From Qaidamihabitans albus (lineage in GTDB: Bacteria; Actinomycetota; Actinomycetes; Mycobacteriales; Pseudonocardiaceae): 64,000 bases of DNA. Below the pieces are notes generated by a model. That model was not told the origin of the DNA. It did no database searches and saw nothing but the letters and a program-made list of their open reading frames with translations. Below, piece by piece: positions 1 through 64,000 of this stretch. The translations under genes were made by a program, and so were the position numbers. The stretch covers positions 273,599-337,598 of the forward strand of contig NZ_JAEHOB010000003.1 in NCBI RefSeq assembly GCF_016464705.1, written 5' to 3'. The stretch's first letter is position 1, and every line of letters starts with the position of its first letter.

Positions 1-444
1 GCCGTGCTCGGGGACGTCTTCCGCTACGCGATGGCCTCGACGGTCATCCTGGTGCTCGGCCTGATCCTGGGCTTCCGGCCCGGTGGCGGGCTCGCCGGAG
101 TGCTGACGGCCGTGCTGTTGCTGATGGCGTTCTCCTTCGCCTTCTCCTGGATCTGGACCATGTTCGGTCTGCTGCTGCGCACCGAGAAGTCGGTGATGGG
201 CGTCAGCATGCTGGTGCTGTTCCCGATGACGTTCCTCAGCAACGTCTTCGTCAACCCGGAGACCATGCCCGGCTGGCTGCAGGCCTTCGTGGACGTCAAC
301 CCGATCGCGCACCTCGTCGCCGCCGTGCGCGGGCTGATGGAGGGAAACCCGGAAGCCGGTGAGATCACCTGGACCCTGGTGTCCGGCGGGGTGATCCTCG
401 CGGTCTTCGGAACGCTGACCATGCGGTTGTACAACCGCAAATGA
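1..444 (+). CDS. ABC-2 type transporter permease, C-terminal part (cut by window edge)
   Basis: The frame is open through the left edge, so only the last ~147 codons are visible and the true start lies outside. Visible hydrophobic stretches fit about four membrane helices. Between them is an FLSNVFVNPETMPGWLQ stretch followed by VNPIAHLV, typical of the extracellular loop of DrrB-like ABC-2 permeases that pair with a separate ATPase to export drugs or lipids. The partner ATPase is presumably upstream and not visible. The gene ends 9 nt before a long hairpin shared with the convergent neighbour. The family call is good; the substrate is unknown. Confidence 0.85.
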   Translation, partial: AVLGDVFRYAMASTVILVLGLILGFRPGGGLAGVLTAVLLLMAFSFAFSWIWTMFGLLLRTEKSVMGVSMLVLFPMTFLSNVFVNPETMPGWLQAFVDVNPIAHLVAAVRGLMEGNPEAGEITWTLVSGGVILAVFGTLTMRLYNRK

Positions 445-453
445 CTGGGGGTC

Positions 454-520
454 GGGATCTCCTGGCGTGCTGTGTCATCTTCGAAACGACCTTCCCAGGT
501 CACAGTCGCCAGGAGGTCCC
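454..520. terminator. Bidirectional hairpin between convergent genes
   Basis: A 14-bp arm (454-467, GGGATCTCCTGGCG) pairs with 507-520 with one mismatch, and the stem continues through CTGTG (470-474) with CACAG (501-505). It lies between the ABC permease (+) and the ATPase (-). The ATPase stop codon (500-502) falls inside the structure. A terminator role is inferred from position and structure; no U-tract is present. Confidence 0.6.
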
Positions 521-3500
521 GCGTTCGGGCTGGTATCGGCAGCTGGAACCGGTGGACACGCTCGCCCGCAGGTGGGCTGCCAGCTCAGGATGCCGCTCGT
601 CCAGCTTGCGCAGCGTGTCCCGGATCCGGGCGGTCACCGTCTTGCGGGCGCGCTCGGCCTCGTCGCCCAGCCTGCGGGTGCGCCCGCCGAGACCGGCGGC
701 GGTCCGCAGCTCGGTCAGCAGCGCGGCCCGTTCGCGGTCGAGTTCCGCGGCCCGGCCGTCGGAGCCGCGTTCGACGGCCGTGTCGATCTCCTCGTCCAGC
801 TCGGCGAGGCGGGTCCGGTAGCGGGCCTTGGCCTCGTCGTCGAGGACATCGTCACCGCCCATCGCCCTGGCGGCGACCACCACCTCGCCGCCCTCGGGAT
901 CGAGCAGCCGCACGGCGGGAACGTCCGTGCCCGGCCTGCTGAGCAGGTAGTGCAGATCGCGCAGTCCCTTGGCTGCGGGTACGTGCACCGTGCGGCCGGC
1001 CATCGTGAGCCGCCACACGCCGTCGGTGAACCGGAACTCGTTGGTGGCCGCGGTGGATACCTGCGTCGTGGTGGAGCCTGCCACCCGTACCCGCTCGGCG
1101 ATGTGCGCCATCCCGAGCTCGTCGGCCTCCCGCTCCACCTCGGACAGCAGCGTGCGTGCCGTGGCCGTGTCACCGGCCGCGCCGCGGGAGAGCAGTGCCT
1201 CGGCCAGCCCGGCGCGTGCCTGCACCGACCACGGCCGGGCGCCGAGCAGGTCGGCCGACCGGCGTGCGGCGGTGAACCGCTCGATCGCCTCGTCCCAGCG
1301 GCCCTGTGCCGCGTCGAGCCCGGCCAGCCACAGTGCCGCGGGCCCGCTGATGTCGCAGCCGAACAGCGCCACCATCCACTGGTCGGCGTACGGCGCCAGC
1401 TCCTTTCGTGCGCGCTCGCACAGCTCCGGGTCGCGGGAAGCCGCCGCGGCCTGTGCCTGGAACCGCAGCCACAGCGGGGCGAACATCCGGGGGAACTGCT
1501 CGCCGGTGGCGTGCACGGCGGCGAGGTATCGCAGCGCGGGGTCCCGGTCGCCCCGCAGCAGCGCCGTGCTGGCCGCGAGCATGCGGTGGTACGGGTGCCC
1601 GCACTCGTCGAGTTTCCGGTGCAGCTCCGCCAGCTCGTCGAACCGCCCCTGTAGTTGCAGCATCGTCCAGCGCACGTGCTGGGCCATGAACGAGAAGTGC
1701 GGGTGTTCGTCGGCGGGCACGCTCATCGCCTCGTCGAACCGTGCCGCGGCCTCGGCGAAGCGGCCCTGGAACGCGGCGATGATGCTCTGGTCGACCAGCG
1801 CGCCGATCCGCATCCGGGTGCGGCCGTCACCCTCGGTCAGCGCGACGAAGGCGTGCAGCGGCTCCACATAGCGGGGATCGCCCTGTTCCAGCAGCGCCAC
1901 CCAGCGCAGCGAGGTCGCGTACTGCTCCATCTCGACGTCCGCCGTGCGGCGGGCCACGTGCACCATCTCCTCGGTGAGTGCGACCCGCTCGTCCGCCGTG
2001 CCGAGACCCCAGATGGTGTCGTGCAGGGTCCACAGGCTGAAGCCGAGGGCCTCGTCGTCGCCGCCGCGCCGGGCGAGCATGCCGATGTGGACGGTGAGCT
2101 CCCTGGCGAGCTGGTCGAGGGACGGGTGCTCACCCGAGCCGGTGCCCACGCCCAGCTCACGGTGGGCCTCGGCGACCAGCTCCGCCTTCACCTCGCGGTG
2201 CTCCTCGGGCGGGCCGGTGCGGTAGACGGTGAGCGCCACGCGTGCCAGCAGCTCGGGGTTGTCGAGCCTGCGAGCCAGGGTGGCGGCACCGGAGAGCACC
2301 GCCCAGCCCTCTTCGTCGGACTCACCGCAGTGGTGGTGCAGCTCCCGGCCCAGTTCCAGGGCGAGCACGACGCGTTTGCGCGGTTCGTCCCGCTCGGCGA
2401 GCTCGAGGGCACGGCGGTAGTGCCCGATAGCCTCCTCGAACGCCATCCGGGTGCTTGCCTCCCGCGCGGCGGTGCGCAGCAGCCCCACCGCGCGGCCGGG
2501 ATCGAGGTCCTCGCCTGCCAGGTAGGCGTGGCGGGCCAGCTCGCCGGGCACCATCCGGTCCGCGAGCGAGGCCGAGCCGTCGAGTGCCCGGACGACGTCC
2601 GCGTGCCGCGTGCGGCGCTCGCTGTCGGCGAGCGCGTCGTAGAGCGTCTCGCGGACCAGGTCGTGCACGAAGGCGAACCGGCCCGCACCTCGCGACACCA
2701 CGAGCCGGGCGGCCGCGGCCTGCGCCAGCAGCCGGTCGACCTCGGGAACCGGAGCGGCCACCGTGGCGGCGAGCACCTGCCGGTGGAACTCCCGGCCGAG
2801 CACGGAGGCGCCGGAGAGCAGCTCGGCTACCGCCGCGGGCAGCAGCGCGAGCCTGCGCCGGACGGCGTCACGCACTCCGGGGGCGATCGCGCTGACCGCC
2901 CCGCCGCCGTGCCACAGCCGGGCGGTCTGCTCGACGAAGAACGGGTTGCCGCCGGTGCGCCGGTGCACCTCGGTGACCAGGTCCTCGTCCGGTTCCTCGC
3001 CCACGGTCCTGGCCAGCAGCCTGCCGACCTCGCCCGGATCGAGGCCGGTCAGGGTCACCGTGCGCGCACGGGCGAGCAGCGGCGTGAGGAGGGGGCGCAG
3101 CGGGTGCTCCACGGTCTCCACCTCGGCGTCCCGGTAGGTACCCACCAGCAGCACCCGCTCGAACCAGGTGTGCTGCGTGGCGAACTCCAGCAGCCTGAGT
3201 GAAGCCGGGTCGGCCCAGTGCAGGTCGTCCAGCACGAGCACGACGGGACGGCTCTGCGAGACCGACACCAGCGCGGTGGTGACGGCGTCGTACAGCCGGA
3301 ACGCCTCGTCCCCCTCGTCCGCGGGCGTCTCGCCGAGCAGCACCGCCAGGCCGTTGCCCGAGGCCTGCTCGGCAGCCGACCACTCCCCGGGCGTCGCGCT
3401 CCGGCGCAGCGCGCGGACCAGTTGTACCCATGGCCAGTAGCCCGGCGCGTTGTCGGAGTGCCAGCACGAGCCGCCGAGGACGAGCGCCCCGCGCTGCCTC

Positions 3501-3685
3501 GCCTCCTCCGCCGCGCCGGTCACGAGGGTGGTCTTGCCGATCCCCGCCTCGCCGGTGACGAGCACGAGGCCGCCGTGACTCTCCACCACTCGGTCGATCT
3601 CGGCGCGCAGGATTCCGGCAGGGTGATCTCGCCCGATGACGACCGGAGCCGTGCCGGGCGCGCTGCTGATGACCTGTGCGCTCAT
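500..3685 (-). CDS. Large AAA ATPase of the LuxR/MalT-like regulator type, lacking an obvious C-terminal HTH
   Basis: This is a 1061-aa protein if started at the ATG at 3685; an in-frame start at 3706 would add seven residues. The N-terminus carries a Walker A motif (GEAGIGKTTL, about residues 45-54) and a Walker B-like LVLDDLHWAD near residue 160, as in the ATPase module of large STAND-type actinobacterial regulators. Residues ~380-850 are Arg/Glu/Ala-rich helical sequence consistent with TPR-like repeats. Such proteins often end in a LuxR HTH, but I do not see one. Instead the C-terminus (~870-1040) has a small beta-rich segment, then a charged helical stretch (RYRTRLAELDEEIDTAVERG) that may be a coiled coil. 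The last residues are encoded inside the shared hairpin. The target is unknown. Confidence 0.8.
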   Translation of the reverse strand: MSAQVISSAPGTAPVVIGRDHPAGILRAEIDRVVESHGGLVLVTGEAGIGKTTLVTGAAEEARQRGALVLGGSCWHSDNAPGYWPWVQLVRALRRSATPGEWSAAEQASGNGLAVLLGETPADEGDEAFRLYDAVTTALVSVSQSRPVVLVLDDLHWADPASLRLLEFATQHTWFERVLLVGTYRDAEVETVEHPLRPLLTPLLARARTVTLTGLDPGEVGRLLARTVGEEPDEDLVTEVHRRTGGNPFFVEQTARLWHGGGAVSAIAPGVRDAVRRRLALLPAAVAELLSGASVLGREFHRQVLAATVAAPVPEVDRLLAQAAAARLVVSRGAGRFAFVHDLVRETLYDALADSERRTRHADVVRALDGSASLADRMVPGELARHAYLAGEDLDPGRAVGLLRTAAREASTRMAFEEAIGHYRRALELAERDEPRKRVVLALELGRELHHHCGESDEEGWAVLSGAATLARRLDNPELLARVALTVYRTGPPEEHREVKAELVAEAHRELGVGTGSGEHPSLDQLARELTVHIGMLARRGGDDEALGFSLWTLHDTIWGLGTADERVALTEEMVHVARRTADVEMEQYATSLRWVALLEQGDPRYVEPLHAFVALTEGDGRTRMRIGALVDQSIIAAFQGRFAEAAARFDEAMSVPADEHPHFSFMAQHVRWTMLQLQGRFDELAELHRKLDECGHPYHRMLAASTALLRGDRDPALRYLAAVHATGEQFPRMFAPLWLRFQAQAAAASRDPELCERARKELAPYADQWMVALFGCDISGPAALWLAGLDAAQGRWDEAIERFTAARRSADLLGARPWSVQARAGLAEALLSRGAAGDTATARTLLSEVEREADELGMAHIAERVRVAGSTTTQVSTAATNEFRFTDGVWRLTMAGRTVHVPAAKGLRDLHYLLSRPGTDVPAVRLLDPEGGEVVVAARAMGGDDVLDDEAKARYRTRLAELDEEIDTAVERGSDGRAAELDRERAALLTELRTAAGLGGRTRRLGDEAERARKTVTARIRDTLRKLDERHPELAAHLRASVSTGSSCRYQPERGTSWRL

Positions 3686-3734
3686 GACACCGTGAAAATA
3701 CGGCAAACCACCGACAGTGGGTCGCCGTTCGCCG

Positions 3735-4583
3735 CTAGAGCGCCCTGGCGACCGCGTCGGCCCGGCGTTCGAGCAGGACGGTGTCGTGCCACGTGCCGTG
3801 CAGTTCGGCGATGCGCTCCCGGATGCCCACGGTGCGGTAACCCGCCGAATGGTGCAGCCCGATGCTCGCCCGGTTCTCGGTGAACACCGACGTCTGCAAC
3901 GTCCACAGCCCTGCCCGGTCGGCCTCGCAGACCTGCGCGCGGATCAGTGCCTTGCCGACGCCGCGCCCGCGGAAGTCCTCGCCGACGTAAATCGAGCTCT
4001 CGGCGACGCCGGAGTAGCACTCGCGGGAGGATACCGGGCTGAGCGCGGCCCAGCCCGCCACCTTCCCGCCGATCTCGGCGACCCAGCGGTGGCCGGGCAG
4101 CCACCGGGCATCGAGGGTGGCGCGGCCGGGCACCACCGTCTCGAAGGTCGCGACACCGGTGGCGATGCCCTCGCCGTAGATGCGGCGGACGGCGGGCCAG
4201 TCCTCCTCCCGCAGCGCGCGGACACGGACCTCGGCGGGCGGTTCCTCCGGGCAGCACGGGGCCGGCGCGAGCATGCCCATCACCACGTCGGCGGCGTGCG
4301 GCAGGCCGGTGCAGCACGCCGCGTTGATCCGCACGCGCGTCGCGGTGCCCTCCTTGTGCAGGTTCAGGAACCCGACCTCCGCGAGCTTGCGCACGTGATG
4401 CGAGCAGGTGGACTGGCTGATCCCGAGCTGCTCGGTGAGCGCGCCGACGGTGATGTCGCCCGACGTCGCCACCGCGTGCAGCAGCCGCACCCGGGTTGGT
4501 TCGGCCAGGCAGGCGAACCACTCGGCGTAGGTGGTGGCCTCCTGGTCGGGCAGGAGCCGTGCGTCGGCCGATGCGGTCGTCAT
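3735..4583 (-). CDS. ArsR-family regulator fused to a GNAT acetyltransferase of the ArsN/Pat type
   Basis: A 282-aa two-domain protein. Residues ~20-100 form an ArsR winged helix (LAEPTRVRLLHAV, recognition helix ISQSTCSHHVRKL). Residues ~119-282 form a GNAT domain with an acetyl-CoA loop (FRGRGVGKALI), resembling phosphinothricin acetyltransferase and ArsN1, which acetylates the arsenical antibiotic arsinothricin. Two vicinal cysteine pairs (about residues 90-91 and 110-111) sit at the end of the ArsR part and are plausible As(III) ligands. The ATG at 4583 gives an intact ArsR N-terminus; the frame runs further upstream only as antisense to the next gene. It is divergent from the flavoprotein, with three matching palindromes between them. 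The arsenical link is inferred from domain pairing and neighbours; the substrate is untested. Confidence 0.85.
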   Translation of the reverse strand: MTTASADARLLPDQEATTYAEWFACLAEPTRVRLLHAVATSGDITVGALTEQLGISQSTCSHHVRKLAEVGFLNLHKEGTATRVRINAACCTGLPHAADVVMGMLAPAPCCPEEPPAEVRVRALREEDWPAVRRIYGEGIATGVATFETVVPGRATLDARWLPGHRWVAEIGGKVAGWAALSPVSSRECYSGVAESSIYVGEDFRGRGVGKALIRAQVCEADRAGLWTLQTSVFTENRASIGLHHSAGYRTVGIRERIAELHGTWHDTVLLERRADAVARAL

Positions 4584-4592
4584 CGCCCCATT

Positions 4593-4669
4593 ATCGACAG
4601 AAATCGATGGTTGCGTCAATCGACTGCGATCGATACATTCGGCGCCAGACTCAATCGAAATGGATCGAT
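4593..4669. promoter_or_regulatory. Three ArsR operator candidates, ATCGA-N6-TCGAT
   Basis: Three 16-bp sites of identical form ATCGA-N6-TCGAT occur at 4593-4608, 4619-4634 and 4654-4669, in the gap between the divergent ArsR-GNAT gene and the flavoprotein gene. Sites two and three share a 20-bp window (4617-4636 and 4651-4670) with 15 identical positions. Placement over both promoters suggests autoregulation plus control of the flavoprotein. Binding is inferred. Confidence 0.7.
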
Positions 4670-4685
4670 GAAAGGTGGTCGGGCG

Positions 4686-6035
4686 ATGAACGAGTGGCCT
4701 GTTGTCGTGGTCGGTGCGGGACCGGTGGGGCTGGCCGCGGCGGCCGAGCTGGTGGAGCGGGGGATCGAGCCGCTGGTGCTGGAACGCGGCAGCGGGGCCG
4801 GTGCGGGGGTGGCGGAGTGGAACCACGTTCGCCTGTTCTCGCAGTGGTCGGAGCTGGTGGCCCCGGCCGCGCGCCGCCTGCTGGAGCCGACCGGCTGGCA
4901 GCCGCCTGCCGCGGAGTCGTACCCGACCGGGCAGGAGTGGGTGCGCGGCTACCTGCGGCCACTCGCGGCGGCGCTGGGCGAGCGGGTGCGGTTCGGTGCC
5001 GAGGTGGTGGGTGTCGCGCGGCGGGGCCGTGACCGCGTGGTGGACGCGCGCCGGGAGGACGAGCCGCTGACCGTGCACGTCCGGCACGCCGGAGGCGAGG
5101 AGCGGATCACCGCCCGCGCCCTGATCGACGCCTCGGGAACCTGGGGCACGCCGAACCCGCTCGGTGGTGACGGCCTGCCCGCGCTGGGCGAGCACGCCGC
5201 GGCCGACCGCATCACCTACCGCGTGCCGGACCTGGCCGACCCGGCGGTGCGTGCCAGGTATGCGGGCAGGCACTTGGCGGTGGCCGGCAGCGGGCACTCC
5301 GCGCTGACCGCGCTGGTGGCGCTCGCCGGGCTCGCCGAAGAGGACCCCGCGACGCGGATCAGCTGGGTGCTGCGCCGCGGCGCGGTGGGTGACGCCTTCG
5401 GCGGCGGGGAGGCCGACCAGCTTCCGGCAAGGGGCGCGCTCGGCCTGCGCGCCCAGCAGGCAGTCGCCGCCGGTGCCGTCCGGGTGGTGCCGGGCTTCCG
5501 GACCGAGGCCGTCGAGCGCGCGCCGGACGGTCTGCTGACGCTGGTGTCGTCGGCGGGCGGCCGGGTGGATGCCGTCGACGAGGTGGTCACGCTCACCGGT
5601 TTCCGGCCGGACCTGTCCTGGCTCTCGGAGCTGCGCCTGGAACTGGACAGCACGGTGCAGGCGCCGGTCGCGCTGGCCCCGCTGATCGACCCGAACGTGC
5701 ACTCGTGCGGCACGGTGTACCCGCACGGGGTGAAGGAGCTCACGCATCCCGAGCCGGCCGTGTTCCTCGCCGGGATGAAGAGCTACGGCCGGGCGCCGAC
5801 GTTCCTCGCGATGACCGGCTTCGAGCAGGTGCGCAGTATCGCCGCCGAGCTGGCGGGTGACCATGCCGCCGCCGGGCGGGTGGAGCTCTCGCTGCCGGAG
5901 ACCGGCGTGTGCGGGGGTGCGGGACTGTTCGACGAAGCGGACGAGGCACCGGTGGGCGGCTGTTGTGCCGCTCCGGCCACTCCGGCCGTGCGGCCCGGGC
6001 CGGAGGCGATCACGCTCTCGGTGACCGGGAGCTGA
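4686..6035 (+). CDS. FAD-dependent NAD(P)-binding monooxygenase-like flavoprotein with cysteine-rich tail (ArsO-like)
   Basis: A 449-aa two-nucleotide-fold flavoprotein. An FAD site (VVGAGPVGLAAAAEL) begins near residue 6, and a second dinucleotide motif (VAGSGHSALTALVALA) lies near residue 200. The start at 4686 is preceded by AAAGGTGG (4671-4678). An in-frame ATG at 4668 overlaps operator site 3 and is less likely. The tail carries a Cys at GVCGG and a vicinal pair at GGCCAAP, unusual for this fold and suggestive of thiol or metalloid binding. Flavin monooxygenases (ArsO and relatives) are common in arsenic operons. The divergent ArsR fusion and downstream arsC and acr3 support a role in arsenical metabolism, but the reaction is not known from sequence. 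Confidence 0.8.
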   Translation: MNEWPVVVVGAGPVGLAAAAELVERGIEPLVLERGSGAGAGVAEWNHVRLFSQWSELVAPAARRLLEPTGWQPPAAESYPTGQEWVRGYLRPLAAALGERVRFGAEVVGVARRGRDRVVDARREDEPLTVHVRHAGGEERITARALIDASGTWGTPNPLGGDGLPALGEHAAADRITYRVPDLADPAVRARYAGRHLAVAGSGHSALTALVALAGLAEEDPATRISWVLRRGAVGDAFGGGEADQLPARGALGLRAQQAVAAGAVRVVPGFRTEAVERAPDGLLTLVSSAGGRVDAVDEVVTLTGFRPDLSWLSELRLELDSTVQAPVALAPLIDPNVHSCGTVYPHGVKELTHPEPAVFLAGMKSYGRAPTFLAMTGFEQVRSIAAELAGDHAAAGRVELSLPETGVCGGAGLFDEADEAPVGGCCAAPATPAVRPGPEAITLSVTGS

Positions 6036-6095
6036 TGACCGGCACCACGGCGCCGCCCGCCGTGACGGCTGCCTTCTGCTGCGGTCTGCTCGTGG

Positions 6096-6530
6096 TCAGG
6101 CCGCAGGACGGCGGGTGGGGCCGCCGGCCTCTGCCTTCGCGTCGGCCCCGGTCATGCCTGCGGCGACGAAGAGCACCAGCGCGCCCGGCAGCAGATAGGT
6201 GCCCACGCCCAGCCCGAGAAGCAGGGCCAGGCCGACGAGCACCAGAGCGCAAGCCCAGGTGATGGGCACGGCGGCTCGCCGGTGGGCGACCAGCAGCGGA
6301 AGCGCAGCCAGGACGACCGGCACGACGAGCACCAGCACCGTGAACAGCGCCGGGTTACCGTCGCCCAGCAGGCGCGGCATGGAAACCCCCGCACCGGCGA
6401 GGACGAAGACCAAAGCGGTCCATCGCAACGCCGAGGCAGCGACGCGCGAACCGCGGGTCGAGCCCGTCCTGGTCAGCACACCCACCATGACGGCGAGCGC
6501 GAGCACCGTCAGGACGAGCAGAGCCACCAT
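6096..6530 (-). CDS. Small four-helix membrane protein of unknown function
   Basis: A 144-aa protein with about four hydrophobic helices: an N-terminal one (residues 2-20), then around 38-55, 63-82 and 93-120. The end is short, polar and Pro/Arg-rich. The ATG at 6530 follows a GGGAGG ribosome site. It lies in the ars region between the flavoprotein (convergent) and arsC (same strand, 55 nt upstream), so it may be cotranscribed with arsC. I recognise no family and no metal-binding motif, so a role in arsenic resistance is only suggested by position. Confidence 0.65.
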   Translation of the reverse strand: MVALLVLTVLALAVMVGVLTRTGSTRGSRVAASALRWTALVFVLAGAGVSMPRLLGDGNPALFTVLVLVVPVVLAALPLLVAHRRAAVPITWACALVLVGLALLLGLGVGTYLLPGALVLFVAAGMTGADAKAEAGGPTRRPAA

Positions 6531-6585
6531 GGGTCTGCCTCCCTTCGGCGGTCAACCCGACGGGCAGACCATACGTCGCGCCGGC

Positions 6586-6993
6586 TCACGAGGGGTCGAG
6601 CAGCTCCGCGACCAGTTGCCGGACGCGGCGGTCGATGTCGTCCCGGATCGGGCGCACGGCCTCGACCGACCGGCCCGCCGGGTCGTCGAGCTGCCAGTCC
6701 AGGTAACGCTTGCCGGGGAAGATCGGGCAGGCGTCGCCGCAGCCCATCGTGATGACGACGTCGGCGGCCTCGACGTCCTCGGTGGACAGCTTCGTGGGCA
6801 CTTCGGCGGTGATGTCGAGGCCCCACTCGGCCAGTGCCTGCGCGGCGGCGGGGTTGACCTTCTCCGCGGGCTCGGAGCCGGCCGACCGCACCGCGATCCG
6901 GCCGAGGCCGTAGTGCTGCAACAGCGCGGCGGCCAGTTGCGAGCGGCCGGCGTTGTGCACGCAGACGAACAGGACCTCGGGGACGTCGCTCAC
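6586..6993 (-). CDS. arsC: Arsenate reductase, low-molecular-weight phosphatase fold
   Basis: A 135-aa protein that reduces arsenate to arsenite in the cytosol, feeding the Acr3 pump encoded nearby. The P-loop C11-V-H-N-A-G-R17-S (CX5R) is at the N-terminus, followed by a typical LMW-PTP layout. A distal segment MGCGDACPIFPG carries two cysteines that can serve in the thiol cascade, and the catalytic Asp-Pro lies in QLDDPAG. Actinobacterial members of this clade use mycothiol/mycoredoxin or thioredoxin; sequence alone does not settle which. The GTG start at 6993 follows GAGGGAG. The long upstream extension of the frame is antisense to the neighbouring arsR and was rejected. Confidence 0.93.
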   Translation of the reverse strand: MSDVPEVLFVCVHNAGRSQLAAALLQHYGLGRIAVRSAGSEPAEKVNPAAAQALAEWGLDITAEVPTKLSTEDVEAADVVITMGCGDACPIFPGKRYLDWQLDDPAGRSVEAVRPIRDDIDRRVRQLVAELLDPS

Positions 6994-7161
6994 GGTTTCT
7001 CCCTCATCGGTGCGGCTCCTGGTTCGATAATGCCCGATCCAGTTGAACGGCAGGTGACCGCGTGCCGGGTATCCGTCCCCAGAACGCCTCGATCGAGTTT
7101 TGTCAATCCAGGGTTCGGTGTCATCATGGGCCGGCGATCCGGAAACCGGGAGAGGGGCGAG

Positions 7162-7539
7162 GTGGTACCGCTGAGTCTGCCGACTCCGCCGACTCTGCTG
7201 TCTGCGGGGCACGACACGCTGGGTCCCGCCGCCGCGGCGGCCGCCGCGAGCCTTTTCAAGGCACTGGGTGATCCGGTCCGCGTGCGGTTGCTCACCCTGG
7301 TGCGCCAGGCGTCGAACGGTGAGACCTGCTTCTGCGATCTCGCCGACGAGTTCGACATGCCGCAGTCGTCGCTGTCGCACCACCTCAAGATCCTCGTCCG
7401 GGCGGGCGTGCTCTCCCGTGAGCGCCGGGGAACCTGGAGCTGGTACCGCGTCGAGCCCGGGCCGCTCGCGGCCATGGAGTCACTGCTGCGGCCCGGCGGG
7501 CCCTTCCGGGACCGCTCCGCGGTGGATCGCTGCGAATAG
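7162..7539 (+). CDS. ArsR/SmtB-family metalloregulator with CxC motif
   Basis: A winged-helix repressor of about 125 aa. Core: FKALGDPVRVRLLTLV, then GETCFCDLADEF, carrying the Cys-x-Cys pair on the recognition-helix side as in classic As(III)-responsive ArsR proteins, then QSSLSHHLKILVRAGVLS and a GTWSWYRV wing. Start choice is uncertain: GTG at 7162 follows AGAGGGG closely, while ATG at 7126 gives 12 more residues without a ribosome site. It is divergent from arsC, so the 168-nt gap probably holds both promoters, although I find no strong operator palindrome there. Likely regulates arsC and itself. Confidence 0.88.
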   Translation: MVPLSLPTPPTLLSAGHDTLGPAAAAAAASLFKALGDPVRVRLLTLVRQASNGETCFCDLADEFDMPQSSLSHHLKILVRAGVLSRERRGTWSWYRVEPGPLAAMESLLRPGGPFRDRSAVDRCE

Positions 7540-7573
7540 ATCACACCTCGTCCGCTGTCCACGGCGCCCCGCG

Positions 7574-7600
7574 TTGACTTATCATCCCGGCATGATGTCA
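7574..7600. promoter_or_regulatory. Putative operator overlapping the start of the second ArsR gene
   Basis: An imperfect dyad, TGAC-TT-ATCAT then CCCGGC then ATGAT-GTCA, begins within a TTGACT hexamer and overlaps the proposed ATG at 7592. It could be the autoregulatory site of the downstream arsR-acr3 pair. The overlap with the start codon makes the exact start or leader uncertain. Confidence 0.35.
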
Positions 7601-7897
7601 GTGCGCAGTGATGTGTTGCGCGTGCTCGCCGACCCGCTGCGCGCACGGATCGTGGAGTTGCTGGCGCGTGAGTCGCTGTGCACGTGCCACCTGGTCGAGG
7701 AGACCGGCGCGAGCCAGACGAACGTCTCCAACCATCTCCGTTCGCTGCGTGAGGCGGGGCTGGTCAGCGCCGAGCCCGCCGGTCGCTACACGTACTACCG
7801 GCTCAACGCGGAGGCGGTGCGGACGCTCGCCGCGAGCCTGTCCGCCCTCGCCGACATCGCCGACGTGCAAGCCGAGACCAGGAGGCCGTGCCAGTGA
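7592..7897 (+). CDS. ArsR-family repressor, first gene of an arsR-acr3 pair
   Basis: A compact 101-aa winged-helix protein: VLRVLADPLRARIVELL, a CxC motif in ESLCTCHLVEE, recognition helix ASQTNVSNHLRSLREAG, wing GRYTYYRL. The cysteine pair fits As(III)/Sb(III) sensing in the alpha-3 position. The double ATG at 7592/7595 gives a full-length fold; a GTG at 7601 is also possible. It overlaps the Acr3 gene by 10 nt, so the two are surely cotranscribed and this repressor most likely controls the pump. It is the third ArsR-type protein within 4 kb and differs clearly from the other two. Confidence 0.9.
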   Translation: MMSVRSDVLRVLADPLRARIVELLARESLCTCHLVEETGASQTNVSNHLRSLREAGLVSAEPAGRYTYYRLNAEAVRTLAASLSALADIADVQAETRRPCQ

Positions 7898-8976
7898 GCC
7901 AGACCGCGGAGACCACCGACCCGGCCGAGGCCGATGTCCTGCATCGGCTGTCCTTTCTCGACCGGTTCCTGCCACTGTGGATCATCACCGCGATGGCGGG
8001 CGGGCTGGTGCTCGGCACGGTGCTGCCGGGGCTGCAGGGCGTGCTGGAGGCGGTGAAGATCGGGCAGGTCTCGCTGCCGATCGCACTCGGCCTGCTGTTG
8101 ATGATGTATCCGGTGCTGGCGAAGGTGCGCTACGACCGGCTCGACACCGTGACGCGGGACCGGCGCACGCTGGTGCTCTCGCTGGTGCTGAACTGGGTGC
8201 TCGGCCCGGCCCTGATGTTCGCGCTGGCCTGGCTGATGCTGCCCGACCTGCCCGAGTACCGGACGGGGCTGATCATCGTCGGCCTGGCCCGGTGTATCGC
8301 CATGGTGATCATCTGGAACGACCTGGCGTGCGGGGACCGGGAGGCCGCCGCGGTGCTGGTGGCACTCAACTCGGTGTTCCAGGTGCTGATGTTCGGTGTG
8401 CTGGGCTGGTTCTACCTCGACCTGCTGCCCGGCTGGCTGGGCCTGGACACCACGAGCGTGGCGTTCTCGCCCTGGGAGATCGCGTTCAGCGTGGTGATCT
8501 TCCTGGGCATCCCGCTGGCGGCGGGCTACCTCTCGCGCCGGATCGGGGAGCGCACGAAGGGCCGTGCCTGGTACGAGAACCGCTTCCTGCCCCGGATCGG
8601 GCCGGTCGCGCTCTACGGCCTGCTGTTCACGATCGTGCTGCTGTTCGCGCTGCAGGGGGAGACGATCACCGCGCGTCCGTTCGACGTCGCGCGGATCGCG
8701 CTGCCGCTGCTGGCCTACTTCGCGATCATGTGGGCGGGTTCCTACGCCGTCGGCAGGGCCGCCGGGCTGAGCTATCCGCGGACCACCACGCTGGCGTTCA
8801 CCGCGGCGGGCAACAACTTCGAGCTGGCCATCGCCGTCGCGATCGGCGTGTTCGGGGTGACCTCCGGGCAGGCACTGGCCGGCGTGGTCGGTCCGCTGAT
8901 CGAGGTCCCGGTGCTGGTCGCGCTCGTCTACGTCAGCTTGTGGCTGCGCCGCCGCTGGACCGCCGTGCAGAGGTAG
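7888..8976 (+). CDS. arsB: Acr3-family arsenite efflux transporter
   Basis: A 362-aa inner-membrane permease with about ten helices that extrudes arsenite. Acr3 hallmarks are the conserved cysteine in a fourth-helix motif (GLARCIAMVIIWNDLACGD) and NNFELAIAVAIGVFG with the functional Glu near the C-terminus. GTG at 7888 is preceded by AGGAGG (~7880) inside the upstream arsR, showing translational coupling. In many genomes this Acr3 type is labelled arsB although it is unrelated to E. coli ArsB. It completes the route arsenate to arsenite (ArsC) to export. Its last 49 nt overlap the convergent DUF1203 gene. Confidence 0.95.
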   Translation: MPVSQTAETTDPAEADVLHRLSFLDRFLPLWIITAMAGGLVLGTVLPGLQGVLEAVKIGQVSLPIALGLLLMMYPVLAKVRYDRLDTVTRDRRTLVLSLVLNWVLGPALMFALAWLMLPDLPEYRTGLIIVGLARCIAMVIIWNDLACGDREAAAVLVALNSVFQVLMFGVLGWFYLDLLPGWLGLDTTSVAFSPWEIAFSVVIFLGIPLAAGYLSRRIGERTKGRAWYENRFLPRIGPVALYGLLFTIVLLFALQGETITARPFDVARIALPLLAYFAIMWAGSYAVGRAAGLSYPRTTTLAFTAAGNNFELAIAVAIGVFGVTSGQALAGVVGPLIEVPVLVALVYVSLWLRRRWTAVQR

Positions 8977-9413
8977 CAGCCCGCGGTGGCGCTGCGGACG
9001 TGCACGTAGTCGACCTCGGGGCGGCCGAGCAGCTCGTCGAGTGCCGCGGGGATCTCCGGCTTCGCCACGCGACGCTCCACGAGCAGGCGCCTTCCGTGCC
9101 GGTAGGCGTCGAGTACCACCCCGCTCCTGCCGAGCGCGGCCGGGAACTCGCCGGTCCGCCGGTAGGGCACGCATTCCCGCTCGTGCAGGAAGACGGGCCC
9201 CGGCAGTGGCAGCTCCTCGCGCCCGTGGAAGGCGTCGTAGGTGAACGCGACCAGCCGCTCGCGGCCCGGCTCGATGTGGTCAAGGCACAGGCGGCACGGA
9301 GCCGGGCCCTCGGGCACCTCGGTCCACACCGGGTGCCCGTAGCCGGGAGAGCGCAGGGTGCCGCGCACCTCCTTGGCGATCATCTCGTCGATCGGCACGA
9401 TCTCGAAGCTCAT
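8928..9413 (-). CDS. DUF1203 family protein
   Basis: A 161-aa soluble protein matching the DUF1203 pattern: MSFEIVPIDEMIAKEVR at the start, a PCRLCLDHIEPGRERLVAF segment with a Cys-x-x-Cys pair, PVFLHERECVPY, and a terminal AGCYLCTAV with a second Cys-x-x-Cys. The four cysteines could form a zinc or redox site; that is inference. The ATG at 9413 is the natural start. The 3' end overlaps acr3 by 49 nt on the opposite strand. No function is established for the family, and it is probably not part of the ars island. Confidence 0.8.
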   Translation of the reverse strand: MSFEIVPIDEMIAKEVRGTLRSPGYGHPVWTEVPEGPAPCRLCLDHIEPGRERLVAFTYDAFHGREELPLPGPVFLHERECVPYRRTGEFPAALGRSGVVLDAYRHGRRLLVERRVAKPEIPAALDELLGRPEVDYVHVRSATAGCYLCTAVQRRRSHKLT

Positions 9414-9471
9414 GCCGTCGATCCTCCTCCGGCGGGTGCCGCGAGCACCGGCGGTTATCCGACGGCGCGTT

Positions 9472-9981
9472 CTACCGCCTGCGCTCGACGATCCCCCGGA
9501 CGAAGGCGGCCTGGCCCACGTGCTGCATGTCGTCGCCGACGACGCTGACCAGGCGCACCCCGAGGGTCACCGGCGGGTCCCAGCTCTCGTCGATCACCTG
9601 GTCGAGGTCGGCGTCGGTCAGGCTTCGCACGTACTCGACCGTCCGCTCGTACACGGCGTCGTGGTAGCCGGTGAGCAGCTCGGCGTCCGCGCGCACGGCG
9701 GCCACGTCCTTGCTGCGGTGCCCGAAGCCGATCGAGCCCTCGTCGAACGGCAGGCCGAAGCGCTGTGACCAGCCCTGCGACGTCCACACCTGTTCGGTGC
9801 CGGCCACCCCGGCGAGATGATCGTCCTGCACGCGCGTCAGGTGCCACACCAGCCAGGCGATCGAGTTCGCTTCGCGGTCCACGCGGAACGCGAGGTCCTC
9901 GGCCGAAAGGCCACCGACGGTCTCGTGCACGATCTCCTGGATCCGGCCGAACGCGTCGGTCAGCACATCCGCACTGTTCAC
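9472..9981 (-). CDS. DinB superfamily (DUF664-like) protein
   Basis: A 169-aa four-helix-bundle protein of the DinB/YfiT superfamily, whose members are often mycothiol- or bacillithiol-dependent metalloenzymes in Actinobacteria and Firmicutes. The three-histidine metal site typical of the fold is suggested by WLVWHLTRVQDDH in the first helices and GDDMQHVGQ near the C-terminus. GTG at 9981 is preceded by GGGAGGAC. It stands alone between a DUF1203 gene and a receiver gene on the same strand. The substrate is unknown. Confidence 0.82.
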   Translation of the reverse strand: MNSADVLTDAFGRIQEIVHETVGGLSAEDLAFRVDREANSIAWLVWHLTRVQDDHLAGVAGTEQVWTSQGWSQRFGLPFDEGSIGFGHRSKDVAAVRADAELLTGYHDAVYERTVEYVRSLTDADLDQVIDESWDPPVTLGVRLVSVVGDDMQHVGQAAFVRGIVERRR

Positions 9982-10066
9982 AAGAGTCCTCCCAGTTCAC
10001 GAGTCACCGCCCGGCTAGCCGGGCGCAGGCTCGGCCAAACGCGATACGACGACGAGTTTCCGTAGG

Positions 10067-10459
10067 TCAGAGCCTTGTCAGGTCGAGCGCGATCCGCGGC
10101 GCCTCCCGGGGGCGCAGGGCGGACAGCCGGGCGAGGAGCACCGGCCAGGAGAACGGCTTCGCGAGGAAGTCGTCGGCGCCGAGGCCGCGGACGAGCCGCG
10201 CGTCGTCCACCCCGTCCCTGGCCGTCGACACGAGCACCGGTGTCCACACCCCCTTTTCCCGCATCCGGCGCAGCACTTCGAGGCCCGGCAGCCCGGGCAG
10301 TACGAGGTCCAGCAGCACGACATCGGCATCCCCGCGCAGGGCGTGCGCGAGGCCGGAGATCCCGTCGTAGGCCGTGGTCACGGAGTGTCCCTCGCCCTCG
10401 ATGGCGAACCGGACGATCTCGGCGAGTGCCGGTGCGTCCTCGATGAGCAGGATTTTCAT
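10067..10459 (-). CDS. Stand-alone response-regulator receiver domain
   Basis: A 130-aa protein that is little more than a CheY-like domain: MKILLIEDAPALAEIV with acidic residues near positions 7-8, the phospho-acceptor Asp in DADVVLLDLVLPGLPGLEVL near residue 51, Thr/Ser in PVLVSTARDG and the conserved Lys in DDFLAKPFS. No DNA-binding output domain follows, and a short Arg/Pro tail ends it. No histidine kinase gene is adjacent. It might act by protein contact, or be a truncated OmpR-type regulator. ATG at 10459. Confidence 0.85.
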   Translation of the reverse strand: MKILLIEDAPALAEIVRFAIEGEGHSVTTAYDGISGLAHALRGDADVVLLDLVLPGLPGLEVLRRMREKGVWTPVLVSTARDGVDDARLVRGLGADDFLAKPFSWPVLLARLSALRPREAPRIALDLTRL

Positions 10460-10627
10460 GGCGTTCCCCGCCGTCGCTCGAAACAGGTCCTGTGTGGAGG
10501 AGTCGGAGTCCCGCCCACTGCCGTTACGATTCCCCAGCGAACGTCTCACCGCCAGGGACTTTCGGCTCTGTGTCCGTTTCCGCTTCCTGCGGCATCCTGG
10601 CGGGGACCTCGAACGGGAGGAGCTCGC

Positions 10628-11029
10628 ATGGGACTGAGGAACGTCTGGATTCGCACGCTCGGCGACGGCCTGGTTCGCGCCGACCAGGTCACGGGCATCG
10701 ACAGCCACCGCACGCCCGCCCTCACCGGCAAGCCCTCACGCTGGCTGCTGGACGTCACGCTCACCGTGCCCGCGGGCAGCGGCAACGCCGACGGCTGGGA
10801 CGTCGCCGAGCTGCACCGCACCCTCGCGCAGACCGACTGGCAGCCGACCAGGGCACCGGAGGAGCTCGCGGGCCTGCTGCACCGGCTGCGGCGGGCCAAG
10901 GTCGCCGGAGTGGTGCGCGTGGTGCCGCGGGACGGGCACATCCAGTTCGACTTCACCCCGTTCGATGCGGCCGAACAGGACACCGGTGACACGCTCCCGT
11001 CCGCCGAGCAGGTGCGCAGCGGCTCGTGA
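10628..11029 (+). CDS. Conserved actinobacterial hypothetical protein
   Basis: A 133-aa soluble protein starting MGLRNVWIRTLGDGLVRADQ, with a good GGGAGGAG ribosome site before ATG 10628. The first half looks beta-rich (WLLDVTLTVPAG); the middle is a helix LHRTLAQTDWQP..ELAGLLHRLRRAK. No transmembrane segment, signal peptide or cofactor motif. I do not recognise a family with a known function. Its stop codon is the TGA within the outer arm of the 44-nt palindrome at 11024. Confidence 0.7.
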   Translation: MGLRNVWIRTLGDGLVRADQVTGIDSHRTPALTGKPSRWLLDVTLTVPAGSGNADGWDVAELHRTLAQTDWQPTRAPEELAGLLHRLRRAKVAGVVRVVPRDGHIQFDFTPFDAAEQDTGDTLPSAEQVRSGS

Positions 11030-11067
11030 GTGCGCACACGAGTTAGAACTCGCGTGCGCACTCACGA
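11024..11067. repeat. 44-nt intergenic palindrome, copy 1
   Basis: Outer arm TCGTGAGTG with its complement CACTCACGA, central CGAGTT-AG-AACTCG. 21 of 22 possible pairs form. It lies between convergent genes. The TCG-TGA at its left end is the last codon and stop of the gene ending at 11029. Confidence 0.9.
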
Positions 11068-11089
11068 CCTGACCGGCACCGGGCTTCCC

Positions 11090-11554
11090 TCAGCGGTGGA
11101 GGATGCAGGTGGTCGTGGCGTGGGCGACGAGCTTGCCGTTGTCGTCGACGACCCTGCCCTCCGCCGTCGCGGTGCTGCGGCCCACGTGGATGGTCGTTCC
11201 CGTCGCCGTCAGGCGCCGCTCGTCGGTGGGCACCGGCCGGATGTAGTTCACCTTCAGCTCCAGCGTGCCGTAGCCGACGCCGGGGTCGAGCGTGGTGTGC
11301 ACGGCGCAGCCCATCGCGGAGTCGAGCAGCGTGGCGCAGATGCCGCCGTGCAGTGTGCCGAGCGGGTTCGCGAAATCCGGCCGCGTCACCAGGCTGAACA
11401 CCACCCTGCCGTACTCCAGCTCGTCGATCTCCATGCCGAGCAGCTGTCCGATGAACGGCGGCCGGTCCGGCAGCGCCGAGAGCGCCCGGAGCGCGTCGAG
11501 GCCCGACAGGCGGGAGATCCTGCTCGCGACATCCTGCATCGACTCCGTGCTCAT
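11090..11554 (-). CDS. PaaI-type acyl-CoA thioesterase (hotdog fold)
   Basis: A 154-aa hotdog thioesterase. The signature is the helix region NPLGTLHGGICATLLDSAMGCAVHTT, where the HGG segment precedes the central hotdog helix, followed by beta strands (TLELKVNYIRPV, RLTATGTTIHVGRSTATAEG). Such enzymes cleave small or aromatic acyl-CoA thioesters in the cytosol. ATG at 11554 has GGAGG upstream. It is divergent from the TetR gene, and two TetR-type palindromes lie in the gap, so it is probably the repressor target. Substrate unknown. Confidence 0.87.
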   Translation of the reverse strand: MSTESMQDVASRISRLSGLDALRALSALPDRPPFIGQLLGMEIDELEYGRVVFSLVTRPDFANPLGTLHGGICATLLDSAMGCAVHTTLDPGVGYGTLELKVNYIRPVPTDERRLTATGTTIHVGRSTATAEGRVVDDNGKLVAHATTTCILHR

Positions 11555-11567
11555 CCTCGGCCTCCAG

Positions 11568-11621
11568 TAGATCGATCGGTCTATGTGGAAGCATTCCAGC
11601 ACGGATAGACTGATCGGTCTA
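11568..11621. promoter_or_regulatory. Two TetR operator palindromes (TAGA..TCTA)
   Basis: TAGATCGATCGGTCTA (11568-11583) and TAGACTGATCGGTCTA (11606-11621) are near-palindromic 16-mers with the same right half, 38 bp apart, in the gap between the divergent thioesterase and TetR genes. The TAGAC..GTCTA form resembles known LmrA/YxaF operators, matching the subfamily of the adjacent regulator. Confidence 0.75.
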
Positions 11622-11647
11622 GGGTGACGTCCGGAAAGGAGATCTCC

Positions 11648-12235
11648 ATGACAGCGGGGCCGCGCGAACGCCTCGTCGACAGCGCGATCACGCTGATCCG
11701 CGAACGCGGGGTGCACGCGACCGGGCTCACCGACCTGCTCGAACACAGCCGGACCGCGCGGGCCTCGATCTACCAGCACTTCCCCGGCGGCAAGGCCGAC
11801 CTCATCGCGGAGGCGACCCACGCCGCCGGGCGGCAGATGGACACCTTCGTCGCCGGAGTCCTGGAGTCGGGGGCGCCGCTCGACGCCATCGACGCCCTGC
11901 TCCGCTGGTTGCGCAGGACGCTGCGGGACACCGACTTCGCCGTCGGCTGCCCGGTCGTGGCCGCCGCGCTTTCCGGCGCCGACACAACGGCCGCCCGCGA
12001 GGCGGCCGCGAGTGCGTTCCGGGGCTGGCAGCGGACCCTTGCCGCCGCCTTCACCCGCGAGGGGCTGCCCGAGGCGACCGCGGTGTCGCTTGCCGGCTTC
12101 GTGGTGAGCGGTATCGAGGGTGCGCTCGTCCAGGCACGCGCGATGCGGTCGGTCCAGCCGCTCGACGACGCCCGCGTGCAGCTCGCCGCCCTGCTGCGCG
12201 GATACCTCGGCGAAACAGGGTCAGACGACCAGTGA
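11648..12235 (+). CDS. TetR-family repressor, YxaF/LmrA-like
   Basis: A 195-aa repressor. The N-terminal HTH spans RLVDSAITLIRERGVHATGLTDLLEHSRTARASIYQHF (given only as extent, residues ~6-44), followed by a ligand-binding domain with GCPVVAAALSG, a hallmark of the YxaF/LmrA C-terminal domain. ATG at 11648 follows AAAGGAGAT. Operators on both promoters suggest it represses itself and the divergent thioesterase. The effector is likely a hydrophobic or aromatic compound (inference). Its last 15 nt overlap the convergent MocR gene. Confidence 0.88.
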   Translation: MTAGPRERLVDSAITLIRERGVHATGLTDLLEHSRTARASIYQHFPGGKADLIAEATHAAGRQMDTFVAGVLESGAPLDAIDALLRWLRRTLRDTDFAVGCPVVAAALSGADTTAAREAAASAFRGWQRTLAAAFTREGLPEATAVSLAGFVVSGIEGALVQARAMRSVQPLDDARVQLAALLRGYLGETGSDDQ

Positions 12236-13666
12236 CGTGAGCGTCGCCGAGCCGCCCTTCGCCGGGGTGTAGTCGCGCCACGCCTCCGCGAGACGGCGGA
12301 CGGCCTCGGTCAGCTTGCCGGGGTCCGCCAGGAACGGGACCCGCAGGTGGTCGTCGCTGTGCCCGGACACGTCGAGCGAGCCGCCGGGCAGCACGGCGAC
12401 ACCGTGCCGCAGGGCGCGCTGCGCGAACGAGACACCGTCGCCGTAGGGCAACCGCACCCACAGGGTCTGGCCACCGCTCGCCGGGCGGAACTCCCAGCCG
12501 GGCAGCAGCGCCGCCAGGTCCGCGCAGAGCCGGTCGTGGTTCTCGCCGAGCGCGGCCACCCGCTCCTTGCGCAACGCGTCGAGGTCGCCGACGAGCTCGG
12601 CCGCGGCGAGCTGGGCGAAGACGTTGCTGCCGAGGTCGTGCACCGCCTTGAGCCGGGCCAGCCGCAGCACGAGCGACGCGGACGCACGGACCCAGCCGAC
12701 GCGCAGCCCGCCCCACACGCTCTTGCTCAGCGAACCGGCCGTGGCGACGACGGCGCCGTCCGGTGCGAAGGCCGCGAGTGGCGGCGCCACCTCGCCCGCG
12801 AAGCCCAGGTCCGCGAGCACCTCGTCGTCGATCAGTGGCACCCCGGCAGCGGCGGCCGCCTCGGCGATCCGGCGGCGAGCCAGGTTGGAAAGCACGTTCC
12901 CGGTGGGGTTGTGGTGGGTGGGCACGAGGTAGGCGGCCCTCGGCCGCTCGCGCAGCGCGTGCACGAGCGCGTCGACGTCCAGCCCGGCCGCGCCGCTCGG
13001 CACCGAGCGCAGCACCGCCGCCGACTCCCGGAACACCTCGATCGCGCCGGGATACGTCGGTGCCTCGACGAGCATCCGGTCACCGGGACCGAGGAACAGC
13101 CGGGCCAGCAGGGACAGCCCCTGCTGGGCGCCGGAGGTGACGAGGATCTGGCCGGGCTCGGTCGGCAGGCCGCGCCGCGTGTAGCGCTCGGCGAGTGCCC
13201 GCCGCAGCGCCGGATGGCCCGCGGGGTGGTAGCCGATGTCGCCGGCGATCGGGTACGTGAGCGCCGTGGCGTAGGCCTCGGTCACCGCCGCCGGTGCGGT
13301 ACTGACCGCCGCGCAGGCGAGCTGGATGACCCCGTCCGGCGGCTCGAGCAGGTGGAGGAACAGCGGGCTCGCCGTGTCGCCTGCCGGGCCCGGCTCGGGC
13401 TTCAGCGCCGCGGGCGCCACGCGCGTCCCGCTGCCCTGCCTGCGGACGATCCTGCCGTCCTGGCACAGCGCGTCGTAGGCCGCCACCACGGTGCTGCGCC
13501 CGACCGTCAGCGCGGCCGCGAGCGTGCGATCCGCGGGCAGTGCAGTGCCGGGCGGCAGCTCACCGTCGTTGATCATCCGGCGCAGCCGCGCGGCCAGCAG
13601 GACGTACAGCGGGCCCCGTCCGGCCGACCAGCGGCCGAGCCGGGCGAGGAGATCGTCGAGACCCAT
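12221..13666 (-). CDS. MocR-type regulator (GntR HTH fused to PLP aminotransferase domain)
   Basis: A 481-aa fusion from ATG 13666 (a GTG at 13678 would add four residues). Residues ~15-80 are a GntR winged helix (AARLRRMINDGELPPGTALP, VGRSTVVAAYDAL). The rest is a fold-type I aminotransferase domain with VTSGAQQGLSLLARL, PTHHNPTGNV, DDEVLADL and the PLP-lysine segment TAGSLSKSVWGGLRVGW. MocR proteins sense PLP or amino-acid derivatives and act as transcription factors. An inverted repeat ATTGGTCTG-N5-CAGACCAAT sits right at its start and faces the divergent gamma-lyase gene, the likely target. The start overlaps the operator edge, so autorepression is plausible. Confidence 0.92.
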   Translation of the reverse strand: MGLDDLLARLGRWSAGRGPLYVLLAARLRRMINDGELPPGTALPADRTLAAALTVGRSTVVAAYDALCQDGRIVRRQGSGTRVAPAALKPEPGPAGDTASPLFLHLLEPPDGVIQLACAAVSTAPAAVTEAYATALTYPIAGDIGYHPAGHPALRRALAERYTRRGLPTEPGQILVTSGAQQGLSLLARLFLGPGDRMLVEAPTYPGAIEVFRESAAVLRSVPSGAAGLDVDALVHALRERPRAAYLVPTHHNPTGNVLSNLARRRIAEAAAAAGVPLIDDEVLADLGFAGEVAPPLAAFAPDGAVVATAGSLSKSVWGGLRVGWVRASASLVLRLARLKAVHDLGSNVFAQLAAAELVGDLDALRKERVAALGENHDRLCADLAALLPGWEFRPASGGQTLWVRLPYGDGVSFAQRALRHGVAVLPGGSLDVSGHSDDHLRVPFLADPGKLTEAVRRLAEAWRDYTPAKGGSATLTSLVV

Positions 13667-13687
13667 TGGTCTGTTCACCAGACCAAT
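13665..13687. promoter_or_regulatory. MocR operator, ATTGGTCTG-N5-CAGACCAAT
   Basis: A perfect 9-bp inverted repeat with a 5-nt spacer (TTCAC) between the divergent MocR and PLP-lyase genes. The TTGGTC/GACCAA half-sites match the usual style of MocR operators. Its edge touches the proposed MocR start codon. Confidence 0.75.
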
Positions 13688-13738
13688 CTAGCCGTATTGG
13701 CTCTGTGCCCGGAACGGGTTTTCTCGAAGACTGCGCAC

Positions 13739-14914
13739 ATGACCTACCACCGCGAGACCCGGGCCGTGCGGATGCCCGCCCTCGATCCGGTACGGGGCAC
13801 CCCGGTCGCCGTGCCCCTCTACCAGACCTCGATCTTCGCCTTCGACGACGCGGCCTCGCTCGGCGCCGCGATGAACGGCCCCGACGGCGCCTTCGCCTAC
13901 AGCGGCTACGGCAACCCGACCGTGCGGGCCCTGGAGGACGCGCTGACCGGCCTGGAGGGCGGTGCGGCCGCGCTCGCCACCTCGTCCGGGATGGCGGCGG
14001 CCAGCTCGGTCCTGCACGCGGCCCTGCGGCGCGGCGACCACGTGATCGCCCAGCAGGCGCTCTACGGCGGCACGTTCGCCGCGCTGCGCGACCTCACCGA
14101 CCGCTGGGGCGTCGAGGTCACCTACCTCCGCGGCGACGACCGCGCCGAGCTGCGCGCGGCGCTGCGGCCGGAGTCCCGGATGCTGTGGCTGGAGACGATC
14201 GCCAACCCCACCGGCTTCGTCCCCGACCTGCCCGCGCTGGCCGCCGAGGCGAAGGCCGCCGGGCTGACCACCGTCGTCGACAACACGTTCGCCACGCCCC
14301 TGCTGTGCCGCCCGATCGAGCACGGTGCCGACGTGGTCGTCCACTCCGCGACCAAGTACCTCGGCGGGCACCACGACGTCGTGGGCGGCGTCGCCGTCTT
14401 CGCCGACGCCGACGAGCACCGCCGGACCTGGGTGCAGGCCATCGAACTCGGCACGCTCGCCGATCCGTTCGCCGCCTGGCTGCTCCTGCGGGGGCTCAAG
14501 ACGCTGCCGCTGCGGGTCGGCAGGCAGTGCGCCAACGCGGCCTTCCTCGCGGCGCGGCTGGTCGAGCACCCCGCGGTCGCGGCCGTGCACTACCCGGGGC
14601 TGCCCGGCCACGGCAGCCACGAGCGGGCGAGCCGCCTCCTCGACGGCGGGTACGGCGGCACCGTGGCCTTCGACCTCGACGGCGCCGACGCGGCGCACGC
14701 CTTCATGGGGGGCCTGCGGCTGGTGCTGAACGCGGGCTCGCTCGGCGGCACCGAGTCGGTCACCATGCATCCCGCCACGACCTCACACCGGCACCTCGAC
14801 GCCGACGCGCTGCACGCGGCCGGGGTCGGCCGGGGCCAGGTCCGCATCGCGCTCGGCGTCGAGCATCCCGACGACCTGTGGGCCGATGTGGAGCAGGCAC
14901 TGAAGCCCGTCTGA
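13739..14914 (+). CDS. Trans-sulfuration family PLP enzyme, methionine gamma-lyase / cystathionine gamma-lyase-like
   Basis: A 391-aa Cys/Met-metabolism PLP enzyme. N-terminal landmarks PVAVPLYQTSIFAFD and YSGYGNPTVRALEDAL, then ATSSGMAAASSVL, the phosphate-binding Tyr in QQALYGGTFA, DNTFATPLL, and the PLP-lysine segment VHSATKYLGGH near residue 205. Family members catalyse gamma-elimination or replacement on methionine, cystathionine or homoserine esters. Sequence features alone do not settle which. Control by the divergent MocR with a shared operator favours a catabolic lyase. ATG at 13739. It converges on the sugar kinase with a 3-nt gap and no terminator between. Confidence 0.88.
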   Translation: MTYHRETRAVRMPALDPVRGTPVAVPLYQTSIFAFDDAASLGAAMNGPDGAFAYSGYGNPTVRALEDALTGLEGGAAALATSSGMAAASSVLHAALRRGDHVIAQQALYGGTFAALRDLTDRWGVEVTYLRGDDRAELRAALRPESRMLWLETIANPTGFVPDLPALAAEAKAAGLTTVVDNTFATPLLCRPIEHGADVVVHSATKYLGGHHDVVGGVAVFADADEHRRTWVQAIELGTLADPFAAWLLLRGLKTLPLRVGRQCANAAFLAARLVEHPAVAAVHYPGLPGHGSHERASRLLDGGYGGTVAFDLDGADAAHAFMGGLRLVLNAGSLGGTESVTMHPATTSHRHLDADALHAAGVGRGQVRIALGVEHPDDLWADVEQALKPV

Positions 14915-14917
14915 CCG

Positions 14918-15895
14918 TCACCGACAGGGCGTGGGCAGATCGCCGGAGGTCTCCACGATCCTGCCCGCCTCGGTACTCGCCAGCTCGGCCGCGGCCACGG
15001 AGTCCTCACCGCGCAGGGTGGCCGCGAGAAACCCGCCGAGGAAGGCGTCGCCCGCACCCACCGGATCCACCACCTCGCGAGCCCTGGCCGGCACGTGCAC
15101 GACCCGGTCGCCGTCCAGCACCCACGCGCCGTCGGCGCCACCCTTGACCACCGCCTGCCCGCAGCCCGCGGCGCGCGCGGCGGTCAGCGCCTCGCCCGGG
15201 TCGTCGGTGCCGAGGATCGCCGGTGCCTCGTCGAGTCCGAGCACGAGGAGGTCGGTCCGGTCCAGCAGCGAGCGCACGAGGGAGGCCACCAGGTCGAGAT
15301 CACCGAGCGCGGGCCGCAGGTTGGGGTCCACGACCAGCAGCGCGCCCGCGGCCGCCGCGCCCGCCGCGGCGGCGCGCACGCATTCCCGGGGGCCCGTTCC
15401 CAGCGCCGCGGTCAGCCCGGAGACGACGATCGCCGACGGCCGCGCCGCGAGGCCGCGCTCCGCGTCGGTGATGTCCATTGTGGACGCGGCAGAGCCGTGT
15501 CGGTAGTAGTACGCCCGGCGCTGCCCGTCGGCCAGCGCCTCACGGAGGAAGAAGCCCGTCGGTGCGCCGGGCTCGTCCGCCATCAGCGCGTCGTCGACGC
15601 CCTGCTCCCGCAGGATCCTGCGCACGCGGCGGCCGAGCGGGTCGGCGCCGAGCCTGCTCACCAGCGCGGAGCGCAGCCCGAGCCGGGCCACGGTGGCGCA
15701 CACGTTGAACTCCGCACCGGCGGCGCCGAGCGTGAGCGAGCCGGTGTCCTCGATCGAGGTGCCCCGCTCCGGCATGGCCAGCGCCATCACCTCGCCGAAC
15801 CCGGCGACGTCGAGCGTGCGGCCGCCGTTCGGAGGCGGTGCGGGAATGGTGACACCATGCGGTGATGGCGTACTTCGAGGATCGGCGGAAGACAC
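14918..15895 (-). CDS. PfkB-family sugar kinase, probably 2-keto-3-deoxygluconate kinase
   Basis: A 325-aa ribokinase-fold kinase. It has the N-terminal glycine motif GAAGAEFNVCATVARLG, the substrate loop around TGFFLRE, and the C-terminal catalytic signature DPVGAGDAFLGGFLAA with the base Asp. Divergent and overlapping at its 5' end with a KDPG aldolase gene, it probably phosphorylates KDG to KDPG in an Entner-Doudoroff-type branch. The specific substrate is inferred from context. The GTG at 15895 is the only usable in-frame start I see that keeps the N-terminus, but no ribosome site precedes it, so the first ~25 residues (Ser/Pro-rich) are uncertain. Confidence 0.83.
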   Translation of the reverse strand: MSSADPRSTPSPHGVTIPAPPPNGGRTLDVAGFGEVMALAMPERGTSIEDTGSLTLGAAGAEFNVCATVARLGLRSALVSRLGADPLGRRVRRILREQGVDDALMADEPGAPTGFFLREALADGQRRAYYYRHGSAASTMDITDAERGLAARPSAIVVSGLTAALGTGPRECVRAAAAGAAAAGALLVVDPNLRPALGDLDLVASLVRSLLDRTDLLVLGLDEAPAILGTDDPGEALTAARAAGCGQAVVKGGADGAWVLDGDRVVHVPARAREVVDPVGAGDAFLGGFLAATLRGEDSVAAAELASTEAGRIVETSGDLPTPCR

Positions 15896-15909
15896 AGGGC
15901 GATGGTGGC

Positions 15910-16542
15910 ATGACGGCGCTCGACCGGGCCGTCGGCGTGGCGCCGATCGTCGCGATCGTGCGGCTGCCCGGGGCGGACGGCCTCGTGTCCGCCGCGCGGG
16001 CAGTGCTCGCCGGTGGTGTGCGGGCGCTGGAGATCACCCTCACGACGCCCGGCGCCGCGGCGGCGGTGACCGAACTACGGGGCACCGTGGACGGCGACGT
16101 GGTCGTGGGCGCGGGCTCCGTCCGTACTCCCGCCGACGTCACCCGCGCCGTCGACGCGGGAGCGCAGTTCCTCGTCACCCCCACGACGCGGCCCGCCGTG
16201 CTCGACGCGGCCGCGGGCGTTGGCGTCCCGGCGGTCGCAGGCGGGTTCACCCCGTCCGAGCTCGACCTGGCCCGCGAACACGGGGCCGCGTACCAGAAGC
16301 TGTTCCCGGCGAGCGCCGTCTTCGCCGCGTACGTGCGGGAGGTACTGGCCCCCATGCCGGACCTGCGGATCGTGCCCACCGGCGGGATCACCGTCGAGCG
16401 GGTCGGCGAGTACCGGGACGCCGGGGCCGCCGCGGTCGCGGTCGGCTCGGCACTCGTCGACGCGCGCACCACCGCGGAACGGGACTGGGGCACGCTGACG
16501 CGGCGCGCGGAGGCGTTTGTCGCCGCGTGGGAGGACCGCTGA
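15910..16542 (+). CDS. eda: 2-keto-3-deoxy-6-phosphogluconate (KDPG/KDPGal) aldolase
   Basis: A 210-aa TIM-barrel class I aldolase that splits KDPG into pyruvate and glyceraldehyde-3-phosphate. Seen: VAIVRLPG, ALEITLTTPGA with the catalytic Glu, GAGSVRTPADV, and QKLFPA with the Schiff-base Lys, then PTGGITVERVGEY as phosphate-binding loop. ATG 15910 aligns with the family start; an upstream ATG at 15865 would add 15 unconvincing residues. Divergent from the PfkB kinase with only 14 nt between the start codons, so the two promoters must overlap the opposing genes. Converges on the ANTAR gene with a 4-nt gap. Confidence 0.9.
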   Translation: MTALDRAVGVAPIVAIVRLPGADGLVSAARAVLAGGVRALEITLTTPGAAAAVTELRGTVDGDVVVGAGSVRTPADVTRAVDAGAQFLVTPTTRPAVLDAAAGVGVPAVAGGFTPSELDLAREHGAAYQKLFPASAVFAAYVREVLAPMPDLRIVPTGGITVERVGEYRDAGAAAVAVGSALVDARTTAERDWGTLTRRAEAFVAAWEDR

Positions 16543-16546
16543 CCGG

Positions 16547-17251
16547 TCAGCGGGCCCCTGGGATCTCACCCGTCTTGTTGATCAGGCGGGCGACCTCGCG
16601 CAGCTTGACGTTGCGGACCTGCGAGGACTTCCGGAGGATGCCGAACGCCTCGTCCTCCGACACCTTGTGCCGCTCCATGACGATGCCCATCGCCTCCCCG
16701 ATGTCCTGCCGGGTGGCGATCGCGTCACGGAGCTGGGCGTCCCGCCTGGCGTTGGCGAGTCCGACCGCCGCGTGCGAGGCCAGCACCCAGCCGACCTGCT
16801 CGGAGTTTCCGGTGAACGCGGACGGCCTGCGCGAGTACAGGTCCAGCGCGCCGAGGTTCTCCTCGCCGGTGAACAACATGAAACCCATCATGCTGCCGAT
16901 GCCGAGCTCGCGCGCTCGCGGCGTGTACCGCGGCCAGCGGTGCGCCGTGGCGTTCAGATCGGCGATGCGGTAGACCTCTTCCTCGTCCCTGGCGGCGTCG
17001 AAGCACGGCCCCTCGCGCAGCTCGCCCTGGATCGTGTTGGAGTCGCGGGCCAGCCGCGAGGTCGCCGCCACGCTCTCGTACTCGTCTCCACGCACGACGA
17101 GAATGCTCGCGTCGTCGCAGCCTTCGATCACTCGCGTCGCGTGGTAGGCGATGCGGTCGAGGGTGCTCTGCACAGAAGCCTGGGCGAGCAGGTCCCTGGC
17201 CATCTCGGCCAGCGTGACCGCCAGCTTGTCCGAGTCCTCCTCGCCAGGCAT
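16547..17251 (-). CDS. GAF-ANTAR RNA-binding antitermination regulator
   Basis: A 234-aa protein. Residues ~10-155 form a GAF sensor domain (AYHATRVIEGCDDASILVV, PCFDAARDEEEVYRI, GFMLFTGEENLGALDLYS). Residues ~170-230 form an ANTAR domain (LRDAIATRQDIGEAMGIVM, then AFGILRKSSQVRNVKLREVA). ANTAR domains bind dual hairpins in nascent RNA to prevent termination. The ATG at 17251 was chosen because an earlier GTG would start inside the hairpin at 17262-17300. No classical two-hexaloop target was identified nearby, so its targets are unknown. Confidence 0.9.
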   Translation of the reverse strand: MPGEEDSDKLAVTLAEMARDLLAQASVQSTLDRIAYHATRVIEGCDDASILVVRGDEYESVAATSRLARDSNTIQGELREGPCFDAARDEEEVYRIADLNATAHRWPRYTPRARELGIGSMMGFMLFTGEENLGALDLYSRRPSAFTGNSEQVGWVLASHAAVGLANARRDAQLRDAIATRQDIGEAMGIVMERHKVSEDEAFGILRKSSQVRNVKLREVARLINKTGEIPGAR

Positions 17252-17261
17252 GTAAGGCGTC

Positions 17262-17300
17262 TTCCCCGGCCGCGCGGTCGGCAAACCGCGCGGCCGGGAA
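17262..17300 (-). terminator. Hairpin after the sugar ABC ATPase gene
   Basis: TTCCCCGGCCGCGCGG (17262-17277) pairs with CCGCGCGGCCGGGAA (17286-17300) with one bulged base and an 8-nt loop, 4 nt past the ABC ATPase stop. It also sits directly upstream of the ANTAR gene start, so it could be read as a leader hairpin of that gene. Confidence 0.6.
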
Positions 17301-17304
17301 GTGG

Positions 17305-18405
<1,101 letters not shown>

Positions 18406-18479
18406 GTCGCTCGCACCTTTCGTCGCTTCGTCGCGGGCGGACGACCTGTCTACCGGTCCCGGCGCTGCTTCTGCTATAG

Positions 18480-18504
18480 ATAATAAAGACATCATCTTTA
18501 CTAT
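18480..18504. promoter_or_regulatory. Probable ROK operator, ATAATAAAGA-N5-TCTTTACTAT
   Basis: A 10-bp inverted repeat with one mismatch and a 5-nt spacer, strikingly AT-rich against very GC-rich surroundings. It lies between the divergent ABC ATPase and ROK repressor genes, immediately before the ROK start. NagC/Mlc-type ROK repressors bind AT-rich dyads, so it is the likely control site for both genes. Confidence 0.65.
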
Positions 18505-18521
18505 TGCCGCGGAGAGTGCCT

Positions 18522-19706
18522 GTGACCGGCGCCGGAGGACAGACCGTCCGCCAGCACAACCTGGCCCTGCTGATGCGGCTGATCTGCGATTTCGCGCCGG
18601 CAACCAGGGTCGAGCTGGCCGAGCGCGCCGGGCTGACGAAGGTGACGGTCACCAACCTGGTCGCCGAGCTGGTGGACGCCGGGCTCGTGCACGACCTCGG
18701 CGTGACACAGCGCGGCGGTCCCGGGCGGCCGGCGAGCCGCGTCGCGCCCGATCCGCTCGGCCCCGTGGGCATCGGCCTCCAGGTGGAGGTCGACCACGTC
18801 GCCGGATGCGTGGTCGACCTGTCCGGGCGGGTGCGCCGCCGCGAGCTGCGGCGGGCGGACATCCGGCGGCTGTCCCCGGCCGAGGGCGTTCGCGCGGCGC
18901 GTCCGGTGCTGCGCCGCCTGTTCGATCACGCGACGACCGCGGGGCAGCTCGTGGCCGGGATCGGCGTCTCGGTTCCGGCGCTGTTCACGCGGGACCGGGA
19001 CGGCCAGCCGCTGGTGCGTGCCGTGCCCGCGCTCGGCTGGGGCGACGTCGACGTGCGCGGGCTCGTCGCGGCGGAACTCGACGCGATCGGCGCGCTCGGT
19101 GTCGGCGTCCGGGTGGGCGGCTCGGTGCGGTTCGCGGCGCAGGCGGAGTGCGGCGGGGACGGTGCCGTGCTGTACGTGGGCGGGGAGGCGGAGGTCGGTG
19201 CGGTGCTCGCAGGCGGCGGCGCCGGGCACCGCGGCGAGCCGGGCTCGCTCGGGCACGTGCCGGTGCGTCCCGGCGGCAGGGGGTGCCCGTGCGGCCGCAC
19301 CGGCTGCCTCGACCGTTACGCGGGGCGGGCGGCGATGGCGGAGGCCGCGAGGCTGCCGGAGACAGCCCTGCCGCGGTTGCTGTCCGGCACCGAGCCCTTC
19401 GCCGAGCGGGTGTTCGAGGGCGACGCGGCCGCCGGGCGAGCCGCGGCCGAGGCGGCGCGGACGCTGGCGGACGCCCTGGCCGCGCCGCTCGCCGTGCTCG
19501 ATCCCGCGGCGATCGTGCTCGGCGGAAGGCTGGCCGCGCTGGGGGAGGTGGTGCTGGAACCGCTCGGCGACCGGCTCGCCGAGCAGCACACCTGCCCGCC
19601 GCTGCACGCAGGCAGGCTGGGCCCCGACGCCGCGCTGCGCGGAGCGGCGTGGAGCGTGCTGGCCGATGTCGTCGCCGATCCGCTGGGCTGGTTCGAGAAG
19701 CCCTGA
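18522..19706 (+). CDS. ROK-family transcriptional repressor
   Basis: A 394-aa regulator. N-terminal winged helix (VRQHNLALLMRLI, RVELAERAGLTKVTVTNLVAEL), then a ROK sugar-kinase-like domain with GGEAEVGAVLAGG, GEPGSLGHV and the cysteine-containing zinc motif GCPCGRTGCLDRYA. Sugar-phosphate or sugar binding releases such repressors from DNA. Starts at 18516 and 18522 (both GTG) are possible; the latter has GGAGAG at proper spacing. It faces the sugar ABC ATPase gene, its likely target along with itself. Followed by a cluster of hairpins. Confidence 0.9.
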   Translation: MTGAGGQTVRQHNLALLMRLICDFAPATRVELAERAGLTKVTVTNLVAELVDAGLVHDLGVTQRGGPGRPASRVAPDPLGPVGIGLQVEVDHVAGCVVDLSGRVRRRELRRADIRRLSPAEGVRAARPVLRRLFDHATTAGQLVAGIGVSVPALFTRDRDGQPLVRAVPALGWGDVDVRGLVAAELDAIGALGVGVRVGGSVRFAAQAECGGDGAVLYVGGEAEVGAVLAGGGAGHRGEPGSLGHVPVRPGGRGCPCGRTGCLDRYAGRAAMAEAARLPETALPRLLSGTEPFAERVFEGDAAAGRAAAEAARTLADALAAPLAVLDPAAIVLGGRLAALGEVVLEPLGDRLAEQHTCPPLHAGRLGPDAALRGAAWSVLADVVADPLGWFEKP

Positions 19707-19709
19707 GTG

Positions 19710-19795
19710 CCGCGAGTCCCCCGTCCAAGCACGCGAGTTCCGCGTTCGCGATGCCGCGAGTGCGCAACTCGCGGGCCTGAGTGCGGGACTCGCGG
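19710..19795 (+). terminator. Nested hairpin cluster downstream of the ROK gene
   Basis: CCGCGAGTCCC (19710-19720) is perfectly complementary to GGGACTCGCGG (19785-19795). Inside the loop a second perfect stem CCGCGAGT-GCGCA-ACTCGCGG lies at 19754-19774. The words GAGTGC and CGAGT recur as in the 44-nt palindromes, but the layout differs. Probably a terminator; it could also be a decayed repeat array. The rest of the 175-nt gap shows no gene. Confidence 0.5.
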
Positions 19796-19881
19796 CCGGT
19801 CGTGTTTGCCCGCGCCGATCCCGGGTAACTCCGGCGCCGCGGTTCTGGACGAGTGCGAGCGGTCCGCCGAGAGGGGACGCG

Positions 19882-20733
19882 ATGACGTTGCTGATGGGTG
19901 GCGTGGCCTATGACCCGAAGGTCGTCACCATCTGGGCCGGGTTCCGCGACTGGCTGCGGGCCCACGATCTGGACTACGACTTCGTGCTCTACTCGAACTA
20001 CGAGCGGCAGGCGGAGGACCTGGTGGCAGGCCGGCTCGACGCCGCCTGGAACTCGCCGCTCGCGTGGCTGCGCTGCGAAAGGCTGGCCGCGGCCGCGGGC
20101 CGCCGGGTCGACCCGCTCGTCATGCGGGACACCGACCGCGACCTCACGTCCGTGCTGCTCGTGCGCGCCGACTCCGGCTGCGCGACGGTGGCGGACCTCA
20201 AGGGCCGCACGGTCGCGCTCGGCGCCGTCGACTCGCCGCAGGCCACGCTGATCCCGGCAACGTTCCTCCGCCGGGAGGGCCTCGTCCCCGGCGAGGACGT
20301 CACGATCCGCCGGTTCGACGTGGGCGTCGGCCTGCACGGCGACCACATCGGCGGTGAGCGCGACGCCGTGCGGGCGCTGCTGGCCGGCGAGGTCGACGCG
20401 GCCGCCGTCGTCGACGCCAACCACCTGCTGTTCGGTCAGGAGGGCACCCTGCCGCCCGGCAGCACCCGCGTGCTCGCGCAGACGCCGCCCTACGACCACT
20501 GCAACATGACCGTCGTCGACACCGCGCCCGAGGAACCGGTGCGGCGCTTCGGTGAGCTGCTGCTCTCCATGTCGTACGCGGACCCCGCGATGCGTCCACT
20601 GCTGGACCTCGAAGGGCTGTCGCGCTGGGAGGACGGGCGCACCGGCGGGTACGGCGCGCTGGCGGTGGCCGTCGACGAAACCGGCTTCTACGACGCCGAG
20701 GGCCGCGTCACCGCGCCGGAGTACGTGCCGTGA
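19882..20733 (+). CDS. PhnD-like periplasmic-binding-fold protein without a signal peptide
   Basis: A 283-aa protein resembling phosphate/phosphonate-type binding proteins: MGGVAYDPKVVTIWAGF at the start, DLVAGRLDAAWNSPLAWLR, a hinge-like VADLKGRTVALGAVDSPQA, then LLAGEVDAAAVVDANH. There is no Sec signal, lipobox or Tat motif, and no permease or ATPase gene follows, so it is probably cytosolic. Binding-protein folds have been recruited as enzymes elsewhere (MqnA/MqnD, Thi5), and a similar change is possible here. ATG 19882 follows GAGGGG. It overlaps the next gene by one base, indicating tight coupling with the TusA-like/ferritin-like fusion. Function unknown. Confidence 0.75.
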   Translation: MTLLMGGVAYDPKVVTIWAGFRDWLRAHDLDYDFVLYSNYERQAEDLVAGRLDAAWNSPLAWLRCERLAAAAGRRVDPLVMRDTDRDLTSVLLVRADSGCATVADLKGRTVALGAVDSPQATLIPATFLRREGLVPGEDVTIRRFDVGVGLHGDHIGGERDAVRALLAGEVDAAAVVDANHLLFGQEGTLPPGSTRVLAQTPPYDHCNMTVVDTAPEEPVRRFGELLLSMSYADPAMRPLLDLEGLSRWEDGRTGGYGALAVAVDETGFYDAEGRVTAPEYVP

Positions 20734-21935
20734 TGGCGCCGCGCGTGCTCGACCTGCGAGGTCTGTCCTTCGAAAGTGGCGCGCACCTGCTGGTTCAGCG
20801 TGCGCTGCGCGATCTCGCGCCCGGCCAGCGGCTCGGCGTGACCGGCGCCGATCCGGCGCTCGAGGTGCACCTGCGCGCATGGTGCCGCAGGCACGGGCAC
20901 CGCGTCCGGTCGCCAGAGACCGAGGGCGAGCGGGACGCGCGGGCCTGGATCGAGCGGGGCAGCGCCGACCTCGACCGGTGGGCGGATGCCGAGCGGGCCG
21001 GAGGGCCGTCCGCCGCGGACACGGTCGCCACCCCGCCGGGGCACTGGGGGCTCGCGGCGCGCGGCGCGCTGGTGGAGTCCGGCGGGCCGGAGCCGCCGTT
21101 CGACCTCAACCACCGCGACCTGGTGTGGGCGGAGATCGCGCCGTCGCTGTACCGGCACGCCGCGTCCGCGCAGTGGGATCCGGAGACGGCCGTCGACTGG
21201 GGCAGCGAGTTCGCGCTGCCCGACGAGATCGAGCGGGCCGTGGTGCAGGTGATGACCTATCTCGTGGAGAATGAGCAGGCTGCCCTGGTCGTACCGGCGA
21301 GGCTGCTCGCCCGGATCCATCCGCACTTTCGTGAGGTGATGCAACTGCTCGCCGTGCAGGCCGCCGACGAGGCGCGGCACGTCGACGTGTTCACCCGGAG
21401 GGCCCTGCTCAGCGGCGGTGAGCTGGGCACGTCGTCGGTGAGCGGCAGGGAGTCGCTGGAGACGCTGCTCACCGAACCGGACTTCTCGCTGGCGTCCTTC
21501 CTGCTCTCCGTGCTGGGCGAGGGCAGCTTCCTCAACCTGCTGGAGTTCCTGGACACCAACGCGCCCGACCCGGTGACCCGCCAGGTGACCGCCCTCGCGC
21601 GCCGGGACGAGGCGCGGCATGTCGCGTTCGGCGTCGCCCATCTGCACCATCAGTCCACGCTCGACCCCGCGCTGCGCTCGCGGCTGCGGGCCGCGGTGGA
21701 GCGGCGGCACGACTCGTTGCAGGACACCGCGGGCCTCAACCAGGACGTGTTCGACTCGCTGGTGGTCCTCGCCGCGGGTGAATGGACTCCGGACGCGATC
21801 GCGCGTGGCTGGGAGAAGGTGCGGAAACTGCAGGAGGAGATGGACGACGGCAGGCAGCGGCGGCTGGTGCACCTCGGCTTCCCCGGCGACGAGGCCGCCG
21901 AGCTGTCCCGGCTGCACACCCGCAACTTCATGTAG
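20733..21935 (+). CDS. TusA-like domain fused to ferritin-like diiron protein
   Basis: A 400-aa protein. Residues ~1-60 match the TusA/SirA fold (RVLDLRGLSFESGAHLLVQR, later LGVTGADPALEVHLRAWCRR), but the catalytic Cys-Pro-x-Pro is replaced by SFES, so sulfur transfer by the usual cysteine is not possible. Residues ~140-390 are a ferritin-like four-helix bundle with two EARH motifs (AADEARHVDVF and RRDEARHVAFGVAH) plus Glu in YLVENEQAALVV, consistent with a diiron site as in N-oxygenases or desaturase-like enzymes. ATG 20733 overlaps the stop of the PhnD-like gene by one base. Likely a redox enzyme acting on something the PhnD-like partner binds; that is inference. Confidence 0.78.
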   Translation: MAPRVLDLRGLSFESGAHLLVQRALRDLAPGQRLGVTGADPALEVHLRAWCRRHGHRVRSPETEGERDARAWIERGSADLDRWADAERAGGPSAADTVATPPGHWGLAARGALVESGGPEPPFDLNHRDLVWAEIAPSLYRHAASAQWDPETAVDWGSEFALPDEIERAVVQVMTYLVENEQAALVVPARLLARIHPHFREVMQLLAVQAADEARHVDVFTRRALLSGGELGTSSVSGRESLETLLTEPDFSLASFLLSVLGEGSFLNLLEFLDTNAPDPVTRQVTALARRDEARHVAFGVAHLHHQSTLDPALRSRLRAAVERRHDSLQDTAGLNQDVFDSLVVLAAGEWTPDAIARGWEKVRKLQEEMDDGRQRRLVHLGFPGDEAAELSRLHTRNFM

Positions 21936-21945
21936 CCCGCCGCCC

Positions 21946-21989
21946 TCGTGAGTGCGTAACAGTGTTCTAACTCGCGTAGCCACTCACGA
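21946..21989. repeat. 44-nt intergenic palindrome, copy 2 (most degenerate)
   Basis: Conserved outer arms TCGTGAGTG and CACTCACGA and the right core TTCTAACTCG are intact; the left core is altered (AGTGTT rather than CGAGTT). Flanking CCC and GGG extend the stem. It lies 11 nt after the ferritin-like fusion gene and before cmtR, between genes in tandem. Confidence 0.8.
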
Positions 21990-22031
21990 GGGGAGGTGGC
22001 GCATGTCATCCAACGCTGTATTGTTTTGCAT

Positions 22032-22376
22032 GTGCTGACCTATGAGACACGCGAGTCGGCGCTGGCCAGGCTCGGCCGCGCGCTGGCCGACCCCACCCGG
22101 TGCCGGATCCTCGTCGCGCTGCTGGACGGGCAGCGCTACCCGGGCAAGCTGGCGGCTCAGCTCGGTCTGAGCCGGTCGAACGTCTCCAACCACCTGTCGT
22201 GCCTGCGCGGCTGCGGCCTCGTGGTCGCCTCCTACGAGGGCAGGCAGGTGCGCTACGAGCTGGCCGACCCGCACCTTGAGCGGGCGCTCGGCGAGCTGTT
22301 GCAGGTGGTGCTCGCGGTGGACCCGGTCGAGGACTGCGTCGACGATCTGCCGCCCGTCCCGGCGGAGGCCCCGTGA
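22032..22376 (+). CDS. cmtR: CmtR-type Cd(II)/Pb(II)-sensing ArsR-family repressor
   Basis: A 114-aa winged-helix repressor very close in sequence to M. tuberculosis CmtR (RESALARLGRALADPTRCRI, SNVSNHLSCLRGCGLVV). The two recognition-helix cysteines corresponding to Cys57 and Cys61 are present in SCLRGCG, and a C-terminal Cys (VEDCVDDL) matches the third ligand Cys102. GTG 22032 gives the start that aligns with the mycobacterial protein. It overlaps the CDF gene by 4 nt, forming a cmtR-led operon of four genes. Expected to release the operon when Cd(II) or Pb(II) binds. Confidence 0.92.
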   Translation: MLTYETRESALARLGRALADPTRCRILVALLDGQRYPGKLAAQLGLSRSNVSNHLSCLRGCGLVVASYEGRQVRYELADPHLERALGELLQVVLAVDPVEDCVDDLPPVPAEAP

Positions 22377-23053
22377 CAGCCATCTCGCCGGATCGCCGCG
22401 CACTGCTCTCTCGGCGGGTGCGGTGGCTGGTCGCGGCCACGATCACCTACAACGTCGTGGAGGCGATCGTCGCGATCTCCGCGGGCGCGCTGGCATCCTC
22501 GGCCGCGCTGATCGGCTTCGGCCTCGATTCGGTGATCGAGGTCGCGTCCGCGGCGGCGGTCGCCTGGCAGTTCGCCGGCGCTGATCCCGAGGCCAGGGAA
22601 CGCATCGCGCTGCGGGTGATCGCGGTGTCCTTCTTCGTGCTGGCCGCCTACGTCGCCGTGGAGTCCGTGCGCTCGCTGTTCGGTGGTGCCGCGGCCGAGG
22701 CGTCCCCGGTGGGGATCGGGCTCGCGGCGTTGTCGCTGGCGATCATGCCCGTGCTGTCCTACACCCAGCGCAGGGCAGGCCGGGAGCTGGGCTCGGCGAG
22801 CGCGGTCGCCGATTCCAAGCAGACCCTGCTCTGCACCTACCTGTCCGCGGTGCTGCTCGTCGGGCTGCTGCTCAACGCCCTGTTCGGCTGGGCGTGGGCC
22901 GACCCGATCGCCGCGCTGGTCATCGGCGCGGTCGCGCTCAAGGAGGGCCGCGAGGCCTGGCGCGGCGAGCACTGCTGCACGCCGATCCCCACGGCGGCCG
23001 CGAGGGAGTCCGGCGACGGCTGCCGCGACGACTGCTGCGACGAGGACCGGTGA
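22373..23053 (+). CDS. Cation diffusion facilitator-like transporter with Cys/His-rich tail
   Basis: A 226-aa membrane protein with about five to six helices: VRWLVAATITYNVVEAIVAI, a zinc-site helix GFGLDSVIEVASAAAV, then AVADSKQTLLCTYLSAVLL carrying the second metal-site Asp, and WADPIAALVIGAVALKEG. This is the layout of CDF proteins lacking the long cytosolic domain. The C-terminus is a polar tail with EHCCTP and CRDDCCDED, likely metal binding. GTG start at 22373 in a GTGA overlap with cmtR. Control by CmtR suggests Cd/Pb/Zn efflux. Confidence 0.88.
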   Translation: MTAISPDRRALLSRRVRWLVAATITYNVVEAIVAISAGALASSAALIGFGLDSVIEVASAAAVAWQFAGADPEARERIALRVIAVSFFVLAAYVAVESVRSLFGGAAAEASPVGIGLAALSLAIMPVLSYTQRRAGRELGSASAVADSKQTLLCTYLSAVLLVGLLLNALFGWAWADPIAALVIGAVALKEGREAWRGEHCCTPIPTAAARESGDGCRDDCCDEDR

Positions 23054-24339
23054 CCGTCCGCCGCTGCCAGGTCGTGGTCGCCGGTGCCGGGCTGGCCGGG
23101 CTGACCGCCGCCGATGCCCTGACCGGCGCCGGTGCCGATGTGCGCGTGCTCGAAGCCGCTCCGGCGGTCGGCGGGCGCGTGCGCGGTGCGGCCGTGTCTT
23201 CCGGACCGGTCGTGGACACCGGCGCCGAGTTCGTGGGGCACAACCATCGACGGCTGCGGGCACTGCTGGCGGAACTCGGGCTGCGCACCGAACCGTCCGG
23301 CCTCGGCCGGGCGCCGGTGCTGTGGCGGCTGCCCGGGGGTTCGCGGGTCTCCCGGGTACCGCCGGTGCCCGTGGCCGAACTGGCCCGGCTCGGGCGCGGC
23401 TGGTGGCGGCTGCGCCGCGGGGCCCTTGCGCTGGATCCCGGCAGTCCCTGGCGCTCACCCGAGGCCGCCGGGCTCGACGAGTCGAGCCTGACCGAGTGGC
23501 TCGCCGCGCGGGGCGTCGGCCGGGCCGGTCTCGACGTCACCGAGGCGGTGCTCGGAGGGTTCGCCACGGTTCCCGCGGACCGGCTGTCCGCGGCACATGC
23601 CGCCTGGTGGATCGCGGCCGCGCGCGGCCTGCTCGCCGCACTCCGCTCCGGCCAGGAGCGGATCGTCACGGGCGGCGCTCACCGGCTTCCGCCGTCGCTC
23701 GCCGGGCGGCTGCGGCACGGCGTGCGGACGGGTAACCCGGTGCACGCCTTGCTGGAGCACGCACGTGGCGTCGAGGTGCGTACCGCCGAGGAGACCTGGG
23801 CCGCCGATGCCGCGATCGTGGCACTGCCGGTGCCCGCCCTGCGTGCGGTCGAGCTGGACCCTGCTCCGCCCGCGCCGTGGCGGGCGGCGGTCGAGGCGCT
23901 GCGCTACGGCAGCGCTGTCAAGATCGCAGCGGTGAGCACGGTGCCACCACCCGTGACGCACCGCGCCGTGCTCGGCGGGCATCCGCTGGCCGTCGCGTGG
24001 CGGCACGGTCGCACGCTGGCCGGGATGGGCACGACCGGCGCGCCCACCGCCGCCGACCTGGCGGCCGCGTTCGGCCTGCGGGCCGGTGACCTCGCCGGTG
24101 TCGTGTGCACCGACTGGACCAGGGAGCCGCACATCGGTGGCAGCTACCTCGCCTGCGCGCCCGGCCAGCTCACCGGCCACGTCGCCGCGCTGGCCGGCGG
24201 TGACACCCGGCGGATCCGGTTCGCCGGCACCGAGCGCGGCGGCTGGCCCAACTCGATGGAGGGGGCGGTCCGGTCCGGCCAGGCCGCCGCGCGCCAGGTC
24301 CTCGGTGGTGCGTACGGTTATTGGTCCGACTTTTCCTGA
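23050..24339 (+). CDS. FAD-dependent amine oxidase-like flavoprotein
   Basis: A 429-aa protein with an N-terminal FAD site (VVVAGAGLAGLTAADAL) and the second amine-oxidase signature VLEAAPAVGGRVRG; near the C-terminus IRFAGTERGGWPNSMEGAVRSG is the conserved FAD-contacting end of the MAO/PAO family. GTG 23050 overlaps the CDF stop by 4 nt. Substrate unknown. Its place between a metal exporter and an aminopropyltransferase-like protein in a cmtR-led operon hints at polyamine or amine chemistry, but this is speculative. Confidence 0.85.
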   Translation: MTVRRCQVVVAGAGLAGLTAADALTGAGADVRVLEAAPAVGGRVRGAAVSSGPVVDTGAEFVGHNHRRLRALLAELGLRTEPSGLGRAPVLWRLPGGSRVSRVPPVPVAELARLGRGWWRLRRGALALDPGSPWRSPEAAGLDESSLTEWLAARGVGRAGLDVTEAVLGGFATVPADRLSAAHAAWWIAAARGLLAALRSGQERIVTGGAHRLPPSLAGRLRHGVRTGNPVHALLEHARGVEVRTAEETWAADAAIVALPVPALRAVELDPAPPAPWRAAVEALRYGSAVKIAAVSTVPPPVTHRAVLGGHPLAVAWRHGRTLAGMGTTGAPTAADLAAAFGLRAGDLAGVVCTDWTREPHIGGSYLACAPGQLTGHVAALAGGDTRRIRFAGTERGGWPNSMEGAVRSGQAAARQVLGGAYGYWSDFS

Positions 24340-24358
24340 CACGAAGGGAGCAGGGCAG

Positions 24359-25234
24359 TTGACCGAGTTCGACGGTGAACGGGTGCTCCGGGAGCCGCTG
24401 ATGCCCGGGCTGTCACAACTGTGGGAACTCGACGACGTGTTGTGGGAGGGCGACACGGCCTACCAGCACGTGGCGTTCGCGAAGACGGCCCAGGGCGTGT
24501 CGATGTTCTGCGACAACGACCCGCAGAGCACCGAACTCGCCCAGCTGCACTACCACGAGGCGCTGCTGGTGCCCGCGCTGCTGCTCGCCGAACAGGTCGA
24601 CCGGGTGCTCGTCGTGGGCTCCAGCGAAGGCGTGATCAGCCAGATCGCCGTGCGGGCCGGGGCGAAGCAGGTCGATCACGTGGACATCGACCGCGAGGCC
24701 GTGCGGCTGTGCGCCGAACTGCTGCCCTACGGCTACACCCCGGACGAGCTGGCCAGGGCCGAGCGCGGTGAAGGGCCGGTCCGGATGCACTACGCCGATG
24801 GCTGGGAGTTCGTCCGGCTGGCCGCGGAATCCAGTGTGGACAAGTACGACATCGTTGTCGCCGACCTGCCCGGCGAGCGCGAGGACGACGCGCAGCACAA
24901 CCGGCTGTTCGGCACGGACTTCCTCGGCCTGTGCCGCTCCGCGCTCACCGAGGGCGGCGTGGTGTGCTCCCAGGTCGGCTGCCCGACATTGTGGCTGAAC
25001 ACCATGCTGCGACGGTCCTGGCAGCGGTTCAACGACGTGTTCGGCACGGTCGCCTACTACGGCTCCGACGAGTTCGACTGGGGATTCCTGTGCGGCCGCG
25101 GGGACGAGATCGCCGATCCGACCGCCCTGATGGTCGAACGGCTGCCCGCCTGCGGCTACCGCCCGGCGACGCTGGATGCCAAGGCGCTGGTCGGCGGCAG
25201 TGTCCTGCCGTACAGCGTGCGGCACGCGCGCTGA
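24359..25234 (+). CDS. Spermidine/spermine synthase-like (aminopropyltransferase-fold) protein
   Basis: A 291-aa Rossmann-fold protein of the spermidine synthase family: FDGERVLREPLMPG, NDPQSTELAQLHYHEALLVPALL, nucleotide loop VLVVGSSEGVISQIAVRAG, acidic DHVDIDREAVRLC and VVADLPGEREDD. In true spermidine synthases the loop is GGGDGG and the catalytic Asp lies in DSSDP; here these read VGSSEG and ADLPGE, so a different methyl- or aminopropyl-type transfer is possible. The TTG start at 24359 follows AAGGGAG. Last gene of the cmtR operon, 19 nt after the amine oxidase, ending before palindrome copy 3. Confidence 0.8.
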   Translation: MTEFDGERVLREPLMPGLSQLWELDDVLWEGDTAYQHVAFAKTAQGVSMFCDNDPQSTELAQLHYHEALLVPALLLAEQVDRVLVVGSSEGVISQIAVRAGAKQVDHVDIDREAVRLCAELLPYGYTPDELARAERGEGPVRMHYADGWEFVRLAAESSVDKYDIVVADLPGEREDDAQHNRLFGTDFLGLCRSALTEGGVVCSQVGCPTLWLNTMLRRSWQRFNDVFGTVAYYGSDEFDWGFLCGRGDEIADPTALMVERLPACGYRPATLDAKALVGGSVLPYSVRHAR

Positions 25235-25247
25235 CGTCACCCCCGCC

Positions 25248-25291
25248 TCGTGAGTGCGTACCCGAGTTCTAACTCGGCTGCGCACTCACGA
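25248..25291. repeat. 44-nt intergenic palindrome, copy 3
   Basis: Outer arms TCGTGAGTG/CACTCACGA, core CGAGTT-CT-AACTCG. It lies between the convergent aminopropyltransferase-like and TetR genes. The TetR stop codon (25286-25288, minus strand) is the TGA in the right arm. Confidence 0.9.
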
Positions 25292-25867
25292 GCCGGGCAG
25301 CACCCGCTCGGCCCACAGGTCGAGGAGGTCGGTGGCGAGCCGGTCGCGCTCGCGCAGCACGCTGGTGAGGGCCAGCCCTCGGAGCAGCATCAGCAGCGAC
25401 TCGTAGGCCAGCCGCGCCTGCTCGCGGTCATCCGGCACCGCCTCGGCGAACACCTCACGCAGCGCGCTGCCGAGCCTGCGCTCCGCGGGCAGCAGCGCCC
25501 GGCGCAGCGACTCGTCGGTGCGGGCGGCCATCCACAGCTCCAGCCCGGCGAGGAACAGCGGCCCGGACATCACCGCGTGCAGCGCGTCGACCAGGTCGCG
25601 CACCGCCCGCGGGCCGGGTTCGACGGCCGCCGCGACCACTCTGAGCCGGTCGAGTTGCCGCTCGGCGATGTGCTGGATCGCGGCGACGAACAGGTCCGCC
25701 TTGGCGCCGAAGTGGTGCAGCAGCGCGCCGCGCGACACCCGTGCGCGGTCCTGGATGCGCTGCGTCGTCGTACCGGCGTAGCCGTGCTCCACCAGGCACG
25801 CCACGGTTGCGTCGAGCAGGCGCAGCCGGGTCTGGTCGCGCTGCTGGCTGCGGCTCAGTGTGGACAC
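25286..25867 (-). CDS. TetR-family repressor
   Basis: A 193-aa regulator with an N-terminal HTH (RLRLLDATVACLVEHGYAG, then TTQRIQDRARVSRGALLHHF) and a helical ligand domain (AIQHIAERQLDRLRVV, SLLMLLRGLAL). GTG start at 25867. The last residues (LPGS) and TGA are read from the 44-nt palindrome. It is divergent from an acyl-CoA ligase gene with a CAGTC-N6-GACTG dyad over its promoter, so it probably represses that gene in response to an acyl-CoA or fatty acid (inference). Confidence 0.87.
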   Translation of the reverse strand: MSTLSRSQQRDQTRLRLLDATVACLVEHGYAGTTTQRIQDRARVSRGALLHHFGAKADLFVAAIQHIAERQLDRLRVVAAAVEPGPRAVRDLVDALHAVMSGPLFLAGLELWMAARTDESLRRALLPAERRLGSALREVFAEAVPDDREQARLAYESLLMLLRGLALTSVLRERDRLATDLLDLWAERVLPGS

Positions 25868-25893
25868 GGCGGGAAGCCTACGAGTCCATTCCG

Positions 25894-25922
25894 TTGACAG
25901 TCTGGACGGACTGCGAAGTGAT
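25894..25922 (+). promoter_or_regulatory. Promoter-operator of the acyl-CoA ligase gene
   Basis: TTGACA (25894-25899) is followed 17 nt later by a weak -10-like AGTGAT (25917-25922). A dyad CAGTC-TGGACG-GACTG (25898-25913) overlaps the -35 and spacer, as expected for repression by the divergent TetR. The predicted transcript start would be close to GTG 25930, allowing leaderless translation. Confidence 0.5.
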
Positions 25923-25929
25923 CACTAAC

Positions 25930-27471
25930 GTGCCCCCGGTGCGCACAGTTGATCTGATCCGGCGAGGTGCCCGGCGGTACCAGGACCGGACCGCGGTGGT
26001 GGTCGGTGATCGCGAGCTCAGCTTCCGCGACGTGGACGAGCTGTCCAACCGCGTCGCCAACGTGCTGATCGGTCTCGGTTACGGGCGCGGGTCCCGGGTC
26101 GGGCTGCTGCTGAACAACGAGCTGTGGTCGGTGCCGGTCGACTTCGCCTGCGTCAAGGCGGGCATCGCCAGGGTGCCGCTCAACGCGCGGCTCTCCCTCG
26201 CCGAGCAGGCGAAGATGCTCACCGACGCGGACGTGAGCCTGCTCGTCCACGGCGCCGACCTCACCGAGCGGGCACTCGCCCTCGCCGACGAACTCGACGG
26301 CCTGCGGCTGGCCGGCCTCGGGCCACGCAACCGCGCGGGCGATCTCGACCTGGCAACGGAGACCGAGCGGGCCGCCGCGGCCGACCCGCTCGCCCCGGTA
26401 GAGCCGGACGACGTGCTGCTCGTCCTCTACACCTCGGGCACCACGGGAACGCTGAAGGCCGCCAAGCACACCCAGGCCAGCTACGCCGCCATCAGCACGA
26501 ACATCCTGGCCAACCTCGTGTCCCCCGGCCGCGACGACGCGATGCTGCACGCCGCGTCGCTCATCCACGCCAGTGGCACGTTCCTGCTGCCCTACTGGTT
26601 GCGCGGTGCCCGCTCGGTGGTGCTGCCCGGCTTCGACCCGGACACCTACGTGCGGGCCATCGGCGAGCACCGGATCACCGGGGTGAATCTCGTGCCGACC
26701 ATGCTCGGGATGCTGTTCACCAGCGGCGTGCTCGACGGGGCCGACGTGTCCACCGTGGACACCATCGTCTACGGGGCGAGCCCGATGCCCCGCCCGCTGC
26801 TGGAGCAGGGCCTGGAGTTCTTCGGCAACCGGTTCGTCCAGTACTACGGCCAGACGGAGGCGCCGCTTTGCCAGACCGTGCTGGACAAGGCGGACCATGC
26901 CGAGGGCGGCGCACTGCTGGGCTCGTGCGGGCAGCCCGCGGTCGACGCGGAGATCATGCTCGCCGACGCGGACGGCGCGCCGGTCGCACCCGGTGAGATC
27001 GGCGAGATCCGGGTGCGGGCGCCGTTCACGATGGCCGGTTACCACCGGGCGCCGGAACTCGACCGCGAGACCTTTGCGGGCGAAGGGTGGCTCCGGACCC
27101 GCGACCTCGCGCGCGCCGACGAACGCGGCTACCTGTACCTGGTCGACCGGGCCAGCGACATGATCGTCACCGGCGGCTACAACGTCTACCCGCGCGAGGT
27201 GGAGGACGCCCTGCTGGCACACCCCGCGGTCGCCGAATGCGCCGTCGTGAGCGCCCCGGACCCCACCTGGGTGGAGGCCGTCACGGCGTTCGTCGTCCTC
27301 CGGCGCGGCGCCGGGCCGTCCGCCGACGAGTTGCGGGACGTGGTGCGCGAGCGCCTCGCCCGGTACAAGGTGCCAAGGCAGATTCACTTCGTGGACACGA
27401 TCCCGAAGTCACCGGTGGGCAAGATCCTGCGCCGCGCCCTGCGCGATCCCCTCTGGACCGGTCAGGACTGA
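25930..27471 (+). CDS. Acyl-CoA synthetase / AMP-dependent ligase (FadD-like)
   Basis: A ~513-aa ANL-superfamily enzyme that activates a carboxylic acid as acyl-AMP and transfers it to CoA. Motifs: LLVLYTSGTTGTLKAAKHT (P-loop), QYYGQTEAP (A5), GWLRTRDLARADERGYLY (A7), VDRASDMIVTGGYNVYPREVE (A8), and the catalytic Lys in PKSPVGKILRR (A10). Starts at 25918, 25930 and 25939 (all GTG) are possible; 25930 fits the predicted promoter. Regulated by the divergent TetR. Chain length or aromatic preference cannot be read from sequence. Confidence 0.92.
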   Translation: MPPVRTVDLIRRGARRYQDRTAVVVGDRELSFRDVDELSNRVANVLIGLGYGRGSRVGLLLNNELWSVPVDFACVKAGIARVPLNARLSLAEQAKMLTDADVSLLVHGADLTERALALADELDGLRLAGLGPRNRAGDLDLATETERAAAADPLAPVEPDDVLLVLYTSGTTGTLKAAKHTQASYAAISTNILANLVSPGRDDAMLHAASLIHASGTFLLPYWLRGARSVVLPGFDPDTYVRAIGEHRITGVNLVPTMLGMLFTSGVLDGADVSTVDTIVYGASPMPRPLLEQGLEFFGNRFVQYYGQTEAPLCQTVLDKADHAEGGALLGSCGQPAVDAEIMLADADGAPVAPGEIGEIRVRAPFTMAGYHRAPELDRETFAGEGWLRTRDLARADERGYLYLVDRASDMIVTGGYNVYPREVEDALLAHPAVAECAVVSAPDPTWVEAVTAFVVLRRGAGPSADELRDVVRERLARYKVPRQIHFVDTIPKSPVGKILRRALRDPLWTGQD

Positions 27472-27473
27472 GG

Positions 27474-27491
27474 AGCCCGTTCGCGCGGGCT
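27474..27491. terminator. Short hairpin between convergent genes
   Basis: AGCCCG-TTCGCG-CGGGCT, a 6-bp stem with a 6-nt loop, directly after the acyl-CoA ligase stop. Its edge overlaps the stop codon of the convergent lipoprotein gene. Confidence 0.4.
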
Positions 27492-28026
27492 ACCAGCCCA
27501 GCCGCTCGACGATCTTCTCGGCGGTGCCGGCCACCGTGTCGCAGAATTTCCGCCCCGGCTCGGCCGTGTCGGCGGTGCGGACCTCCAGCTGCACGTATGC
27601 CCGCGTCGCGTCGATGTCCAGCTGGCACTTGATCGATGTCTCCCCCGTGACATGGGCGGTCTTGCCCGCCACCGTGATCGTGCGTTTCGCGTCGTCGGTG
27701 ACGATCTCCGGCGCGGGCGGCTGCCAGAGCAGTACCGAGACCGTGCTCCGTTCCGGGCCCTCCCACTCGCACCGCGGCCTGCCCTGATCGTCGGTCCTGG
27801 CCGGCTCGCCGGGCGTGCCGCCCAGGTAGGCGGCGGTCTCCTCGGCCGTGAGCAGCTCGCACGGATCCTGGTCCCGCCAGCCCTGTGCCGTCGTCGTGCT
27901 GGGATCGGTGCCGGGATCGGCTTCGGGGGGCGTCTCCTCGCCGCAGCCGCCCAGGACCAGCAGTCCGGCAGCCGCCGCCGTCGTCAGTACCCGTCGAGCC
28001 AGGCGGTTCGGCACCTCGTGCTCCAT
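27490..28026 (-). CDS. DUF3558-type secreted lipoprotein
   Basis: A 178-aa precursor. The signal is RRVLTTAAAAGLLVLGGCGEE, a lipoprotein signal with lipobox LGGC (Cys near residue 28), followed by a Pro/Glu/Thr-rich linker. The mature part has DPCELLTAEETAAYLGG, RPRCEWEG and a distal KFCDTVAGTA with the cysteines that form the family disulfides. DUF3558 lipoproteins are anchored on the outer face of the actinobacterial membrane; function unknown. ATG at 28026. Divergent from the WXG100-like gene 94 nt away. Confidence 0.85.
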   Translation of the reverse strand: MEHEVPNRLARRVLTTAAAAGLLVLGGCGEETPPEADPGTDPSTTTAQGWRDQDPCELLTAEETAAYLGGTPGEPARTDDQGRPRCEWEGPERSTVSVLLWQPPAPEIVTDDAKRTITVAGKTAHVTGETSIKCQLDIDATRAYVQLEVRTADTAEPGRKFCDTVAGTAEKIVERLGW

Positions 28027-28120
28027 TCCTTCGAATGAGTTTCGGTGAACCGGCAGTGGCCGGCCGACCGGTCTTGTACGGTTCCAACCTAACCAAAGTG
28101 GATAGAGACTGGGGGAAAGG

Positions 28121-29269
28121 GTGGGCGAAGGTTTCGCGGTAGAGGAAGGGCACCTGGCCGGTTTCTCGGTGCTCTCGGGCGAGTTGTCCGGGCAGGTCGC
28201 CTCGCTGATGGGGCATGTGAGCAGGGAGGCGCGTCCGGATACCGGATACACCGGGCTCATGGAGCTTCTCAAGCCCCCGGTCGAGGCATACGCGCAGGCC
28301 ACGACGGTGCGGCTGGCCAATCGTGTCGACCGGTTCAACGGTATGGCCAAGGAACTGAACCGCGCGGCGTGGATGTACACGGGGCAGGACGAGGAGGCCT
28401 ACCAGACCTTCGACGACCCTCGGATGCCCTGGGAACCGACCGGCTACAAGGACTTTCCCGATCCGGTCTCCTACTCGCCCGGCGAGGAACCCGCGCTGGA
28501 CGCCCCACCCCATGAGGATGCCGACGTCCGTGGCCTCCTGGACGAGGTGGGCGGGCTGATCAACACGGTGGACGACGCGATCGCGTTCATCACCGGGTGG
28601 AGCCCGGTGAGCGCGCTCGTCGAGCCGATGTCCGGCAACTGGACCGAGCTGTCCAGGGCGGGAACAGTGCTCACCCAGACCGGCGACGGCGCCGAGGTCG
28701 TCGCGCACAACCTCACATCCCAGCTGGCTACTTTGGACGGCCACTGGGACGGCGGCGCCGCGATGGCGTTCTCCGAGTACGCGGGCAAGATCGCTGCCGC
28801 GATCGAGATGGAGGGTCCGCTCAACCGGATCGTCGCGCACGTCTACACCGCCGTGGCCGGAGAGGTCGAGAACGTCGCCCAGTTCATGGTCGGCACCCTC
28901 AAGACCGCGGTGGACAAGATCGTCCAGGCCGCGGCGACCGCCTGGATCCCGGGCGCAGGCTGGGTGAAGATCATCGATGCCGTGCGGACGGCGATCGACA
29001 TCATCCAGGAGGCGAAGGCGCTCATCGAGTCCCTTGAGGAAGTGATCAGCCAGGTGCAGACCGTGGTCGACGCCGCGGAGGACCCGATCGGCTTCATCGA
29101 GGGCAAGGTCGAGGAGAAGATCGCCCCGATCCTCGAGAAGGTCGAGCAGGTGGAGACCGGGGTGAGCATCGCGGAGGACGTGGCCGCGCTGGCCGATGCC
29201 GATGCGCTCAGCGATATGCCGGAGGACAACTACTCCGTCGGCGAGGACGCGAGGAGGCCGGGTGCCTGA
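28121..29269 (+). CDS. WXG100/LXG-like type VII secretion target candidate
   Basis: A 382-aa, mostly helical, acidic protein. A WXG-like turn occurs at DGHWDGGAAMAFSEYAGKIAAA near residue 205-225, and an earlier GNWTEL turn near 170, in the pattern of long WXG100/PPE-like proteins of Pseudonocardiales. A hydrophobic Gly/Ala region (AAATAWIPGAGWVKIID) follows, and the C-terminus is a long charged helix (VEEKIAPILEKVEQVETGV). No signal peptide and no toxin domain are seen. GTG 28121 follows GGGGGAAAGG. Cotranscribed with, and overlapping by 8 nt, the small acidic partner gene downstream. No ESX machinery gene is in the window. Confidence 0.7.
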   Translation: MGEGFAVEEGHLAGFSVLSGELSGQVASLMGHVSREARPDTGYTGLMELLKPPVEAYAQATTVRLANRVDRFNGMAKELNRAAWMYTGQDEEAYQTFDDPRMPWEPTGYKDFPDPVSYSPGEEPALDAPPHEDADVRGLLDEVGGLINTVDDAIAFITGWSPVSALVEPMSGNWTELSRAGTVLTQTGDGAEVVAHNLTSQLATLDGHWDGGAAMAFSEYAGKIAAAIEMEGPLNRIVAHVYTAVAGEVENVAQFMVGTLKTAVDKIVQAAATAWIPGAGWVKIIDAVRTAIDIIQEAKALIESLEEVISQVQTVVDAAEDPIGFIEGKVEEKIAPILEKVEQVETGVSIAEDVAALADADALSDMPEDNYSVGEDARRPGA

Positions 29270-29696
29270 CTACGTTCCGGCGCATCTGCGGGCGCCGCTC
29301 GCGTCCTTCGAGACGGCGCTCGCCGACTTCCGCACCCAGCGGATCCGGCTGGAGCAGCGCGAGGTTCCCGACACACCGGCGGTCGACGCGGAGAAACTCG
29401 CGGAGGCGGCCGAGCGGCCCGACGCACCCGAGAAGCTCAAGGCCGTGGCGCGCGCCGTCGCGGAGGGTAGAGCCACCTGGGACGATGTCGCCGAAGGGCG
29501 CGTCGAGGCCGCACCCGAGGTGCGGGAGCTGTTCGCCGCGAGCGGCCCCGGGATCGTGCGCGGGATGGCCGAGGCCGAGGAGGAGGAAGCACGGCTCGCG
29601 GACGCCGAGGCGGACCGTCAGCGTGCCGCGCGCCGTGCCGATGAGGACGAGGAGGAGGACTTCAGCCAGCGCGACTTCCTGAACGGAGGCTGGTGA
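29262..29696 (+). CDS. Small acidic helical protein, probable partner of the WXG100-like protein
   Basis: A 144-aa, highly charged protein (VPDYVPAHLRAPLASFETAL, AEAEEEEARLADAEADRQRA, ending ADEDEEEDFSQRDFLNGGW). It is predicted to be almost wholly helical, with no membrane segment or signal. GTG 29262 follows GAGGAGG inside the end of the upstream gene, an 8-nt overlap, so translation is coupled. It may act as a chaperone or cosecreted partner; this rests on operon structure only. I recognise no named family. Confidence 0.7.
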   Translation: MPDYVPAHLRAPLASFETALADFRTQRIRLEQREVPDTPAVDAEKLAEAAERPDAPEKLKAVARAVAEGRATWDDVAEGRVEAAPEVRELFAASGPGIVRGMAEAEEEEARLADAEADRQRAARRADEDEEEDFSQRDFLNGGW

Positions 29697-29715
29697 GTCC
29701 TCGCCGTGCCGGGGC

Positions 29716-30312
29716 TCAGGCCCTGGCCCGGCGCCATGCGTTGTCCAGCGCCCACGAGCCCGGGCCGAGCACCGCGATCAGCAGGAAGATCCAGCTGAAC
29801 AGCGCGGCCTGCTCGCCCTGGTTCTCCAGTGGGAACAGGCCGAGCGGCAGGTGCACGACGAAGTAGGCGTACGCCATCGCGCCCGAGCACAGCAGCGCCG
29901 CCGGCCGGGTGAGCAGCCCGAGCAGCACCAGCCCGCCGCCGGCCAGGCAGATCACGCTCGCCCACCAGCCGGGCCACATTCCGGCTGGCACGGCGGTGCC
30001 GTTGCCGTCGATCCCGCCGAACGCGCCGAAGATTCCCTGCAGGCCGTGGCAGATGAAGAGGAACGACACCACGACCCGTACGGCGGCCAGTGTCCCGCCG
30101 CTCAGTCGGGCCGGTGCCGCCGTCGTGCTCGAAGTACCGGACGTGGTGCTCGAAGTACCGGACGTGGTGCTCGAAGGACCGGACGTGGTGCTCGAAGTAC
30201 CGGTCGTGGTGCTCGAAGTACCGGACGTGGTGCTCGAAGGACCGGACGTGGTGCTCGAAGTACCGGTCGTGGTGCTCGAAGTACCGGACGTGGTGCTCGT
30301 GGTGCCGATCAT
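29716..30312 (-). CDS. DoxX-family membrane protein with N-terminal Ser/Thr heptad repeat
   Basis: A 198-aa protein. After MIG, residues ~4-65 are eight to nine copies of a seven-residue unit TTSGTSS with variants (TTTGTSS, TTSGPSS), then a DoxX/DUF4267-like membrane domain: VRVVVSFLFICHGLQGIFG, VICLAGGGLVLLGLL, CSGAMAYAYFVVHL, LFSWIFLLIAVLGPGSW, about four helices. DoxX proteins are small membrane redox-linked or unknown proteins. The ATG at 30312 has GGAAGGA upstream; an alternative GTG at 30357 lacks one. The repeat is a low-complexity, possibly exported or glycosylatable, Ser/Thr stalk (inference). It lies 19 nt past a convergent gene. Confidence 0.82.
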   Translation of the reverse strand: MIGTTSTTSGTSSTTTGTSSTTSGPSSTTSGTSSTTTGTSSTTSGPSSTTSGTSSTTSGTSSTTAAPARLSGGTLAAVRVVVSFLFICHGLQGIFGAFGGIDGNGTAVPAGMWPGWWASVICLAGGGLVLLGLLTRPAALLCSGAMAYAYFVVHLPLGLFPLENQGEQAALFSWIFLLIAVLGPGSWALDNAWRRARA

Positions 30313-30313
30313 G
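30125..30313. repeat. 21-nt tandem repeat inside the DoxX gene
   Basis: Eight full copies of a 21-nt unit beginning GTGCTCGAAG (30125-30292) plus a degenerate ninth. Three variants occur: A (..GTACCGGACGTG), B (..GGACCGGACGTG), C (..GTACCGGTCGTG), in the order A-A-B-C-A-B-C-A, showing a duplicated 63-nt block. The unit contains no stop codon in any of the six frames. Encodes the Ser/Thr heptads on the minus strand. Confidence 0.95.
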
Positions 30314-30576
30314 GTGGGAGTCCTTCCGCTGGTGCCGGTTTTGCCTTTCACCGACACGTCGAACGGGCGGAGCCCCGATCGACACCCGCGCGGAACTTTT
30401 TCGCCTGGCGCATGTTTGTAGGTAGCTCTACGCCGCCGCGGCAGGCAGGGTTGCGTGGCCGCGCACCGGCGAGTTGCTCATTCCGCCCGGTCGGCGGGTT
30501 TTCGTGCCCGGTCAGGGAGTCCCCGCCGGCCCCGCCTGGCGTCCCAGTAGGGACATCACGAGGGCGGGAGGTCCTG

Positions 30577-31140
30577 ATGCGAAGACCGGATGCCGGGAAG
30601 AAGCCGTTCCGGCAGGTGAGCACCCCGGATCGTGCGGCGCTCGGTGAGCTGGTCGTCCGGTTCGCGCCGCGAACGCGCGCGGCCGTGCGCCGCTACCGGC
30701 TCTGCCGCGACGATCAGCTGGACGTGCTGCAGAACGTCTGGGTGCTGCTGTTGCTGAACCGGCATCGGGTCCGCGAACCGGAACGGATCTCGGCCTGGTT
30801 GTGCACGACCGCGGGCCGCGAGGCGCTACGCGTGGTGCGCAGGGCAGGGCGGGAGCTCCTCCGCGATCCGAGCACTGTGGACGGTGCGGAAGTGTGTTCG
30901 TGCGAGGAAACCGTGCTCCGGGACGAACGGGACGGCGTGCTGTGGCGGCTGGTTGCCCGCCTGCCGGAGCCGGAGCGCCGCCTCGCCGAGATCCTCGCGC
31001 ACGAACCGCGGCTCAGCCGCGAACGGCTGGCGGAGCGGATCGGTGTGCCGGAGCGCGCCGTCGCACCGATCCGCTCCCGCTCTCTCCGGCGGCTGCGCCG
31101 GATGCTCGCCGCCGAAGGGATCACCGGGACGTGTCACTGA
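30577..31140 (+). CDS. RNA polymerase sigma-70-like (ECF-type) factor
   Basis: A 187-aa protein. Region 2-like helices: LGELVVRFAPRTRAAVRRY, RDDQLDVLQNVWVLLLLN, RISAWLCTTAGREALRVVRR. Region 4-like HTH: RLVARLPEPERRLAEILA, LSRERLAERIGVPERAVAPI, RSRSLRRLRRML. This is the layout of short ECF sigma factors such as those with the DIVQETWL motif (here DVLQNVWV). ATG 30577 after GGGAGG. No anti-sigma gene is recognisable, though a small membrane gene overlaps its end on the other strand. A Cys-x-Cys (VCSCEET) lies in the linker between regions 2 and 4. Confidence 0.85.
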   Translation: MRRPDAGKKPFRQVSTPDRAALGELVVRFAPRTRAAVRRYRLCRDDQLDVLQNVWVLLLLNRHRVREPERISAWLCTTAGREALRVVRRAGRELLRDPSTVDGAEVCSCEETVLRDERDGVLWRLVARLPEPERRLAEILAHEPRLSRERLAERIGVPERAVAPIRSRSLRRLRRMLAAEGITGTCH

Positions 31141-31355
31141 AGGTGCCTGCGCCTGCTGTCGTCCCACCGGCGCGCCGCCACCAGACCGCTCAGCACCGCC
31201 AAGATCGCCAGCACGGCCGCGACCACGACCGGCCACCACTCGGCCATGGAACTCGCGACGATCGCCTGGGCGACGGCACTCGCGGCGAAGGCGAGTGCGA
31301 TGAGCAGCCAGACGATTCGCTGATGAAAGGCCGGCTTCCCGGCACGTTCGAGCAT
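31134..31355 (-). CDS. Small two-helix membrane protein
   Basis: A 73-aa protein with two hydrophobic helices (VWLLIALAFAASAVAQAIVA, then WWPVVVAAVLAILAVLSGLV) and basic ends (ARRWDDSRRRHLQ). ATG at 31355. It overlaps the convergent sigma factor gene by 7 nt. No family recognised. Coding potential is supported by the consistent helix pattern and the high-GC third positions of the frame. Confidence 0.6.
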   Translation of the reverse strand: MLERAGKPAFHQRIVWLLIALAFAASAVAQAIVASSMAEWWPVVVAAVLAILAVLSGLVAARRWDDSRRRHLQ

Positions 31356-31434
31356 CGGCGCCGGCCCTCCCTCATGTGGATACTCACTGGTATCGCCGCG
31401 GCGGCCCGGTAAGTTACCGACGGGGCCGGAAGCC

Positions 31435-32265
31435 TCAGGCGACGTCGAACTGGTCCGGGTGCGGCCCGACCCGGCTGCCGTTCTCCAGCTTGGCGAGCAC
31501 GGCCAGGTCCTCCTCGTCGAGTGTGAAGCCGAACACGTCGATGTTCTCGGCGATCCGGGCGGGGGTCACCGACTTCGGGATCACGATGTTGCCGAGCTGG
31601 ATGTGCCAGCGCAGCACCACCTGCGCGGGGGTCCTGCCGTGCTTGCGTGCCACCTCGCCGAGTGCCGGGTCACCGAGCAGGCCGCCCTGCGCGAGCGGGC
31701 TCCACGCCTCGGTCGCGATGCCGTGCTCGGCGTGGAACTCGCGGAGCTCGGCCTGCGGCAGGTTGGGGTGCAACTCGATCTGGTTCACCGCAGGCACGGT
31801 GTCCGTCTCGTCGAACAGCCGCCGCAGGTGGTCGATCTGGAAGTTGGACACGCCGATCGCCCGGATCCGGCCGTCGGCGTACAGCTTCTCGAAGGCCCGC
31901 CAGGTGGCGACGTAGTTGTCGCGCTTCGGCAGCGGCCAGTGGATCAGGTAGAGGTCGAGCTGGTCCAGCCCGAGCTTGCGCATGCTCTCGTCGAACGCCC
32001 GCAGGGTGGCGTCGTAGCCCTGGTCGGCGTTCCACAGCTTCGTGGTGATGAACAGCTCGTCCCGGGCTATGTCCGCGTCGCGGATCGCCGCGCCGACGCC
32101 CTCCTCGTTGCGGTAGGCCGCGGCGGTGTCGATGCTGCGGTAGCCGGTGCGCAGGGCGTGCCGCACGGCCTCCGCCGTCTCCTCCGGTGGCACCTGGAAG
32201 ACGCCGAAGCCGAGCTGCGGAATCCGCACGCCGTTGTTCAGGGTGATCGTCGGGACCTCGCCCAT
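31435..32265 (-). CDS. Aldo/keto reductase
   Basis: A 276-aa NADPH-dependent (alpha/beta)8 reductase. Motifs: GFGVFQVPPEETAEAV, the catalytic Asp and Tyr in GYRSIDTAAAYRNEEGVG, Lys in FITTKLWNADQG, His in LDLYLIHWPLP, GVSNFQIDHL, and the NADPH-binding end VIPKSVTPARIAENIDVF. It resembles 2,5-diketo-D-gluconate reductase-type AKR5 enzymes that reduce diverse aldehydes and ketones. ATG at 32265. Monocistronic, divergent from the conservon across a 366-nt gap. Confidence 0.93.
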   Translation of the reverse strand: MGEVPTITLNNGVRIPQLGFGVFQVPPEETAEAVRHALRTGYRSIDTAAAYRNEEGVGAAIRDADIARDELFITTKLWNADQGYDATLRAFDESMRKLGLDQLDLYLIHWPLPKRDNYVATWRAFEKLYADGRIRAIGVSNFQIDHLRRLFDETDTVPAVNQIELHPNLPQAELREFHAEHGIATEAWSPLAQGGLLGDPALGEVARKHGRTPAQVVLRWHIQLGNIVIPKSVTPARIAENIDVFGFTLDEEDLAVLAKLENGSRVGPHPDQFDVA

Positions 32266-32631
32266 AGCGGTACTGCCTCCCGTGTCTTGACCGATTCTGT
32301 CCATGGACTGCAACGCGAGCGCCCTGATGGGCGATTCCCTCTCGTGTGCAACCACCCGAACGTGTAACAGAGGTGACTATGAGTCGATAAATCGATCGTC
32401 ATGTAGCCTATCCGGGCGTGCCGGAGCCCGGTCCTGCTCAACGGCGTAGTGGGTCGCATCACTCTGGGCAGACTTGGGCCGGACGGAGTAGTGAAGTTGA
32501 CTCATGTTTGCCCTGCTGCATAACCTCCTGCTGCCAAGCAGGAGCCCCAACGGCTGTTCCGGCGGAAGCAACAACTCGGGTGCGGGGACCCATACCGATC
32601 ACAACGAGTCGCTGGAAGGGCCAGATTCGCG
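32266..32631 (+). promoter_or_regulatory. Intergenic region with probable conservon promoter and leader hairpin
   Basis: This 366-nt gap between the divergent aldo/keto reductase and cvnA contains no convincing gene. TTGACT (32497-32502), 18 nt, then TAACCT (32521-32526) could be the operon promoter. Immediately after, CTCCTGCT-GCCA-AGCAGGAG (32525-32544) is a perfect 8-bp hairpin, about 90 nt before the cvnA start. A palindromic ATCGAT lies at 32391-32396. Confidence 0.45.
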
Positions 32632-35094
32632 GTGAAGAAGATTTTCCGGACGCGTGCTCGCCGCTCGTCGATCCGGTTGCGAGTGCTCGTGATCGCGTTC
32701 GTGCCGAGCGTCGTCCTGCTGCTGGCCGGTATCGCACTGGCCGGCTACCTCGTCTACGACGCGGCCAAGGCACGTGACTTCGCGACCAAGGTCCACGAGG
32801 CCGCCGAACCCGGCGCCCGGTTCTTCGGTGCCGTCCGCGAGGAGCGGCGGCTGACCCTGCAGGACCTCGCCAGCGGCGGCGCGAACCGGGCCGAACTGGT
32901 CGAGCAGCGCGGGGCCACCGACCAGGCGGCCGCGGCCATCAGTGCCGAGCTGCAGGGCATGGTCGGCCAGGCTCCGCAGAACGTCCTGCAGAGCATCAAC
33001 GCGACCGCACAGCAGCTCGGCAGGCTGCCCCAGTTCCGCCAGCAGGTCGATGCCGGGCAGCCGTCGCTGCAGGAGGCGTACACCTTCTACAACCGGATCA
33101 TCGACCAGTTCGCCGAGGGCCTCAACGGGGTCGCCCAGGAGGCGCCCGACGCCGAGACCGCCTACCTGCGCGTGACGGCGATGCCGCTGTTCATCAGTGC
33201 GGACGCGATGTCCCGTGGTGACGCGCTCGCCGCGGCGGGCGTGGTCGGCGGTGGCCTCACCGAGCAGGAGTTCCGCACCTACGTCGGCCAGATCGGCGCG
33301 TACCACGCGGGCCTCGAGGGCGCGGTCTCGCAGATGATCCCCGAGGTCCGGCAGCAGTACGAGCAGCTCATCGAGAGTGAGGCGTGGCAGACCCTCACCA
33401 CCGTCGAGAACGCGTTCCTGCGGGGCAACCAGACCGAGCTGCCGGTACCGGAGGAGCAGTGGCGCCGGGCGGCGTCCGAGGTCGGGCAGACCCTGATGGG
33501 TCTCTACATCCAGCAGAGCTCCAACGCCACCGACATCGCGCTCGACGACGGCGAGCAGACGCTGATCAGCTCCATCATCGCGGGCGCGGTCGTGCTGCTG
33601 CTGTCCGTCGGTGTCTTCCTCCTCGCCTGGCGGTTGTCCAACCGCCTCGTGCGCAGGCTGGCACGGCTGCGTGAGGAGACCCTGGACATCGCGGACCAGC
33701 AGATGCCGGAGCTGGTCAGGCGGGTCCGGGCAGGCGAGGACGTCGACCTGGACAGCGAGGTGTCGTTCCTCGACCACGGCGAGGACGAGATCGGCCAGGT
33801 CGCCGACGCGTTCAACAAGGCGCAGCAGACCGCCGTCTCCGCCGCCGTCGAGGAGGCCAGGACCCGGGAGGGCACCCGGAACGTCTTCCTCAACATCGCG
33901 CACCGCAGCCAGGTGATCGTGCACCGGCAGCTCCAGGCGCTGGACCAGGCGGAGCGCAAGCAGGAGGACCCGGACCAGCTCGACATGCTGTTCAAGCTGG
34001 ACCACCTGTCCACGCGGGCGCGGCGCAACGCCGAGAACCTCATCATTCTCGGCGGCGAGCAGCCCGGCAGGCAGTGGCGCAACCCGGTCGCGCTCGCCGA
34101 CCTCGTGCGGGGCGCCACCGCCGAGACCGAGGACTACAAGCGGGTCAGCGTCGGCAGGCTGCCCGCGCTGGCGGTGGCCGGCCCTGCGGTCGGCGACCTC
34201 GTGCACCTGCTCGCCGAACTGATCGACAACGCCACCGCGTTCTCGCCGCCGCAGTCGCGTGTCGAGATCCGGGGCGACGTGGTGGGCCGGGGCATCGTGG
34301 TCGAGGTCGAGGACCAGGGCCTCGGTATCGAGTCCGAGCACAAGGAGGAGCTCAACGAGCTGCTGCGGGACCCGCCCGACTTCGGCATCATGGCGCTGTC
34401 CGAGGAGCCGCGGCTCGGCCTGTTCGTGGTGGCGCGGCTGGCCGCGAAGCACGGCATCACGGTGTCCCTGCGCGATTCCGCCTACGGCGGCACGCGGGCC
34501 ATCGTGCTCGTGCGTTCCGAGTTGCTCAGCCAGTTGCCGGACGAGGACGACAGCGCGGAGATCGAGGACGCCGTTCCCGCGCAGCAGAGCCCGGGGTTGC
34601 GGCGCAGGCCGGACCCGGTGGGCGCGCCACCCGAGGCGCCCGCTCCGCCCGGACCGCAGGGCAGGCCCGAGCTGCCCACGCGCAACGGCTCCTCGGCGGA
34701 GGGCCGCCAGCGGGTGGACATGTTCCGGCCGCCGCCGCAGCAGGGCACCCGGCCGCCACGCCAGCACGGTCCGCAGCACGAGGCCCGTCCGCCGCAGGAC
34801 GCCCGGCCACCGGCACGGGAGCCGAGGCCGCCGCAGCCGAGCGGGCCGCCGCAGCAGGGCGGGCCACCACCGGCGGGCGGAGTGCTGACGCCGAACCGGC
34901 CCCCGTTGCCCCGGCGGCGGCGTCAGCAGAACATCGCGGCGCCGTTGAAGGACGACGGCCCTGCCACCGAACAGACGGAGCTGCTCACGGCGGACGATCC
35001 CGAAGAGGCCCGCAACCGGCTGGCCGCCTTCCAGCGCGGTACCTGGCGGGCACGAGAGCAGGACCCCGGCCACCACGACCATTCTGGAGACTGA
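32632..35094 (+). CDS. cvnA: Conservon sensor-kinase-like protein CvnA (nitrate/nitrite-sensing, HAMP, HATPase)
   Basis: An 820-aa membrane protein. One helix at ~19-42 (VLVIAFVPSVVLLLAGIALAG is its core), an extracellular NIT-like helical sensor to ~300, a second helix ~305-328 (SIIAGAVVLLLSVGVFLLAW), HAMP, dimerisation helices, then a HATPase_c domain (LLAELIDNATAFSPP N-box, EVEDQGLGIESE G1 box, GLFVVARLAAKHG). The phospho-accepting His context (NVFLNIAHRSQVIVHRQLQ) is that of conservon kinases. The tail (650-820) is Pro/Arg/Gln-rich and disordered. GTG 32632. First gene of a compact cvnABCD operon. The signal sensed is unknown. Confidence 0.93.
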   Translation: MKKIFRTRARRSSIRLRVLVIAFVPSVVLLLAGIALAGYLVYDAAKARDFATKVHEAAEPGARFFGAVREERRLTLQDLASGGANRAELVEQRGATDQAAAAISAELQGMVGQAPQNVLQSINATAQQLGRLPQFRQQVDAGQPSLQEAYTFYNRIIDQFAEGLNGVAQEAPDAETAYLRVTAMPLFISADAMSRGDALAAAGVVGGGLTEQEFRTYVGQIGAYHAGLEGAVSQMIPEVRQQYEQLIESEAWQTLTTVENAFLRGNQTELPVPEEQWRRAASEVGQTLMGLYIQQSSNATDIALDDGEQTLISSIIAGAVVLLLSVGVFLLAWRLSNRLVRRLARLREETLDIADQQMPELVRRVRAGEDVDLDSEVSFLDHGEDEIGQVADAFNKAQQTAVSAAVEEARTREGTRNVFLNIAHRSQVIVHRQLQALDQAERKQEDPDQLDMLFKLDHLSTRARRNAENLIILGGEQPGRQWRNPVALADLVRGATAETEDYKRVSVGRLPALAVAGPAVGDLVHLLAELIDNATAFSPPQSRVEIRGDVVGRGIVVEVEDQGLGIESEHKEELNELLRDPPDFGIMALSEEPRLGLFVVARLAAKHGITVSLRDSAYGGTRAIVLVRSELLSQLPDEDDSAEIEDAVPAQQSPGLRRRPDPVGAPPEAPAPPGPQGRPELPTRNGSSAEGRQRVDMFRPPPQQGTRPPRQHGPQHEARPPQDARPPAREPRPPQPSGPPQQGGPPPAGGVLTPNRPPLPRRRRQQNIAAPLKDDGPATEQTELLTADDPEEARNRLAAFQRGTWRAREQDPGHHDHSGD

Positions 35095-35099
35095 GAGCC

Positions 35100-35531
35100 A
35101 TGGCCAACGCGGCAGTCAACGAACTCGACTGGTTGCTCGACGATCTGATCAAGCAGGTCGCGGGCGCAGACCGCGCCGTCGTGCTGTCGGCCGACGGGCT
35201 GCTCATCGGCCGGTCGAGCAATCTGTCCGAAGACGATGGTGAGCACCTTTCCGCCGTGGCGTCCGCCTTCCAGAGTCTCGCCAGGGGAACCGGGCGGCAC
35301 TTCGGTGGCGGTCCGGTGCGGCAGACGGTCGTCGAGATGGAGCGTGCGTTCCTGTTCGTCACCGCGGCGGGCAACGGGGCGTGCCTCGCGCTGCTCACCG
35401 CCGACGACGCCGACATGGGTATGGTCGCTTATGCGATGAACATGTTGGTCAAGCGCGTCGGTGCGGTGCTGAGTGCGGCGCCCCGCGCGGCGGGACCGGA
35501 GAACTACGACCTGCGTGAGGTGAGACAGTGA
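35100..35531 (+). CDS. cvnB: Roadblock/LC7-domain protein CvnB
   Basis: A 143-aa roadblock/LC7 protein (ELDWLLDDLIKQVAGADRAV, LSADGLLIGRSSNLS, later LTADDADMGMVAYAMNMLV). In conservons CvnB acts with the kinase and the CvnD GTPase as a GTPase-modulating or scaffold partner. ATG 35100, 5 nt after the cvnA stop. The order kinase, roadblock, DUF742, GTPase is fully conserved here. Confidence 0.94.
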   Translation: MANAAVNELDWLLDDLIKQVAGADRAVVLSADGLLIGRSSNLSEDDGEHLSAVASAFQSLARGTGRHFGGGPVRQTVVEMERAFLFVTAAGNGACLALLTADDADMGMVAYAMNMLVKRVGAVLSAAPRAAGPENYDLREVRQ

Positions 35532-35574
35532 GCGCGGCCGTATGCCCCCGGGAGCGCGAGGGGCGTCCCTCGCC

Positions 35575-35946
35575 ATGAGTGGGCAGGACGAGGCGTGGTT
35601 CGACGACGCGGCCGGCCCGCTGGTCCGGCCCTACGCGGTGACGGGTGGCCGCACCCGCACCGACAACTTCGGCCTCGACCTGATCACGCTCGTGGTGGCG
35701 CTGCCTTCCGTGGCCGAGGCCGCGGGTATGGCCCCGGAGTATGCGAAGATCGTGCGCCTTTGCCAGCGGCCGATGTCGGTGGCCGAGGTCGCCGCTCGAA
35801 TCGATCTGCCCCTGCCGGTGGTCAAGGTGCTGCTGAGTGATTTGATCGAACAGAATTACGTCATCTTCCGAACGGCGGCACCTGCCACCGACACCCCCAA
35901 CAAACACGTACTGCAGGCGGTTCTTGATGGCATCCGGAAACTCTGA
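35575..35946 (+). CDS. cvnC: DUF742-family protein CvnC
   Basis: A 123-aa protein with a winged-helix-like core: WFDDAAGPLVRPYAVTGGRT, YAKIVRLCQRPMSVAEVAA, LPVVKVLLSDLIEQNYVIF. This is the DUF742 pattern of conservon CvnC. ATG 35575 (MSGQDEAWF) is preceded by GAGGGG; an ATG at 35542 would add 11 residues. It overlaps cvnD by 20 nt. Thought to link the roadblock partner and DNA or the GTPase; the biochemical role is not established. Confidence 0.92.
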   Translation: MSGQDEAWFDDAAGPLVRPYAVTGGRTRTDNFGLDLITLVVALPSVAEAAGMAPEYAKIVRLCQRPMSVAEVAARIDLPLPVVKVLLSDLIEQNYVIFRTAAPATDTPNKHVLQAVLDGIRKL

Positions 35947-36520
35947 ACACCGGCGGAGCCTGACCGCGACAGCGGTGAAGCTCCTCGTCGCGGGTGGGTT
36001 CGGAGTAGGGAAGACGACGATGGTCGGCTCGGTCAGTGAGGTTCCGCCGCTGCGGACCGAGGAGGTGCTGACCTCGGCCTCGGAGGGCGTGGACGACCTC
36101 TCCGGCGTCGAGCGGAAGACCACCACCACCGTGGCCCTCGACTTCGGCCGAATCACGATCAACCCCGAGCTGATCCTCTACCTGTTCGGCACACCCGGGC
36201 AGGACCGGTTCTGGTTCATGTGGGACGAGCTCGCGCAGGGCGCGCTCGGCGCCGTCGTGCTCGCCGATACCCGCAGGCTGGAGAGCTGCTTCCCGGCCGT
36301 GGACTTCTTCGAGCGCCGCGGCCTCCCGTTCGTCGTCGGCGTGAACTGCTTCGACGGCGCGTACCGGTACGGCACGGAGGAGGTGCGGGCGGCGCTGGAC
36401 GTCGACATGGCCGTGCCGCTGCTGCTGTGCGACGCACGCGACCGGGACTCGACGAAGCAGGTACTGGTCACGCTGATCCAGCACGTCATGGCGCACGCCG
36501 AACTGGCGACCAGCGGCTAG
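35927..36520 (+). CDS. cvnD: Conservon GTP-binding protein CvnD
   Basis: A 197-aa small GTPase. G1 loop VAGGFGVGKTTMVGSV, G3-like LFGTPGQDRFWFMWDEL, with region FVVGVNCFDGAYRYG in the N-x-x-D (G4) position. This matches CvnD/MglA-related GTPases that work downstream of the kinase-roadblock module. ATG 35927 lies inside the end of cvnC, so the four genes are translationally coupled. Ends 10 nt before a strong hairpin terminator. Confidence 0.93.
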   Translation: MASGNSEHRRSLTATAVKLLVAGGFGVGKTTMVGSVSEVPPLRTEEVLTSASEGVDDLSGVERKTTTTVALDFGRITINPELILYLFGTPGQDRFWFMWDELAQGALGAVVLADTRRLESCFPAVDFFERRGLPFVVGVNCFDGAYRYGTEEVRAALDVDMAVPLLLCDARDRDSTKQVLVTLIQHVMAHAELATSG

Positions 36521-36530
36521 CGCGGCCGCG

Positions 36531-36567
36531 CCCCGATGTGGCATCCGGTGCGAATGCCACATCGGGG
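36531..36567. terminator. Bidirectional terminator of the conservon
   Basis: CCCCGATGTGGCAT (36531-36544) and ATGCCACATCGGGG (36554-36567) form a perfect 14-bp stem with a 9-nt loop. It lies between cvnD (+) and the DUF305 gene (-). Confidence 0.8.
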
Positions 36568-36574
36568 GTGGCGG

Positions 36575-37129
36575 TCAGCCCTCGCCGAGCAGGTGGTTCA
36601 TCATGTCGATCTCCGCCTGTTGCGCGTCGACGATCGCCCTGGCGAGCTCCTTGGCGCCGGGGTGCGCGCCCTCGGCCAGCTCGGTACGGGACATGTCGAT
36701 CGCACCGCGGTGGTGCTCGATCATCATCCGCAGCCACATCCGGTCGAACGCGGGGCCTTTGGCGCCGGTGAGCTCTTCGAGGTCGGTGTCGGCCATCATG
36801 CCGGGCATGTCACCGTGACCGGCGCCGTGCGCCTCGGCGGCCGGTGCGTCCCACTCCGCCAGCCACGCCGTCATCCGCTCGATCTCCGGGGCCTGCGCGC
36901 GCTGGACCCGTTCGGCGAGCTCGGCGACCCGCCGATCGCTCGTGCGCTCCCGCACGAGGCCCGCCATCTCCACCGCCTGCTGGTGGTGCGGAATCATGTC
37001 GCGGGCGAACGTCACGTCCGCCTCGTTGCCGGTGCTGCCGGTGCCTTCGGTACCGCCGCCGGCACAGCCGGCCGCGAGCGCGCCCGCGGCGACCGCGGAC
37101 AGCACGAAGCCCATCGTCTTCTTCAACAT
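36575..37129 (-). CDS. DUF305 lipoprotein (metal-associated four-helix protein)
   Basis: A 184-aa precursor: KKTMGFVLSAVAAGALAAGC lipoprotein signal with lipobox AAGC, then two DUF305 repeats, DVTFARDMIPHHQQAVEMA and MWLRMMIEHHRGAIDMSRT, each with the His-His of the ferritin-like fold. A His/Met-rich middle (AHGAGHGDMPGMMAD) suggests copper binding. ATG 37129 follows AAGGAA. The gene is downstream of a DUF6153 gene on the same strand (55 nt gap), a pairing seen in actinobacteria. Probably an extracellular copper-related protein (inference). Confidence 0.9.
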   Translation of the reverse strand: MLKKTMGFVLSAVAAGALAAGCAGGGTEGTGSTGNEADVTFARDMIPHHQQAVEMAGLVRERTSDRRVAELAERVQRAQAPEIERMTAWLAEWDAPAAEAHGAGHGDMPGMMADTDLEELTGAKGPAFDRMWLRMMIEHHRGAIDMSRTELAEGAHPGAKELARAIVDAQQAEIDMMNHLLGEG

Positions 37130-37184
37130 CGAATTTCCTTGCCTGTCAGGGTGTCGGAGGTGAATGAGCGCGGAACGCGGCCCA

Positions 37185-37565
37185 TCACACCCGCAGCACG
37201 CAGGCAAGGTGCAGGATCGCGCGCCCGCTCCGGGGCGGTGGCGCGCGGGCAGGAGCCTTGACGGTCCGGCCCCGCGCTACCGGAGCCGGACCTTCGGCGC
37301 GGGCGAGCAGCCACCACGTCAGGACGAGCCCGGCAGCGGCGAAGAGCACGGCGAGGCAGAGATGCAGCAGGTCCCCGGCGTGGCCGGGTGCCGGATGTCC
37401 GTCGGCGGGCGGCTCGGCCTGCGCGGTGGAGACGGCGGCGCTGACAGCGCTGACGGCATGCCCGGTGGAGCCGTCGTGGCCGGGGGAACCGGTCCCGGTG
37501 TGGTGCATCAGGATCACGCCGAGGACGAGGGCGCACAGCAACAGCCACCTGCCGCACACGTTCAT
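37185..37565 (-). CDS. DUF6153-like small His-rich membrane protein
   Basis: A ~126-aa protein: N-terminal helix RWLLLCALVLGVILMHHTG, a polar outer loop (STGHAVSAVSAAVSTA, HPAPGHAGDLLHLCLAV), second helix LAVLFAAAGLVLTWWLLA and a basic tail. The LLCALVLGVILMHH pattern and H-rich loop fit DUF6153. ATG 37565 was chosen; GTG at 37580 is also in frame. Probably cotranscribed with the DUF305 gene, suggesting copper or other metal handling at the membrane. Confidence 0.75.
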   Translation of the reverse strand: MNVCGRWLLLCALVLGVILMHHTGTGSPGHDGSTGHAVSAVSAAVSTAQAEPPADGHPAPGHAGDLLHLCLAVLFAAAGLVLTWWLLARAEGPAPVARGRTVKAPARAPPPRSGRAILHLACVLRV

Positions 37566-37603
37566 CCCGCCCCGGCCCACGCCGCAACGATAGCCCGCCG
37601 CCC

Positions 37604-37647
37604 TCGTGAGTGCGTAGGCGAGTTAGAACTCGCGCCGCCACTCACGA
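37604..37647. repeat. 44-nt intergenic palindrome, copy 4
   Basis: Outer arms TCGTGAGTG/CACTCACGA, core CGAGTT-AG-AACTCG; the inner arms (GCGTAGG, CGCCGCC) pair less well than in other copies. It lies at the 3' end of the 2OG-Fe oxygenase gene, which reads into it and stops at its centre (TAA, minus strand, 37623-37625). Confidence 0.88.
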
Positions 37648-38327
37648 GGCGGGTAGGTGTGCTCGTAGTTCACGGTGCACACGAGCGCGTCACGGCGGGC
37701 GGCGCCGTCCGGAGCGGGCTCCAGCGGCGTGACGTTGTGCCAGAACCGGTTGTCCTCGAACACCAGCAGGTCGCCCGGTTCCAGCGTGCTCCGGCACACC
37801 GGGACGGCCGCCTCCGCGGTCTCGTAGAGCCTGGTCTCGGCACCACTGCCGACCTTGTCGAGGACGTAGATGAAGATGATCCGCTCGCCGTCCTGGTGCG
37901 GCTTCGTGACGACGTTGGTGAACGTCCGGAAGAGGTTCACCCCGAACGTGCCGCGCCGGTCGCGCCACGGCACGGGCACCAGCGCGAGCACCGACCTGAT
38001 CCACTGCTCGAAGACCGGATCGGCGAGCACCCGCACCCGTCCGTACTCGCGGGGTTCGGGCCGCTCGCCGCGGTTCTCGATGGTGATCGTGTCGTGCTCG
38101 TCGAGGCGGACGTCGTCACCGTGCCATTCGAACCGGACGACATCGCGTGCCCTTTTCCGGTCCGCGGGGAGGTCGCCCAGGTAGGACCTCAGCACCCCGT
38201 CGTGGAAGAACTTTCGCCGCAGGTGTTCCCGGCCTTCCAGGGAGAAACCGAACTCCTTCTCGTTGAGGACGGCGTAGCCCGTGTTCAGCAGCCTGCGCCG
38301 GTCCTCGGCCAGAGACTCGTCTGTCAT
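37623..38327 (-). CDS. 2OG-Fe dioxygenase family protein (PF10014-like)
   Basis: A ~234-aa non-heme iron oxygenase: VNLFRTFTNVVTKPHQDGE holds the His-x-Asp metal pair, distal His in FEDNRFWHNVTPLEP, and RDALVCTVNYEHTYPP at the end. It resembles the BsmA/isoleucine-4-hydroxylase family that hydroxylates free amino acids. ATG 38327 chosen; a TTG at 38339 adds four residues. The final residues (EWRREF) and the stop are encoded by the 44-nt palindrome, so the C-terminus was formed by the repeat. No amino-acid gene nearby indicates the substrate. Confidence 0.85.
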   Translation of the reverse strand: MTDESLAEDRRRLLNTGYAVLNEKEFGFSLEGREHLRRKFFHDGVLRSYLGDLPADRKRARDVVRFEWHGDDVRLDEHDTITIENRGERPEPREYGRVRVLADPVFEQWIRSVLALVPVPWRDRRGTFGVNLFRTFTNVVTKPHQDGERIIFIYVLDKVGSGAETRLYETAEAAVPVCRSTLEPGDLLVFEDNRFWHNVTPLEPAPDGAARRDALVCTVNYEHTYPPREWRREF

Positions 38328-38373
38328 GAATTGGTCCAAAGTGTCGAAAATGCGCGGGGAATTGGTTGTCCTG

Positions 38374-39243
38374 CTAGGAGAAATGCTGCTGCTTCACCGT
38401 GTTGATGAGCGCGCGCGACTCGTCGGGCGTCAGCGAGTGGCCGCGAAGGTCCTCGTGATAACGCCGGTACTCCGCTGTTTCCTCGGGTGAGCCGAGGCCG
38501 CGGAAGCCCGCGTGGTTCTCGATGTGCACGAGCCCGCTGTCGGAATCCTCCTCGAACTCGAAGATGGCGTACATGCACGTGAACGTCATCAGCGGCGGAG
38601 CGCTGAACGGAAAGATCCGCAACTCGATGTTGGGGGCCGTCGACCGCTCGACGAGGTGGTCGAGCTGTGCGCGCATGATCTCCGGCGAGCCGACCAGTTG
38701 CCGGATGCTGGACTCGTGGGTCACCGCGATCAGGTGCAGCGGTGCCTGCCCTTCCCGCCGGCTCAGCGCGCGCTGCCGCTTCATGCGCAGTTCGACGAGC
38801 TTGTCGATCTCCGCGGCGGGGTGCCACTGTTCGGTACTCCGGTAGTAGGCGCGCGCGTAGTCGGCCGTCTGCAGGAGAACCGGGAGCGCCGGGATGGTGT
38901 AGACGCGGGCGACCGATGCCTCGGCCTCGTAGTCGACGTGCTCGCCGAGTTCGTCGGGGATCTCCCGGCTGTAGGCGGTCCACCAGGGCTCTTCCTGGGC
39001 AGCTCTGGTCCACCGCCGCAACTGGTCGGCGAGTTTCGTGCCCTCGATGCCGTAGAGCCGGATCAGATCGCGGACGTCTCGCTGCTGCGGGCGGCCCTGG
39101 GCGTTCTCCAGTCGGGACAGCTTCGACGTGGAGACCATCAGCTCCGCGGCCACGTTCTCCAGCGTCCTGTCGGCCTGCTCGCGCAGGCGGCGCAGCTCGT
39201 CGCCGAGACGCTTGCGTGGGACCACGCGGCCGTAGGCAGCCAT
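38374..39243 (-). CDS. XRE-family regulator with DUF5753 domain
   Basis: A 289-aa protein. Residues ~12-70 form a Cro/CI-type HTH (GDELRRLREQADRTLENVA, MVSTSKLSRLENAQGRP); the rest is DUF5753 (IPALPVLLQTADYARAYY, LVGSPEIMRAQLDHLVE, LRIFPFSAPP, HIENHAGFRGLGSPE). Such pairs are abundant in actinobacteria and usually sit by a DUF397 gene; none is recognisable here. ATG 39243. It lies upstream of the 2OG-Fe oxygenase on the same strand (46 nt), so the two may be one transcription unit. Confidence 0.92.
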   Translation of the reverse strand: MAAYGRVVPRKRLGDELRRLREQADRTLENVAAELMVSTSKLSRLENAQGRPQQRDVRDLIRLYGIEGTKLADQLRRWTRAAQEEPWWTAYSREIPDELGEHVDYEAEASVARVYTIPALPVLLQTADYARAYYRSTEQWHPAAEIDKLVELRMKRQRALSRREGQAPLHLIAVTHESSIRQLVGSPEIMRAQLDHLVERSTAPNIELRIFPFSAPPLMTFTCMYAIFEFEEDSDSGLVHIENHAGFRGLGSPEETAEYRRYHEDLRGHSLTPDESRALINTVKQQHFS

Positions 39244-39611
39244 CGGACCTCGTTCGGGGTGAAGAACCGCCGGATATCTCGCAGTGGGAAATCCTCGTGG
39301 GAATCCCATTGCGGGATCCTAGAGCACGACCGGTCCGAAGCATACTGGAGGCCAGGGGCTGAACGAGTGAAAAATCGCTGCGATGTCGCCGTCGGCCCGG
39401 ACCACCTGTCATCAGCGCTGGGCCGGTCGGGTGATGCCTGCTGGGATGCTCGCTATGGGAATTGCATGGCGGGCATGCAGTACGGGACACTGGATCTGCG
39501 GTTCCCAGGCAAGATCCCAGCGGTGTCCACGGTCGAGGAGGCAGCGAGTACGAACACAGGCGATCAGCTCGGGGACTCGCTCCTAGCCCGTCGAGCGGAG
39601 GAGGACCAGCC
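39244..39611. other. 368-nt intergenic region without a convincing gene
   Basis: No coding frame here resembles a known family or has matched ribosome site and third-position GC. A frame around 39466 (starting MAGMQYGTLDLRF) continues 72 codons into the SH3-like gene in another frame and looks spurious. No strong inverted repeat is evident. The base composition is less GC-rich than flanking genes, as expected for the divergent promoters of the XRE and SH3-like genes. Confidence 0.5.
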
Positions 39612-40055
39612 ATGTTCGTGTCGTTGCGACTGGGATTGTTCGTCCGCGTGGTGCTGGTCGCCGCGTTCATCGCCGGTGCGCTGATGTTGGTGCTCAGCGC
39701 CCGGACGCAGCCGGAGGCCACCCAGCCGGGGCCCTCCGCCCCGACGTCCGAGAACGTCCGTGGCTCCGAACGGCCCGCGGTGGAGGTCGGCTACCGCGTT
39801 TCGGGCACCGGCGGCGCGGGCCTGAACCTGCGTGCCTGCCCCGATGTCGACTGCGTGAAGGTCGGCAGGCTGGACGAGGGAGCGGCGTTCGTCGCCACCT
39901 GCTGGCAGCCGGGCAGCGACGTCTCCGGCAACACGATGTGGCTGAGCGGCGAGGTGGACGGCCGCGCCGGTTTCGCCGCGGCCCACTACCTCCGGCCGGA
40001 CACCGCCGCGGGCGCCCCGGCCTGCCCGGACCCCGCAGCCACCCTCGCCCGCTGA
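39612..40055 (+). CDS. Membrane-anchored SH3-like domain protein
   Basis: A 147-aa protein: a single N-terminal membrane helix (LGLFVRVVLVAAFIAGALML, residues ~8-27), a Pro/Glu/Ser linker, then a bacterial SH3-type domain (GYRVSGTGGAGLNLRACPDV, VKVGRLDEGAAFVATCW, GRAGFAAAHYLRP). Cysteines at RACPDVDC and VATCW may form a disulfide outside the cell. Such domains bind cell wall peptides. ATG 39612 follows GGAGGAGG. It converges on glcF with a strong palindrome between. Confidence 0.82.
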   Translation: MFVSLRLGLFVRVVLVAAFIAGALMLVLSARTQPEATQPGPSAPTSENVRGSERPAVEVGYRVSGTGGAGLNLRACPDVDCVKVGRLDEGAAFVATCWQPGSDVSGNTMWLSGEVDGRAGFAAAHYLRPDTAAGAPACPDPAATLAR

Positions 40056-40056
40056 A

Positions 40057-40113
40057 CTGCCATGAAAGACTCGTTACTGGCACTTTTCGCCAGTAACGAG
40101 TCGTTCATGGCAG
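40057..40113. terminator. Long perfect-stem palindrome between convergent genes
   Basis: A 25-bp arm starting CTGCCATGAAAGACTCG (40057-40081) pairs with 40089-40113 with a single mismatch, around the loop ACTTTTC. The glcF stop codon (40105-40107) falls inside the right arm. It belongs to a different sequence type than the 44-nt family. Likely a bidirectional terminator or dispersed repeat. Confidence 0.75.
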
Positions 40114-41388
40114 CTGACGGCCCTGGAGGGCGGCGTCGAGGAGCTGGACCGGGTGCAGCATCGGGACACCATCCAGGTAGCGGGCGATCTGGAGCAGGCA
40201 GCCCGGGTTGGCGGTGACGAGCAGGTCGGGCCGCGCGGCCCGGATGTTGGCCGCCTTGCGCTCGCCGAGCTCGGCGGCGGGCTCCGGCTGCACCATGTTG
40301 TAGATCCCCGCCGAGCCGCAGCAGATCTCCGCCTCGGGCAGGTCCACCACCTCCAGCTCGGGGATCGTGCGCAGCACCGCCCTCGGCTCGTCGCGGATGC
40401 CCTGCGCGTGCCCGAGGTGGCATGCGTCGTGATAGGCGACCCTGGCCCGCACCGGGTGCCGTGGCGCGCGTGGCCCCAGCTCGGCGAGCAGCTCGCTGAC
40501 GTCGCGGACCTTCGCACTGAACCGCCGCGCGCGCTCCGCCCACTCGGGGTCGTCGGCGAGCAGGTGGCCGTACTCCTTCATCGACGAGCCGCAGCCGGCG
40601 ACGTTGACCACGATGTGGTCCACGGGCAGCGAGTCGAACGTCTCGATCGTGCGCTTCGCGTGCTTGACGGCGTGTGGTTCGCGCCCGGCATGCAATCCGA
40701 GCGCACCGCAGCAGCCCTGCTCGCGCGGGGTCAGCACCTCGCAGCCCTCCGCCGCGAGCACCCGCTGCGTGGCCACGTTGACCTCGTGGAAGAACACGTC
40801 CTGCACACAGCCGGACAGCATCGCGACCCGCGCCCGCGCAGGCCCCTCCGGTCGCACCCGCCTTGGCAGCTTGGCGAAGGCGTTCCGCAGCGTCACCGGC
40901 GGCATCAGCGCCTGCGCCGCTCGCAGCCGCGGCGGCAGCACGCGCTCGGCCAGCCGCGCGAGGCCCAGCTTCTGGTAGGCGGCCCCGAAGACCGAGGCCG
41001 CGCGCAGCCGCCGCCGGTACGGGAACAGCGCGAAGATGCCGTCACGGAACAGCCGGTCCGCCCTCGTGCGGCGCACGTTGCGCTCGATCTGCGGCCGGGT
41101 GGCCTCCAGCAGCCGGTCGTACTGCACTCCGGACGGGCACGAGGTCACGCATGCCATGCACCCGAGGCACGCGTCGATGTGCTCGGTGAACGCGCCCTCC
41201 AGCTCGATCTCACCGCGCTCGGCCAGGTCCATCAGGTAGATCCGGCCGCGCGGCGAGTCCATCTCCTCGCCCCACAGCTGGTAGGTCGGGCACGTGGGCA
41301 GGCAGAACCCGCAGTGCACGCAGTCGTCGAGCAGCTCCCGCGACGGCGGGTGCAGCGCGTCGAAGCTGGAGTCGGCCGGATTGGTCAA
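40105..41388 (-). CDS. glcF: Iron-sulfur subunit of a glycolate/lactate-type oxidase (GlcF-like)
   Basis: A 427-aa protein with two 4Fe-4S motifs near the N-terminus (CVHCGFCLPTCPTY and CLGCMACVTSCPSGV) and two CCG-type domains (MLSGCVQDVFFHEVN..., EQGCCGALGLHAG; later DACHLGHAQG and EICCGSAGIYNM). It passes electrons from the flavin subunits to the quinone pool. The TTG start at 41388 follows GGGAAGG and overlaps the GlcE stop by 4 nt. Third gene of a glcD-glcE-glcF operon; the stop codon lies in the palindrome downstream. Confidence 0.9.
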   Translation of the reverse strand: MTNPADSSFDALHPPSRELLDDCVHCGFCLPTCPTYQLWGEEMDSPRGRIYLMDLAERGEIELEGAFTEHIDACLGCMACVTSCPSGVQYDRLLEATRPQIERNVRRTRADRLFRDGIFALFPYRRRLRAASVFGAAYQKLGLARLAERVLPPRLRAAQALMPPVTLRNAFAKLPRRVRPEGPARARVAMLSGCVQDVFFHEVNVATQRVLAAEGCEVLTPREQGCCGALGLHAGREPHAVKHAKRTIETFDSLPVDHIVVNVAGCGSSMKEYGHLLADDPEWAERARRFSAKVRDVSELLAELGPRAPRHPVRARVAYHDACHLGHAQGIRDEPRAVLRTIPELEVVDLPEAEICCGSAGIYNMVQPEPAAELGERKAANIRAARPDLLVTANPGCLLQIARYLDGVPMLHPVQLLDAALQGRQLP

Positions 41389-42515
41389 GAGAGTGCCTTC
41401 CCGCTGGTGAACCACAACTCGAAGCGGCCGGGGCACAGCCGCCCTTGCGGGTCCAGCTCGTCCTTCAACGCCGTCAGCACCCGCACCGCCGACGGGGCCT
41501 GTCCCCACGCGCGCAATGCCCCGGCCGGGCGCTGCCGCAGCACCGACGTGCCGCCCGCGGCGGTCACCGCGTCGTGCGTCCGTTCGACGTCGCCGGGTGC
41601 GACGGTCACCGTGCCGATACCGGTGCCGAGACCGCCGGTGCCACCGGTGCCGGCCGGGTCGCCCAGCAGGCCCGGCAGCCTGCTCGGCCGGCAGCCGATC
41701 CGTGCCACCGCCCGGTCCTCCGGCGGTGAGTCCACGAGTTCGGCATGGCGTGCCCATGCGGCCTCGGCGGCGTCCTCGGACAGCACGGAGCCGCGGGTCA
41801 GCTCGGCAAGTTGCCGCGCCCTGACCTCGGTGCCCTCGGGGGTGCCCTCCACCCGGACCAGCAGCGAGCCGTCGGCCCATTCCAGCGCGACCGGCTCCAG
41901 CGCGCTGCCCAGCACCGCGGCGGCCCGCTCGGCGGCGGTGCTCAGCGGGCAGTCGAGCCGGACGGAGCGCTGCGCGGCCGGGATCGGGTGCAGCCGGAGC
42001 ACGACCTCGGCGAGCAGGCCGAACGCGCCGTACGAGCCGTGCAGCAGCTTGGTCAGGTCGTACCCGGCGACGTTCTTGATGACGTGCCCGCCGCTGCGCG
42101 CGACCGTACCGTCGGCGAGCACCGTCGTGGCGCCGATCATCAGGTCGCGCAGCGAGCCGTAGCCGAGCGCGAGCGGGCCCGAGTCGGCGGTGGCCACCAG
42201 CCCGCCGACGGTGGCGCCGCGGGCGACCCTGGCCGCGTCGAACGCGAGGCGCTGACCGTGGCCCGCGAGCTCCTCCTGCAGCTCACGCACCGGCGTGCCC
42301 GCGCGCACCCCGACGGTCATGTCGGCCGGGTTGTAGGCGAGCACGCCGGTCAGCCCGGTGGTGTCGAGCACGGTCGGCGCGGGTTCCGGGCTGCCCGCCC
42401 AGCCTGCCGCCGTGCCGGTGCCGCGGATCCGTACCGCGCCCGCGGTGTCGGCCAGCGCGTCGCGGGCACCGCGCAGGTCGGTGGGGGTGAGCACGGCCGG
42501 TGTCGTCGTGGTCAT
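41385..42515 (-). CDS. glcE: FAD-binding oxidase subunit, GlcE-like
   Basis: A 376-aa PCMH-type FAD protein. Short N-terminal FAD region (VRIRGTGTAAGWAG, LAYNPADMTVGVRAGTPV), then RGATVGGLVATADSGPLALGYG, HVIKNVAGYDLTKLLHGSYG, and a C-terminal half that ends ELDPQGRLCPGRFE. This matches GlcE, the smaller flavin subunit of glycolate oxidase. ATG 42515 overlaps the GlcD stop (ATGA), so D-E-F are translationally coupled. Substrate (glycolate, lactate or another 2-hydroxyacid) cannot be told. Confidence 0.88.
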   Translation of the reverse strand: MTTTTPAVLTPTDLRGARDALADTAGAVRIRGTGTAAGWAGSPEPAPTVLDTTGLTGVLAYNPADMTVGVRAGTPVRELQEELAGHGQRLAFDAARVARGATVGGLVATADSGPLALGYGSLRDLMIGATTVLADGTVARSGGHVIKNVAGYDLTKLLHGSYGAFGLLAEVVLRLHPIPAAQRSVRLDCPLSTAAERAAAVLGSALEPVALEWADGSLLVRVEGTPEGTEVRARQLAELTRGSVLSEDAAEAAWARHAELVDSPPEDRAVARIGCRPSRLPGLLGDPAGTGGTGGLGTGIGTVTVAPGDVERTHDAVTAAGGTSVLRQRPAGALRAWGQAPSAVRVLTALKDELDPQGRLCPGRFELWFTSGKALS

Positions 42516-43963
42516 AGCCGCTCGATCACTCCCGCCTCCTCCAGCGGATGCGGCCGGTAGACGCCGGGCCGCTCGCCGCACAGCCGGGGGGTCGGCAGCA
42601 GCTTGCCCGGGTTGCACAGGTGGCGGGGGTCGAACGCCGAGCGCACCCGGTCCATCGTCGCCAGGTCGTCCACGCCGAACATGCGGGGCATCGAGCACGC
42701 CTTGTCGGTGCCGATCCCGTGCTCGCCGGAGAGTGACCCGCCGAGCTCGACGCACAGCTCCGCGATGTCCTTCGACAGCTCTTCGGCGCGCTCCAGCTCA
42801 CCGGCGTCGGCGTCGAACAGCACGAGCGGATGCAGGTTGCCGTCGCCGGCGTGGAAGACGTTGGCGACGCGCAGCCCGGCGGCGTCGCCCATCTCGGCGA
42901 TGCGGTCGAGCACCTCGGCCAGCCGGGTCCTCGGCACGACGCCGTCCTGCACGATGTAGTCGGCGCTGATCCGGCCGACCGCCGCGAACGCGGCCTTGCG
43001 GCCCTTCCAGATCTTCGCGCGTTCCGCGGCGTCGCCCGCGATGTGCAGCCGGGTGCAGCCGTGCCGATCGCAGATCTCCTTGACCTGCTCGAACTGCTCG
43101 CCGCATTCGGCGGCGGGGCCGTCCAGCTCGACGACGAGCGCGGCCGGGGTGTCCAGGGTGTAGCCGGCGCCGACGGCCTTCTCCGCCGCCTGGATGGCGA
43201 GGTTGTCCATCATCTCGACGGCGGCGGGCACGATCCCGGCGGCGACGATGTCGCTGACCACCTCGCCCGCAGCCGGAACCGAGGGGAAGTCGGCGAGCAG
43301 GGTGCGTACGGTCTCCGGGACCCGCAGCAGCCGCACGGTGATCTCGCAGACGACGCCGAGGGTGCCCTCCGAGCCGAGGAAGACGCCCCGCAGGTCCGGG
43401 CCGAGCTGCTCGCCGCTGTCCCCGCCGAGCGTGACGATCTCGCCGTCCGGCAGGACGACGGTCATGGCGAGGACGTGGTTGGTGGTGAAGCCGTACTTGA
43501 GGCAGTGCGCACCACCGGAGTTCTCCGCGACGTTGCCGCCGATGGTGCAGACCTGCTGGCTGGAAGGGTCGGGGGCGTAGTAGAGGCCGTGCGGCGCCGC
43601 GGCCTTGGTGATGTCGAGGTTGGTGACGCCGGGCTCCAGCACGGCGCGCCGGTCGACGGGGTCGACGTCGAGCACGCGGCGCAGCCGTTGCAGGGAGATC
43701 ACCACACCGTCGGCCACCGGCATGGCCCCGCCGGAGAGGCCGGTCCCTGCGCCGCGGGCGACGAAGGGCACGCCGTGCTCGTGGCAGACCCGCACGGCCG
43801 CGGCGACACTCTGGGTGTCGAGCGGGAGGACGACGAGCGCGGGCACCTGCCGGAACCCGGTCAGCCCGTCACATTCGTAGCTGCGCAGGCCGACCGGGTC
43901 CGAGATGACGTTGCCCGGCCCGACCGCGGACACCAGGGCCTGCCGGACAGCCTCGTCGAGCAT
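42512..43963 (-). CDS. glcD: FAD-linked 2-hydroxyacid oxidase, GlcD-like
   Basis: A 483-aa protein: N-terminal PCMH FAD domain (PFVARGAGTGLSGGAMP, TIGGNVAENSGGAHCLKYG, FLGSEGTLGVVCEITVRL) and C-terminal FAD-oxidase C domain (VANVFHAGDGNLHPLVLF, GSLSGEHGIGTDKACSM, FDPRHLCNPGKLLP). All are hallmark motifs of GlcD/D-lactate dehydrogenase. It oxidises a 2-hydroxyacid to the ketoacid. ATG 43963 with a GGAGGT site 13 nt upstream. First gene of the glcDEF unit; palindrome copy 5 lies 41 nt upstream, separating it from hsp20. Confidence 0.93.
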   Translation of the reverse strand: MLDEAVRQALVSAVGPGNVISDPVGLRSYECDGLTGFRQVPALVVLPLDTQSVAAAVRVCHEHGVPFVARGAGTGLSGGAMPVADGVVISLQRLRRVLDVDPVDRRAVLEPGVTNLDITKAAAPHGLYYAPDPSSQQVCTIGGNVAENSGGAHCLKYGFTTNHVLAMTVVLPDGEIVTLGGDSGEQLGPDLRGVFLGSEGTLGVVCEITVRLLRVPETVRTLLADFPSVPAAGEVVSDIVAAGIVPAAVEMMDNLAIQAAEKAVGAGYTLDTPAALVVELDGPAAECGEQFEQVKEICDRHGCTRLHIAGDAAERAKIWKGRKAAFAAVGRISADYIVQDGVVPRTRLAEVLDRIAEMGDAAGLRVANVFHAGDGNLHPLVLFDADAGELERAEELSKDIAELCVELGGSLSGEHGIGTDKACSMPRMFGVDDLATMDRVRSAFDPRHLCNPGKLLPTPRLCGERPGVYRPHPLEEAGVIERL

Positions 43964-44004
43964 CAGGAAAAGGTACCTCCGTCTTGCAGGAGGTAGTCAA
44001 GGGC

Positions 44005-44048
44005 TCATGAGTGCGCAGGCGAGTTAGAACTCGCGTGCGCACTCACGA
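44005..44048. repeat. 44-nt intergenic palindrome, copy 5
   Basis: Outer arms TCATGAGTG (one change) and CACTCACGA, core CGAGTT-AG-AACTCG. It lies between tandem genes on the minus strand: downstream of hsp20 (ends 44068) and upstream of glcD (starts 43963). It would terminate the hsp20 transcript. Confidence 0.88.
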
Positions 44049-44067
44049 GGTGCCAGCGGCGCGGCGG

Positions 44068-44508
44068 TCAGGCGTTGATCTCCTTGCGGCTGTTGTCCGT
44101 GCCCTCGATGGCGATCTTGCGCGGCTTGGCCTGCTCGGCGACCGGGATGCGCACCGTCAGCACCCCCGCGTCGTAGCTCGCGTGGATGTTGTCGGTGTCG
44201 AGCGACTCGCCGAGGAAGAGCTGCCGCGAGAACGCGCCGAGCGGGCGCTCGGACACCTGCATCTCGACGTTGTCGCCGGTCGCCAGCGGCCGCCGCTCCG
44301 CCTTCACCGTCAGCACGTTGCGCTCGACGTCGAGCTCGATCGCGTCGGGCGATACGCCGGGCAGGTCGAACGCCACGACGAACTCGTCGCCGGAGCGGTA
44401 GGCGTCGATCGGCATCGTGCTCGGCCGCGACCAGGTAGCGGCCGTGTTTCCGAAGACCTGCTGGGCCAGGCGGTCCAGCTCACGGAACGGGTCGGTGCGC
44501 ATCAACAT
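44068..44508 (-). CDS. Small heat-shock protein Hsp20
   Basis: A 146-aa alpha-crystallin-type chaperone. N-terminal arm (MLMRTDPFRELDRLAQQVF), alpha-crystallin domain (PIDAYRSGDEFVVAFDLPGV, IELDVERNVLTVKAERRP, SERPLGAFSRQLFLGESL, ASYDAGVLTVRIPVAE), and a C-terminal I-x-I-like KIAIEG. It binds unfolding proteins on heat or hypoxic stress, like actinobacterial Hsp18. ATG 44508 follows AGGAGGTGGG. Divergent from the regulator-like gene at 44624. Confidence 0.94.
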   Translation of the reverse strand: MLMRTDPFRELDRLAQQVFGNTAATWSRPSTMPIDAYRSGDEFVVAFDLPGVSPDAIELDVERNVLTVKAERRPLATGDNVEMQVSERPLGAFSRQLFLGESLDTDNIHASYDAGVLTVRIPVAEQAKPRKIAIEGTDNSRKEINA

Positions 44509-44623
44509 CGGTCCCACCTCCTGCTGATTCTGTTGTTCATGTCGACGCGCGATGTCGGCGATTCCGTTTGTAGCACGTCGTCGTTCCGTTGACAAGTGAG
44601 TCTGTCGTCGCGATGATGACAAC

Positions 44624-45235
44624 ATGACGAACGGCAGCGGTGGCAGCGACTACGAGCGGTTGCGCACGGTGGTGGTGGGGGCGGAGGCCGGCGAGCGGCT
44701 GGAGGCCGACCAGGTGCTCGCCGCGCTCGTGCTGCTGCGCCGGCTGCGCGACGACCTCACCGGCTGGGAGCCACAGCTGATCGCGGCCGCCCGTGAGCTG
44801 GGCACGAGCTGGGCGGACCTCGCGCCCGCGCTCGGCGTGGCGAGCAGGCAGGCCGCCGAGCGCCGCTACCTGCGCCTGCGCCCGGGGGACCCCGGGCTGC
44901 CGACGGCCGACGCCCGCGTGCAGGCCGCGCGGGACCGGCGGGCGGGCGACCGCGCGGTGGCGGTGTGGGCCAGGGAGAACTCCGCGGCGCTGCGCAGGCT
45001 CGCCGGTCAGGTGGGTGCCCTGGAGGATCTCGGTGCGCCCGCGCAGGCGCACGTCGATCGCGTGCAGGACGCGCTCGACGAGGGTGACGCCGCCGCCCTG
45101 CTGCCGCCGCTGGCCGGTGCGTCCCCGCACCTTGCGGCCAGCCATCCCGCGCTGGCCGAGCGGATCGACGACGTCACCGAGCGCACCGAACGCCTCCGCC
45201 GCGACACCCAGGACCGCCGCGACCGGCCTCGCTGA
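44624..45235 (+). CDS. Putative Hsp18-type transcriptional regulator
   Basis: A 203-aa helical protein, no membrane segment: VLAALVLLRRLRDDLTGWEP, an HTH-like ARELGTSWADLAPALGVASR followed by RQAAERRYLRLRP, then long charged helices (LAERIDDVTERTERLRRDT). Proteins of this kind are found next to hsp18/hsp20 genes in actinobacteria and are annotated as Hsp18 regulators. Divergent from hsp20; the gap has GTTGACA (44588-44594) and TGACAAC (44617-44623) as a loose dyad. The regulatory role is inferred from this context. ATG 44624. Confidence 0.7.
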   Translation: MTNGSGGSDYERLRTVVVGAEAGERLEADQVLAALVLLRRLRDDLTGWEPQLIAAARELGTSWADLAPALGVASRQAAERRYLRLRPGDPGLPTADARVQAARDRRAGDRAVAVWARENSAALRRLAGQVGALEDLGAPAQAHVDRVQDALDEGDAAALLPPLAGASPHLAASHPALAERIDDVTERTERLRRDTQDRRDRPR

Positions 45236-45297
45236 CCCGTCCGCGCGAGCAGCTGAGGAGGTATCGCTGAGCTGCGATAACGCGTACCTTTTCGCAT

Positions 45298-46170
45298 ATG
45301 CGGGCAATGTGGAAGGGTGCGGTGTCGTTCGGGCTCGTCACGATCCCGATCCATCTCTACGCGGCTACGGAGAGCAAGAACGTCTCGTTGCGCCAGGTGC
45401 ACGAGTCCGACGGTGGCCGTATCCAGTACAAGCGGTTCTGCACGGTCGAGGGCACCGAGGTGCCGTACGCCGAGATCGCCAAGGGCTACGAGCTGGCCGA
45501 CGGCGGGATGGTCGTGCTCACCGACTCCGAGCTCGCCGAGTTGCCGCTGCCGACATCGAAGAGCATCGACGTCCAGGAGTTCGTGCCGCTCGAGGCCATC
45601 GACCCGATCTACTACGACAAGAGCTACTACCTGGAACCCCAGAAGGCGGCGCTCAAACCGTACGTGCTGCTGCGCGACGCGCTGGCCAAGTCCGGCCAGG
45701 TCGCCATCGCCAAGATCGCCATCCGGCAGCGCGAGTCGCTCGCCGTGCTGCGGGTGCTCTCCGACGTGCTCGTGCTCACCACCGTGCTGTGGCCGGACGA
45801 GGTCCGCACCCCGGACTTCGCCTTCCTCAAGGAAGAGGTGCCGCAGGCGCGCCCGCAGGAGCTGACGATGGCCGGCTCGCTGATCGACTCCCTTTCCGAC
45901 TCGGTCTTCGAGCCGTCCAAGTACCAGGACAGCTACCGCGAGGCGCTGATGTCACTCATCGAGTCGAAGATCGCCGGTGCCGAGACCACCGCGCCGCAGA
46001 CGGAGACCGCGAAGGCCGAGGTCACCGACCTGATGGCCGCGCTGGAGGCCAGCGTCTCGGCGGCCAAGAAGTCGCGGCGGCCCGCCAGGTCCAACAGCCC
46101 GGGCAAGTCCGACAAGCCGGCCAAGCCCGCGGCGCGCAAGTCACCCCGGAAACCGGCCAAGGGAGCCTGA
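45298..46170 (+). CDS. ku: Ku protein, non-homologous end-joining
   Basis: A 290-aa bacterial Ku homodimer subunit: MRAMWKGAVSFGLVTIPIHL, ESKNVSLRQVHESDGGRIQY, YYDKSYYLEPQKAALKPYVL, LVLTTVLWPDEVR. The core binds DNA ends and recruits LigD. A lysine-rich C-terminal tail (~245-290: SAAKKSRRPARSNSPGKSDK) matches the extended tails of actinobacterial Ku that promote DNA binding. ATG 45298. LigD is not in the window. Confidence 0.95.
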   Translation: MRAMWKGAVSFGLVTIPIHLYAATESKNVSLRQVHESDGGRIQYKRFCTVEGTEVPYAEIAKGYELADGGMVVLTDSELAELPLPTSKSIDVQEFVPLEAIDPIYYDKSYYLEPQKAALKPYVLLRDALAKSGQVAIAKIAIRQRESLAVLRVLSDVLVLTTVLWPDEVRTPDFAFLKEEVPQARPQELTMAGSLIDSLSDSVFEPSKYQDSYREALMSLIESKIAGAETTAPQTETAKAEVTDLMAALEASVSAAKKSRRPARSNSPGKSDKPAKPAARKSPRKPAKGA

Positions 46171-46244
46171 GCGGCGCATCGGCGAACGCGACACACCCGC
46201 CCGTCCTCCACCGTTCGGTCGTAGCAGGGTGGTACCAAAGTCGC

Positions 46245-46451
46245 ATGACCTGTGCGAGCTGCGAAACCGGCCTCGACCACTGCCACGGCACGCTGGTGTG
46301 GCACGGTGACGGCGCAGCCGAGTGCACCGATCACGGTTGCGCCGGTCTCGACTCGATGCGCCACGCCCTGGTGATCGACTGCGAGGCCGTGGACGGCGGC
46401 TGCGGCTGCACGGAGCCGGTCTACGCCGGTGAGCTGCTGTGGGCCTCCTGA
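46245..46451 (+). CDS. Small Cys/His-rich protein, zinc-ribbon-like
   Basis: A 68-aa protein with many metal-type ligands: MTCASCETGLDHCHGTLVW, ECTDHGCAGLDSMRH, DCEAVDGGCGCTEP. The spacing Cys-x-x-Cys and paired Cys/His suggests one or two zinc sites. ATG 46245, after GGGTGG at poor spacing. It follows ku by 74 nt and overlaps the convergent P450 end by 31 nt. Short conserved actinobacterial hypothetical; function unknown. Confidence 0.7.
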   Translation: MTCASCETGLDHCHGTLVWHGDGAAECTDHGCAGLDSMRHALVIDCEAVDGGCGCTEPVYAGELLWAS

Positions 46452-47746
46452 ACCGCGAACCGTAGCCCGAAGTTGTCGAAGGTCGCCGGGATGGGCCGCC
46501 GCGGGCTCAGCGTCCGGGGCGCCAGCAGCTCGTATTCCCGGTTCTCCACCAGCGCCGCGAGCATGGTGCTCGCCACGAACAGCGCCAGGTTCTGCCCGGG
46601 GCATTCGCCCGGCCCGTCACTGAACGGGACCAGTGCGGGATCCTCCTGCGCCCGCCCGTCGAGCCAGACGTCCGGGGCGAACCGGTCGGCGTAGGGCACC
46701 CGCTCGCGGTCGCGGTGGAAGAACGGGCTGAAGACGAAGAACAACGTCGCGGCCGGAAGCCGCTCGCCGCGCCATTCGGTGGACGCCGTGCTCTCCCGCA
46801 GCACGGCCGGGGTGGTCGGCCACAGCCGCACCGCATCCAGCGCGCACGCCCGCAGGTACGGCAGCCGCCGGGGCCCCTCACCCTCGCGCGCCTCCTCCCT
46901 GGCGCGGGCGGCCTGATGGGAATGCGTCGCCAGCAGCGCCAGCGTCCGCATCGTGGTCATGCCCACCGCGTCGAACGCGAACAGCCAGTGCGGAACCTGA
47001 CCGTACGGGTCGACGCCGGGTTCGGCGACCGTGTCCGCTATCTTGCCCGCGAGGCTGCCGCTCTCGGCGCGGTCGAGGTGCCCGGCCAGCCGCTGGCGGA
47101 ACCGCTCGCGCGAGTGCCGGTCCTTCGGCCGAAGGTAGGCCCAGTTGCCGTGGTAGCGCAGCGTGGCCAGGAGGTCGGTCAGCTCGCTGTCGCCGGCCGC
47201 GCCGTCGCCGAGGACGATGCGGCGCACGATCCGCCACCACGTGACGTTGAATCTGTCCCAGTCCAGCCGCGCGCCCGCGCCGGCGAGCAGCCGGGCGGTC
47301 TCCTCGCGCACCACGTCGTGCGCCCGGCCGGTGGCCGAGTGCAGCGCCTGCGTCCATTCGAGCGTCGCCTCGTTGAACCGGCGCCGCGGCTCACGTTCGC
47401 CACCGCCGGTGGTCAGCACCGCATGCGGCTGGAAGTGGCTCAGTGCCGCCGTCTTCTCCATCGCGGCGGGGTGGAAGGGGGAGGGCGAGCGCTCCAGCAC
47501 CCGGCCGACGTCCTGACCTTCGAGCACCAGCGCGATCGAGCGGCGGGGCACCCGCAGCAGCAGCGGCCCCGGACCGTATCGCTCGCGCAGCCGCCGCAGC
47601 AGCCGTATCGCGTGGCGGTCCGCGTCGAGCCGCCCCGTCAGTGCCATCACCTTCGGCCGCCGCTTCAGCACACCTCCCGCCAGTGTCGGCAGGACGACCT
47701 GCCCGGCGACGCGGAGGGTGTCCGCCGCGTTCGCCCGGTTCGTCAT
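46421..47746 (-). CDS. Cytochrome P450-like protein
   Basis: A 441-aa P450. The heme-thiolate loop is PFSDGPGECPGQNLALF with Cys near residue 400; it differs from the usual F-x-x-G-x-R/H-x-C-x-G by having Glu before Cys. The K-helix E-x-x-R appears as ALDAVRLWPTTP, with Asp replacing Glu. FDAVGMTTMRTLALLATH is I-helix-like. ATG 47746 overlaps the stop of the 65-aa gene upstream by 4 nt. Substrate unknown; the unusual heme-loop and DAVR residues fit a divergent CYP clade similar to those acting on large or lipid substrates. Confidence 0.85.
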   Translation of the reverse strand: MTNRANAADTLRVAGQVVLPTLAGGVLKRRPKVMALTGRLDADRHAIRLLRRLRERYGPGPLLLRVPRRSIALVLEGQDVGRVLERSPSPFHPAAMEKTAALSHFQPHAVLTTGGGEREPRRRFNEATLEWTQALHSATGRAHDVVREETARLLAGAGARLDWDRFNVTWWRIVRRIVLGDGAAGDSELTDLLATLRYHGNWAYLRPKDRHSRERFRQRLAGHLDRAESGSLAGKIADTVAEPGVDPYGQVPHWLFAFDAVGMTTMRTLALLATHSHQAARAREEAREGEGPRRLPYLRACALDAVRLWPTTPAVLRESTASTEWRGERLPAATLFFVFSPFFHRDRERVPYADRFAPDVWLDGRAQEDPALVPFSDGPGECPGQNLALFVASTMLAALVENREYELLAPRTLSPRRPIPATFDNFGLRFAVQEAHSSSPA

Positions 47747-47940
47747 CGGTCCCGCTGGGCGGGCACGAGCTTGCCGTCCTCGGGCCGCAGACCGAGGGCC
47801 GCGAGCAGCTCCGCGCACTCCTCGGCATCCGCCGCCGCGGACGCCACCGCACGCGCCGCGCGGTAGCGCTTGCGGGCGTCCGGCTCCTCGCTCTGCGGCA
47901 GTACCGGCTTCGGGTTCTTGCTGGGCGCTTGTGGCTTCAC
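47743..47940 (-). CDS. Small basic-acidic helical protein coupled to the P450 gene
   Basis: A 65-aa protein (VKPQAPSKNPKPVLPQSEEP, then a helix DARKRYRAARAVASAAADAEE). GTG 47940. It overlaps the P450 start by 4 nt (ATGA), so it is almost certainly translated with it. No cofactor motif and no ferredoxin-like cysteines (one Cys only), so it is not an electron donor. It may be an assembly or targeting partner; unknown. Confidence 0.65.
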   Translation of the reverse strand: MKPQAPSKNPKPVLPQSEEPDARKRYRAARAVASAAADAEECAELLAALGLRPEDGKLVPAQRDR

Positions 47941-47980
47941 GAAAGACTCCCGCGGTCGGAGATCACTGTGGTAGAGGCAG

Positions 47981-49042
47981 TTACCCGCTCGTCGTGTTCA
48001 CTACACGTGCGGTCTCGTACGCGAGCTGCAGTTCCTCCCTGGCCTCCACGATCAGCAGCGGCACCCGTTCCCCGACGCCAAGCACGCCGAGACCGGCGCA
48101 CAGCGCCTCCGCGACCTCGGGCTGGTTGTTGCTGATGTCGCCGGTGAGCACGAGCGCGTCGAGCCGGTCGAGGCTCGCGGCCACGGCACCCAGCTCGCGG
48201 CGAACCCGGTGGTTGAACACGTCCATCGCCAGCTGTGCGCTCTCGTCGCCTGCCCGCGCCGCCCGCACCAGGTCGCGGGTGTCGCCCGACCGGCCACCGG
48301 AGAGCCCGAGCAGGCCGGACCGCCGGTGCAGGCCCTCGTCGAGCTCGTCGAGCGAGAGCCGGTCGTCCTGGAGCAGCCAGAGCAGCATTCCGGGGTCGAC
48401 CGTGCCGGACCGGGTGGACATCGCGGGCCCTTCCAGCGGGGTGAAGCCCATCGACGTGTCGACGCTGTGCCCGTCGCGCACGGCGCACACCGAGCAGCCG
48501 CCGCTGAGGTGGGCGATCAGCAGGTTCAGCTCCCAGGACGGCCGTTCGAGCAGCTCGGTGGCCCGGCGCAGTGCCCACGCGTAGGACAGCCCGTGGAAGC
48601 CGAAGCGGCGCAGCCCCCAGCGCTCGGTCCACTCCCGGGGCAGCGCGTACCGGCGGGCGTGCTCGGGCAGGTCGGCGTGGAAAGCCGTGTCCGGACAGAC
48701 CACGTGCGGCACCCCGGGCAGCCGGTCGCGCAGGAAGTCCAGCAGTGCCAGCGAGTTCGGCACGTGCAATGGCGCGATCGAGGCCACCTCGCGCAGGGCG
48801 GCGACGACGTCGTCGTCCACAAGGGACGGGGCGACGACACTCGCCCCGCCGTGCACCAGCCGGTGCCCGACCGCGACCGGCTCGGTCATGCGCTCCAGCA
48901 GCGCCCCGAGTGCCTCGCGGGCCTCGGGCGAGTCGGCGGGATGCTCGACGTGCTCCTCGTCCAGCACCCGGAGGCCGCCAGGGTCGACGACGTGCGCGCG
49001 CAGGCTGGAGGAGCCCGCGTTCACCGTGAGGATCGCGTTCAT
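47981..49042 (-). CDS. ackA: Acetate kinase family enzyme
   Basis: A 353-aa ASKHA-fold kinase, about 40 residues shorter than E. coli AckA. Motifs: ILTVNAGSSSLRAHVV at the N-terminus, HRLVHGGASV, CPDTAFHADLPEHARRYALP, FHGLSYAWALRRATELL, SMGFTPLEGPAMSTRSGTVDP. The NAGSSSLK lysine is Arg here, and the phosphate loop AHLSGGCSV is altered from HLGNGAS. Yields acetate and ATP from acetyl-phosphate made by the upstream phosphoketolase. ATG 49042 overlaps the xfp stop by 4 nt. Activity is very likely but the altered loop residues leave some doubt. Confidence 0.9.
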   Translation of the reverse strand: MNAILTVNAGSSSLRAHVVDPGGLRVLDEEHVEHPADSPEAREALGALLERMTEPVAVGHRLVHGGASVVAPSLVDDDVVAALREVASIAPLHVPNSLALLDFLRDRLPGVPHVVCPDTAFHADLPEHARRYALPREWTERWGLRRFGFHGLSYAWALRRATELLERPSWELNLLIAHLSGGCSVCAVRDGHSVDTSMGFTPLEGPAMSTRSGTVDPGMLLWLLQDDRLSLDELDEGLHRRSGLLGLSGGRSGDTRDLVRAARAGDESAQLAMDVFNHRVRRELGAVAASLDRLDALVLTGDISNNQPEVAEALCAGLGVLGVGERVPLLIVEAREELQLAYETARVVNTTSG

Positions 49043-51330
49043 GACCACCGCCAGTCGGTGAACTCGGCGGGATCCCTGCCGTCCCGGTACGCCCGTTGCC
49101 GCAGGTCGTCGCGGGTGCGGCGCAGCTTCCCGGCGACCTCGCCTGCCTCCGACGACCAGCCCGCGGCGTGGGAGATCGCCGAGGCCGCCAGGTCGTAGCG
49201 GCTCATCCGGTTGCTCACCAGCAGGTCGAACGGCGTGGTCGTGGTGCCCTCCTCGAGGTAGCCGTGCACGTGGAACCGGTTCGGCTCGCGCCTGCCGTGC
49301 AGCACCTCGTGTACCGCCGACGGGTAGCCGTGGAAGCCGAACACCACCGGCGCGTCGGCGCCGAACACCGCCTCGAAGTCCGGTTCCGCCATGCCGTGCG
49401 GATGCCGTTCGGCGGGGGCGAGCGTGAGCAGGTCCACGACGTTGACCACGCGTACCCGGAGCTCGGGTGCCTCCCGGCGGAGCAGCCAGGCCGCCGCCAG
49501 TGTCTCGGTCGTCGGAGTGGTGCCCGCGCAGGCGAGCACGACGTCCGGGGCGTGGCCGTCGTCGTTGCTCGCCCACCGCCACACGCCGGCACCGGCGCGG
49601 CAGTGCTCGCGGGCGGCGTCGAGGTCGAGCCACTGCGCTGTGGACTGTTTCGTGGCCACCACGACGTTGATCTGGTCGGTGGAGGCGAGGCAGCGGTGCA
49701 GGGTGTGCAGCAGCGTGTTCGCGTCCGGCGGCAGGTAGACCCGGGCCACCGTGGACTTCTTGGTGAGCATGTTGTTGATGAAGCCGGGACCCTGGTGGCT
49801 GTAGCCGTTGTGCTCCTGCCGCCAGCCCTCGCTGGTGAGCAGGTAGTTCAGGCTGGCGACCGGCTCCCGCCAGGCGACCTCGCGCGACATCTTGAGGAAC
49901 TTCGCGTACTGGTTCACCATGCTGTCCACAATGGACGCGAATGCCTCGTAGCACGGGAACAACCCGTGCCTGCCGGTCAGCAGGTAGCCCTCCAGCCAGC
50001 CCTGGCAGAGATGTTCGGACAGCACCTCGAGGACGCGGCCGCCCGCGCCGAGGTGCTCGGCGTATCCGGGAAAGGGCCTGCCGAACGCCCGCGGGGTGGC
50101 TTCGAGCAGCGCGCCGAGCTTGTTGGACTCCAGCTCGTCGGGGCACACGACGCGGAAGTCGCGGCGGTCCTCGGTGCGGCGCACCAGCTCCGCGAGCCAG
50201 TCCGCGGCCGTCTCGGTGGCTCCCGCGTGGCGCGAGCCGGGCGCACCGGTGTCCACCGCGAACCCGGCCACGTCCGGCAGCGGCAGGTCGCGGCGCAGCA
50301 GGCCACCGTTGGCCTGCGGGACCTTGCCCAGCCGCAGCTCTCCCTCGGGCGGGAGGGCCAGGATGTCCTCGGCGGGCCTGCCGTCGGCGTCGAACAGTTC
50401 CTCCGGCCGGTACGAGCGCAGCCACGACTCCAGCAGTGCCAGCTCCTCCGGGTCGTCGTGGGCGTTGTCGAGGGGTACCTGGTGGGCACGGAAGGTGCCG
50501 GCCAGCGGGGTCCCGTCCGGGGTCCGATCGGGCGCACCCATGCCCTTCGGGCTGCGCAGCACGATCATCGGCTGGGTATCGAGGGCACGGTGCGCGGCGT
50601 CGAGCGCGGAGCCGAGCTCACGGTCGGGATCCGCCGCCTCGGTCACGTCCACGAGTCGCGGCGCCCAGCCGCTGCCGCGGAAGTAGTCGATGAGCTCGCC
50701 GTCGGACATCGACGCGTAGATCGACGGCGAGGCGATCTTGTAGCCGTTCAGGTGCAGGATCGGCAGCACCGCGCCGTCCGTCGCGTGATCGAGGAACTTG
50801 GGGCTGTGCCAGGACGCCGCGGTTGGGCCGGTCTCCGCCTCGCCGTCGCCGACCACGCAGGCGACGAGCAGGCCGGGGTCGTCGAGCGCCGCGCCGAACG
50901 CGGTGGCGAGGGCGTAACCGAGCTCGCCGCCCTCGTGGATCACGCCGGGGACCTCGGGGGAGAGGTGGCTGGGGAAGCCGCCGGGCCAGGAGAACCGGCG
51001 GACCAGCTCGGCCATGCCCTTGCCGTCGAGGGAAAGTCCGGCGTCGTACTCGGCGTGCGTGCCCTCCAGCCACAGGTTCGCGTGGATCGCGGGCGCGCCG
51101 TGCCCCGGACCGGTGACCAGCAGCGTGCGCCGGCCGGTGCGCCGGATCAGCCGGTTGAGCGCGCTGTGGACGAGCGTCAGACCCGGGCACGTGCCCCAGT
51201 GGCCGAGCGGGCGCGGCTTGAGGTGTTCCGGCCGTAGCGGCTCGCGGAGCAGCACGTTGTCCTGCAGGTAAATCATGGCCGCGGCCAGGTAGTCGCACGC
51301 GCGGCGATAGCGGCTCGGCTCGACCGTCAT
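49039..51330 (-). CDS. xfp: Xylulose-5-phosphate/fructose-6-phosphate phosphoketolase
   Basis: A 763-aa thiamine diphosphate enzyme that cleaves xylulose-5-P (and perhaps fructose-6-P) into acetyl-phosphate and glyceraldehyde-3-P (or erythrose-4-P). Motifs: LKPRPLGHWGTCPGLTLVH, GPGHGAPAIHANLWLEG, CVVGDGEAETGPTAASWH (TPP GDG), LHLNGYKIASPSIYAS, WRQEHNGYSHQGPGFINNML, VHGYLEEGTTTTPFDLLV. ATG 51330. It is followed directly by acetate kinase, forming a phosphoketolase-acetate shunt. Confidence 0.96.
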   Translation of the reverse strand: MTVEPSRYRRACDYLAAAMIYLQDNVLLREPLRPEHLKPRPLGHWGTCPGLTLVHSALNRLIRRTGRRTLLVTGPGHGAPAIHANLWLEGTHAEYDAGLSLDGKGMAELVRRFSWPGGFPSHLSPEVPGVIHEGGELGYALATAFGAALDDPGLLVACVVGDGEAETGPTAASWHSPKFLDHATDGAVLPILHLNGYKIASPSIYASMSDGELIDYFRGSGWAPRLVDVTEAADPDRELGSALDAAHRALDTQPMIVLRSPKGMGAPDRTPDGTPLAGTFRAHQVPLDNAHDDPEELALLESWLRSYRPEELFDADGRPAEDILALPPEGELRLGKVPQANGGLLRRDLPLPDVAGFAVDTGAPGSRHAGATETAADWLAELVRRTEDRRDFRVVCPDELESNKLGALLEATPRAFGRPFPGYAEHLGAGGRVLEVLSEHLCQGWLEGYLLTGRHGLFPCYEAFASIVDSMVNQYAKFLKMSREVAWREPVASLNYLLTSEGWRQEHNGYSHQGPGFINNMLTKKSTVARVYLPPDANTLLHTLHRCLASTDQINVVVATKQSTAQWLDLDAAREHCRAGAGVWRWASNDDGHAPDVVLACAGTTPTTETLAAAWLLRREAPELRVRVVNVVDLLTLAPAERHPHGMAEPDFEAVFGADAPVVFGFHGYPSAVHEVLHGRREPNRFHVHGYLEEGTTTTPFDLLVSNRMSRYDLAASAISHAAGWSSEAGEVAGKLRRTRDDLRQRAYRDGRDPAEFTDWRWS

Positions 51331-51436
51331 CGGTTCCGACTACCCGCTGTTGTGCCGCGGAAACGTGTCGTTTCCCAGCGAAGCCGTCCGGGTACCCGCG
51401 GTACGTGGCGCTCTGCCACACGGAAAGGAGGCTACG

Positions 51437-51910
51437 GTGGCTACCGACCTTTACCTGATCTTTCTCGCCATCGGCGTGCTGATGATCGTGGCGGATGGCG
51501 TGCTCATCTACCGCAGTGGCCGGCGCTACCTGAGCTCCGCGGACGGTGACACGACTGCGGGCGGTTCACTTGGCCGGCTCGTCGTGGTGCTCTTCCACCT
51601 GGTGATGTTCGGGTTCCTCGCGTTGCTGTCGGTGTTCGACTTCGATTTCGGTGACGGCAACTCGGTGCGGGCCGTGGTCGGCAACCTCGGCGTACTGCTG
51701 CTGGTGCTCGCCATCGTGCACGCGGTGATGATCGCGGTGCTCTCGAATCTCCACGACAACCAGGCCGTCGAGGACCGGATGGCAAACCGCGGCGGCGTGC
51801 CCGGCAGCACGAACGCCGACATCCAGCGCGGTCCGGTCGTCGCGCCGGTGCCCGGGCAGAAGGGCAGGGACCCGCGCGTCAGCCCGTCCATAGAGAATGA
51901 GAGGTACTGA
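51437..51910 (+). CDS. Three-helix membrane protein of unknown function
   Basis: A 157-aa protein with helices LYLIFLAIGVLMIVADGVLI, LVVVLFHLVMFGFLALLSVF and LGVLLLVLAIVHAVMIAVLS, and a polar basic C-terminal tail (VAPVPGQKGRDPRVSPS). GTG 51437 follows AAAGGAGG. Divergent from xfp across 106 nt. I do not recognise the family. Confidence 0.75.
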   Translation: MATDLYLIFLAIGVLMIVADGVLIYRSGRRYLSSADGDTTAGGSLGRLVVVLFHLVMFGFLALLSVFDFDFGDGNSVRAVVGNLGVLLLVLAIVHAVMIAVLSNLHDNQAVEDRMANRGGVPGSTNADIQRGPVVAPVPGQKGRDPRVSPSIENERY

Positions 51911-52286
51911 CCCCGCTGAGCCGCGGCCGCGGCCCTTTCGGTTCCCGCGACGCGAGGTCGTAGCAGGCGAGCAGGCGCAGGCCGTACCACTCCTCGTGAT
52001 CCCAGGCCGCAGCCGTCCGGGGCGGCTGCCATCCCTGCCGCAGGGCCTGTGCCCGGATTTCGTAGGCACGGCCCGCGAGCAGGACCAGCCGGGTCACGGG
52101 CACGGCGCGCTCGAACTCGGCCTCCTCGGCGCGGATCTCCTCGGTCACCGAGGTGCGGTGCCGGTCGAACGGTCCGCGCAGGGAGGGCTGGGCGGCGAGT
52201 GCCGCCCAGCCCGCCTGCAGCTCCTCGGCCATCCGGCTCAGCCAGCGGCGCGCCGAGCGGTCGGTCGCCGCATCCAACCAGCCCAC
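51879..52286 (-). CDS. Conserved hypothetical protein, possible DUF6401-like
   Basis: A 135-aa helical, charged protein (RSARRWLSRMAEELQAGW, VTEEIRAEEAEFERAVPV, TRLVLLAGRAYEIRAQALRQ). No signal or membrane segment. GTG 52286. The 3' end overlaps the convergent gene by 32 nt. The pattern WLDAATDRSARRWLSRM resembles small actinobacterial DUFs, but the identification is uncertain. Confidence 0.55.
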   Translation of the reverse strand: MGWLDAATDRSARRWLSRMAEELQAGWAALAAQPSLRGPFDRHRTSVTEEIRAEEAEFERAVPVTRLVLLAGRAYEIRAQALRQGWQPPRTAAAWDHEEWYGLRLLACYDLASREPKGPRPRLSGVSTSHSLWTG

Positions 52287-52359
52287 TCACTGATAATGAC
52301 CGCCGGTGCATCTGGACGCTACCCAGCGGCACCAATGGGGGAACCGATGCGCGTGCCCC

Positions 52360-52403
52360 TCGTGAGTGTGAAACCGAGTTCTAACTCGGTTTCACACTCA
52401 CGA
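52360..52403. repeat. 44-nt intergenic palindrome, copy 6 (perfect stem)
   Basis: Outer arms TCGTGAGTG/CACTCACGA, core CGAGTT-CT-AACTCG. Including flanking bases, 52357-52406 forms a perfect 24-bp stem. The inner arms differ from the other copies (TGAAAC versus GTTTCA) with both sides changed, so pairing is kept. Confidence 0.92.
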
Positions 52404-52408
52404 GGGCG

Positions 52409-53410
52409 TCAGCGCGCCGGATCGACGCCGAACTGCTTCGCGAGGTCGTCGAGCATGACGTGCGCGCCCTGCAGGCTCACCGACACGTACCAGGTGTCGT
52501 CGTCGACGTCGGTGATCTCGCCCTCGAGGGTGCCCCAGAGCGGGTTCGACTGGAACTTGGCCTTGGGGTCCTCGGCCTGCTGTGTCTCGTCGGCGTAGTT
52601 GGACACGAAGATCCGGTCCGCGTCCAGGTCGGCGATCTTCTCCTGGCTGAGGTCCACCGCGATCTGGTCGGTGGTGTCCGGCTGGCTCTCCGGGCGGCGG
52701 AGCCCGACGTCGGACATCACGATGCCCGGGAACGACTTGCTGCTGTAGAGCCGGACCGTCGGCTCACCCTCGATGAAGCGCACCAGCGAGTACGTCGGCA
52801 TCGTGCCGTGCTCGGCCTTGATGGCCTCCCCGATCTTCTGCGCGCGCTGCTCGTAGGCGCCGATCTTCTGCTCGGCGAGGTCCTCCTTGCCGAGCGCCCT
52901 GGCCAGCAGGCGGATGTTCTCCTTCCACGTCGCGCCGGTGGTCTCGCTGAACACCGTCGGGGCGACGTTCGACAGCTCGCCGTACAGCTCCTCGTGCCGC
53001 ACCTTCGCCGAGACGATCAGGTCCGGCTGGATGTCGTAGAGCTGCTCGACGTCCGGGCTCGACAGCTGCCCGATCATCCGCGCGTCCTGCCCGTACTTCG
53101 CGTCCTCGCCGAGGTAGTCGGGCAGCCCTTCGTAGGTTGGGTACTTGGTGTAGGCCACCACCTCGGTCTCCAGCGCCAGTGCCGCGTCGACGTAGCTGGA
53201 GTCGAGCGCGGCGACCGTCTGCGGCCGGTTCTCGATCGTCGTCTCACCCATCGCGTGCTGGATGTTGAGCGGATAGCCGCCGTCGCCCGCGGCGGCGGAC
53301 GGATCGGCGGCCTCCTCGTCGGGCGAGCACGCGGTCAGGGCGAGGCAGGCGACGGCGGCCGCGGCGAGACCGGCGCGCCACGACCGGCGTGGGCGGGACA
53401 GACGGGTCAT
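52409..53410 (-). CDS. Iron-siderophore ABC transporter substrate-binding lipoprotein
   Basis: A 333-aa FecB/FepB-type class III binding protein. Lipoprotein signal (WRAGLAAAAVACLALTACSP, lipobox LTAC). The mature part has VAALDSSYVDAALALETEVV, LYDIQPDLIVSAKVRHEELY, VSNYADETQQAEDPKA. Binds ferric siderophores outside the membrane and delivers them to the FecCD-type permease. It is divergent from the permease-ATPase genes, with an iron box between. ATG 53410. Confidence 0.93.
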   Translation of the reverse strand: MTRLSRPRRSWRAGLAAAAVACLALTACSPDEEAADPSAAAGDGGYPLNIQHAMGETTIENRPQTVAALDSSYVDAALALETEVVAYTKYPTYEGLPDYLGEDAKYGQDARMIGQLSSPDVEQLYDIQPDLIVSAKVRHEELYGELSNVAPTVFSETTGATWKENIRLLARALGKEDLAEQKIGAYEQRAQKIGEAIKAEHGTMPTYSLVRFIEGEPTVRLYSSKSFPGIVMSDVGLRRPESQPDTTDQIAVDLSQEKIADLDADRIFVSNYADETQQAEDPKAKFQSNPLWGTLEGEITDVDDDTWYVSVSLQGAHVMLDDLAKQFGVDPAR

Positions 53411-53428
53411 CTGCGATCCTTTGCGTTC

Positions 53429-53446
53429 GGTTAGGCTTTCCTAACG
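53429..53446. promoter_or_regulatory. DtxR/IdeR-type iron box
   Basis: TTAGGCTTTCCTAA (53431-53444) is an inverted repeat close to the core of the IdeR/DmdR operator (TTAGGTTAG-S-CTAACCTAA). It sits between the divergent binding-protein and permease genes, 19 nt upstream of the binding-protein start, so the whole import system is probably repressed by iron. Confidence 0.75.
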
Positions 53447-53521
53447 GTCTGGGTCACCGGACCATAAGCGCACACCGGCGCTGTGCAAAAGGGTTCGTAA
53501 CGTGGACGACAGGAGCTGGCG

Positions 53522-54574
53522 ATGGGCGTCACCCTCGCCGCGCGGCCGGCGACCGTGCGCGACGGCTCCGGCCGCCGACGGCTCCGGGTGCGGCGGCTGG
53601 TGGCCCTGTTCGCGCTGCTGCTCGCCCTGCTCGCGGCCGTCACGCTGAGCATCGTCTACGGCGCCAGGTCCATCCCCTTCCACGCCGTGTGGCAGGCGCT
53701 GGCGAACCCGGCCGGTGGCGAGGCGGACATCATCGTCCGGTCGTTGCGCGGTCCCCGCACGCTGGTCGGCGTGCTGGTCGGGCTCGCGCTCGGCGCGGGC
53801 GGCGCGCTGATGCAGGGGCACACCCGCAACCCCATCGCCGACCCCGGCCTGCTCGGCGTCAACCAGGGCGCGGCGTTCGCGATCGTGCTCGCCGTCGTGG
53901 TCTTCGGCGTGCACAGCCTGTACGGCTTCATCTGGTTCGGCTTCGCGGGAGCGCTGCTCGCCGCCGTGGTGGTGTTCCTGCTCGGCGCCGTCGGCGGCCG
54001 GGGCGCCACCCCGGTTACGCTCGCGCTGGCCGGCGCCGCCGTCAGCGCGCTGCTCTACGGGCTGATCTCGGCGATCGTGCTCGGCAACCGGCAGGGCATG
54101 GAGATCTACCGGTTCTGGCACGTCGGCTCGATCGCAGGCCGCGACTTCGCGGTCGCCGGCCAGATCGCTCCGTTCCTGCTGGTCGGGCTCGTCCTGGCGG
54201 TCGCCAACACGCCCGGGCTGAACACGCTCGCGCTGGGCACGGACGTGGCGACCTCGCTCGGCCAGAACATCCGCCGCACCAGAATCGTGGGCGTCCTCGC
54301 GATCACGCTGCTGGTCGGGACCGCCGTCTCCGCCTGCGGGCCGATCGCGTTCCTCGGCCTGATCGTGCCGCACCTCGCCCGCGCGATCACCGGGCCGGAC
54401 TACCGCTGGCTGGTTCCATTCGCGGCGCTGCTCGGCGCGATCCTGCTGCTCGTCGCCGACGTGGCCGGGCGGCTCGTCTCCGGTGACCGGCTGGAGGTCG
54501 GCATCATGCTCGCCCTCGTCGGCGCGCCCGTGTTCATCCATCTGGTGCGGCGGAGGGGCCTGGTGCGCATATGA
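53522..54574 (+). CDS. FecCD-family siderophore permease 1
   Basis: A 350-aa permease with about nine to ten helices: LVALFALLLALLAAVTLSIV, PRTLVGVLVGLALGAGGALM, NPIADPGLLGVNQGAAFAIV, ACGPIAFLGLIVPHLARAI, RLEVGIMLALVGAPVFIHLV. These are FecCD landmarks. ATG 53522 after GGAGC. First gene of a three-gene permease-permease-ATPase unit; it overlaps the next gene by 4 nt. Confidence 0.94.
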   Translation: MGVTLAARPATVRDGSGRRRLRVRRLVALFALLLALLAAVTLSIVYGARSIPFHAVWQALANPAGGEADIIVRSLRGPRTLVGVLVGLALGAGGALMQGHTRNPIADPGLLGVNQGAAFAIVLAVVVFGVHSLYGFIWFGFAGALLAAVVVFLLGAVGGRGATPVTLALAGAAVSALLYGLISAIVLGNRQGMEIYRFWHVGSIAGRDFAVAGQIAPFLLVGLVLAVANTPGLNTLALGTDVATSLGQNIRRTRIVGVLAITLLVGTAVSACGPIAFLGLIVPHLARAITGPDYRWLVPFAALLGAILLLVADVAGRLVSGDRLEVGIMLALVGAPVFIHLVRRRGLVRI

Positions 54575-55653
54575 GGGGCGTGCGGGAGGTGCCCGCGCTA
54601 CCCGGTCGCAAGGAGCTGCGGGCCGGGCCCGCGGCATGGACGTTCCGGCCGCGCGTGGTCGCGGTGCCGATCGCCGGTGCGGCGTTGCTCGTGCTGGTGG
54701 CCGCGCTGAACATCGGCAAGGGCAGCTCGCACATCGAGGTGCTCGACGTCCTGCGCACGCTGCTCGGCGGAGGCGACCGCAGGGAGAGCGGGATCATCTT
54801 CGACCTGCGGCTGCCGCGCACGCTGGCGGGGGTGCTCGTCGGGGCCGCGTTCGGCCTCGCCGGCGCGATCTTCCAGACCATCGCGCGCAACCCGCTGGCC
54901 AGCCCGGACATCCTGGGCGTCACCTGGGGCGCGGGGGTCGGCGCGGTCGCGGTGATCGTGGTCGGCGGGTACCGCGGCCAGGTGAGCGGCGCCGCCGCGG
55001 AGATCGGGGTGCCGCTCGCCGCGCTGATCGGTGGTCTCGTGGCCGGGCTGCTGCTCTACGGCCTCTCCTGGCGGCGCGGCATCGACGGGTACCGGATGGT
55101 GCTGGTCGGCATCGGGCTGTCGGCGATCGGCTACAACGTCGTCTACTGGCTGCTCACCGTCGGTGACGTGGACGACGCGGCGCGCGCCACCACGTGGATC
55201 GTCGGCAACCTCGCCGACGTGGGCTGGGAGTCGGTCGGGCCGGTGGCCCTCGCGCTGGCGCTGCTGGCGCCGGTGACGCTGGGTTGCGCCCACCTGATGG
55301 ACGGGCTCCAGTTCGGCGACGAGACCGCGCGTGGCCTCGGCATCCGCGTCGACGCCGCGCGGGGCACGCTGCTGCTGCTCGCCGCGGCCCTGGCCGCCGT
55401 GGCGACCGCGGCGGCCGGGCCGATCACGTTCGTCGCGCTGGCCACCCCGCAGATCGCCATGCGGCTCGCCCGCACGGCCCGGCCACCGCTGGCCGGGTCG
55501 ATGGTCGTCGGTGCGCTGCTGATCGTTGGCGCGGACCTCACCGTCCGGATGGTGGCCCCGGACCTGCCGGTCGGCGTGCTGACCGCGATCCTCGGCGCGC
55601 CGTACCTGATCTATCTCTTCGCCCGGAGCCGTCGTTCGGAGGTGCGTGCGTGA
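54571..55653 (+). CDS. FecCD-family siderophore permease 2
   Basis: A 360-aa second half of the heterodimeric permease: VVAVPIAGAALLVLVAALNI, RLPRTLAGVLVGAAFGLAGA, ARNPLASPDILGVTWGAG, LVGIGLSAIGYNVVYWLLTV, AGPITFVALATPQIAMRLAR, LPVGVLTAILGAPYLIYLF. ATG 54571 (ATGA overlap). Typical of FepG-like partners. A basic N-terminal stretch (~25 aa) precedes the first helix. Confidence 0.94.
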   Translation: MRGVREVPALPGRKELRAGPAAWTFRPRVVAVPIAGAALLVLVAALNIGKGSSHIEVLDVLRTLLGGGDRRESGIIFDLRLPRTLAGVLVGAAFGLAGAIFQTIARNPLASPDILGVTWGAGVGAVAVIVVGGYRGQVSGAAAEIGVPLAALIGGLVAGLLLYGLSWRRGIDGYRMVLVGIGLSAIGYNVVYWLLTVGDVDDAARATTWIVGNLADVGWESVGPVALALALLAPVTLGCAHLMDGLQFGDETARGLGIRVDAARGTLLLLAAALAAVATAAAGPITFVALATPQIAMRLARTARPPLAGSMVVGALLIVGADLTVRMVAPDLPVGVLTAILGAPYLIYLFARSRRSEVRA

Positions 55654-56456
55654 CCGAAGCCCGGTTGAAGGCCGACGGGATCCGGCTCGGCTACGGCGAG
55701 CGGGTCGTGGTCGACGATCTCGACCTCGACGTGCTCGACGGGTCCGTGACCGTGATCATCGGGCCGAACGGCTGCGGGAAATCCACCCTGCTGCGGGCGC
55801 TCGGGCGGCTGCTGCGCCCACGCGAGGGCGCCGTGCTGCTCGACGGCAAGCGGATCGACAAGCTGGCGACCAGGGAGGTCGCCAAGGTCGTCGGGCTGCT
55901 GCCACAGGCGCCCAGCGCCCCCGAGGGGCTGACCGTGGCCGACCTCGTCTCGCGGGGCAGGCATCCGCACCAGAGCTGGTACCGGCAGTGGTCGGCCGCC
56001 GACGAAGAGGCGGTCACCAGGGCGTTGTCGCTGACCGGAATGGCGGTGCACGCCGAGCGGATCGTCGACGAGCTCTCCGGTGGGCAGCGGCAGCGCGCGT
56101 GGATCTCGATGACGCTCGCGCAGGACACGTCGCTGCTCCTGCTCGACGAGCCGATCACCCACCTGGACCTGGCCCACCAGATCGACGTGCTCGACCTCGT
56201 GCACCGGCTGCACACCGAGCGCGGCACGACCGTGGTGATGGTGCTGCACGACCTGAACCTCGCCGCCCGTTACGCCGACACGCTCGTCGCCATGCGGGAG
56301 GGCCGGATCGTGGCCAGGGGCGAGCCGGGGGACGTGCTGTCCGAGCAGTTGCTGTCGGAGGTGTTCGACCTCGACGCCAAGGTCCTGCCCGACCCGGTCG
56401 CGGGCACCCCGCTCGTCGTACCGATCAGCGCGCACCTGCGGCCCGAACCCTCGTGA
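55650..56456 (+). CDS. Siderophore ABC transporter ATPase (FecE/FepC type)
   Basis: A 268-aa ATPase: Walker A GPNGCGKSTLLRALG, Q-loop LLPQAPSAPEGLT, signature LSGGQRQRAWISMTLAQD, Walker B LLLLDEPITHLDLAHQ, H-loop VMVLHDLNLAARYAD. This is the FecE/BtuD-like class. GTG 55650 overlaps the permease stop by 4 nt. The stop (TCG TGA) is read from the left arm of the 44-nt palindrome at 56451. Confidence 0.95.
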   Translation: MTEARLKADGIRLGYGERVVVDDLDLDVLDGSVTVIIGPNGCGKSTLLRALGRLLRPREGAVLLDGKRIDKLATREVAKVVGLLPQAPSAPEGLTVADLVSRGRHPHQSWYRQWSAADEEAVTRALSLTGMAVHAERIVDELSGGQRQRAWISMTLAQDTSLLLLDEPITHLDLAHQIDVLDLVHRLHTERGTTVVMVLHDLNLAARYADTLVAMREGRIVARGEPGDVLSEQLLSEVFDLDAKVLPDPVAGTPLVVPISAHLRPEPS

Positions 56457-56494
56457 GTGCCTACGCGAGTTAGAACTCGCGTGCGCACTCACGA
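56451..56494. repeat. 44-nt intergenic palindrome, copy 7
   Basis: Outer arms TCGTGAGTG/CACTCACGA, core CGAGTT-AG-AACTCG. Between the convergent siderophore ATPase and MpaB-like genes. Provides the last Ser codon and stop of the ATPase. Confidence 0.9.
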
Positions 56495-56498
56495 GTGG

Positions 56499-57338
56499 TC
56501 AGGCGTGGAGGCCGCGGCGGCGGCGCAGCCACACGTTGAGCTTGCCGACACCGCGCACGTGCGCCGACCGCAGCGGCACCGGGACCATCGCGCCGAGGAC
56601 GCGCAGCGCGCAGCACAGCCGCTCGAACCGGCGCTGCCTGCGCGCGGTCCAGCGCAGCCCGAGGCGCTCGCGCAGGACGGGCGGCAGCGTGGCCGCGATC
56701 AGGAACATCTGCAGCTCGTACTGCCTGGTGCGCAGGGGAAGCCAGAGGCGGTCGGGCAGCGCCCGCACCGGCTTGGCCACCGTGCGGATGGTCTCGAAGA
56801 GGGTGCTGATCGTCTCGTTCGGGCCGAACGAGGTCACCATCGCGGCGTAGTAGCGCTCGAAGGCAGGCCAGTCCGGCGGCAGGTGCCGCTCCCGCAGGCC
56901 GAGTCTGCGACCGACCTCGCGCAGCTGCGCGTAGTACTCGTCCAGCTCGGCCCGTGACAGCGGCCTGCCGAAGAAGCGCTGCGTGTCGACGGCCTGCATG
57001 ACCAGCGTCGCGTGCACCCAGGCGTAGGCGTGCGGATCGAGCGCGTGGTAGCGGCGGCCCTCGGCGTCCACGCCGGTGAAGCGCTTGTGCAGCTCCCACA
57101 GCCGGTCGGCTTCGTACCGCGCGCCGACCGGGTCGCCGTAGACGTAGATCGCGAGCGACCCGGCCGTGCGCAGCAGCCGCGTCCACGGATCGGCCTGGTA
57201 GCCGGAGTGGTCACGCACGCCCGCCGCGACGACCGGGTGCGCGACCTGGAGCACGAGCACCTGCCCGGCGAGCACGCTCGCCCGGAAATCGCCGAAGTAG
57301 CGCCATGCGGCGGTCCCGCGCACGATGGGTGCCGCCAT
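56499..57338 (-). CDS. MpaB-family oxygenase (DUF2236)
   Basis: A 279-aa protein resembling the rubber-oxygenase-like/MpaB family: WRYFGDFRASVLAGQVLVLQ, VAHPVVAAGVRDHSGY, DPHAYAWVHATLVMQAVDTQ, EVGRRLGLRERHLPPDW, TRQYELQMFLIAATLPP. The family includes heme-b latex clearing protein; the His and Arg residues around AHPVV and HATLV would be the heme ligands, but this is uncertain. Substrate unknown. ATG 57338. Confidence 0.88.
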   Translation of the reverse strand: MAAPIVRGTAAWRYFGDFRASVLAGQVLVLQVAHPVVAAGVRDHSGYQADPWTRLLRTAGSLAIYVYGDPVGARYEADRLWELHKRFTGVDAEGRRYHALDPHAYAWVHATLVMQAVDTQRFFGRPLSRAELDEYYAQLREVGRRLGLRERHLPPDWPAFERYYAAMVTSFGPNETISTLFETIRTVAKPVRALPDRLWLPLRTRQYELQMFLIAATLPPVLRERLGLRWTARRQRRFERLCCALRVLGAMVPVPLRSAHVRGVGKLNVWLRRRRGLHA

Positions 57339-57347
57339 GGGAGCAGG

Positions 57348-57902
57348 CTACCGGCCCGCGCCCCGCACGAGCATGGTCAGCGCGTCGGCGGCCGGGGTCG
57401 CCGGGGCGGCACCGGTGGCCAGCCTGCGCAGTTGCAGGCCCATGACCAGGGCGACGACCGGACCGGTCAGCCGCTCGGGAGCGTTCACCCCGAGCGTGCG
57501 CAGGATGGTCACCGCCAGCTCGTCGTAGGCGGCGAAGCAGCGGGTGGTGGCGTCGCGCAGCGCGGGATCGCGCCCCGCCTGGAGGAACAGTTCGAGTGAG
57601 GCGATCTCGTCCACGCGCAGCGGCATCCGCTCCAGCACGGCATCGACGGCGACCGCCGCCCGTTCGACGGTCATCTCCCCGGCCCGGTGCTCCTCGGCCA
57701 GCGCGGCCAGCCGCCGGGTCTCGTCCTCCGCGAACAGCAGCATGGCCTGCCGCAACAGCTCGGTCTGGCTGGGGAAGTGGTAGGTCAGCGAGCCGAGTGC
57801 GACACCGGCCTCGGCGCAGATCCGGCGGTTGGTCAGGCCGGCGACGCCCTGCTCGCCGATCACCCGCAGCGCGGCGCGCAGGATCGCCTCACGAGTGTTC
57901 AC
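57348..57902 (-). CDS. TetR-family repressor coupled to an amidase
   Basis: A 184-aa regulator. HTH: VNTREAILRAALRVIGEQG, VAGLTNRRICAEAGVALGSL, TYHFPSQTELL. The helical domain begins AMLLFAEDETRRLAAL. GTG 57902 overlaps the amidase stop by 4 nt, so the two are one unit (amidase first). A perfect 20-bp palindrome lies upstream of the amidase and is the likely operator for this repressor, giving autoregulation. Confidence 0.9.
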   Translation of the reverse strand: MNTREAILRAALRVIGEQGVAGLTNRRICAEAGVALGSLTYHFPSQTELLRQAMLLFAEDETRRLAALAEEHRAGEMTVERAAVAVDAVLERMPLRVDEIASLELFLQAGRDPALRDATTRCFAAYDELAVTILRTLGVNAPERLTGPVVALVMGLQLRRLATGAAPATPAADALTMLVRGAGR

Positions 57903-59275
57903 GGTCGCCGATCGTGCCAGCGTTCGGCCTTCTCCAGTTGCGCGGCCAGCGAGATCAGCAGGCCCTCCGAACCGGCAGGTCCGAGTAGCTGCGCGCCGAG
58001 CGGCAGCCCGTCGTCCGTCGGCCCGGCCGGGACGTTCATCGCGGGCCAGCCGAGCACGTTCCACGGCCACGCGTACGGGCAGGCGGCGATCATCGCCTCG
58101 TCGGTGTGCCAGTTCGACAGCGCGTCGAAGGCGCCGATCCGCGGTGGCGGTGTCGCGGTCGTCGGCGCGAGCAGCACGTCGACCTGCTCGAACACCGCGC
58201 CGACCTGCCGGTGCAGCAGCGGCTCGGCGCGCCGGGCGAGGCTCGCGAGCGGACCGAGCCGGGAGCCGGTGCGCCGGTTGGCGCGGGTGCGCGGATCGAG
58301 CAGGCCGGGTTCCGGAGCGCGGGCGGCCCAGTCGTGCACGCCGGCGAGGGAGCGTGGGAGGAAGTCGAGCCCGATGAGTCCGTAGCGCGGTTCGGCGTGG
58401 TCGACCTCGTGCCCGAGTCCCGCCAGCACGCCCGCGAGCCGCGTCACCGCGGCGTGGACTCGCTCGTCCAGCCGGGTGCGCGTGGCGGTGAACGGGATGC
58501 GGAACGAGAGCCCGACGCGCAGCCGCCCTGGCTCGGTGCGGACGGCGGCCAGGAAGGTGCCGTCCGTGCCGGCGGTGACGTCGAGCAGCAGTGCCGCGTC
58601 GGCGACCGTCCGCGCCAGCGGACCGTGCACGGTCAGCCCGTGGAACAGTTCCGGCTCGGGCGCGGTGGGGATGCGGCCGCGCTGCGTCTTGATGCCGACC
58701 AGGTTGTTCCAGGCGGCGGGTATCCGGACCGACCCGGCGCCGTCCGAGCCGAGCGCGGCGGGCACCAGGCCCGCGGCGACGGCGGCCGCGGAGCCACCGG
58801 AGGAGCCGCCCGGCGAGTAGCCGGTGTGCCACGGGTTGCGCGTGACCCCGAACGCACCGCCCTCGGTGAACGGCCACTGCCCGATCTCCGGGGTGTTGGT
58901 CTTGCCGACGATCACCGCGCCCGCCCGCTTCAGCCGGGCGACAACCTCGGCGTCGGTGTCGCGGACCGGGAAGTCGCCCGCGCAGCCGAACGCTGTGGGC
59001 AGGCCCGCGATGTCGGTGTCGTCCTTGATCGCCACCGGCACCCCGAGCAGCGGCGCGCGCTCACCCGCGGCGAGGCGGCGATCGGCGTCCGCGGCCTCCC
59101 GTTCCGCGTCGGCCGCCCGTACGTGCCGGAAGGCGTTGAGCGTCGGCTGTGTCTCGTCGATCCGCTTCAGTGCGGCGGCGGTGAGTTCGGCCGAGGTGAG
59201 CCGCCCCTCGGTGAGCAGACCGGCCTGCCGGGCCAGGCCGGCGAAGGCGAGATCACTCCCGATGTCGTCGGTCAT
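57899..59275 (-). CDS. Amidase-signature family hydrolase
   Basis: A 458-aa amidase. The catalytic Lys lies in PVAIKDDTDIAGLPTAFG, the Ser-cisSer-Lys triad glycine motif in GYSPGGSSGGSAAAVAAGL, and the Ser nucleophile region in GSDGAGSVRIPAAWNNLVG. Members hydrolyse diverse amides (GatA-like, 6-aminohexanoate-cyclic-dimer hydrolase-like); GatC/GatB are absent. ATG 59275. Followed by its TetR. Confidence 0.93.
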   Translation of the reverse strand: MTDDIGSDLAFAGLARQAGLLTEGRLTSAELTAAALKRIDETQPTLNAFRHVRAADAEREAADADRRLAAGERAPLLGVPVAIKDDTDIAGLPTAFGCAGDFPVRDTDAEVVARLKRAGAVIVGKTNTPEIGQWPFTEGGAFGVTRNPWHTGYSPGGSSGGSAAAVAAGLVPAALGSDGAGSVRIPAAWNNLVGIKTQRGRIPTAPEPELFHGLTVHGPLARTVADAALLLDVTAGTDGTFLAAVRTEPGRLRVGLSFRIPFTATRTRLDERVHAAVTRLAGVLAGLGHEVDHAEPRYGLIGLDFLPRSLAGVHDWAARAPEPGLLDPRTRANRRTGSRLGPLASLARRAEPLLHRQVGAVFEQVDVLLAPTTATPPPRIGAFDALSNWHTDEAMIAACPYAWPWNVLGWPAMNVPAGPTDDGLPLGAQLLGPAGSEGLLISLAAQLEKAERWHDRRP

Positions 59276-59290
59276 GGCGGGCCCCGTTCC

Positions 59291-59310
59291 TCGTTCGTTC
59301 GAACGAACGA
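59291..59310. promoter_or_regulatory. Perfect 20-bp palindrome upstream of the amidase gene
   Basis: TCGTTCGTTCGAACGAACGA, a perfect dyad ending 16 nt upstream of the amidase start (59275). Likely operator for the TetR encoded by the same operon. Confidence 0.8.
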
Positions 59311-59312
59311 TA

Positions 59313-60011
59313 TCATTCCTGGGTGGCCTGCCGCAGGCGCGCGGTGCGGGCGGCGAGTACCACCAGCACCATGAGCAGGGCGAAGTCGGCGACGAACGTG
59401 AGCCGCTGGGTGAAGCCGACCGGCAGCGCCTCGGCGATGGTGGCCGCCATCGGATAGCCGGGCAGCGCCGCGGCGACGTAGCTGACGCCGAACAGGGCGA
59501 GGCTGCTCCAGCAGAGGAACAGCACCCGGATCAGCATCGCCCGGCTCGCCGCCGGTGCGGGGATCTCGCGCAGCCCGTCGAGCAGCGTGAGGCCGATCGC
59601 GGGCAGGCTGAGGAACGCGATGAGGCTCGCGTACTGGTGGACCCTTCCGGTGACCGGGTCGATGTCGGAGGTGAAGCTCGCGGGGAACAGCGCCGCCATG
59701 ACCAGGCCGAGCGCGGCACAGGCGAACAGCACGGACGTGGTGCGACCGAACGGGACCCCGGCGCCCAGCAGCGCGCCACGCACGGCGACGACACCGACCG
59801 CGAAGGAGAGCAGGCTCGCTTCGAGCATGCCGCTGCCCTGGTCGGTGAAGGCGTAGCGGCTCAGGGCGTCCAGCACGGGGTCGAACGAGCTGACGGCGTG
59901 CAGGATCACGAGAGTGAACAGGGACCAGCCGATGGCCGCCGAGGCCGCGATCGTCCACGGCCGGACCCGGGCGACCGTGTCGAGCTCGGTCCTCGTCCCC
60001 AGTTTCTGCAT
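59313..60011 (-). CDS. DUF998 family membrane protein
   Basis: A 232-aa integral membrane protein with about six helices: WTIAASAAIGWSLFTLVILH, LLSFAVGVVAVRGALLGAGV, VLFACAALGLVMAALFPASF, YASLIAFLSLPAIGLTLLDG, LIRVLFLCWSSLALFGVSYV, FALLMVLVVLAARTARLR. DUF998 proteins are of unknown function, related to the FrhM/lysoplasmalogenase-type folds. ATG 60011. Ends 37 nt upstream of the amidase start. Confidence 0.85.
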   Translation of the reverse strand: MQKLGTRTELDTVARVRPWTIAASAAIGWSLFTLVILHAVSSFDPVLDALSRYAFTDQGSGMLEASLLSFAVGVVAVRGALLGAGVPFGRTTSVLFACAALGLVMAALFPASFTSDIDPVTGRVHQYASLIAFLSLPAIGLTLLDGLREIPAPAASRAMLIRVLFLCWSSLALFGVSYVAAALPGYPMAATIAEALPVGFTQRLTFVADFALLMVLVVLAARTARLRQATQE

Positions 60012-60069
60012 ACTTCCAGCTTGGCTTCGCGCGCGCGGGTTGTGATCGGGGAACGCCCTGAATCCACCC

Positions 60070-60840
60070 TTACTTTCGGGTGAAGTCGATCAGGGCGAAC
60101 GCCTGGTCGTCGTGGCGTTTCGAGCGCGGCCAGCGGGCACCGTCCGGGTCGTCGTGCTCGGCGGCCCTGACCGTGTCGAGCACGGCGGCGGCCCCCTTCT
60201 CCCGCGCGAGGCAGAGCACGTCCGGCCAGCCGAGGATCCGGTACTCGTCGACGCCGATCGCGACGCCGTCGGTGGCGAGCAGCACCGCGTCGACGTCCGC
60301 CCGCGGCAGACTCCGGTGCAGGGCGTGCCCGGCGGCGGCCGGGTCGGCCTCGGCCACCCAGAACCCGCCCTCGGCGTTGCGCAGCCTGCTGACGTCGGCG
60401 CGGGTGCGCAACGCTCCGCCCTTGCGCAGCGCCAGCAGCCGGTCGTCGGCGAGTACGTCCATCCTCCCGGACCGGTGGAACACGACGACCGGGCTGTCGG
60501 CGAGCACGAGCGTGTCGATCCGGTGCTCGGTCCAGCGCAGCATCGCCACGGTGCTCGAAGGCGAGTGTCCCGGCCTCAGGTCGTGCTCCGTGGTGACGCC
60601 GGTGATGGCGTCGGCCAGCAGCGCGCTCAGGTCGTCGTCCGGCCGCTCGCGCAGCCGGACGTCGAGCTGCTCGGCCAGCCGTGCCGCGTACCAGCCGCCG
60701 CTGGGCAGGTCGTCGCGGAACTCGGTGGCGCCGTCGAGCAGCACCACGGCATTGCCGGTGGTGACCACCTTGTCCTCGGTGGGGCGAGGCCGGCCGTGCA
60801 CACCGACGCCGGCCTGTTCGGCGATGTCGATCCGGGGCAC
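60070..60840 (-). CDS. PP2C-like phosphatase-fold protein
   Basis: A 256-aa protein with PP2C features: PRPTEDKVVTTGNAVVLLDG (metal Asp), PGHSPSSTVAMLRWTEHRID, LATDGVAIGVDEYRILGW. It may be a metal-dependent Ser/Thr phosphatase, although the usual DGxG is replaced by DGAT and DGVA, so activity is uncertain. GTG 60840. Divergent from the HTH/Clp-N pair with two operators between. Confidence 0.7.
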   Translation of the reverse strand: MPRIDIAEQAGVGVHGRPRPTEDKVVTTGNAVVLLDGATEFRDDLPSGGWYAARLAEQLDVRLRERPDDDLSALLADAITGVTTEHDLRPGHSPSSTVAMLRWTEHRIDTLVLADSPVVVFHRSGRMDVLADDRLLALRKGGALRTRADVSRLRNAEGGFWVAEADPAAAGHALHRSLPRADVDAVLLATDGVAIGVDEYRILGWPDVLCLAREKGAAAVLDTVRAAEHDDPDGARWPRSKRHDDQAFALIDFTRK

Positions 60841-60864
60841 GTCCAGACAGTAGCGCCGAAGTCC

Positions 60865-60909
60865 TGTCAACTGACATTGACACAATGGCACTGTCAACGT
60901 AGATTGACG
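60865..60909. promoter_or_regulatory. Two operators TGTCAA-N6-TTGAC(A/G)
   Basis: TGTCAA-CTGACA-TTGACA (60865-60882) and TGTCAA-CGTAGA-TTGACG (60892-60909) are two dyads with equal 6-nt spacers, 27 bp apart centre to centre, in the gap between the PP2C-like gene and the HTH gene (ATG 60912). The second touches the HTH start. Likely sites for the small HTH protein. Confidence 0.75.
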
Positions 60910-60911
60910 GC

Positions 60912-61121
60912 ATGACAGAGGCAACGGATCTGGCCGCCAGGGCAGGCGACCGCGACCCCCGGGTGGGGCTGCGGGCCGTCGCCGCCCTGTGCCGGCTGCT
61001 GGAACAGCTCGAGGCCGTGCAGGTGCGCAGCGCGCGGACGCACGGCTGGTCATGGCAGGAGATCGCCGACGAGCTCGGGGTCAGCCGTCAGGCGGTACAC
61101 AAGAAGCACGGGAGGCGCTGA
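60912..61121 (+). CDS. Small HTH protein preceding a Clp-N protein
   Basis: A 69-aa DNA-binding protein: VGLRAVAALCRLLEQLEAVQ, then HTH GWSWQEIADELGVSRQAV. The end HKKHGRR is basic. ATG 60912. It overlaps the Clp-N gene by one base. It is consistent with a regulator of this module, binding the two upstream dyads; binding is inferred. Confidence 0.85.
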   Translation: MTEATDLAARAGDRDPRVGLRAVAALCRLLEQLEAVQVRSARTHGWSWQEIADELGVSRQAVHKKHGRR

Positions 61122-61681
61122 TGTTCGAGAGGTTCACCAAGGAGGCCCGGGTCGCCGTGATCGAGGCGCAGGACTGGGCGATCGAGCAGCAGGTCGCCGA
61201 GATCGACGTGCCGCACCTGCTGCTCGCCCTGCTCGGCGCTTCGGACACCGCCGCCGTGCGGTTGCTGGTGGAGTCCGGGCTGTCCATCGACCTGGTCGTC
61301 GAGGAGCTCAACGCGATCCGGCGGCGCGGCGGGCTCAGCGACGCCGACGCCGAGGCACTCGAGCAGCTGGGCATCGACCTGGAGCGGGTCGTGGAGCGCG
61401 TCGAGCAGGCGCACGGCGAGTACGCGCTCGCCGACCGTGCCGAGGGGTCGCGGCGCGGCCGGTTCGCGGGTCGTCAGCACCGGCCGTTCACGCACGGTGC
61501 CAAGCGCGTGCTGGAGCATTCGTTGCGGGAGGCGCAGGACCTCGGCGACAAGGACATCGGAACCGAGCACATCCTGCTGGCCGTGGTCACGCAGCCAGGC
61601 CCCACCGCCGACATGCTGGCCACCTACGGCATCGACCACGTGACCCTCCGCCGGGCCCTCACCCGCCGCCGCGCCTCGTGA
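61121..61681 (+). CDS. Clp amino-terminal (ClpN) domain protein
   Basis: A 186-aa protein of two ClpN repeats: MFERFTKEARVAVIEAQDWA, VAEIDVPHLLLALLGASDTA and HGAKRVLEHSLREAQDLGDK, IGTEHILLAVVTQPGPTADM. These are the substrate/adaptor-binding N-domains of ClpC, without the AAA+ modules, as in free ClpN proteins of actinobacteria that regulate or mimic ClpC. ATG 61121. The final Ser and TGA come from the 44-nt palindrome. Confidence 0.92.
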   Translation: MFERFTKEARVAVIEAQDWAIEQQVAEIDVPHLLLALLGASDTAAVRLLVESGLSIDLVVEELNAIRRRGGLSDADAEALEQLGIDLERVVERVEQAHGEYALADRAEGSRRGRFAGRQHRPFTHGAKRVLEHSLREAQDLGDKDIGTEHILLAVVTQPGPTADMLATYGIDHVTLRRALTRRRAS

Positions 61682-61719
61682 GTGCGCAGACGAGTTAGAA
61701 CTCGTGTGCGCACTCACGA
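61676..61719. repeat. 44-nt intergenic palindrome, copy 8
   Basis: Outer arms TCGTGAGTG/CACTCACGA, core CGAGTT-AG-AACTCG. Between the convergent Clp-N and YczE genes. It supplies stop codons on both strands: Clp-N TGA at 61679-61681 (+) and YczE TGA at 61714-61716 (-). Confidence 0.92.
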
Positions 61720-62349
61720 GCCGGGGCGCTCGTACCGCCACACCACGAAGGGCAGGAAGGCCTGGGTGAGCGGGCCGATGGCGAGCGCGTACAGCACCGT
61801 GCCGAGACCGACCGTGCCGCCGAGCAGCCAGCCGGCGGCGAGCACGGTCACCTCGATCCCGGTGCGCACGAGGCGTACCGACCACCCGGTCCGCGTGGAG
61901 AGCCCGGTCATCAGGCCGTCGCGCGGGCCGGGACCGAGCCGGGCGCCCACGTAGGCGGCCGTCGCGAGCCCGTTGAGCACGACGCCGCCCAGCAGCAGCG
62001 GGATCTGCGCGCCGAGGGCGTGCTGGTCGGGCAGCACCAGCCGGACCAGGTCGACGGTCACCGAGATGACGAGCACGTTCAGCACCGTGCCGATGCCCGG
62101 CCGCTGCCGCAGCGGGATCCACAGTGCCAACACCGCGACCGACGAGATGCCGATGACCATGCCGAACGTCAGCCCCGTCCGTTTGGTCACGCCCTCGTGC
62201 AGCACGTCCCAGGGGGAGAGGCCGAGCCCGGCCCTGGTCATCATCGCCAGGCTGGTGCCGTACAGGGCGAGCCCGCCGACTAGTTGCAGCAGCCTGCGGA
62301 CGGGGCTGACGGTGACGGTGACCGGATGGAGTTCGACAGCATGAGCCAC
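61714..62349 (-). CDS. YczE/YitT-family membrane protein
   Basis: A ~211-aa protein with about five helices: LLQLVGGLALYGTSLAMMTR, LTFGMVIGISSVAVLALWIP, VLNVLVISVTVDLVRLVLP, IPLLLGGVVLNGLATAAYVG, TGIEVTVLAAGWLLGGTVGL. The LSPWDVLHEG and GARLGPGPRDGLMTGLS motifs define the YczE family. GTG 62349. Divergent from the MocR gene, a common pair in actinobacteria. The MocR may control its expression. Function unknown; some YczE proteins aid secretion or transport. The stop lies in the palindrome. Confidence 0.88.
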   Translation of the reverse strand: MAHAVELHPVTVTVSPVRRLLQLVGGLALYGTSLAMMTRAGLGLSPWDVLHEGVTKRTGLTFGMVIGISSVAVLALWIPLRQRPGIGTVLNVLVISVTVDLVRLVLPDQHALGAQIPLLLGGVVLNGLATAAYVGARLGPGPRDGLMTGLSTRTGWSVRLVRTGIEVTVLAAGWLLGGTVGLGTVLYALAIGPLTQAFLPFVVWRYERPGS

Positions 62350-62367
62350 ATCGACGACTATCCGGCG

Positions 62368-62408
62368 GATTGGCTGGAAATACCATAGCCAATCGGCAAG
62401 AATTGGCC
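62368..62408. promoter_or_regulatory. MocR operator between yczE-like and MocR genes
   Basis: GATTGGCT (62368-62375) and AGCCAATC (62387-62394) form a dyad with an 11-nt spacer, and a third half-site AATTGGCC follows at 62401-62408. ATTGGC repeats are typical of MocR binding regions. It lies between the divergent genes. Confidence 0.65.
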
Positions 62409-62410
62409 TG

Positions 62411-63859
62411 ATGAACGGCCAGGTTCCACCAGGTGGACACGTATCTGGCGCGCGAATGGCCGCTGTGCTGGGTGATTGGCGTCGCAGCGGCTCTCGGCGT
62501 GGGGCGGCCGACCTCGCCGCGGCGGTGGAACTGCACGTGTTGGACGGCAGGCTGACCCCGGGGACACGGCTGCCCGCCGAGCGCGAGCTGGCCGGCGCGC
62601 TCGGGGTCAGCCGCACGCTCATCGGTGCCGCGCTCGATCGGCTGCGCGAGGCCGGCCTGGTGGAGAGCAGGCGCGGCGCGGGCTCGTGGATCGCCGTGCC
62701 GCGTCGCCGCGGGCTCGAACCGGCGCCGCCCGAGGCCCCGAACCTGATCGACTTCACACGCGCCGCGCTGCCCGCGGTCCCCGGTGTCCTCGCCGCGCTC
62801 GACGCGGCCAGGCAGAAGTTCGCCGGGGAACTGCTCGACCACGGCTACAGCGTGCTCGGCCTGCCTGCGCTGCGGGAACGGGTCGCCGCCCGCTACACCG
62901 AGCGCGGGCTGCCGACGACACCGGCACAGGTGATGATCACCAACGGCGGGCAGCATTCGTTCGCCCTCGCACTGCGCACGCTGGCCGGGCCGGGTGACCG
63001 GGTACTGGTCGAACAGCCCTGCTATCCCAACACGCCGGAGGCCGTCCGCTCGGCGCACGCGGTTCCGGTGCCGATCGCGGTCGACCCGGACGAGGGCTGG
63101 GACATCCCGGGCATCGAGGCCGCACTGCGCCAGGTGGCGCCTCGGCTGGCCAACTTCGTCGTCGACTTCCAGAACCCCACCGGCCTGCGGCTCGACGCGG
63201 CGGGGCGGGAGCGGCTCGGTGCCGCGCTCGCGCGCACCCGGACTCCGGTCGTGGTGGACGAGACGCTGGCCGAACTGGATCTCGACGGCGACCCTGGCGC
63301 CGCCCCGCCGCCGCTGGCCGCCTTCGCGGGGGACTCGGCGATAACCGTCGGTTCGGCGGCGAAGTCGCACTGGGGCGGGCTGCGCCTCGGCTGGATCCGG
63401 GCGTCGGAGGAGCTGATCGGCGGATTCCTCTCCGCGCGGCACGCCCTGGATCTCGGATCACCGGTCCTCGAACAGCTGGTGCTGGCCGAGCTGCTCGAGG
63501 ATCCGGGGGCGTCGGCGCGGCGGCGCCGGGAGGACGTCCGTGCGATGCGGGACGCACTCGTCGGCGCGGTGCGCTGGCACTTCCCCGACTGGGCCTTCCG
63601 GGTTCCGGCGGGCGGGCTGTCACTGTGGTGCCGGTTGCCCGAGCCGATGAGTACCCGGCTCAGCGTGGCAGCGATCGGTTACGGCGTGCAGGTGGCACCC
63701 GGTTCGCGGTTCGGCGTGCACGGTGGCCTCGAAAGCCGGCTCCGGCTGCCCTTCGCCCAGCCACCCGAACGGCTGCACGAGGCGGTGCGCAGGCTCGCCG
63801 CGGCCGCCGCCTCCGTCGGCCCCGCCGCCGGGAGCGGGGCCGAGGTGCCCGTGACATGA
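62411..63859 (+). CDS. MocR-type regulator (GntR HTH fused to aminotransferase domain)
   Basis: A 482-aa fusion. HTH at ~30-95 (AADLAAAVELHVLDGRLTPG, PAERELAGALGVSRTLIGA), then aminotransferase fold-type I domain: ITNGGQHSFALALRTL, VVDFQNPTGLRLDAAG, VDETLAELDLDGD, and the PLP-lysine segment TVGSAAKSHWGGLRLGW. ATG 62411; an internal ATG at 62456 is possible. It is the second MocR in the window and differs from the one at 12221. It probably regulates the divergent YczE gene. Confidence 0.92.
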   Translation: MNGQVPPGGHVSGARMAAVLGDWRRSGSRRGAADLAAAVELHVLDGRLTPGTRLPAERELAGALGVSRTLIGAALDRLREAGLVESRRGAGSWIAVPRRRGLEPAPPEAPNLIDFTRAALPAVPGVLAALDAARQKFAGELLDHGYSVLGLPALRERVAARYTERGLPTTPAQVMITNGGQHSFALALRTLAGPGDRVLVEQPCYPNTPEAVRSAHAVPVPIAVDPDEGWDIPGIEAALRQVAPRLANFVVDFQNPTGLRLDAAGRERLGAALARTRTPVVVDETLAELDLDGDPGAAPPPLAAFAGDSAITVGSAAKSHWGGLRLGWIRASEELIGGFLSARHALDLGSPVLEQLVLAELLEDPGASARRRREDVRAMRDALVGAVRWHFPDWAFRVPAGGLSLWCRLPEPMSTRLSVAAIGYGVQVAPGSRFGVHGGLESRLRLPFAQPPERLHEAVRRLAAAAASVGPAAGSGAEVPVT

Positions 63860-63937
63860 GAGAGCCGGTGCACCGGATGAGAAATTCCGTCACTCCAGGG
63901 ATGCGGGACGGTTTGGTCATCCGGTACACCGGCTCTC
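63860..63937. terminator. Long stem-loop after the MocR gene
   Basis: A 21-bp arm beginning GAGAGCCGGTGCACCGG (63860-63880) pairs with 63917-63937 (one mismatch) around a 36-nt loop. It is likely a terminator. The last ~60 nt of the window hold no supported gene. Confidence 0.65.
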
Positions 63938-64000
63938 GCCGTGCCCGGGGGTGGGCACGGGTGCCGCGGGCGCTTCCCGGCATCGCCCCTCGCCATGCCG

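Follow-up and report, generated by a model that had tools for sequence, protein, structure and literature searches.

An HTH-ClpN gene pair with twin spacer-6 dyads, apparently a two-polypeptide counterpart of mycobacterial ClpC2

Introduction

The closest described system to the locus studied here is mycobacterial ClpC2 (Rv2667; PDB 8ADA, 8AD9; C-terminal domain of the M. smegmatis protein, 8B9O), in which, as in the gene pair below, an HTH-bearing part is combined with a ClpN-like domain. ClpC2 is reported to be an autorepressor with the operator CGTCAAC-n5-GTTGACG, which is repeated in many species and lies 1-2 nt before a probably leaderless ORF; cyclomarin relieves the repression, and cells are protected from cyclomarin by ClpC2 (PMC10030653). 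In the notation used here (GTCAA/TTGAC arms) the published operator has a spacer of 7. In M. tuberculosis, ecumicin and ilamycin are reported to bind ClpC2 yet to trigger no ClpC2 response, and of three compounds tested the cyclomarin-type one alone raised ClpC2 (PMC12913811). Occupancy of the pocket alone may thus not switch such a sensor.

DNA binding by ClpC2 has been assigned to R185 and R189 of the C-terminal domain. DNA binding is described as weaker in the R185A/R189A protein, and clpC2 expression as 2.0-fold higher in the corresponding M. smegmatis mutant; the N-terminal dimer mutant R57A raises it 4.6-fold, more than the arginine pair (PMC10030653). The same report describes little specificity of ClpC1 for the ClpC2 site. 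The terms HTH and helix-turn-helix are absent from its main text; an HTH region in ClpC2 was named in a 2026 paper (PMC13284704), so the HTH itself was already on record. Reviews name ClpC3 of M. smegmatis as another small Clp scavenger, reported to be raised by ClpC1-binding antibiotics (PMC10864484, PMC10746685). The Streptomyces protein called 'ClpC2' is a Clp-ATPase and distinct from mycobacterial ClpC2 (PMC9765437).

Here we describe a two-gene form of this design in a 64 kb stretch of Qaidamihabitans albus DNA, referred to as the window.

Results

The 69-aa HTH gene, a predicted autorepressor, occupies 60912-61121 on the forward strand, and its product scores over the Pfam cut-offs for HTH_23 and HTH_11. 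It is followed on the same strand by a free ClpN gene (61121-61681; 186 aa; Pfam Clp_N, E=3.6e-22), whose product is a predicted ligand sensor or sponge. The stop codon of the first and the start codon of the second share one base within TGATG at 61119-61123; this overlap and the Pfam matches bear out the original prediction of an HTH protein coupled to a free ClpN protein. The AlphaFold model of the HTH protein (mean pLDDT 93) has helices at residues 3-10, 16-43, 48-55 and 59-66, and a Foldseek search of the PDB with it gave no significant match. Clp_N is the only Pfam family over cut-off in the 186-aa protein, which lacks the AAA+ modules of the Clp ATPases ClpC, ClpA and ClpB. The genome holds five ClpN loci and one HTH match, and a fused HTH-ClpN gene of the one-chain ClpC2 kind was not found among them. 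A second free ClpN gene of the same genome (G000:C61, loci L005 and L009) is a ClpC1-like 230-aa frame with a C-terminal extension, with neither HTH nor dyad at its locus.

Two other palindromes lie near the pair. A 46-nt near-perfect palindrome, CTCGTGAGTG...CACTCACGAG, at 61675-61720 spans the ClpN stop codon, with a further copy at 56450-56495. Counts of its outer arms at 20-40 nt from each other are 279 in the genome (reversed control, 0), 94 in a same-genus genome, 49 in one other genus and 0-6 in 28 other genomes. The inner stems differ among the copies listed, often with matching changes, and the element resembles a REP or bidirectional terminator family. A perfect 20-nt palindrome, TCGTTCGTTCGAACGAACGA, at 59291-59310 is a likely TetR operator; it lies just 5' of an amidase-like ORF (57899-59275, reverse strand) that precedes a TetR-like ORF (both named by eye from translations).

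The original prediction placed two TGTCAA-N6-TTGAC dyads in the divergent promoter, and both are present: dyad 1 at 60865-60882 (TGTCAA-N6-TTGACA, TGTCAACTGACATTGACA), conserved in position and spacer, and dyad 2 at 60892-60909 (TGTCAA-N6-TTGACG, TGTCAACGTAGATTGACG), 27 nt from dyad 1 and separated by 2 nt from the HTH ATG at 60912. The 64 kb window has no further GTCAA-N6-TTGAC dyad. When 60801-60911 was shuffled by mononucleotide 100,000 times, one dyad arose in 10 shuffles and two dyads in none. A scan of the 6.5 Mb genome for YGTCAA-N6/7-TTGAC returned both dyads and one N7 site on another contig, with no HTH ORF within the surrounding 2.4 kb (reversed-pattern control: two forward matches and one reverse). 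Since the other exact site has a spacer of 7, the exact spacer-6 dyad is private to the HTH-clpN promoter. The original prediction had proposed a check for such dyads at clp or stress genes; none of the four other ClpN loci carries the exact dyad, and with the exact spacer-6 YGTCAA/TTGAC dyad nowhere else in the genome the suggested regulon is unsupported.

The dyads coincide with the predicted promoter. The right arm of dyad 1 forms the predicted -35 box, TTGACA (60877-60882, forward strand), 17 nt before the predicted -10 box, TAGATT (60900-60905, forward strand), which lies inside dyad 2. Of 110 promoters (one locus present twice), 102 allowed an alignment of two exact dyads. At the columns where the -10 box starts, the core of dyad 2 has T in 97/102 and A in 99/102, and dyad 1 has no clear preference at the corresponding columns in the 102 promoters. 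The right arm of dyad 1 reads TTGAC followed mostly by A or G, 17 or 18 nt before the -10 box, a spacing maintained by the 27-28 nt between the dyads. The start codon lies about 6 nt past the predicted -10 box, which makes a leaderless hth-clpN transcript probable. Occupancy of both dyads by a protein would mask the -35 and the -10 box alike. As at clpC2, a twin operator lies 1-2 nt before the start and overlaps the predicted -35 and -10 boxes, with a spacer of 6 and not 7.

Conservation of the pair was followed in several sets of genomes. Of 60 genomes (the window's own included), 49 had a match to the HTH protein at E up to 0.001, and a ClpN-type ORF lay directly 3' of the HTH in all 30 loci retrieved (window and relatives), most of them with twin dyads. 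The same adjacency was found in 80/80 named loci, the best 80 of at least 565 (69 Streptomyces, 10 Amycolatopsis, 1 Embleya; one locus cut by a contig end), and in most of these 80 pairs the HTH and ClpN genes share 1 or 4 bases. In a draw across the phylum the HTH matched at E up to 1e-12 in 50 of 296 genomes; the best matches were made into loci, and ClpN follows the HTH in 27 of 27 new ones. The profile used for these adjacency counts was built from 13 of the first 30 loci. Locus L105 is the same as L014; it was dropped from the 136 promoters below and is counted twice in the named-locus adjacency, the PP2C neighbour and the 102/110 alignment counts. The locus counts are not independent events, because many Streptomyces loci are closely related.

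Among 136 distinct promoters of HTH-ClpN pairs, 123 carry at least two exact dyads, 10 carry one and three carry none; two of these three (L029 and L035) retain looser dyads. With spacers of 4-10 allowed, all 257 exact dyads in these promoters have a spacer of 6, and the dyad-to-dyad distance is 27 or 28 nt in 122/124. The dyads are thus conserved in relatives, and the position and conservation of the dyads strongly support the proposed autoregulation. At the third (L039, ClpN ORF of 319 aa) the arms are AGCAA/TTGCT-like by eye rather than GTCAA/TTGAC, with a nearly unchanged recognition helix, a possible change of operator specificity. The HTH had no match at E up to 0.01 in phage records and matched seven plasmid records. 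A plasmid of Agarilytica rhodophyticola, which is not an actinobacterium, carries a 46% identical HTH homologue (NZ_CP021745.1, 51488-51676).

The divergent neighbour, a PP2C-like gene at 60070-60840 on the reverse strand with a probable GTG start at 60840, matches Pfam PP2C_2 (E=6.3e-06; 26.3 bits against a curated cut-off of 24). A 327-aa ORF starting at 61053 is unlikely as such to be the PP2C gene; relatives point, by eye, to the GTG at 60840. The gene adjoins 13 of 30 pairs (window included), and all 13 belong to the window's own family, which makes up 19 of the 30. In the best 80 of at least 565 named loci it adjoins 10/10 Amycolatopsis and 0/70 Streptomyces/Embleya pairs; Amycolatopsis sacchari was placed in the window's own family because L014 and L105 are one locus. 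PP2C is thus a family-level neighbour of the HTH-ClpN pair and not core to it, at variance with the original prediction, which had counted it in the module. A weak candidate -10 box of the PP2C gene, TACTGT (60847-60852, reverse strand, by eye), has dyad 1 in its upstream region, and in 23 loci viewed by eye no more than about 60 nt often separate the PP2C start from dyad 1, and a TAnnnT-like box sometimes precedes that start. Faint as these signs are, co-repression of the divergent PP2C gene is possible.

The fused form was sought with a query stretch of the M. smegmatis ClpC2 C-terminal domain. Of 298 genomes drawn from the order, 297 had matches; many of these matches were ClpC1 and many lay in frames of fused size, and the best were made into loci. 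All 25 fused loci match the HTH profile at about residues 37-81, and all 48 of their dyads have a spacer of 7. Twenty further stretches gave 19 fused loci with spacer 7 and one ClpN ORF without HTH or dyad (L187). With L047, L054 and L078 the fused set comprises 47 loci, in which the whole stretch was scanned, beyond the promoter. Their 94 dyads have a spacer of 7 in 89 cases, 8 in four (L047, L054) and 4 in one (L177), and 46 of the 47 loci have two dyads with a spacer of 7 or 8. Both forms occur together in seven genomes (G009, G013, G016, G025, G026, G047, G049), with spacer 6 at the split pair and spacer 7 at the fused gene; G039 has spacers 6 and 8, and G059 inexact 6 and 7. The split pair therefore does not in general substitute for a ClpC2 that was lost.

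Along a tree of 75 HTH sequences, 4 changes of spacer were counted; with shuffled labels the mean was 25. As the tree is built on a short alignment and follows kinship, it shows lineage-fixed spacers and not a tested code. All 21 aligned split HTH proteins have His 63 of the recognition helix, which most proteins at spacer 7 lack; no recognition code is claimed for it, since L071 (spacer 7) has the His too.

The part of these proteins that reads the DNA was considered next to the published assignment. The window HTH is 45% identical over 51 positions to the N-terminal part of the fused ClpC2-type protein L078, through the recognition helix. The ClpC2 crystal fragments are reported to cover residues 4-72 (N-terminal) and to start at 94 (C-terminal) (PMC10030653). 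The HTH profile match to 8ADA ends at residue 72, just before the predicted recognition helix; as the C-terminal fragment begins at 94, this helix is in neither fragment.

The operator travels with the HTH. There were 36 weak HTH matches (from E=2.9e-9 up), of which 35 were retrieved, and 15 of these 35 weaker relatives have an exact dyad no more than 350 nt upstream, three of them fused and 12 without a ClpN ORF. HTH relatives without ClpN thus have a dyad within 350 nt upstream in 12 of 32 cases and none in 20 (shuffle expectation for 35 loci, 0.0). The dyads of the 12 (L046, L050, L052, L056, L057, L058, L061, L067, L069, L071, L072, L075) have GTCAA/TTGAC arms with spacers of 6 or 7, and these proteins form a wider operator-sharing regulator family. 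At the five ClpN loci without an HTH (four in this genome and L187) no dyad was found anywhere within 2-3 kb.

The model of the free ClpN protein (mean pLDDT 90) has its best structural matches in ClpC1 N-terminal domains (NTD; E about 2e-9), followed by ClpC2 C-terminal domains (3e-7); its sequence scores 59.9 bits against the ClpC1 NTD and 38.8-46.8 bits against ClpC2 C-terminal domains. Because the ClpC1 NTD scores higher, ClpN need not share the ligands of ClpC2 or descend from it. The cyclomarin-pocket Phe pair of ClpC2 (F96, F172) is present as F2 and F123, and its two residues are retained in 76/77 and 74/77 split ClpN proteins. R185 of ClpC2 corresponds to R136 and is also present in the ClpC1 of this genome; the R189 position is D140, and in the 77 split ClpN proteins it is A or G in 64 and R in five. 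Free ClpN is predicted to bind ClpC1 ligands, and the earlier suggestion that the module alters ClpC activity is plausible by analogy with ClpC2. ClpC3 of M. smegmatis may itself be such a free ClpN.

Window ClpN shares the fold and the ligand-pocket Phe pair of the ClpC1 NTD; it differs from ClpC1 in having no ATPase modules, in an extra helix pair and a longer linker, with more than 40 additional residues between the two Phe, and in being encoded with a repressor. A conserved docking insert was considered and rejected: the extra helix pair is present, but the D..AL..LGI stretch matches a ClpC1 element. For this reason, and because this segment of ClpN is no more conserved than the rest, no HTH-ClpN interface is claimed.

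Discussion

The split pair is apparently a two-polypeptide counterpart of ClpC2, a relation absent from the original prediction, built of ordinary parts in an apparently undescribed two-chain variant; no description of the two-gene form was found in the literature searched (titles and abstract openings, with few subscription journals and no supplements). Common to ClpC2 and the pair are twin GTCAA/TTGAC dyads over the -35 and -10 boxes, a start codon 1-2 nt on, a probably leaderless transcript and the Phe pair. They differ in that the pair has two polypeptides in place of one chain and a spacer of 6 in place of 7, and its ClpN in the window is nearer the ClpC1 NTD, has more than 40 additional residues between the two Phe and lacks R189. 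Gene architecture, operator conservation, promoter geometry and the travelling of the operator with the HTH are established at the level of sequence.

These features probably reflect a mechanism in which the HTH protein autorepresses hth-clpN and ClpN is a sensor and decoy for ClpC1 ligands that releases the repression. A dimer of the 69-aa HTH protein would bind both N6 dyads and cover the -35 and -10 boxes, repressing its own leaderless operon and perhaps, in the family of the window, the divergent PP2C gene as well. The overlapping start would keep ClpN made in step with the HTH protein. ClpN, with its ClpC1-type pocket, would sense and sequester ClpC1 ligands, either damaged proteins or some peptide antibiotics; a bound ligand would change the contact with the HTH, repression would fall, and more ClpN would shield ClpC1. 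We infer the DNA binding itself, the dimerisation, the HTH-ClpN contact, the ligand binding and the derepression.

A rather unlikely alternative is a simple autorepressor that ignores ClpN, with ClpN as cargo, a competitor or adaptor of ClpC1, and the inducing signal acting elsewhere. Identity to the window is 52-94% for 20 HTH rows and 35-64% for 12 ClpN rows, the rows coming from overlapping but different sets; a more conserved HTH would be expected if ClpN need not fit it closely, and the dyad is also present with HTH proteins that lack ClpN. A working contact is favoured, however, by the adjacency of the genes in every pair examined, mostly with overlap, and by the existence of fused HTH-ClpN proteins. 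It is unlikely that ClpN is needed for repression, the HTH alone binding weakly and ClpN contributing to the contact with DNA in the way reported for the ClpC2 C-terminal domain. The weaker DNA binding and 2.0-fold derepression reported for R185A/R189A (PMC10030653) and the retention of R185 as R136 agree with such a role, but the reported effect of R57A is larger at 4.6-fold, R185 also occurs in ClpC1 with its little site specificity (PMC10030653), R189 is D140 in the window and R in just 5 of 77 split ClpN proteins, and the dyad is absent at the five ClpN loci without an HTH. The operator is thus most likely read by the HTH, since the dyad accompanies it and is absent at HTH-less ClpN, R189 is not retained, and R57A reportedly derepresses more than the arginine pair. 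This puts in question the published placing of ClpC2 DNA reading in the ClpN-like domain, which may still modulate DNA affinity, as the R185A/R189A mutant suggests.

It is very improbable that the pair is toxin-antitoxin-like, with the HTH protein as antitoxin and autorepressor and ClpN as its harmful partner. The gene order and overlap would fit, and among solved structures the antitoxin RelI (PDB 9SDC; E=1.1e-5) scores best with the HTH profile; RelI has the same HTH core and is reported to be related to the ClpC2 HTH region (PMC13284704). The partner of RelI is the RelS toxin, and other related HTH proteins are fused to other domains; some HTH relatives without ClpN bear the same dyad arms. 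ClpN domains are not known as toxins or as a toxin fold. The absence of phage matches at E up to 0.01 and the seven plasmid records give little sign of mobility, and the protection from cyclomarin reported for ClpC2 (PMC10030653) also speaks against a harmful partner.

A wider proposal, which we rate as evenly balanced, is that Actinomycetota hold two paralogous sensors of proteostasis or antibiotics with one design, one-chain ClpC2 and two-chain HTH-ClpN, whose separation within one cell would rest on a single base pair of operator spacing (7 against 6). The N-terminal HTH would read the DNA in both, which would make the published assignment of the ClpC2 DNA-reading helix mistaken or partial, and the ligand signal would have to pass from one protein to the other in the two-chain form. 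ClpC1 is an antibiotic target, and ClpC2 is a decoy that blunts one drug class against it. Streptomyces and Amycolatopsis are genera that make many antibiotics, and the two-chain form in them, where DNA reading is naturally separate from ligand binding, raises the question of whether antibiotic makers carry ClpC decoys. It offers a direct test of how such sensors switch, an open mechanistic question, and a simple natural example in which one base pair of operator spacing may set two related repressors apart.
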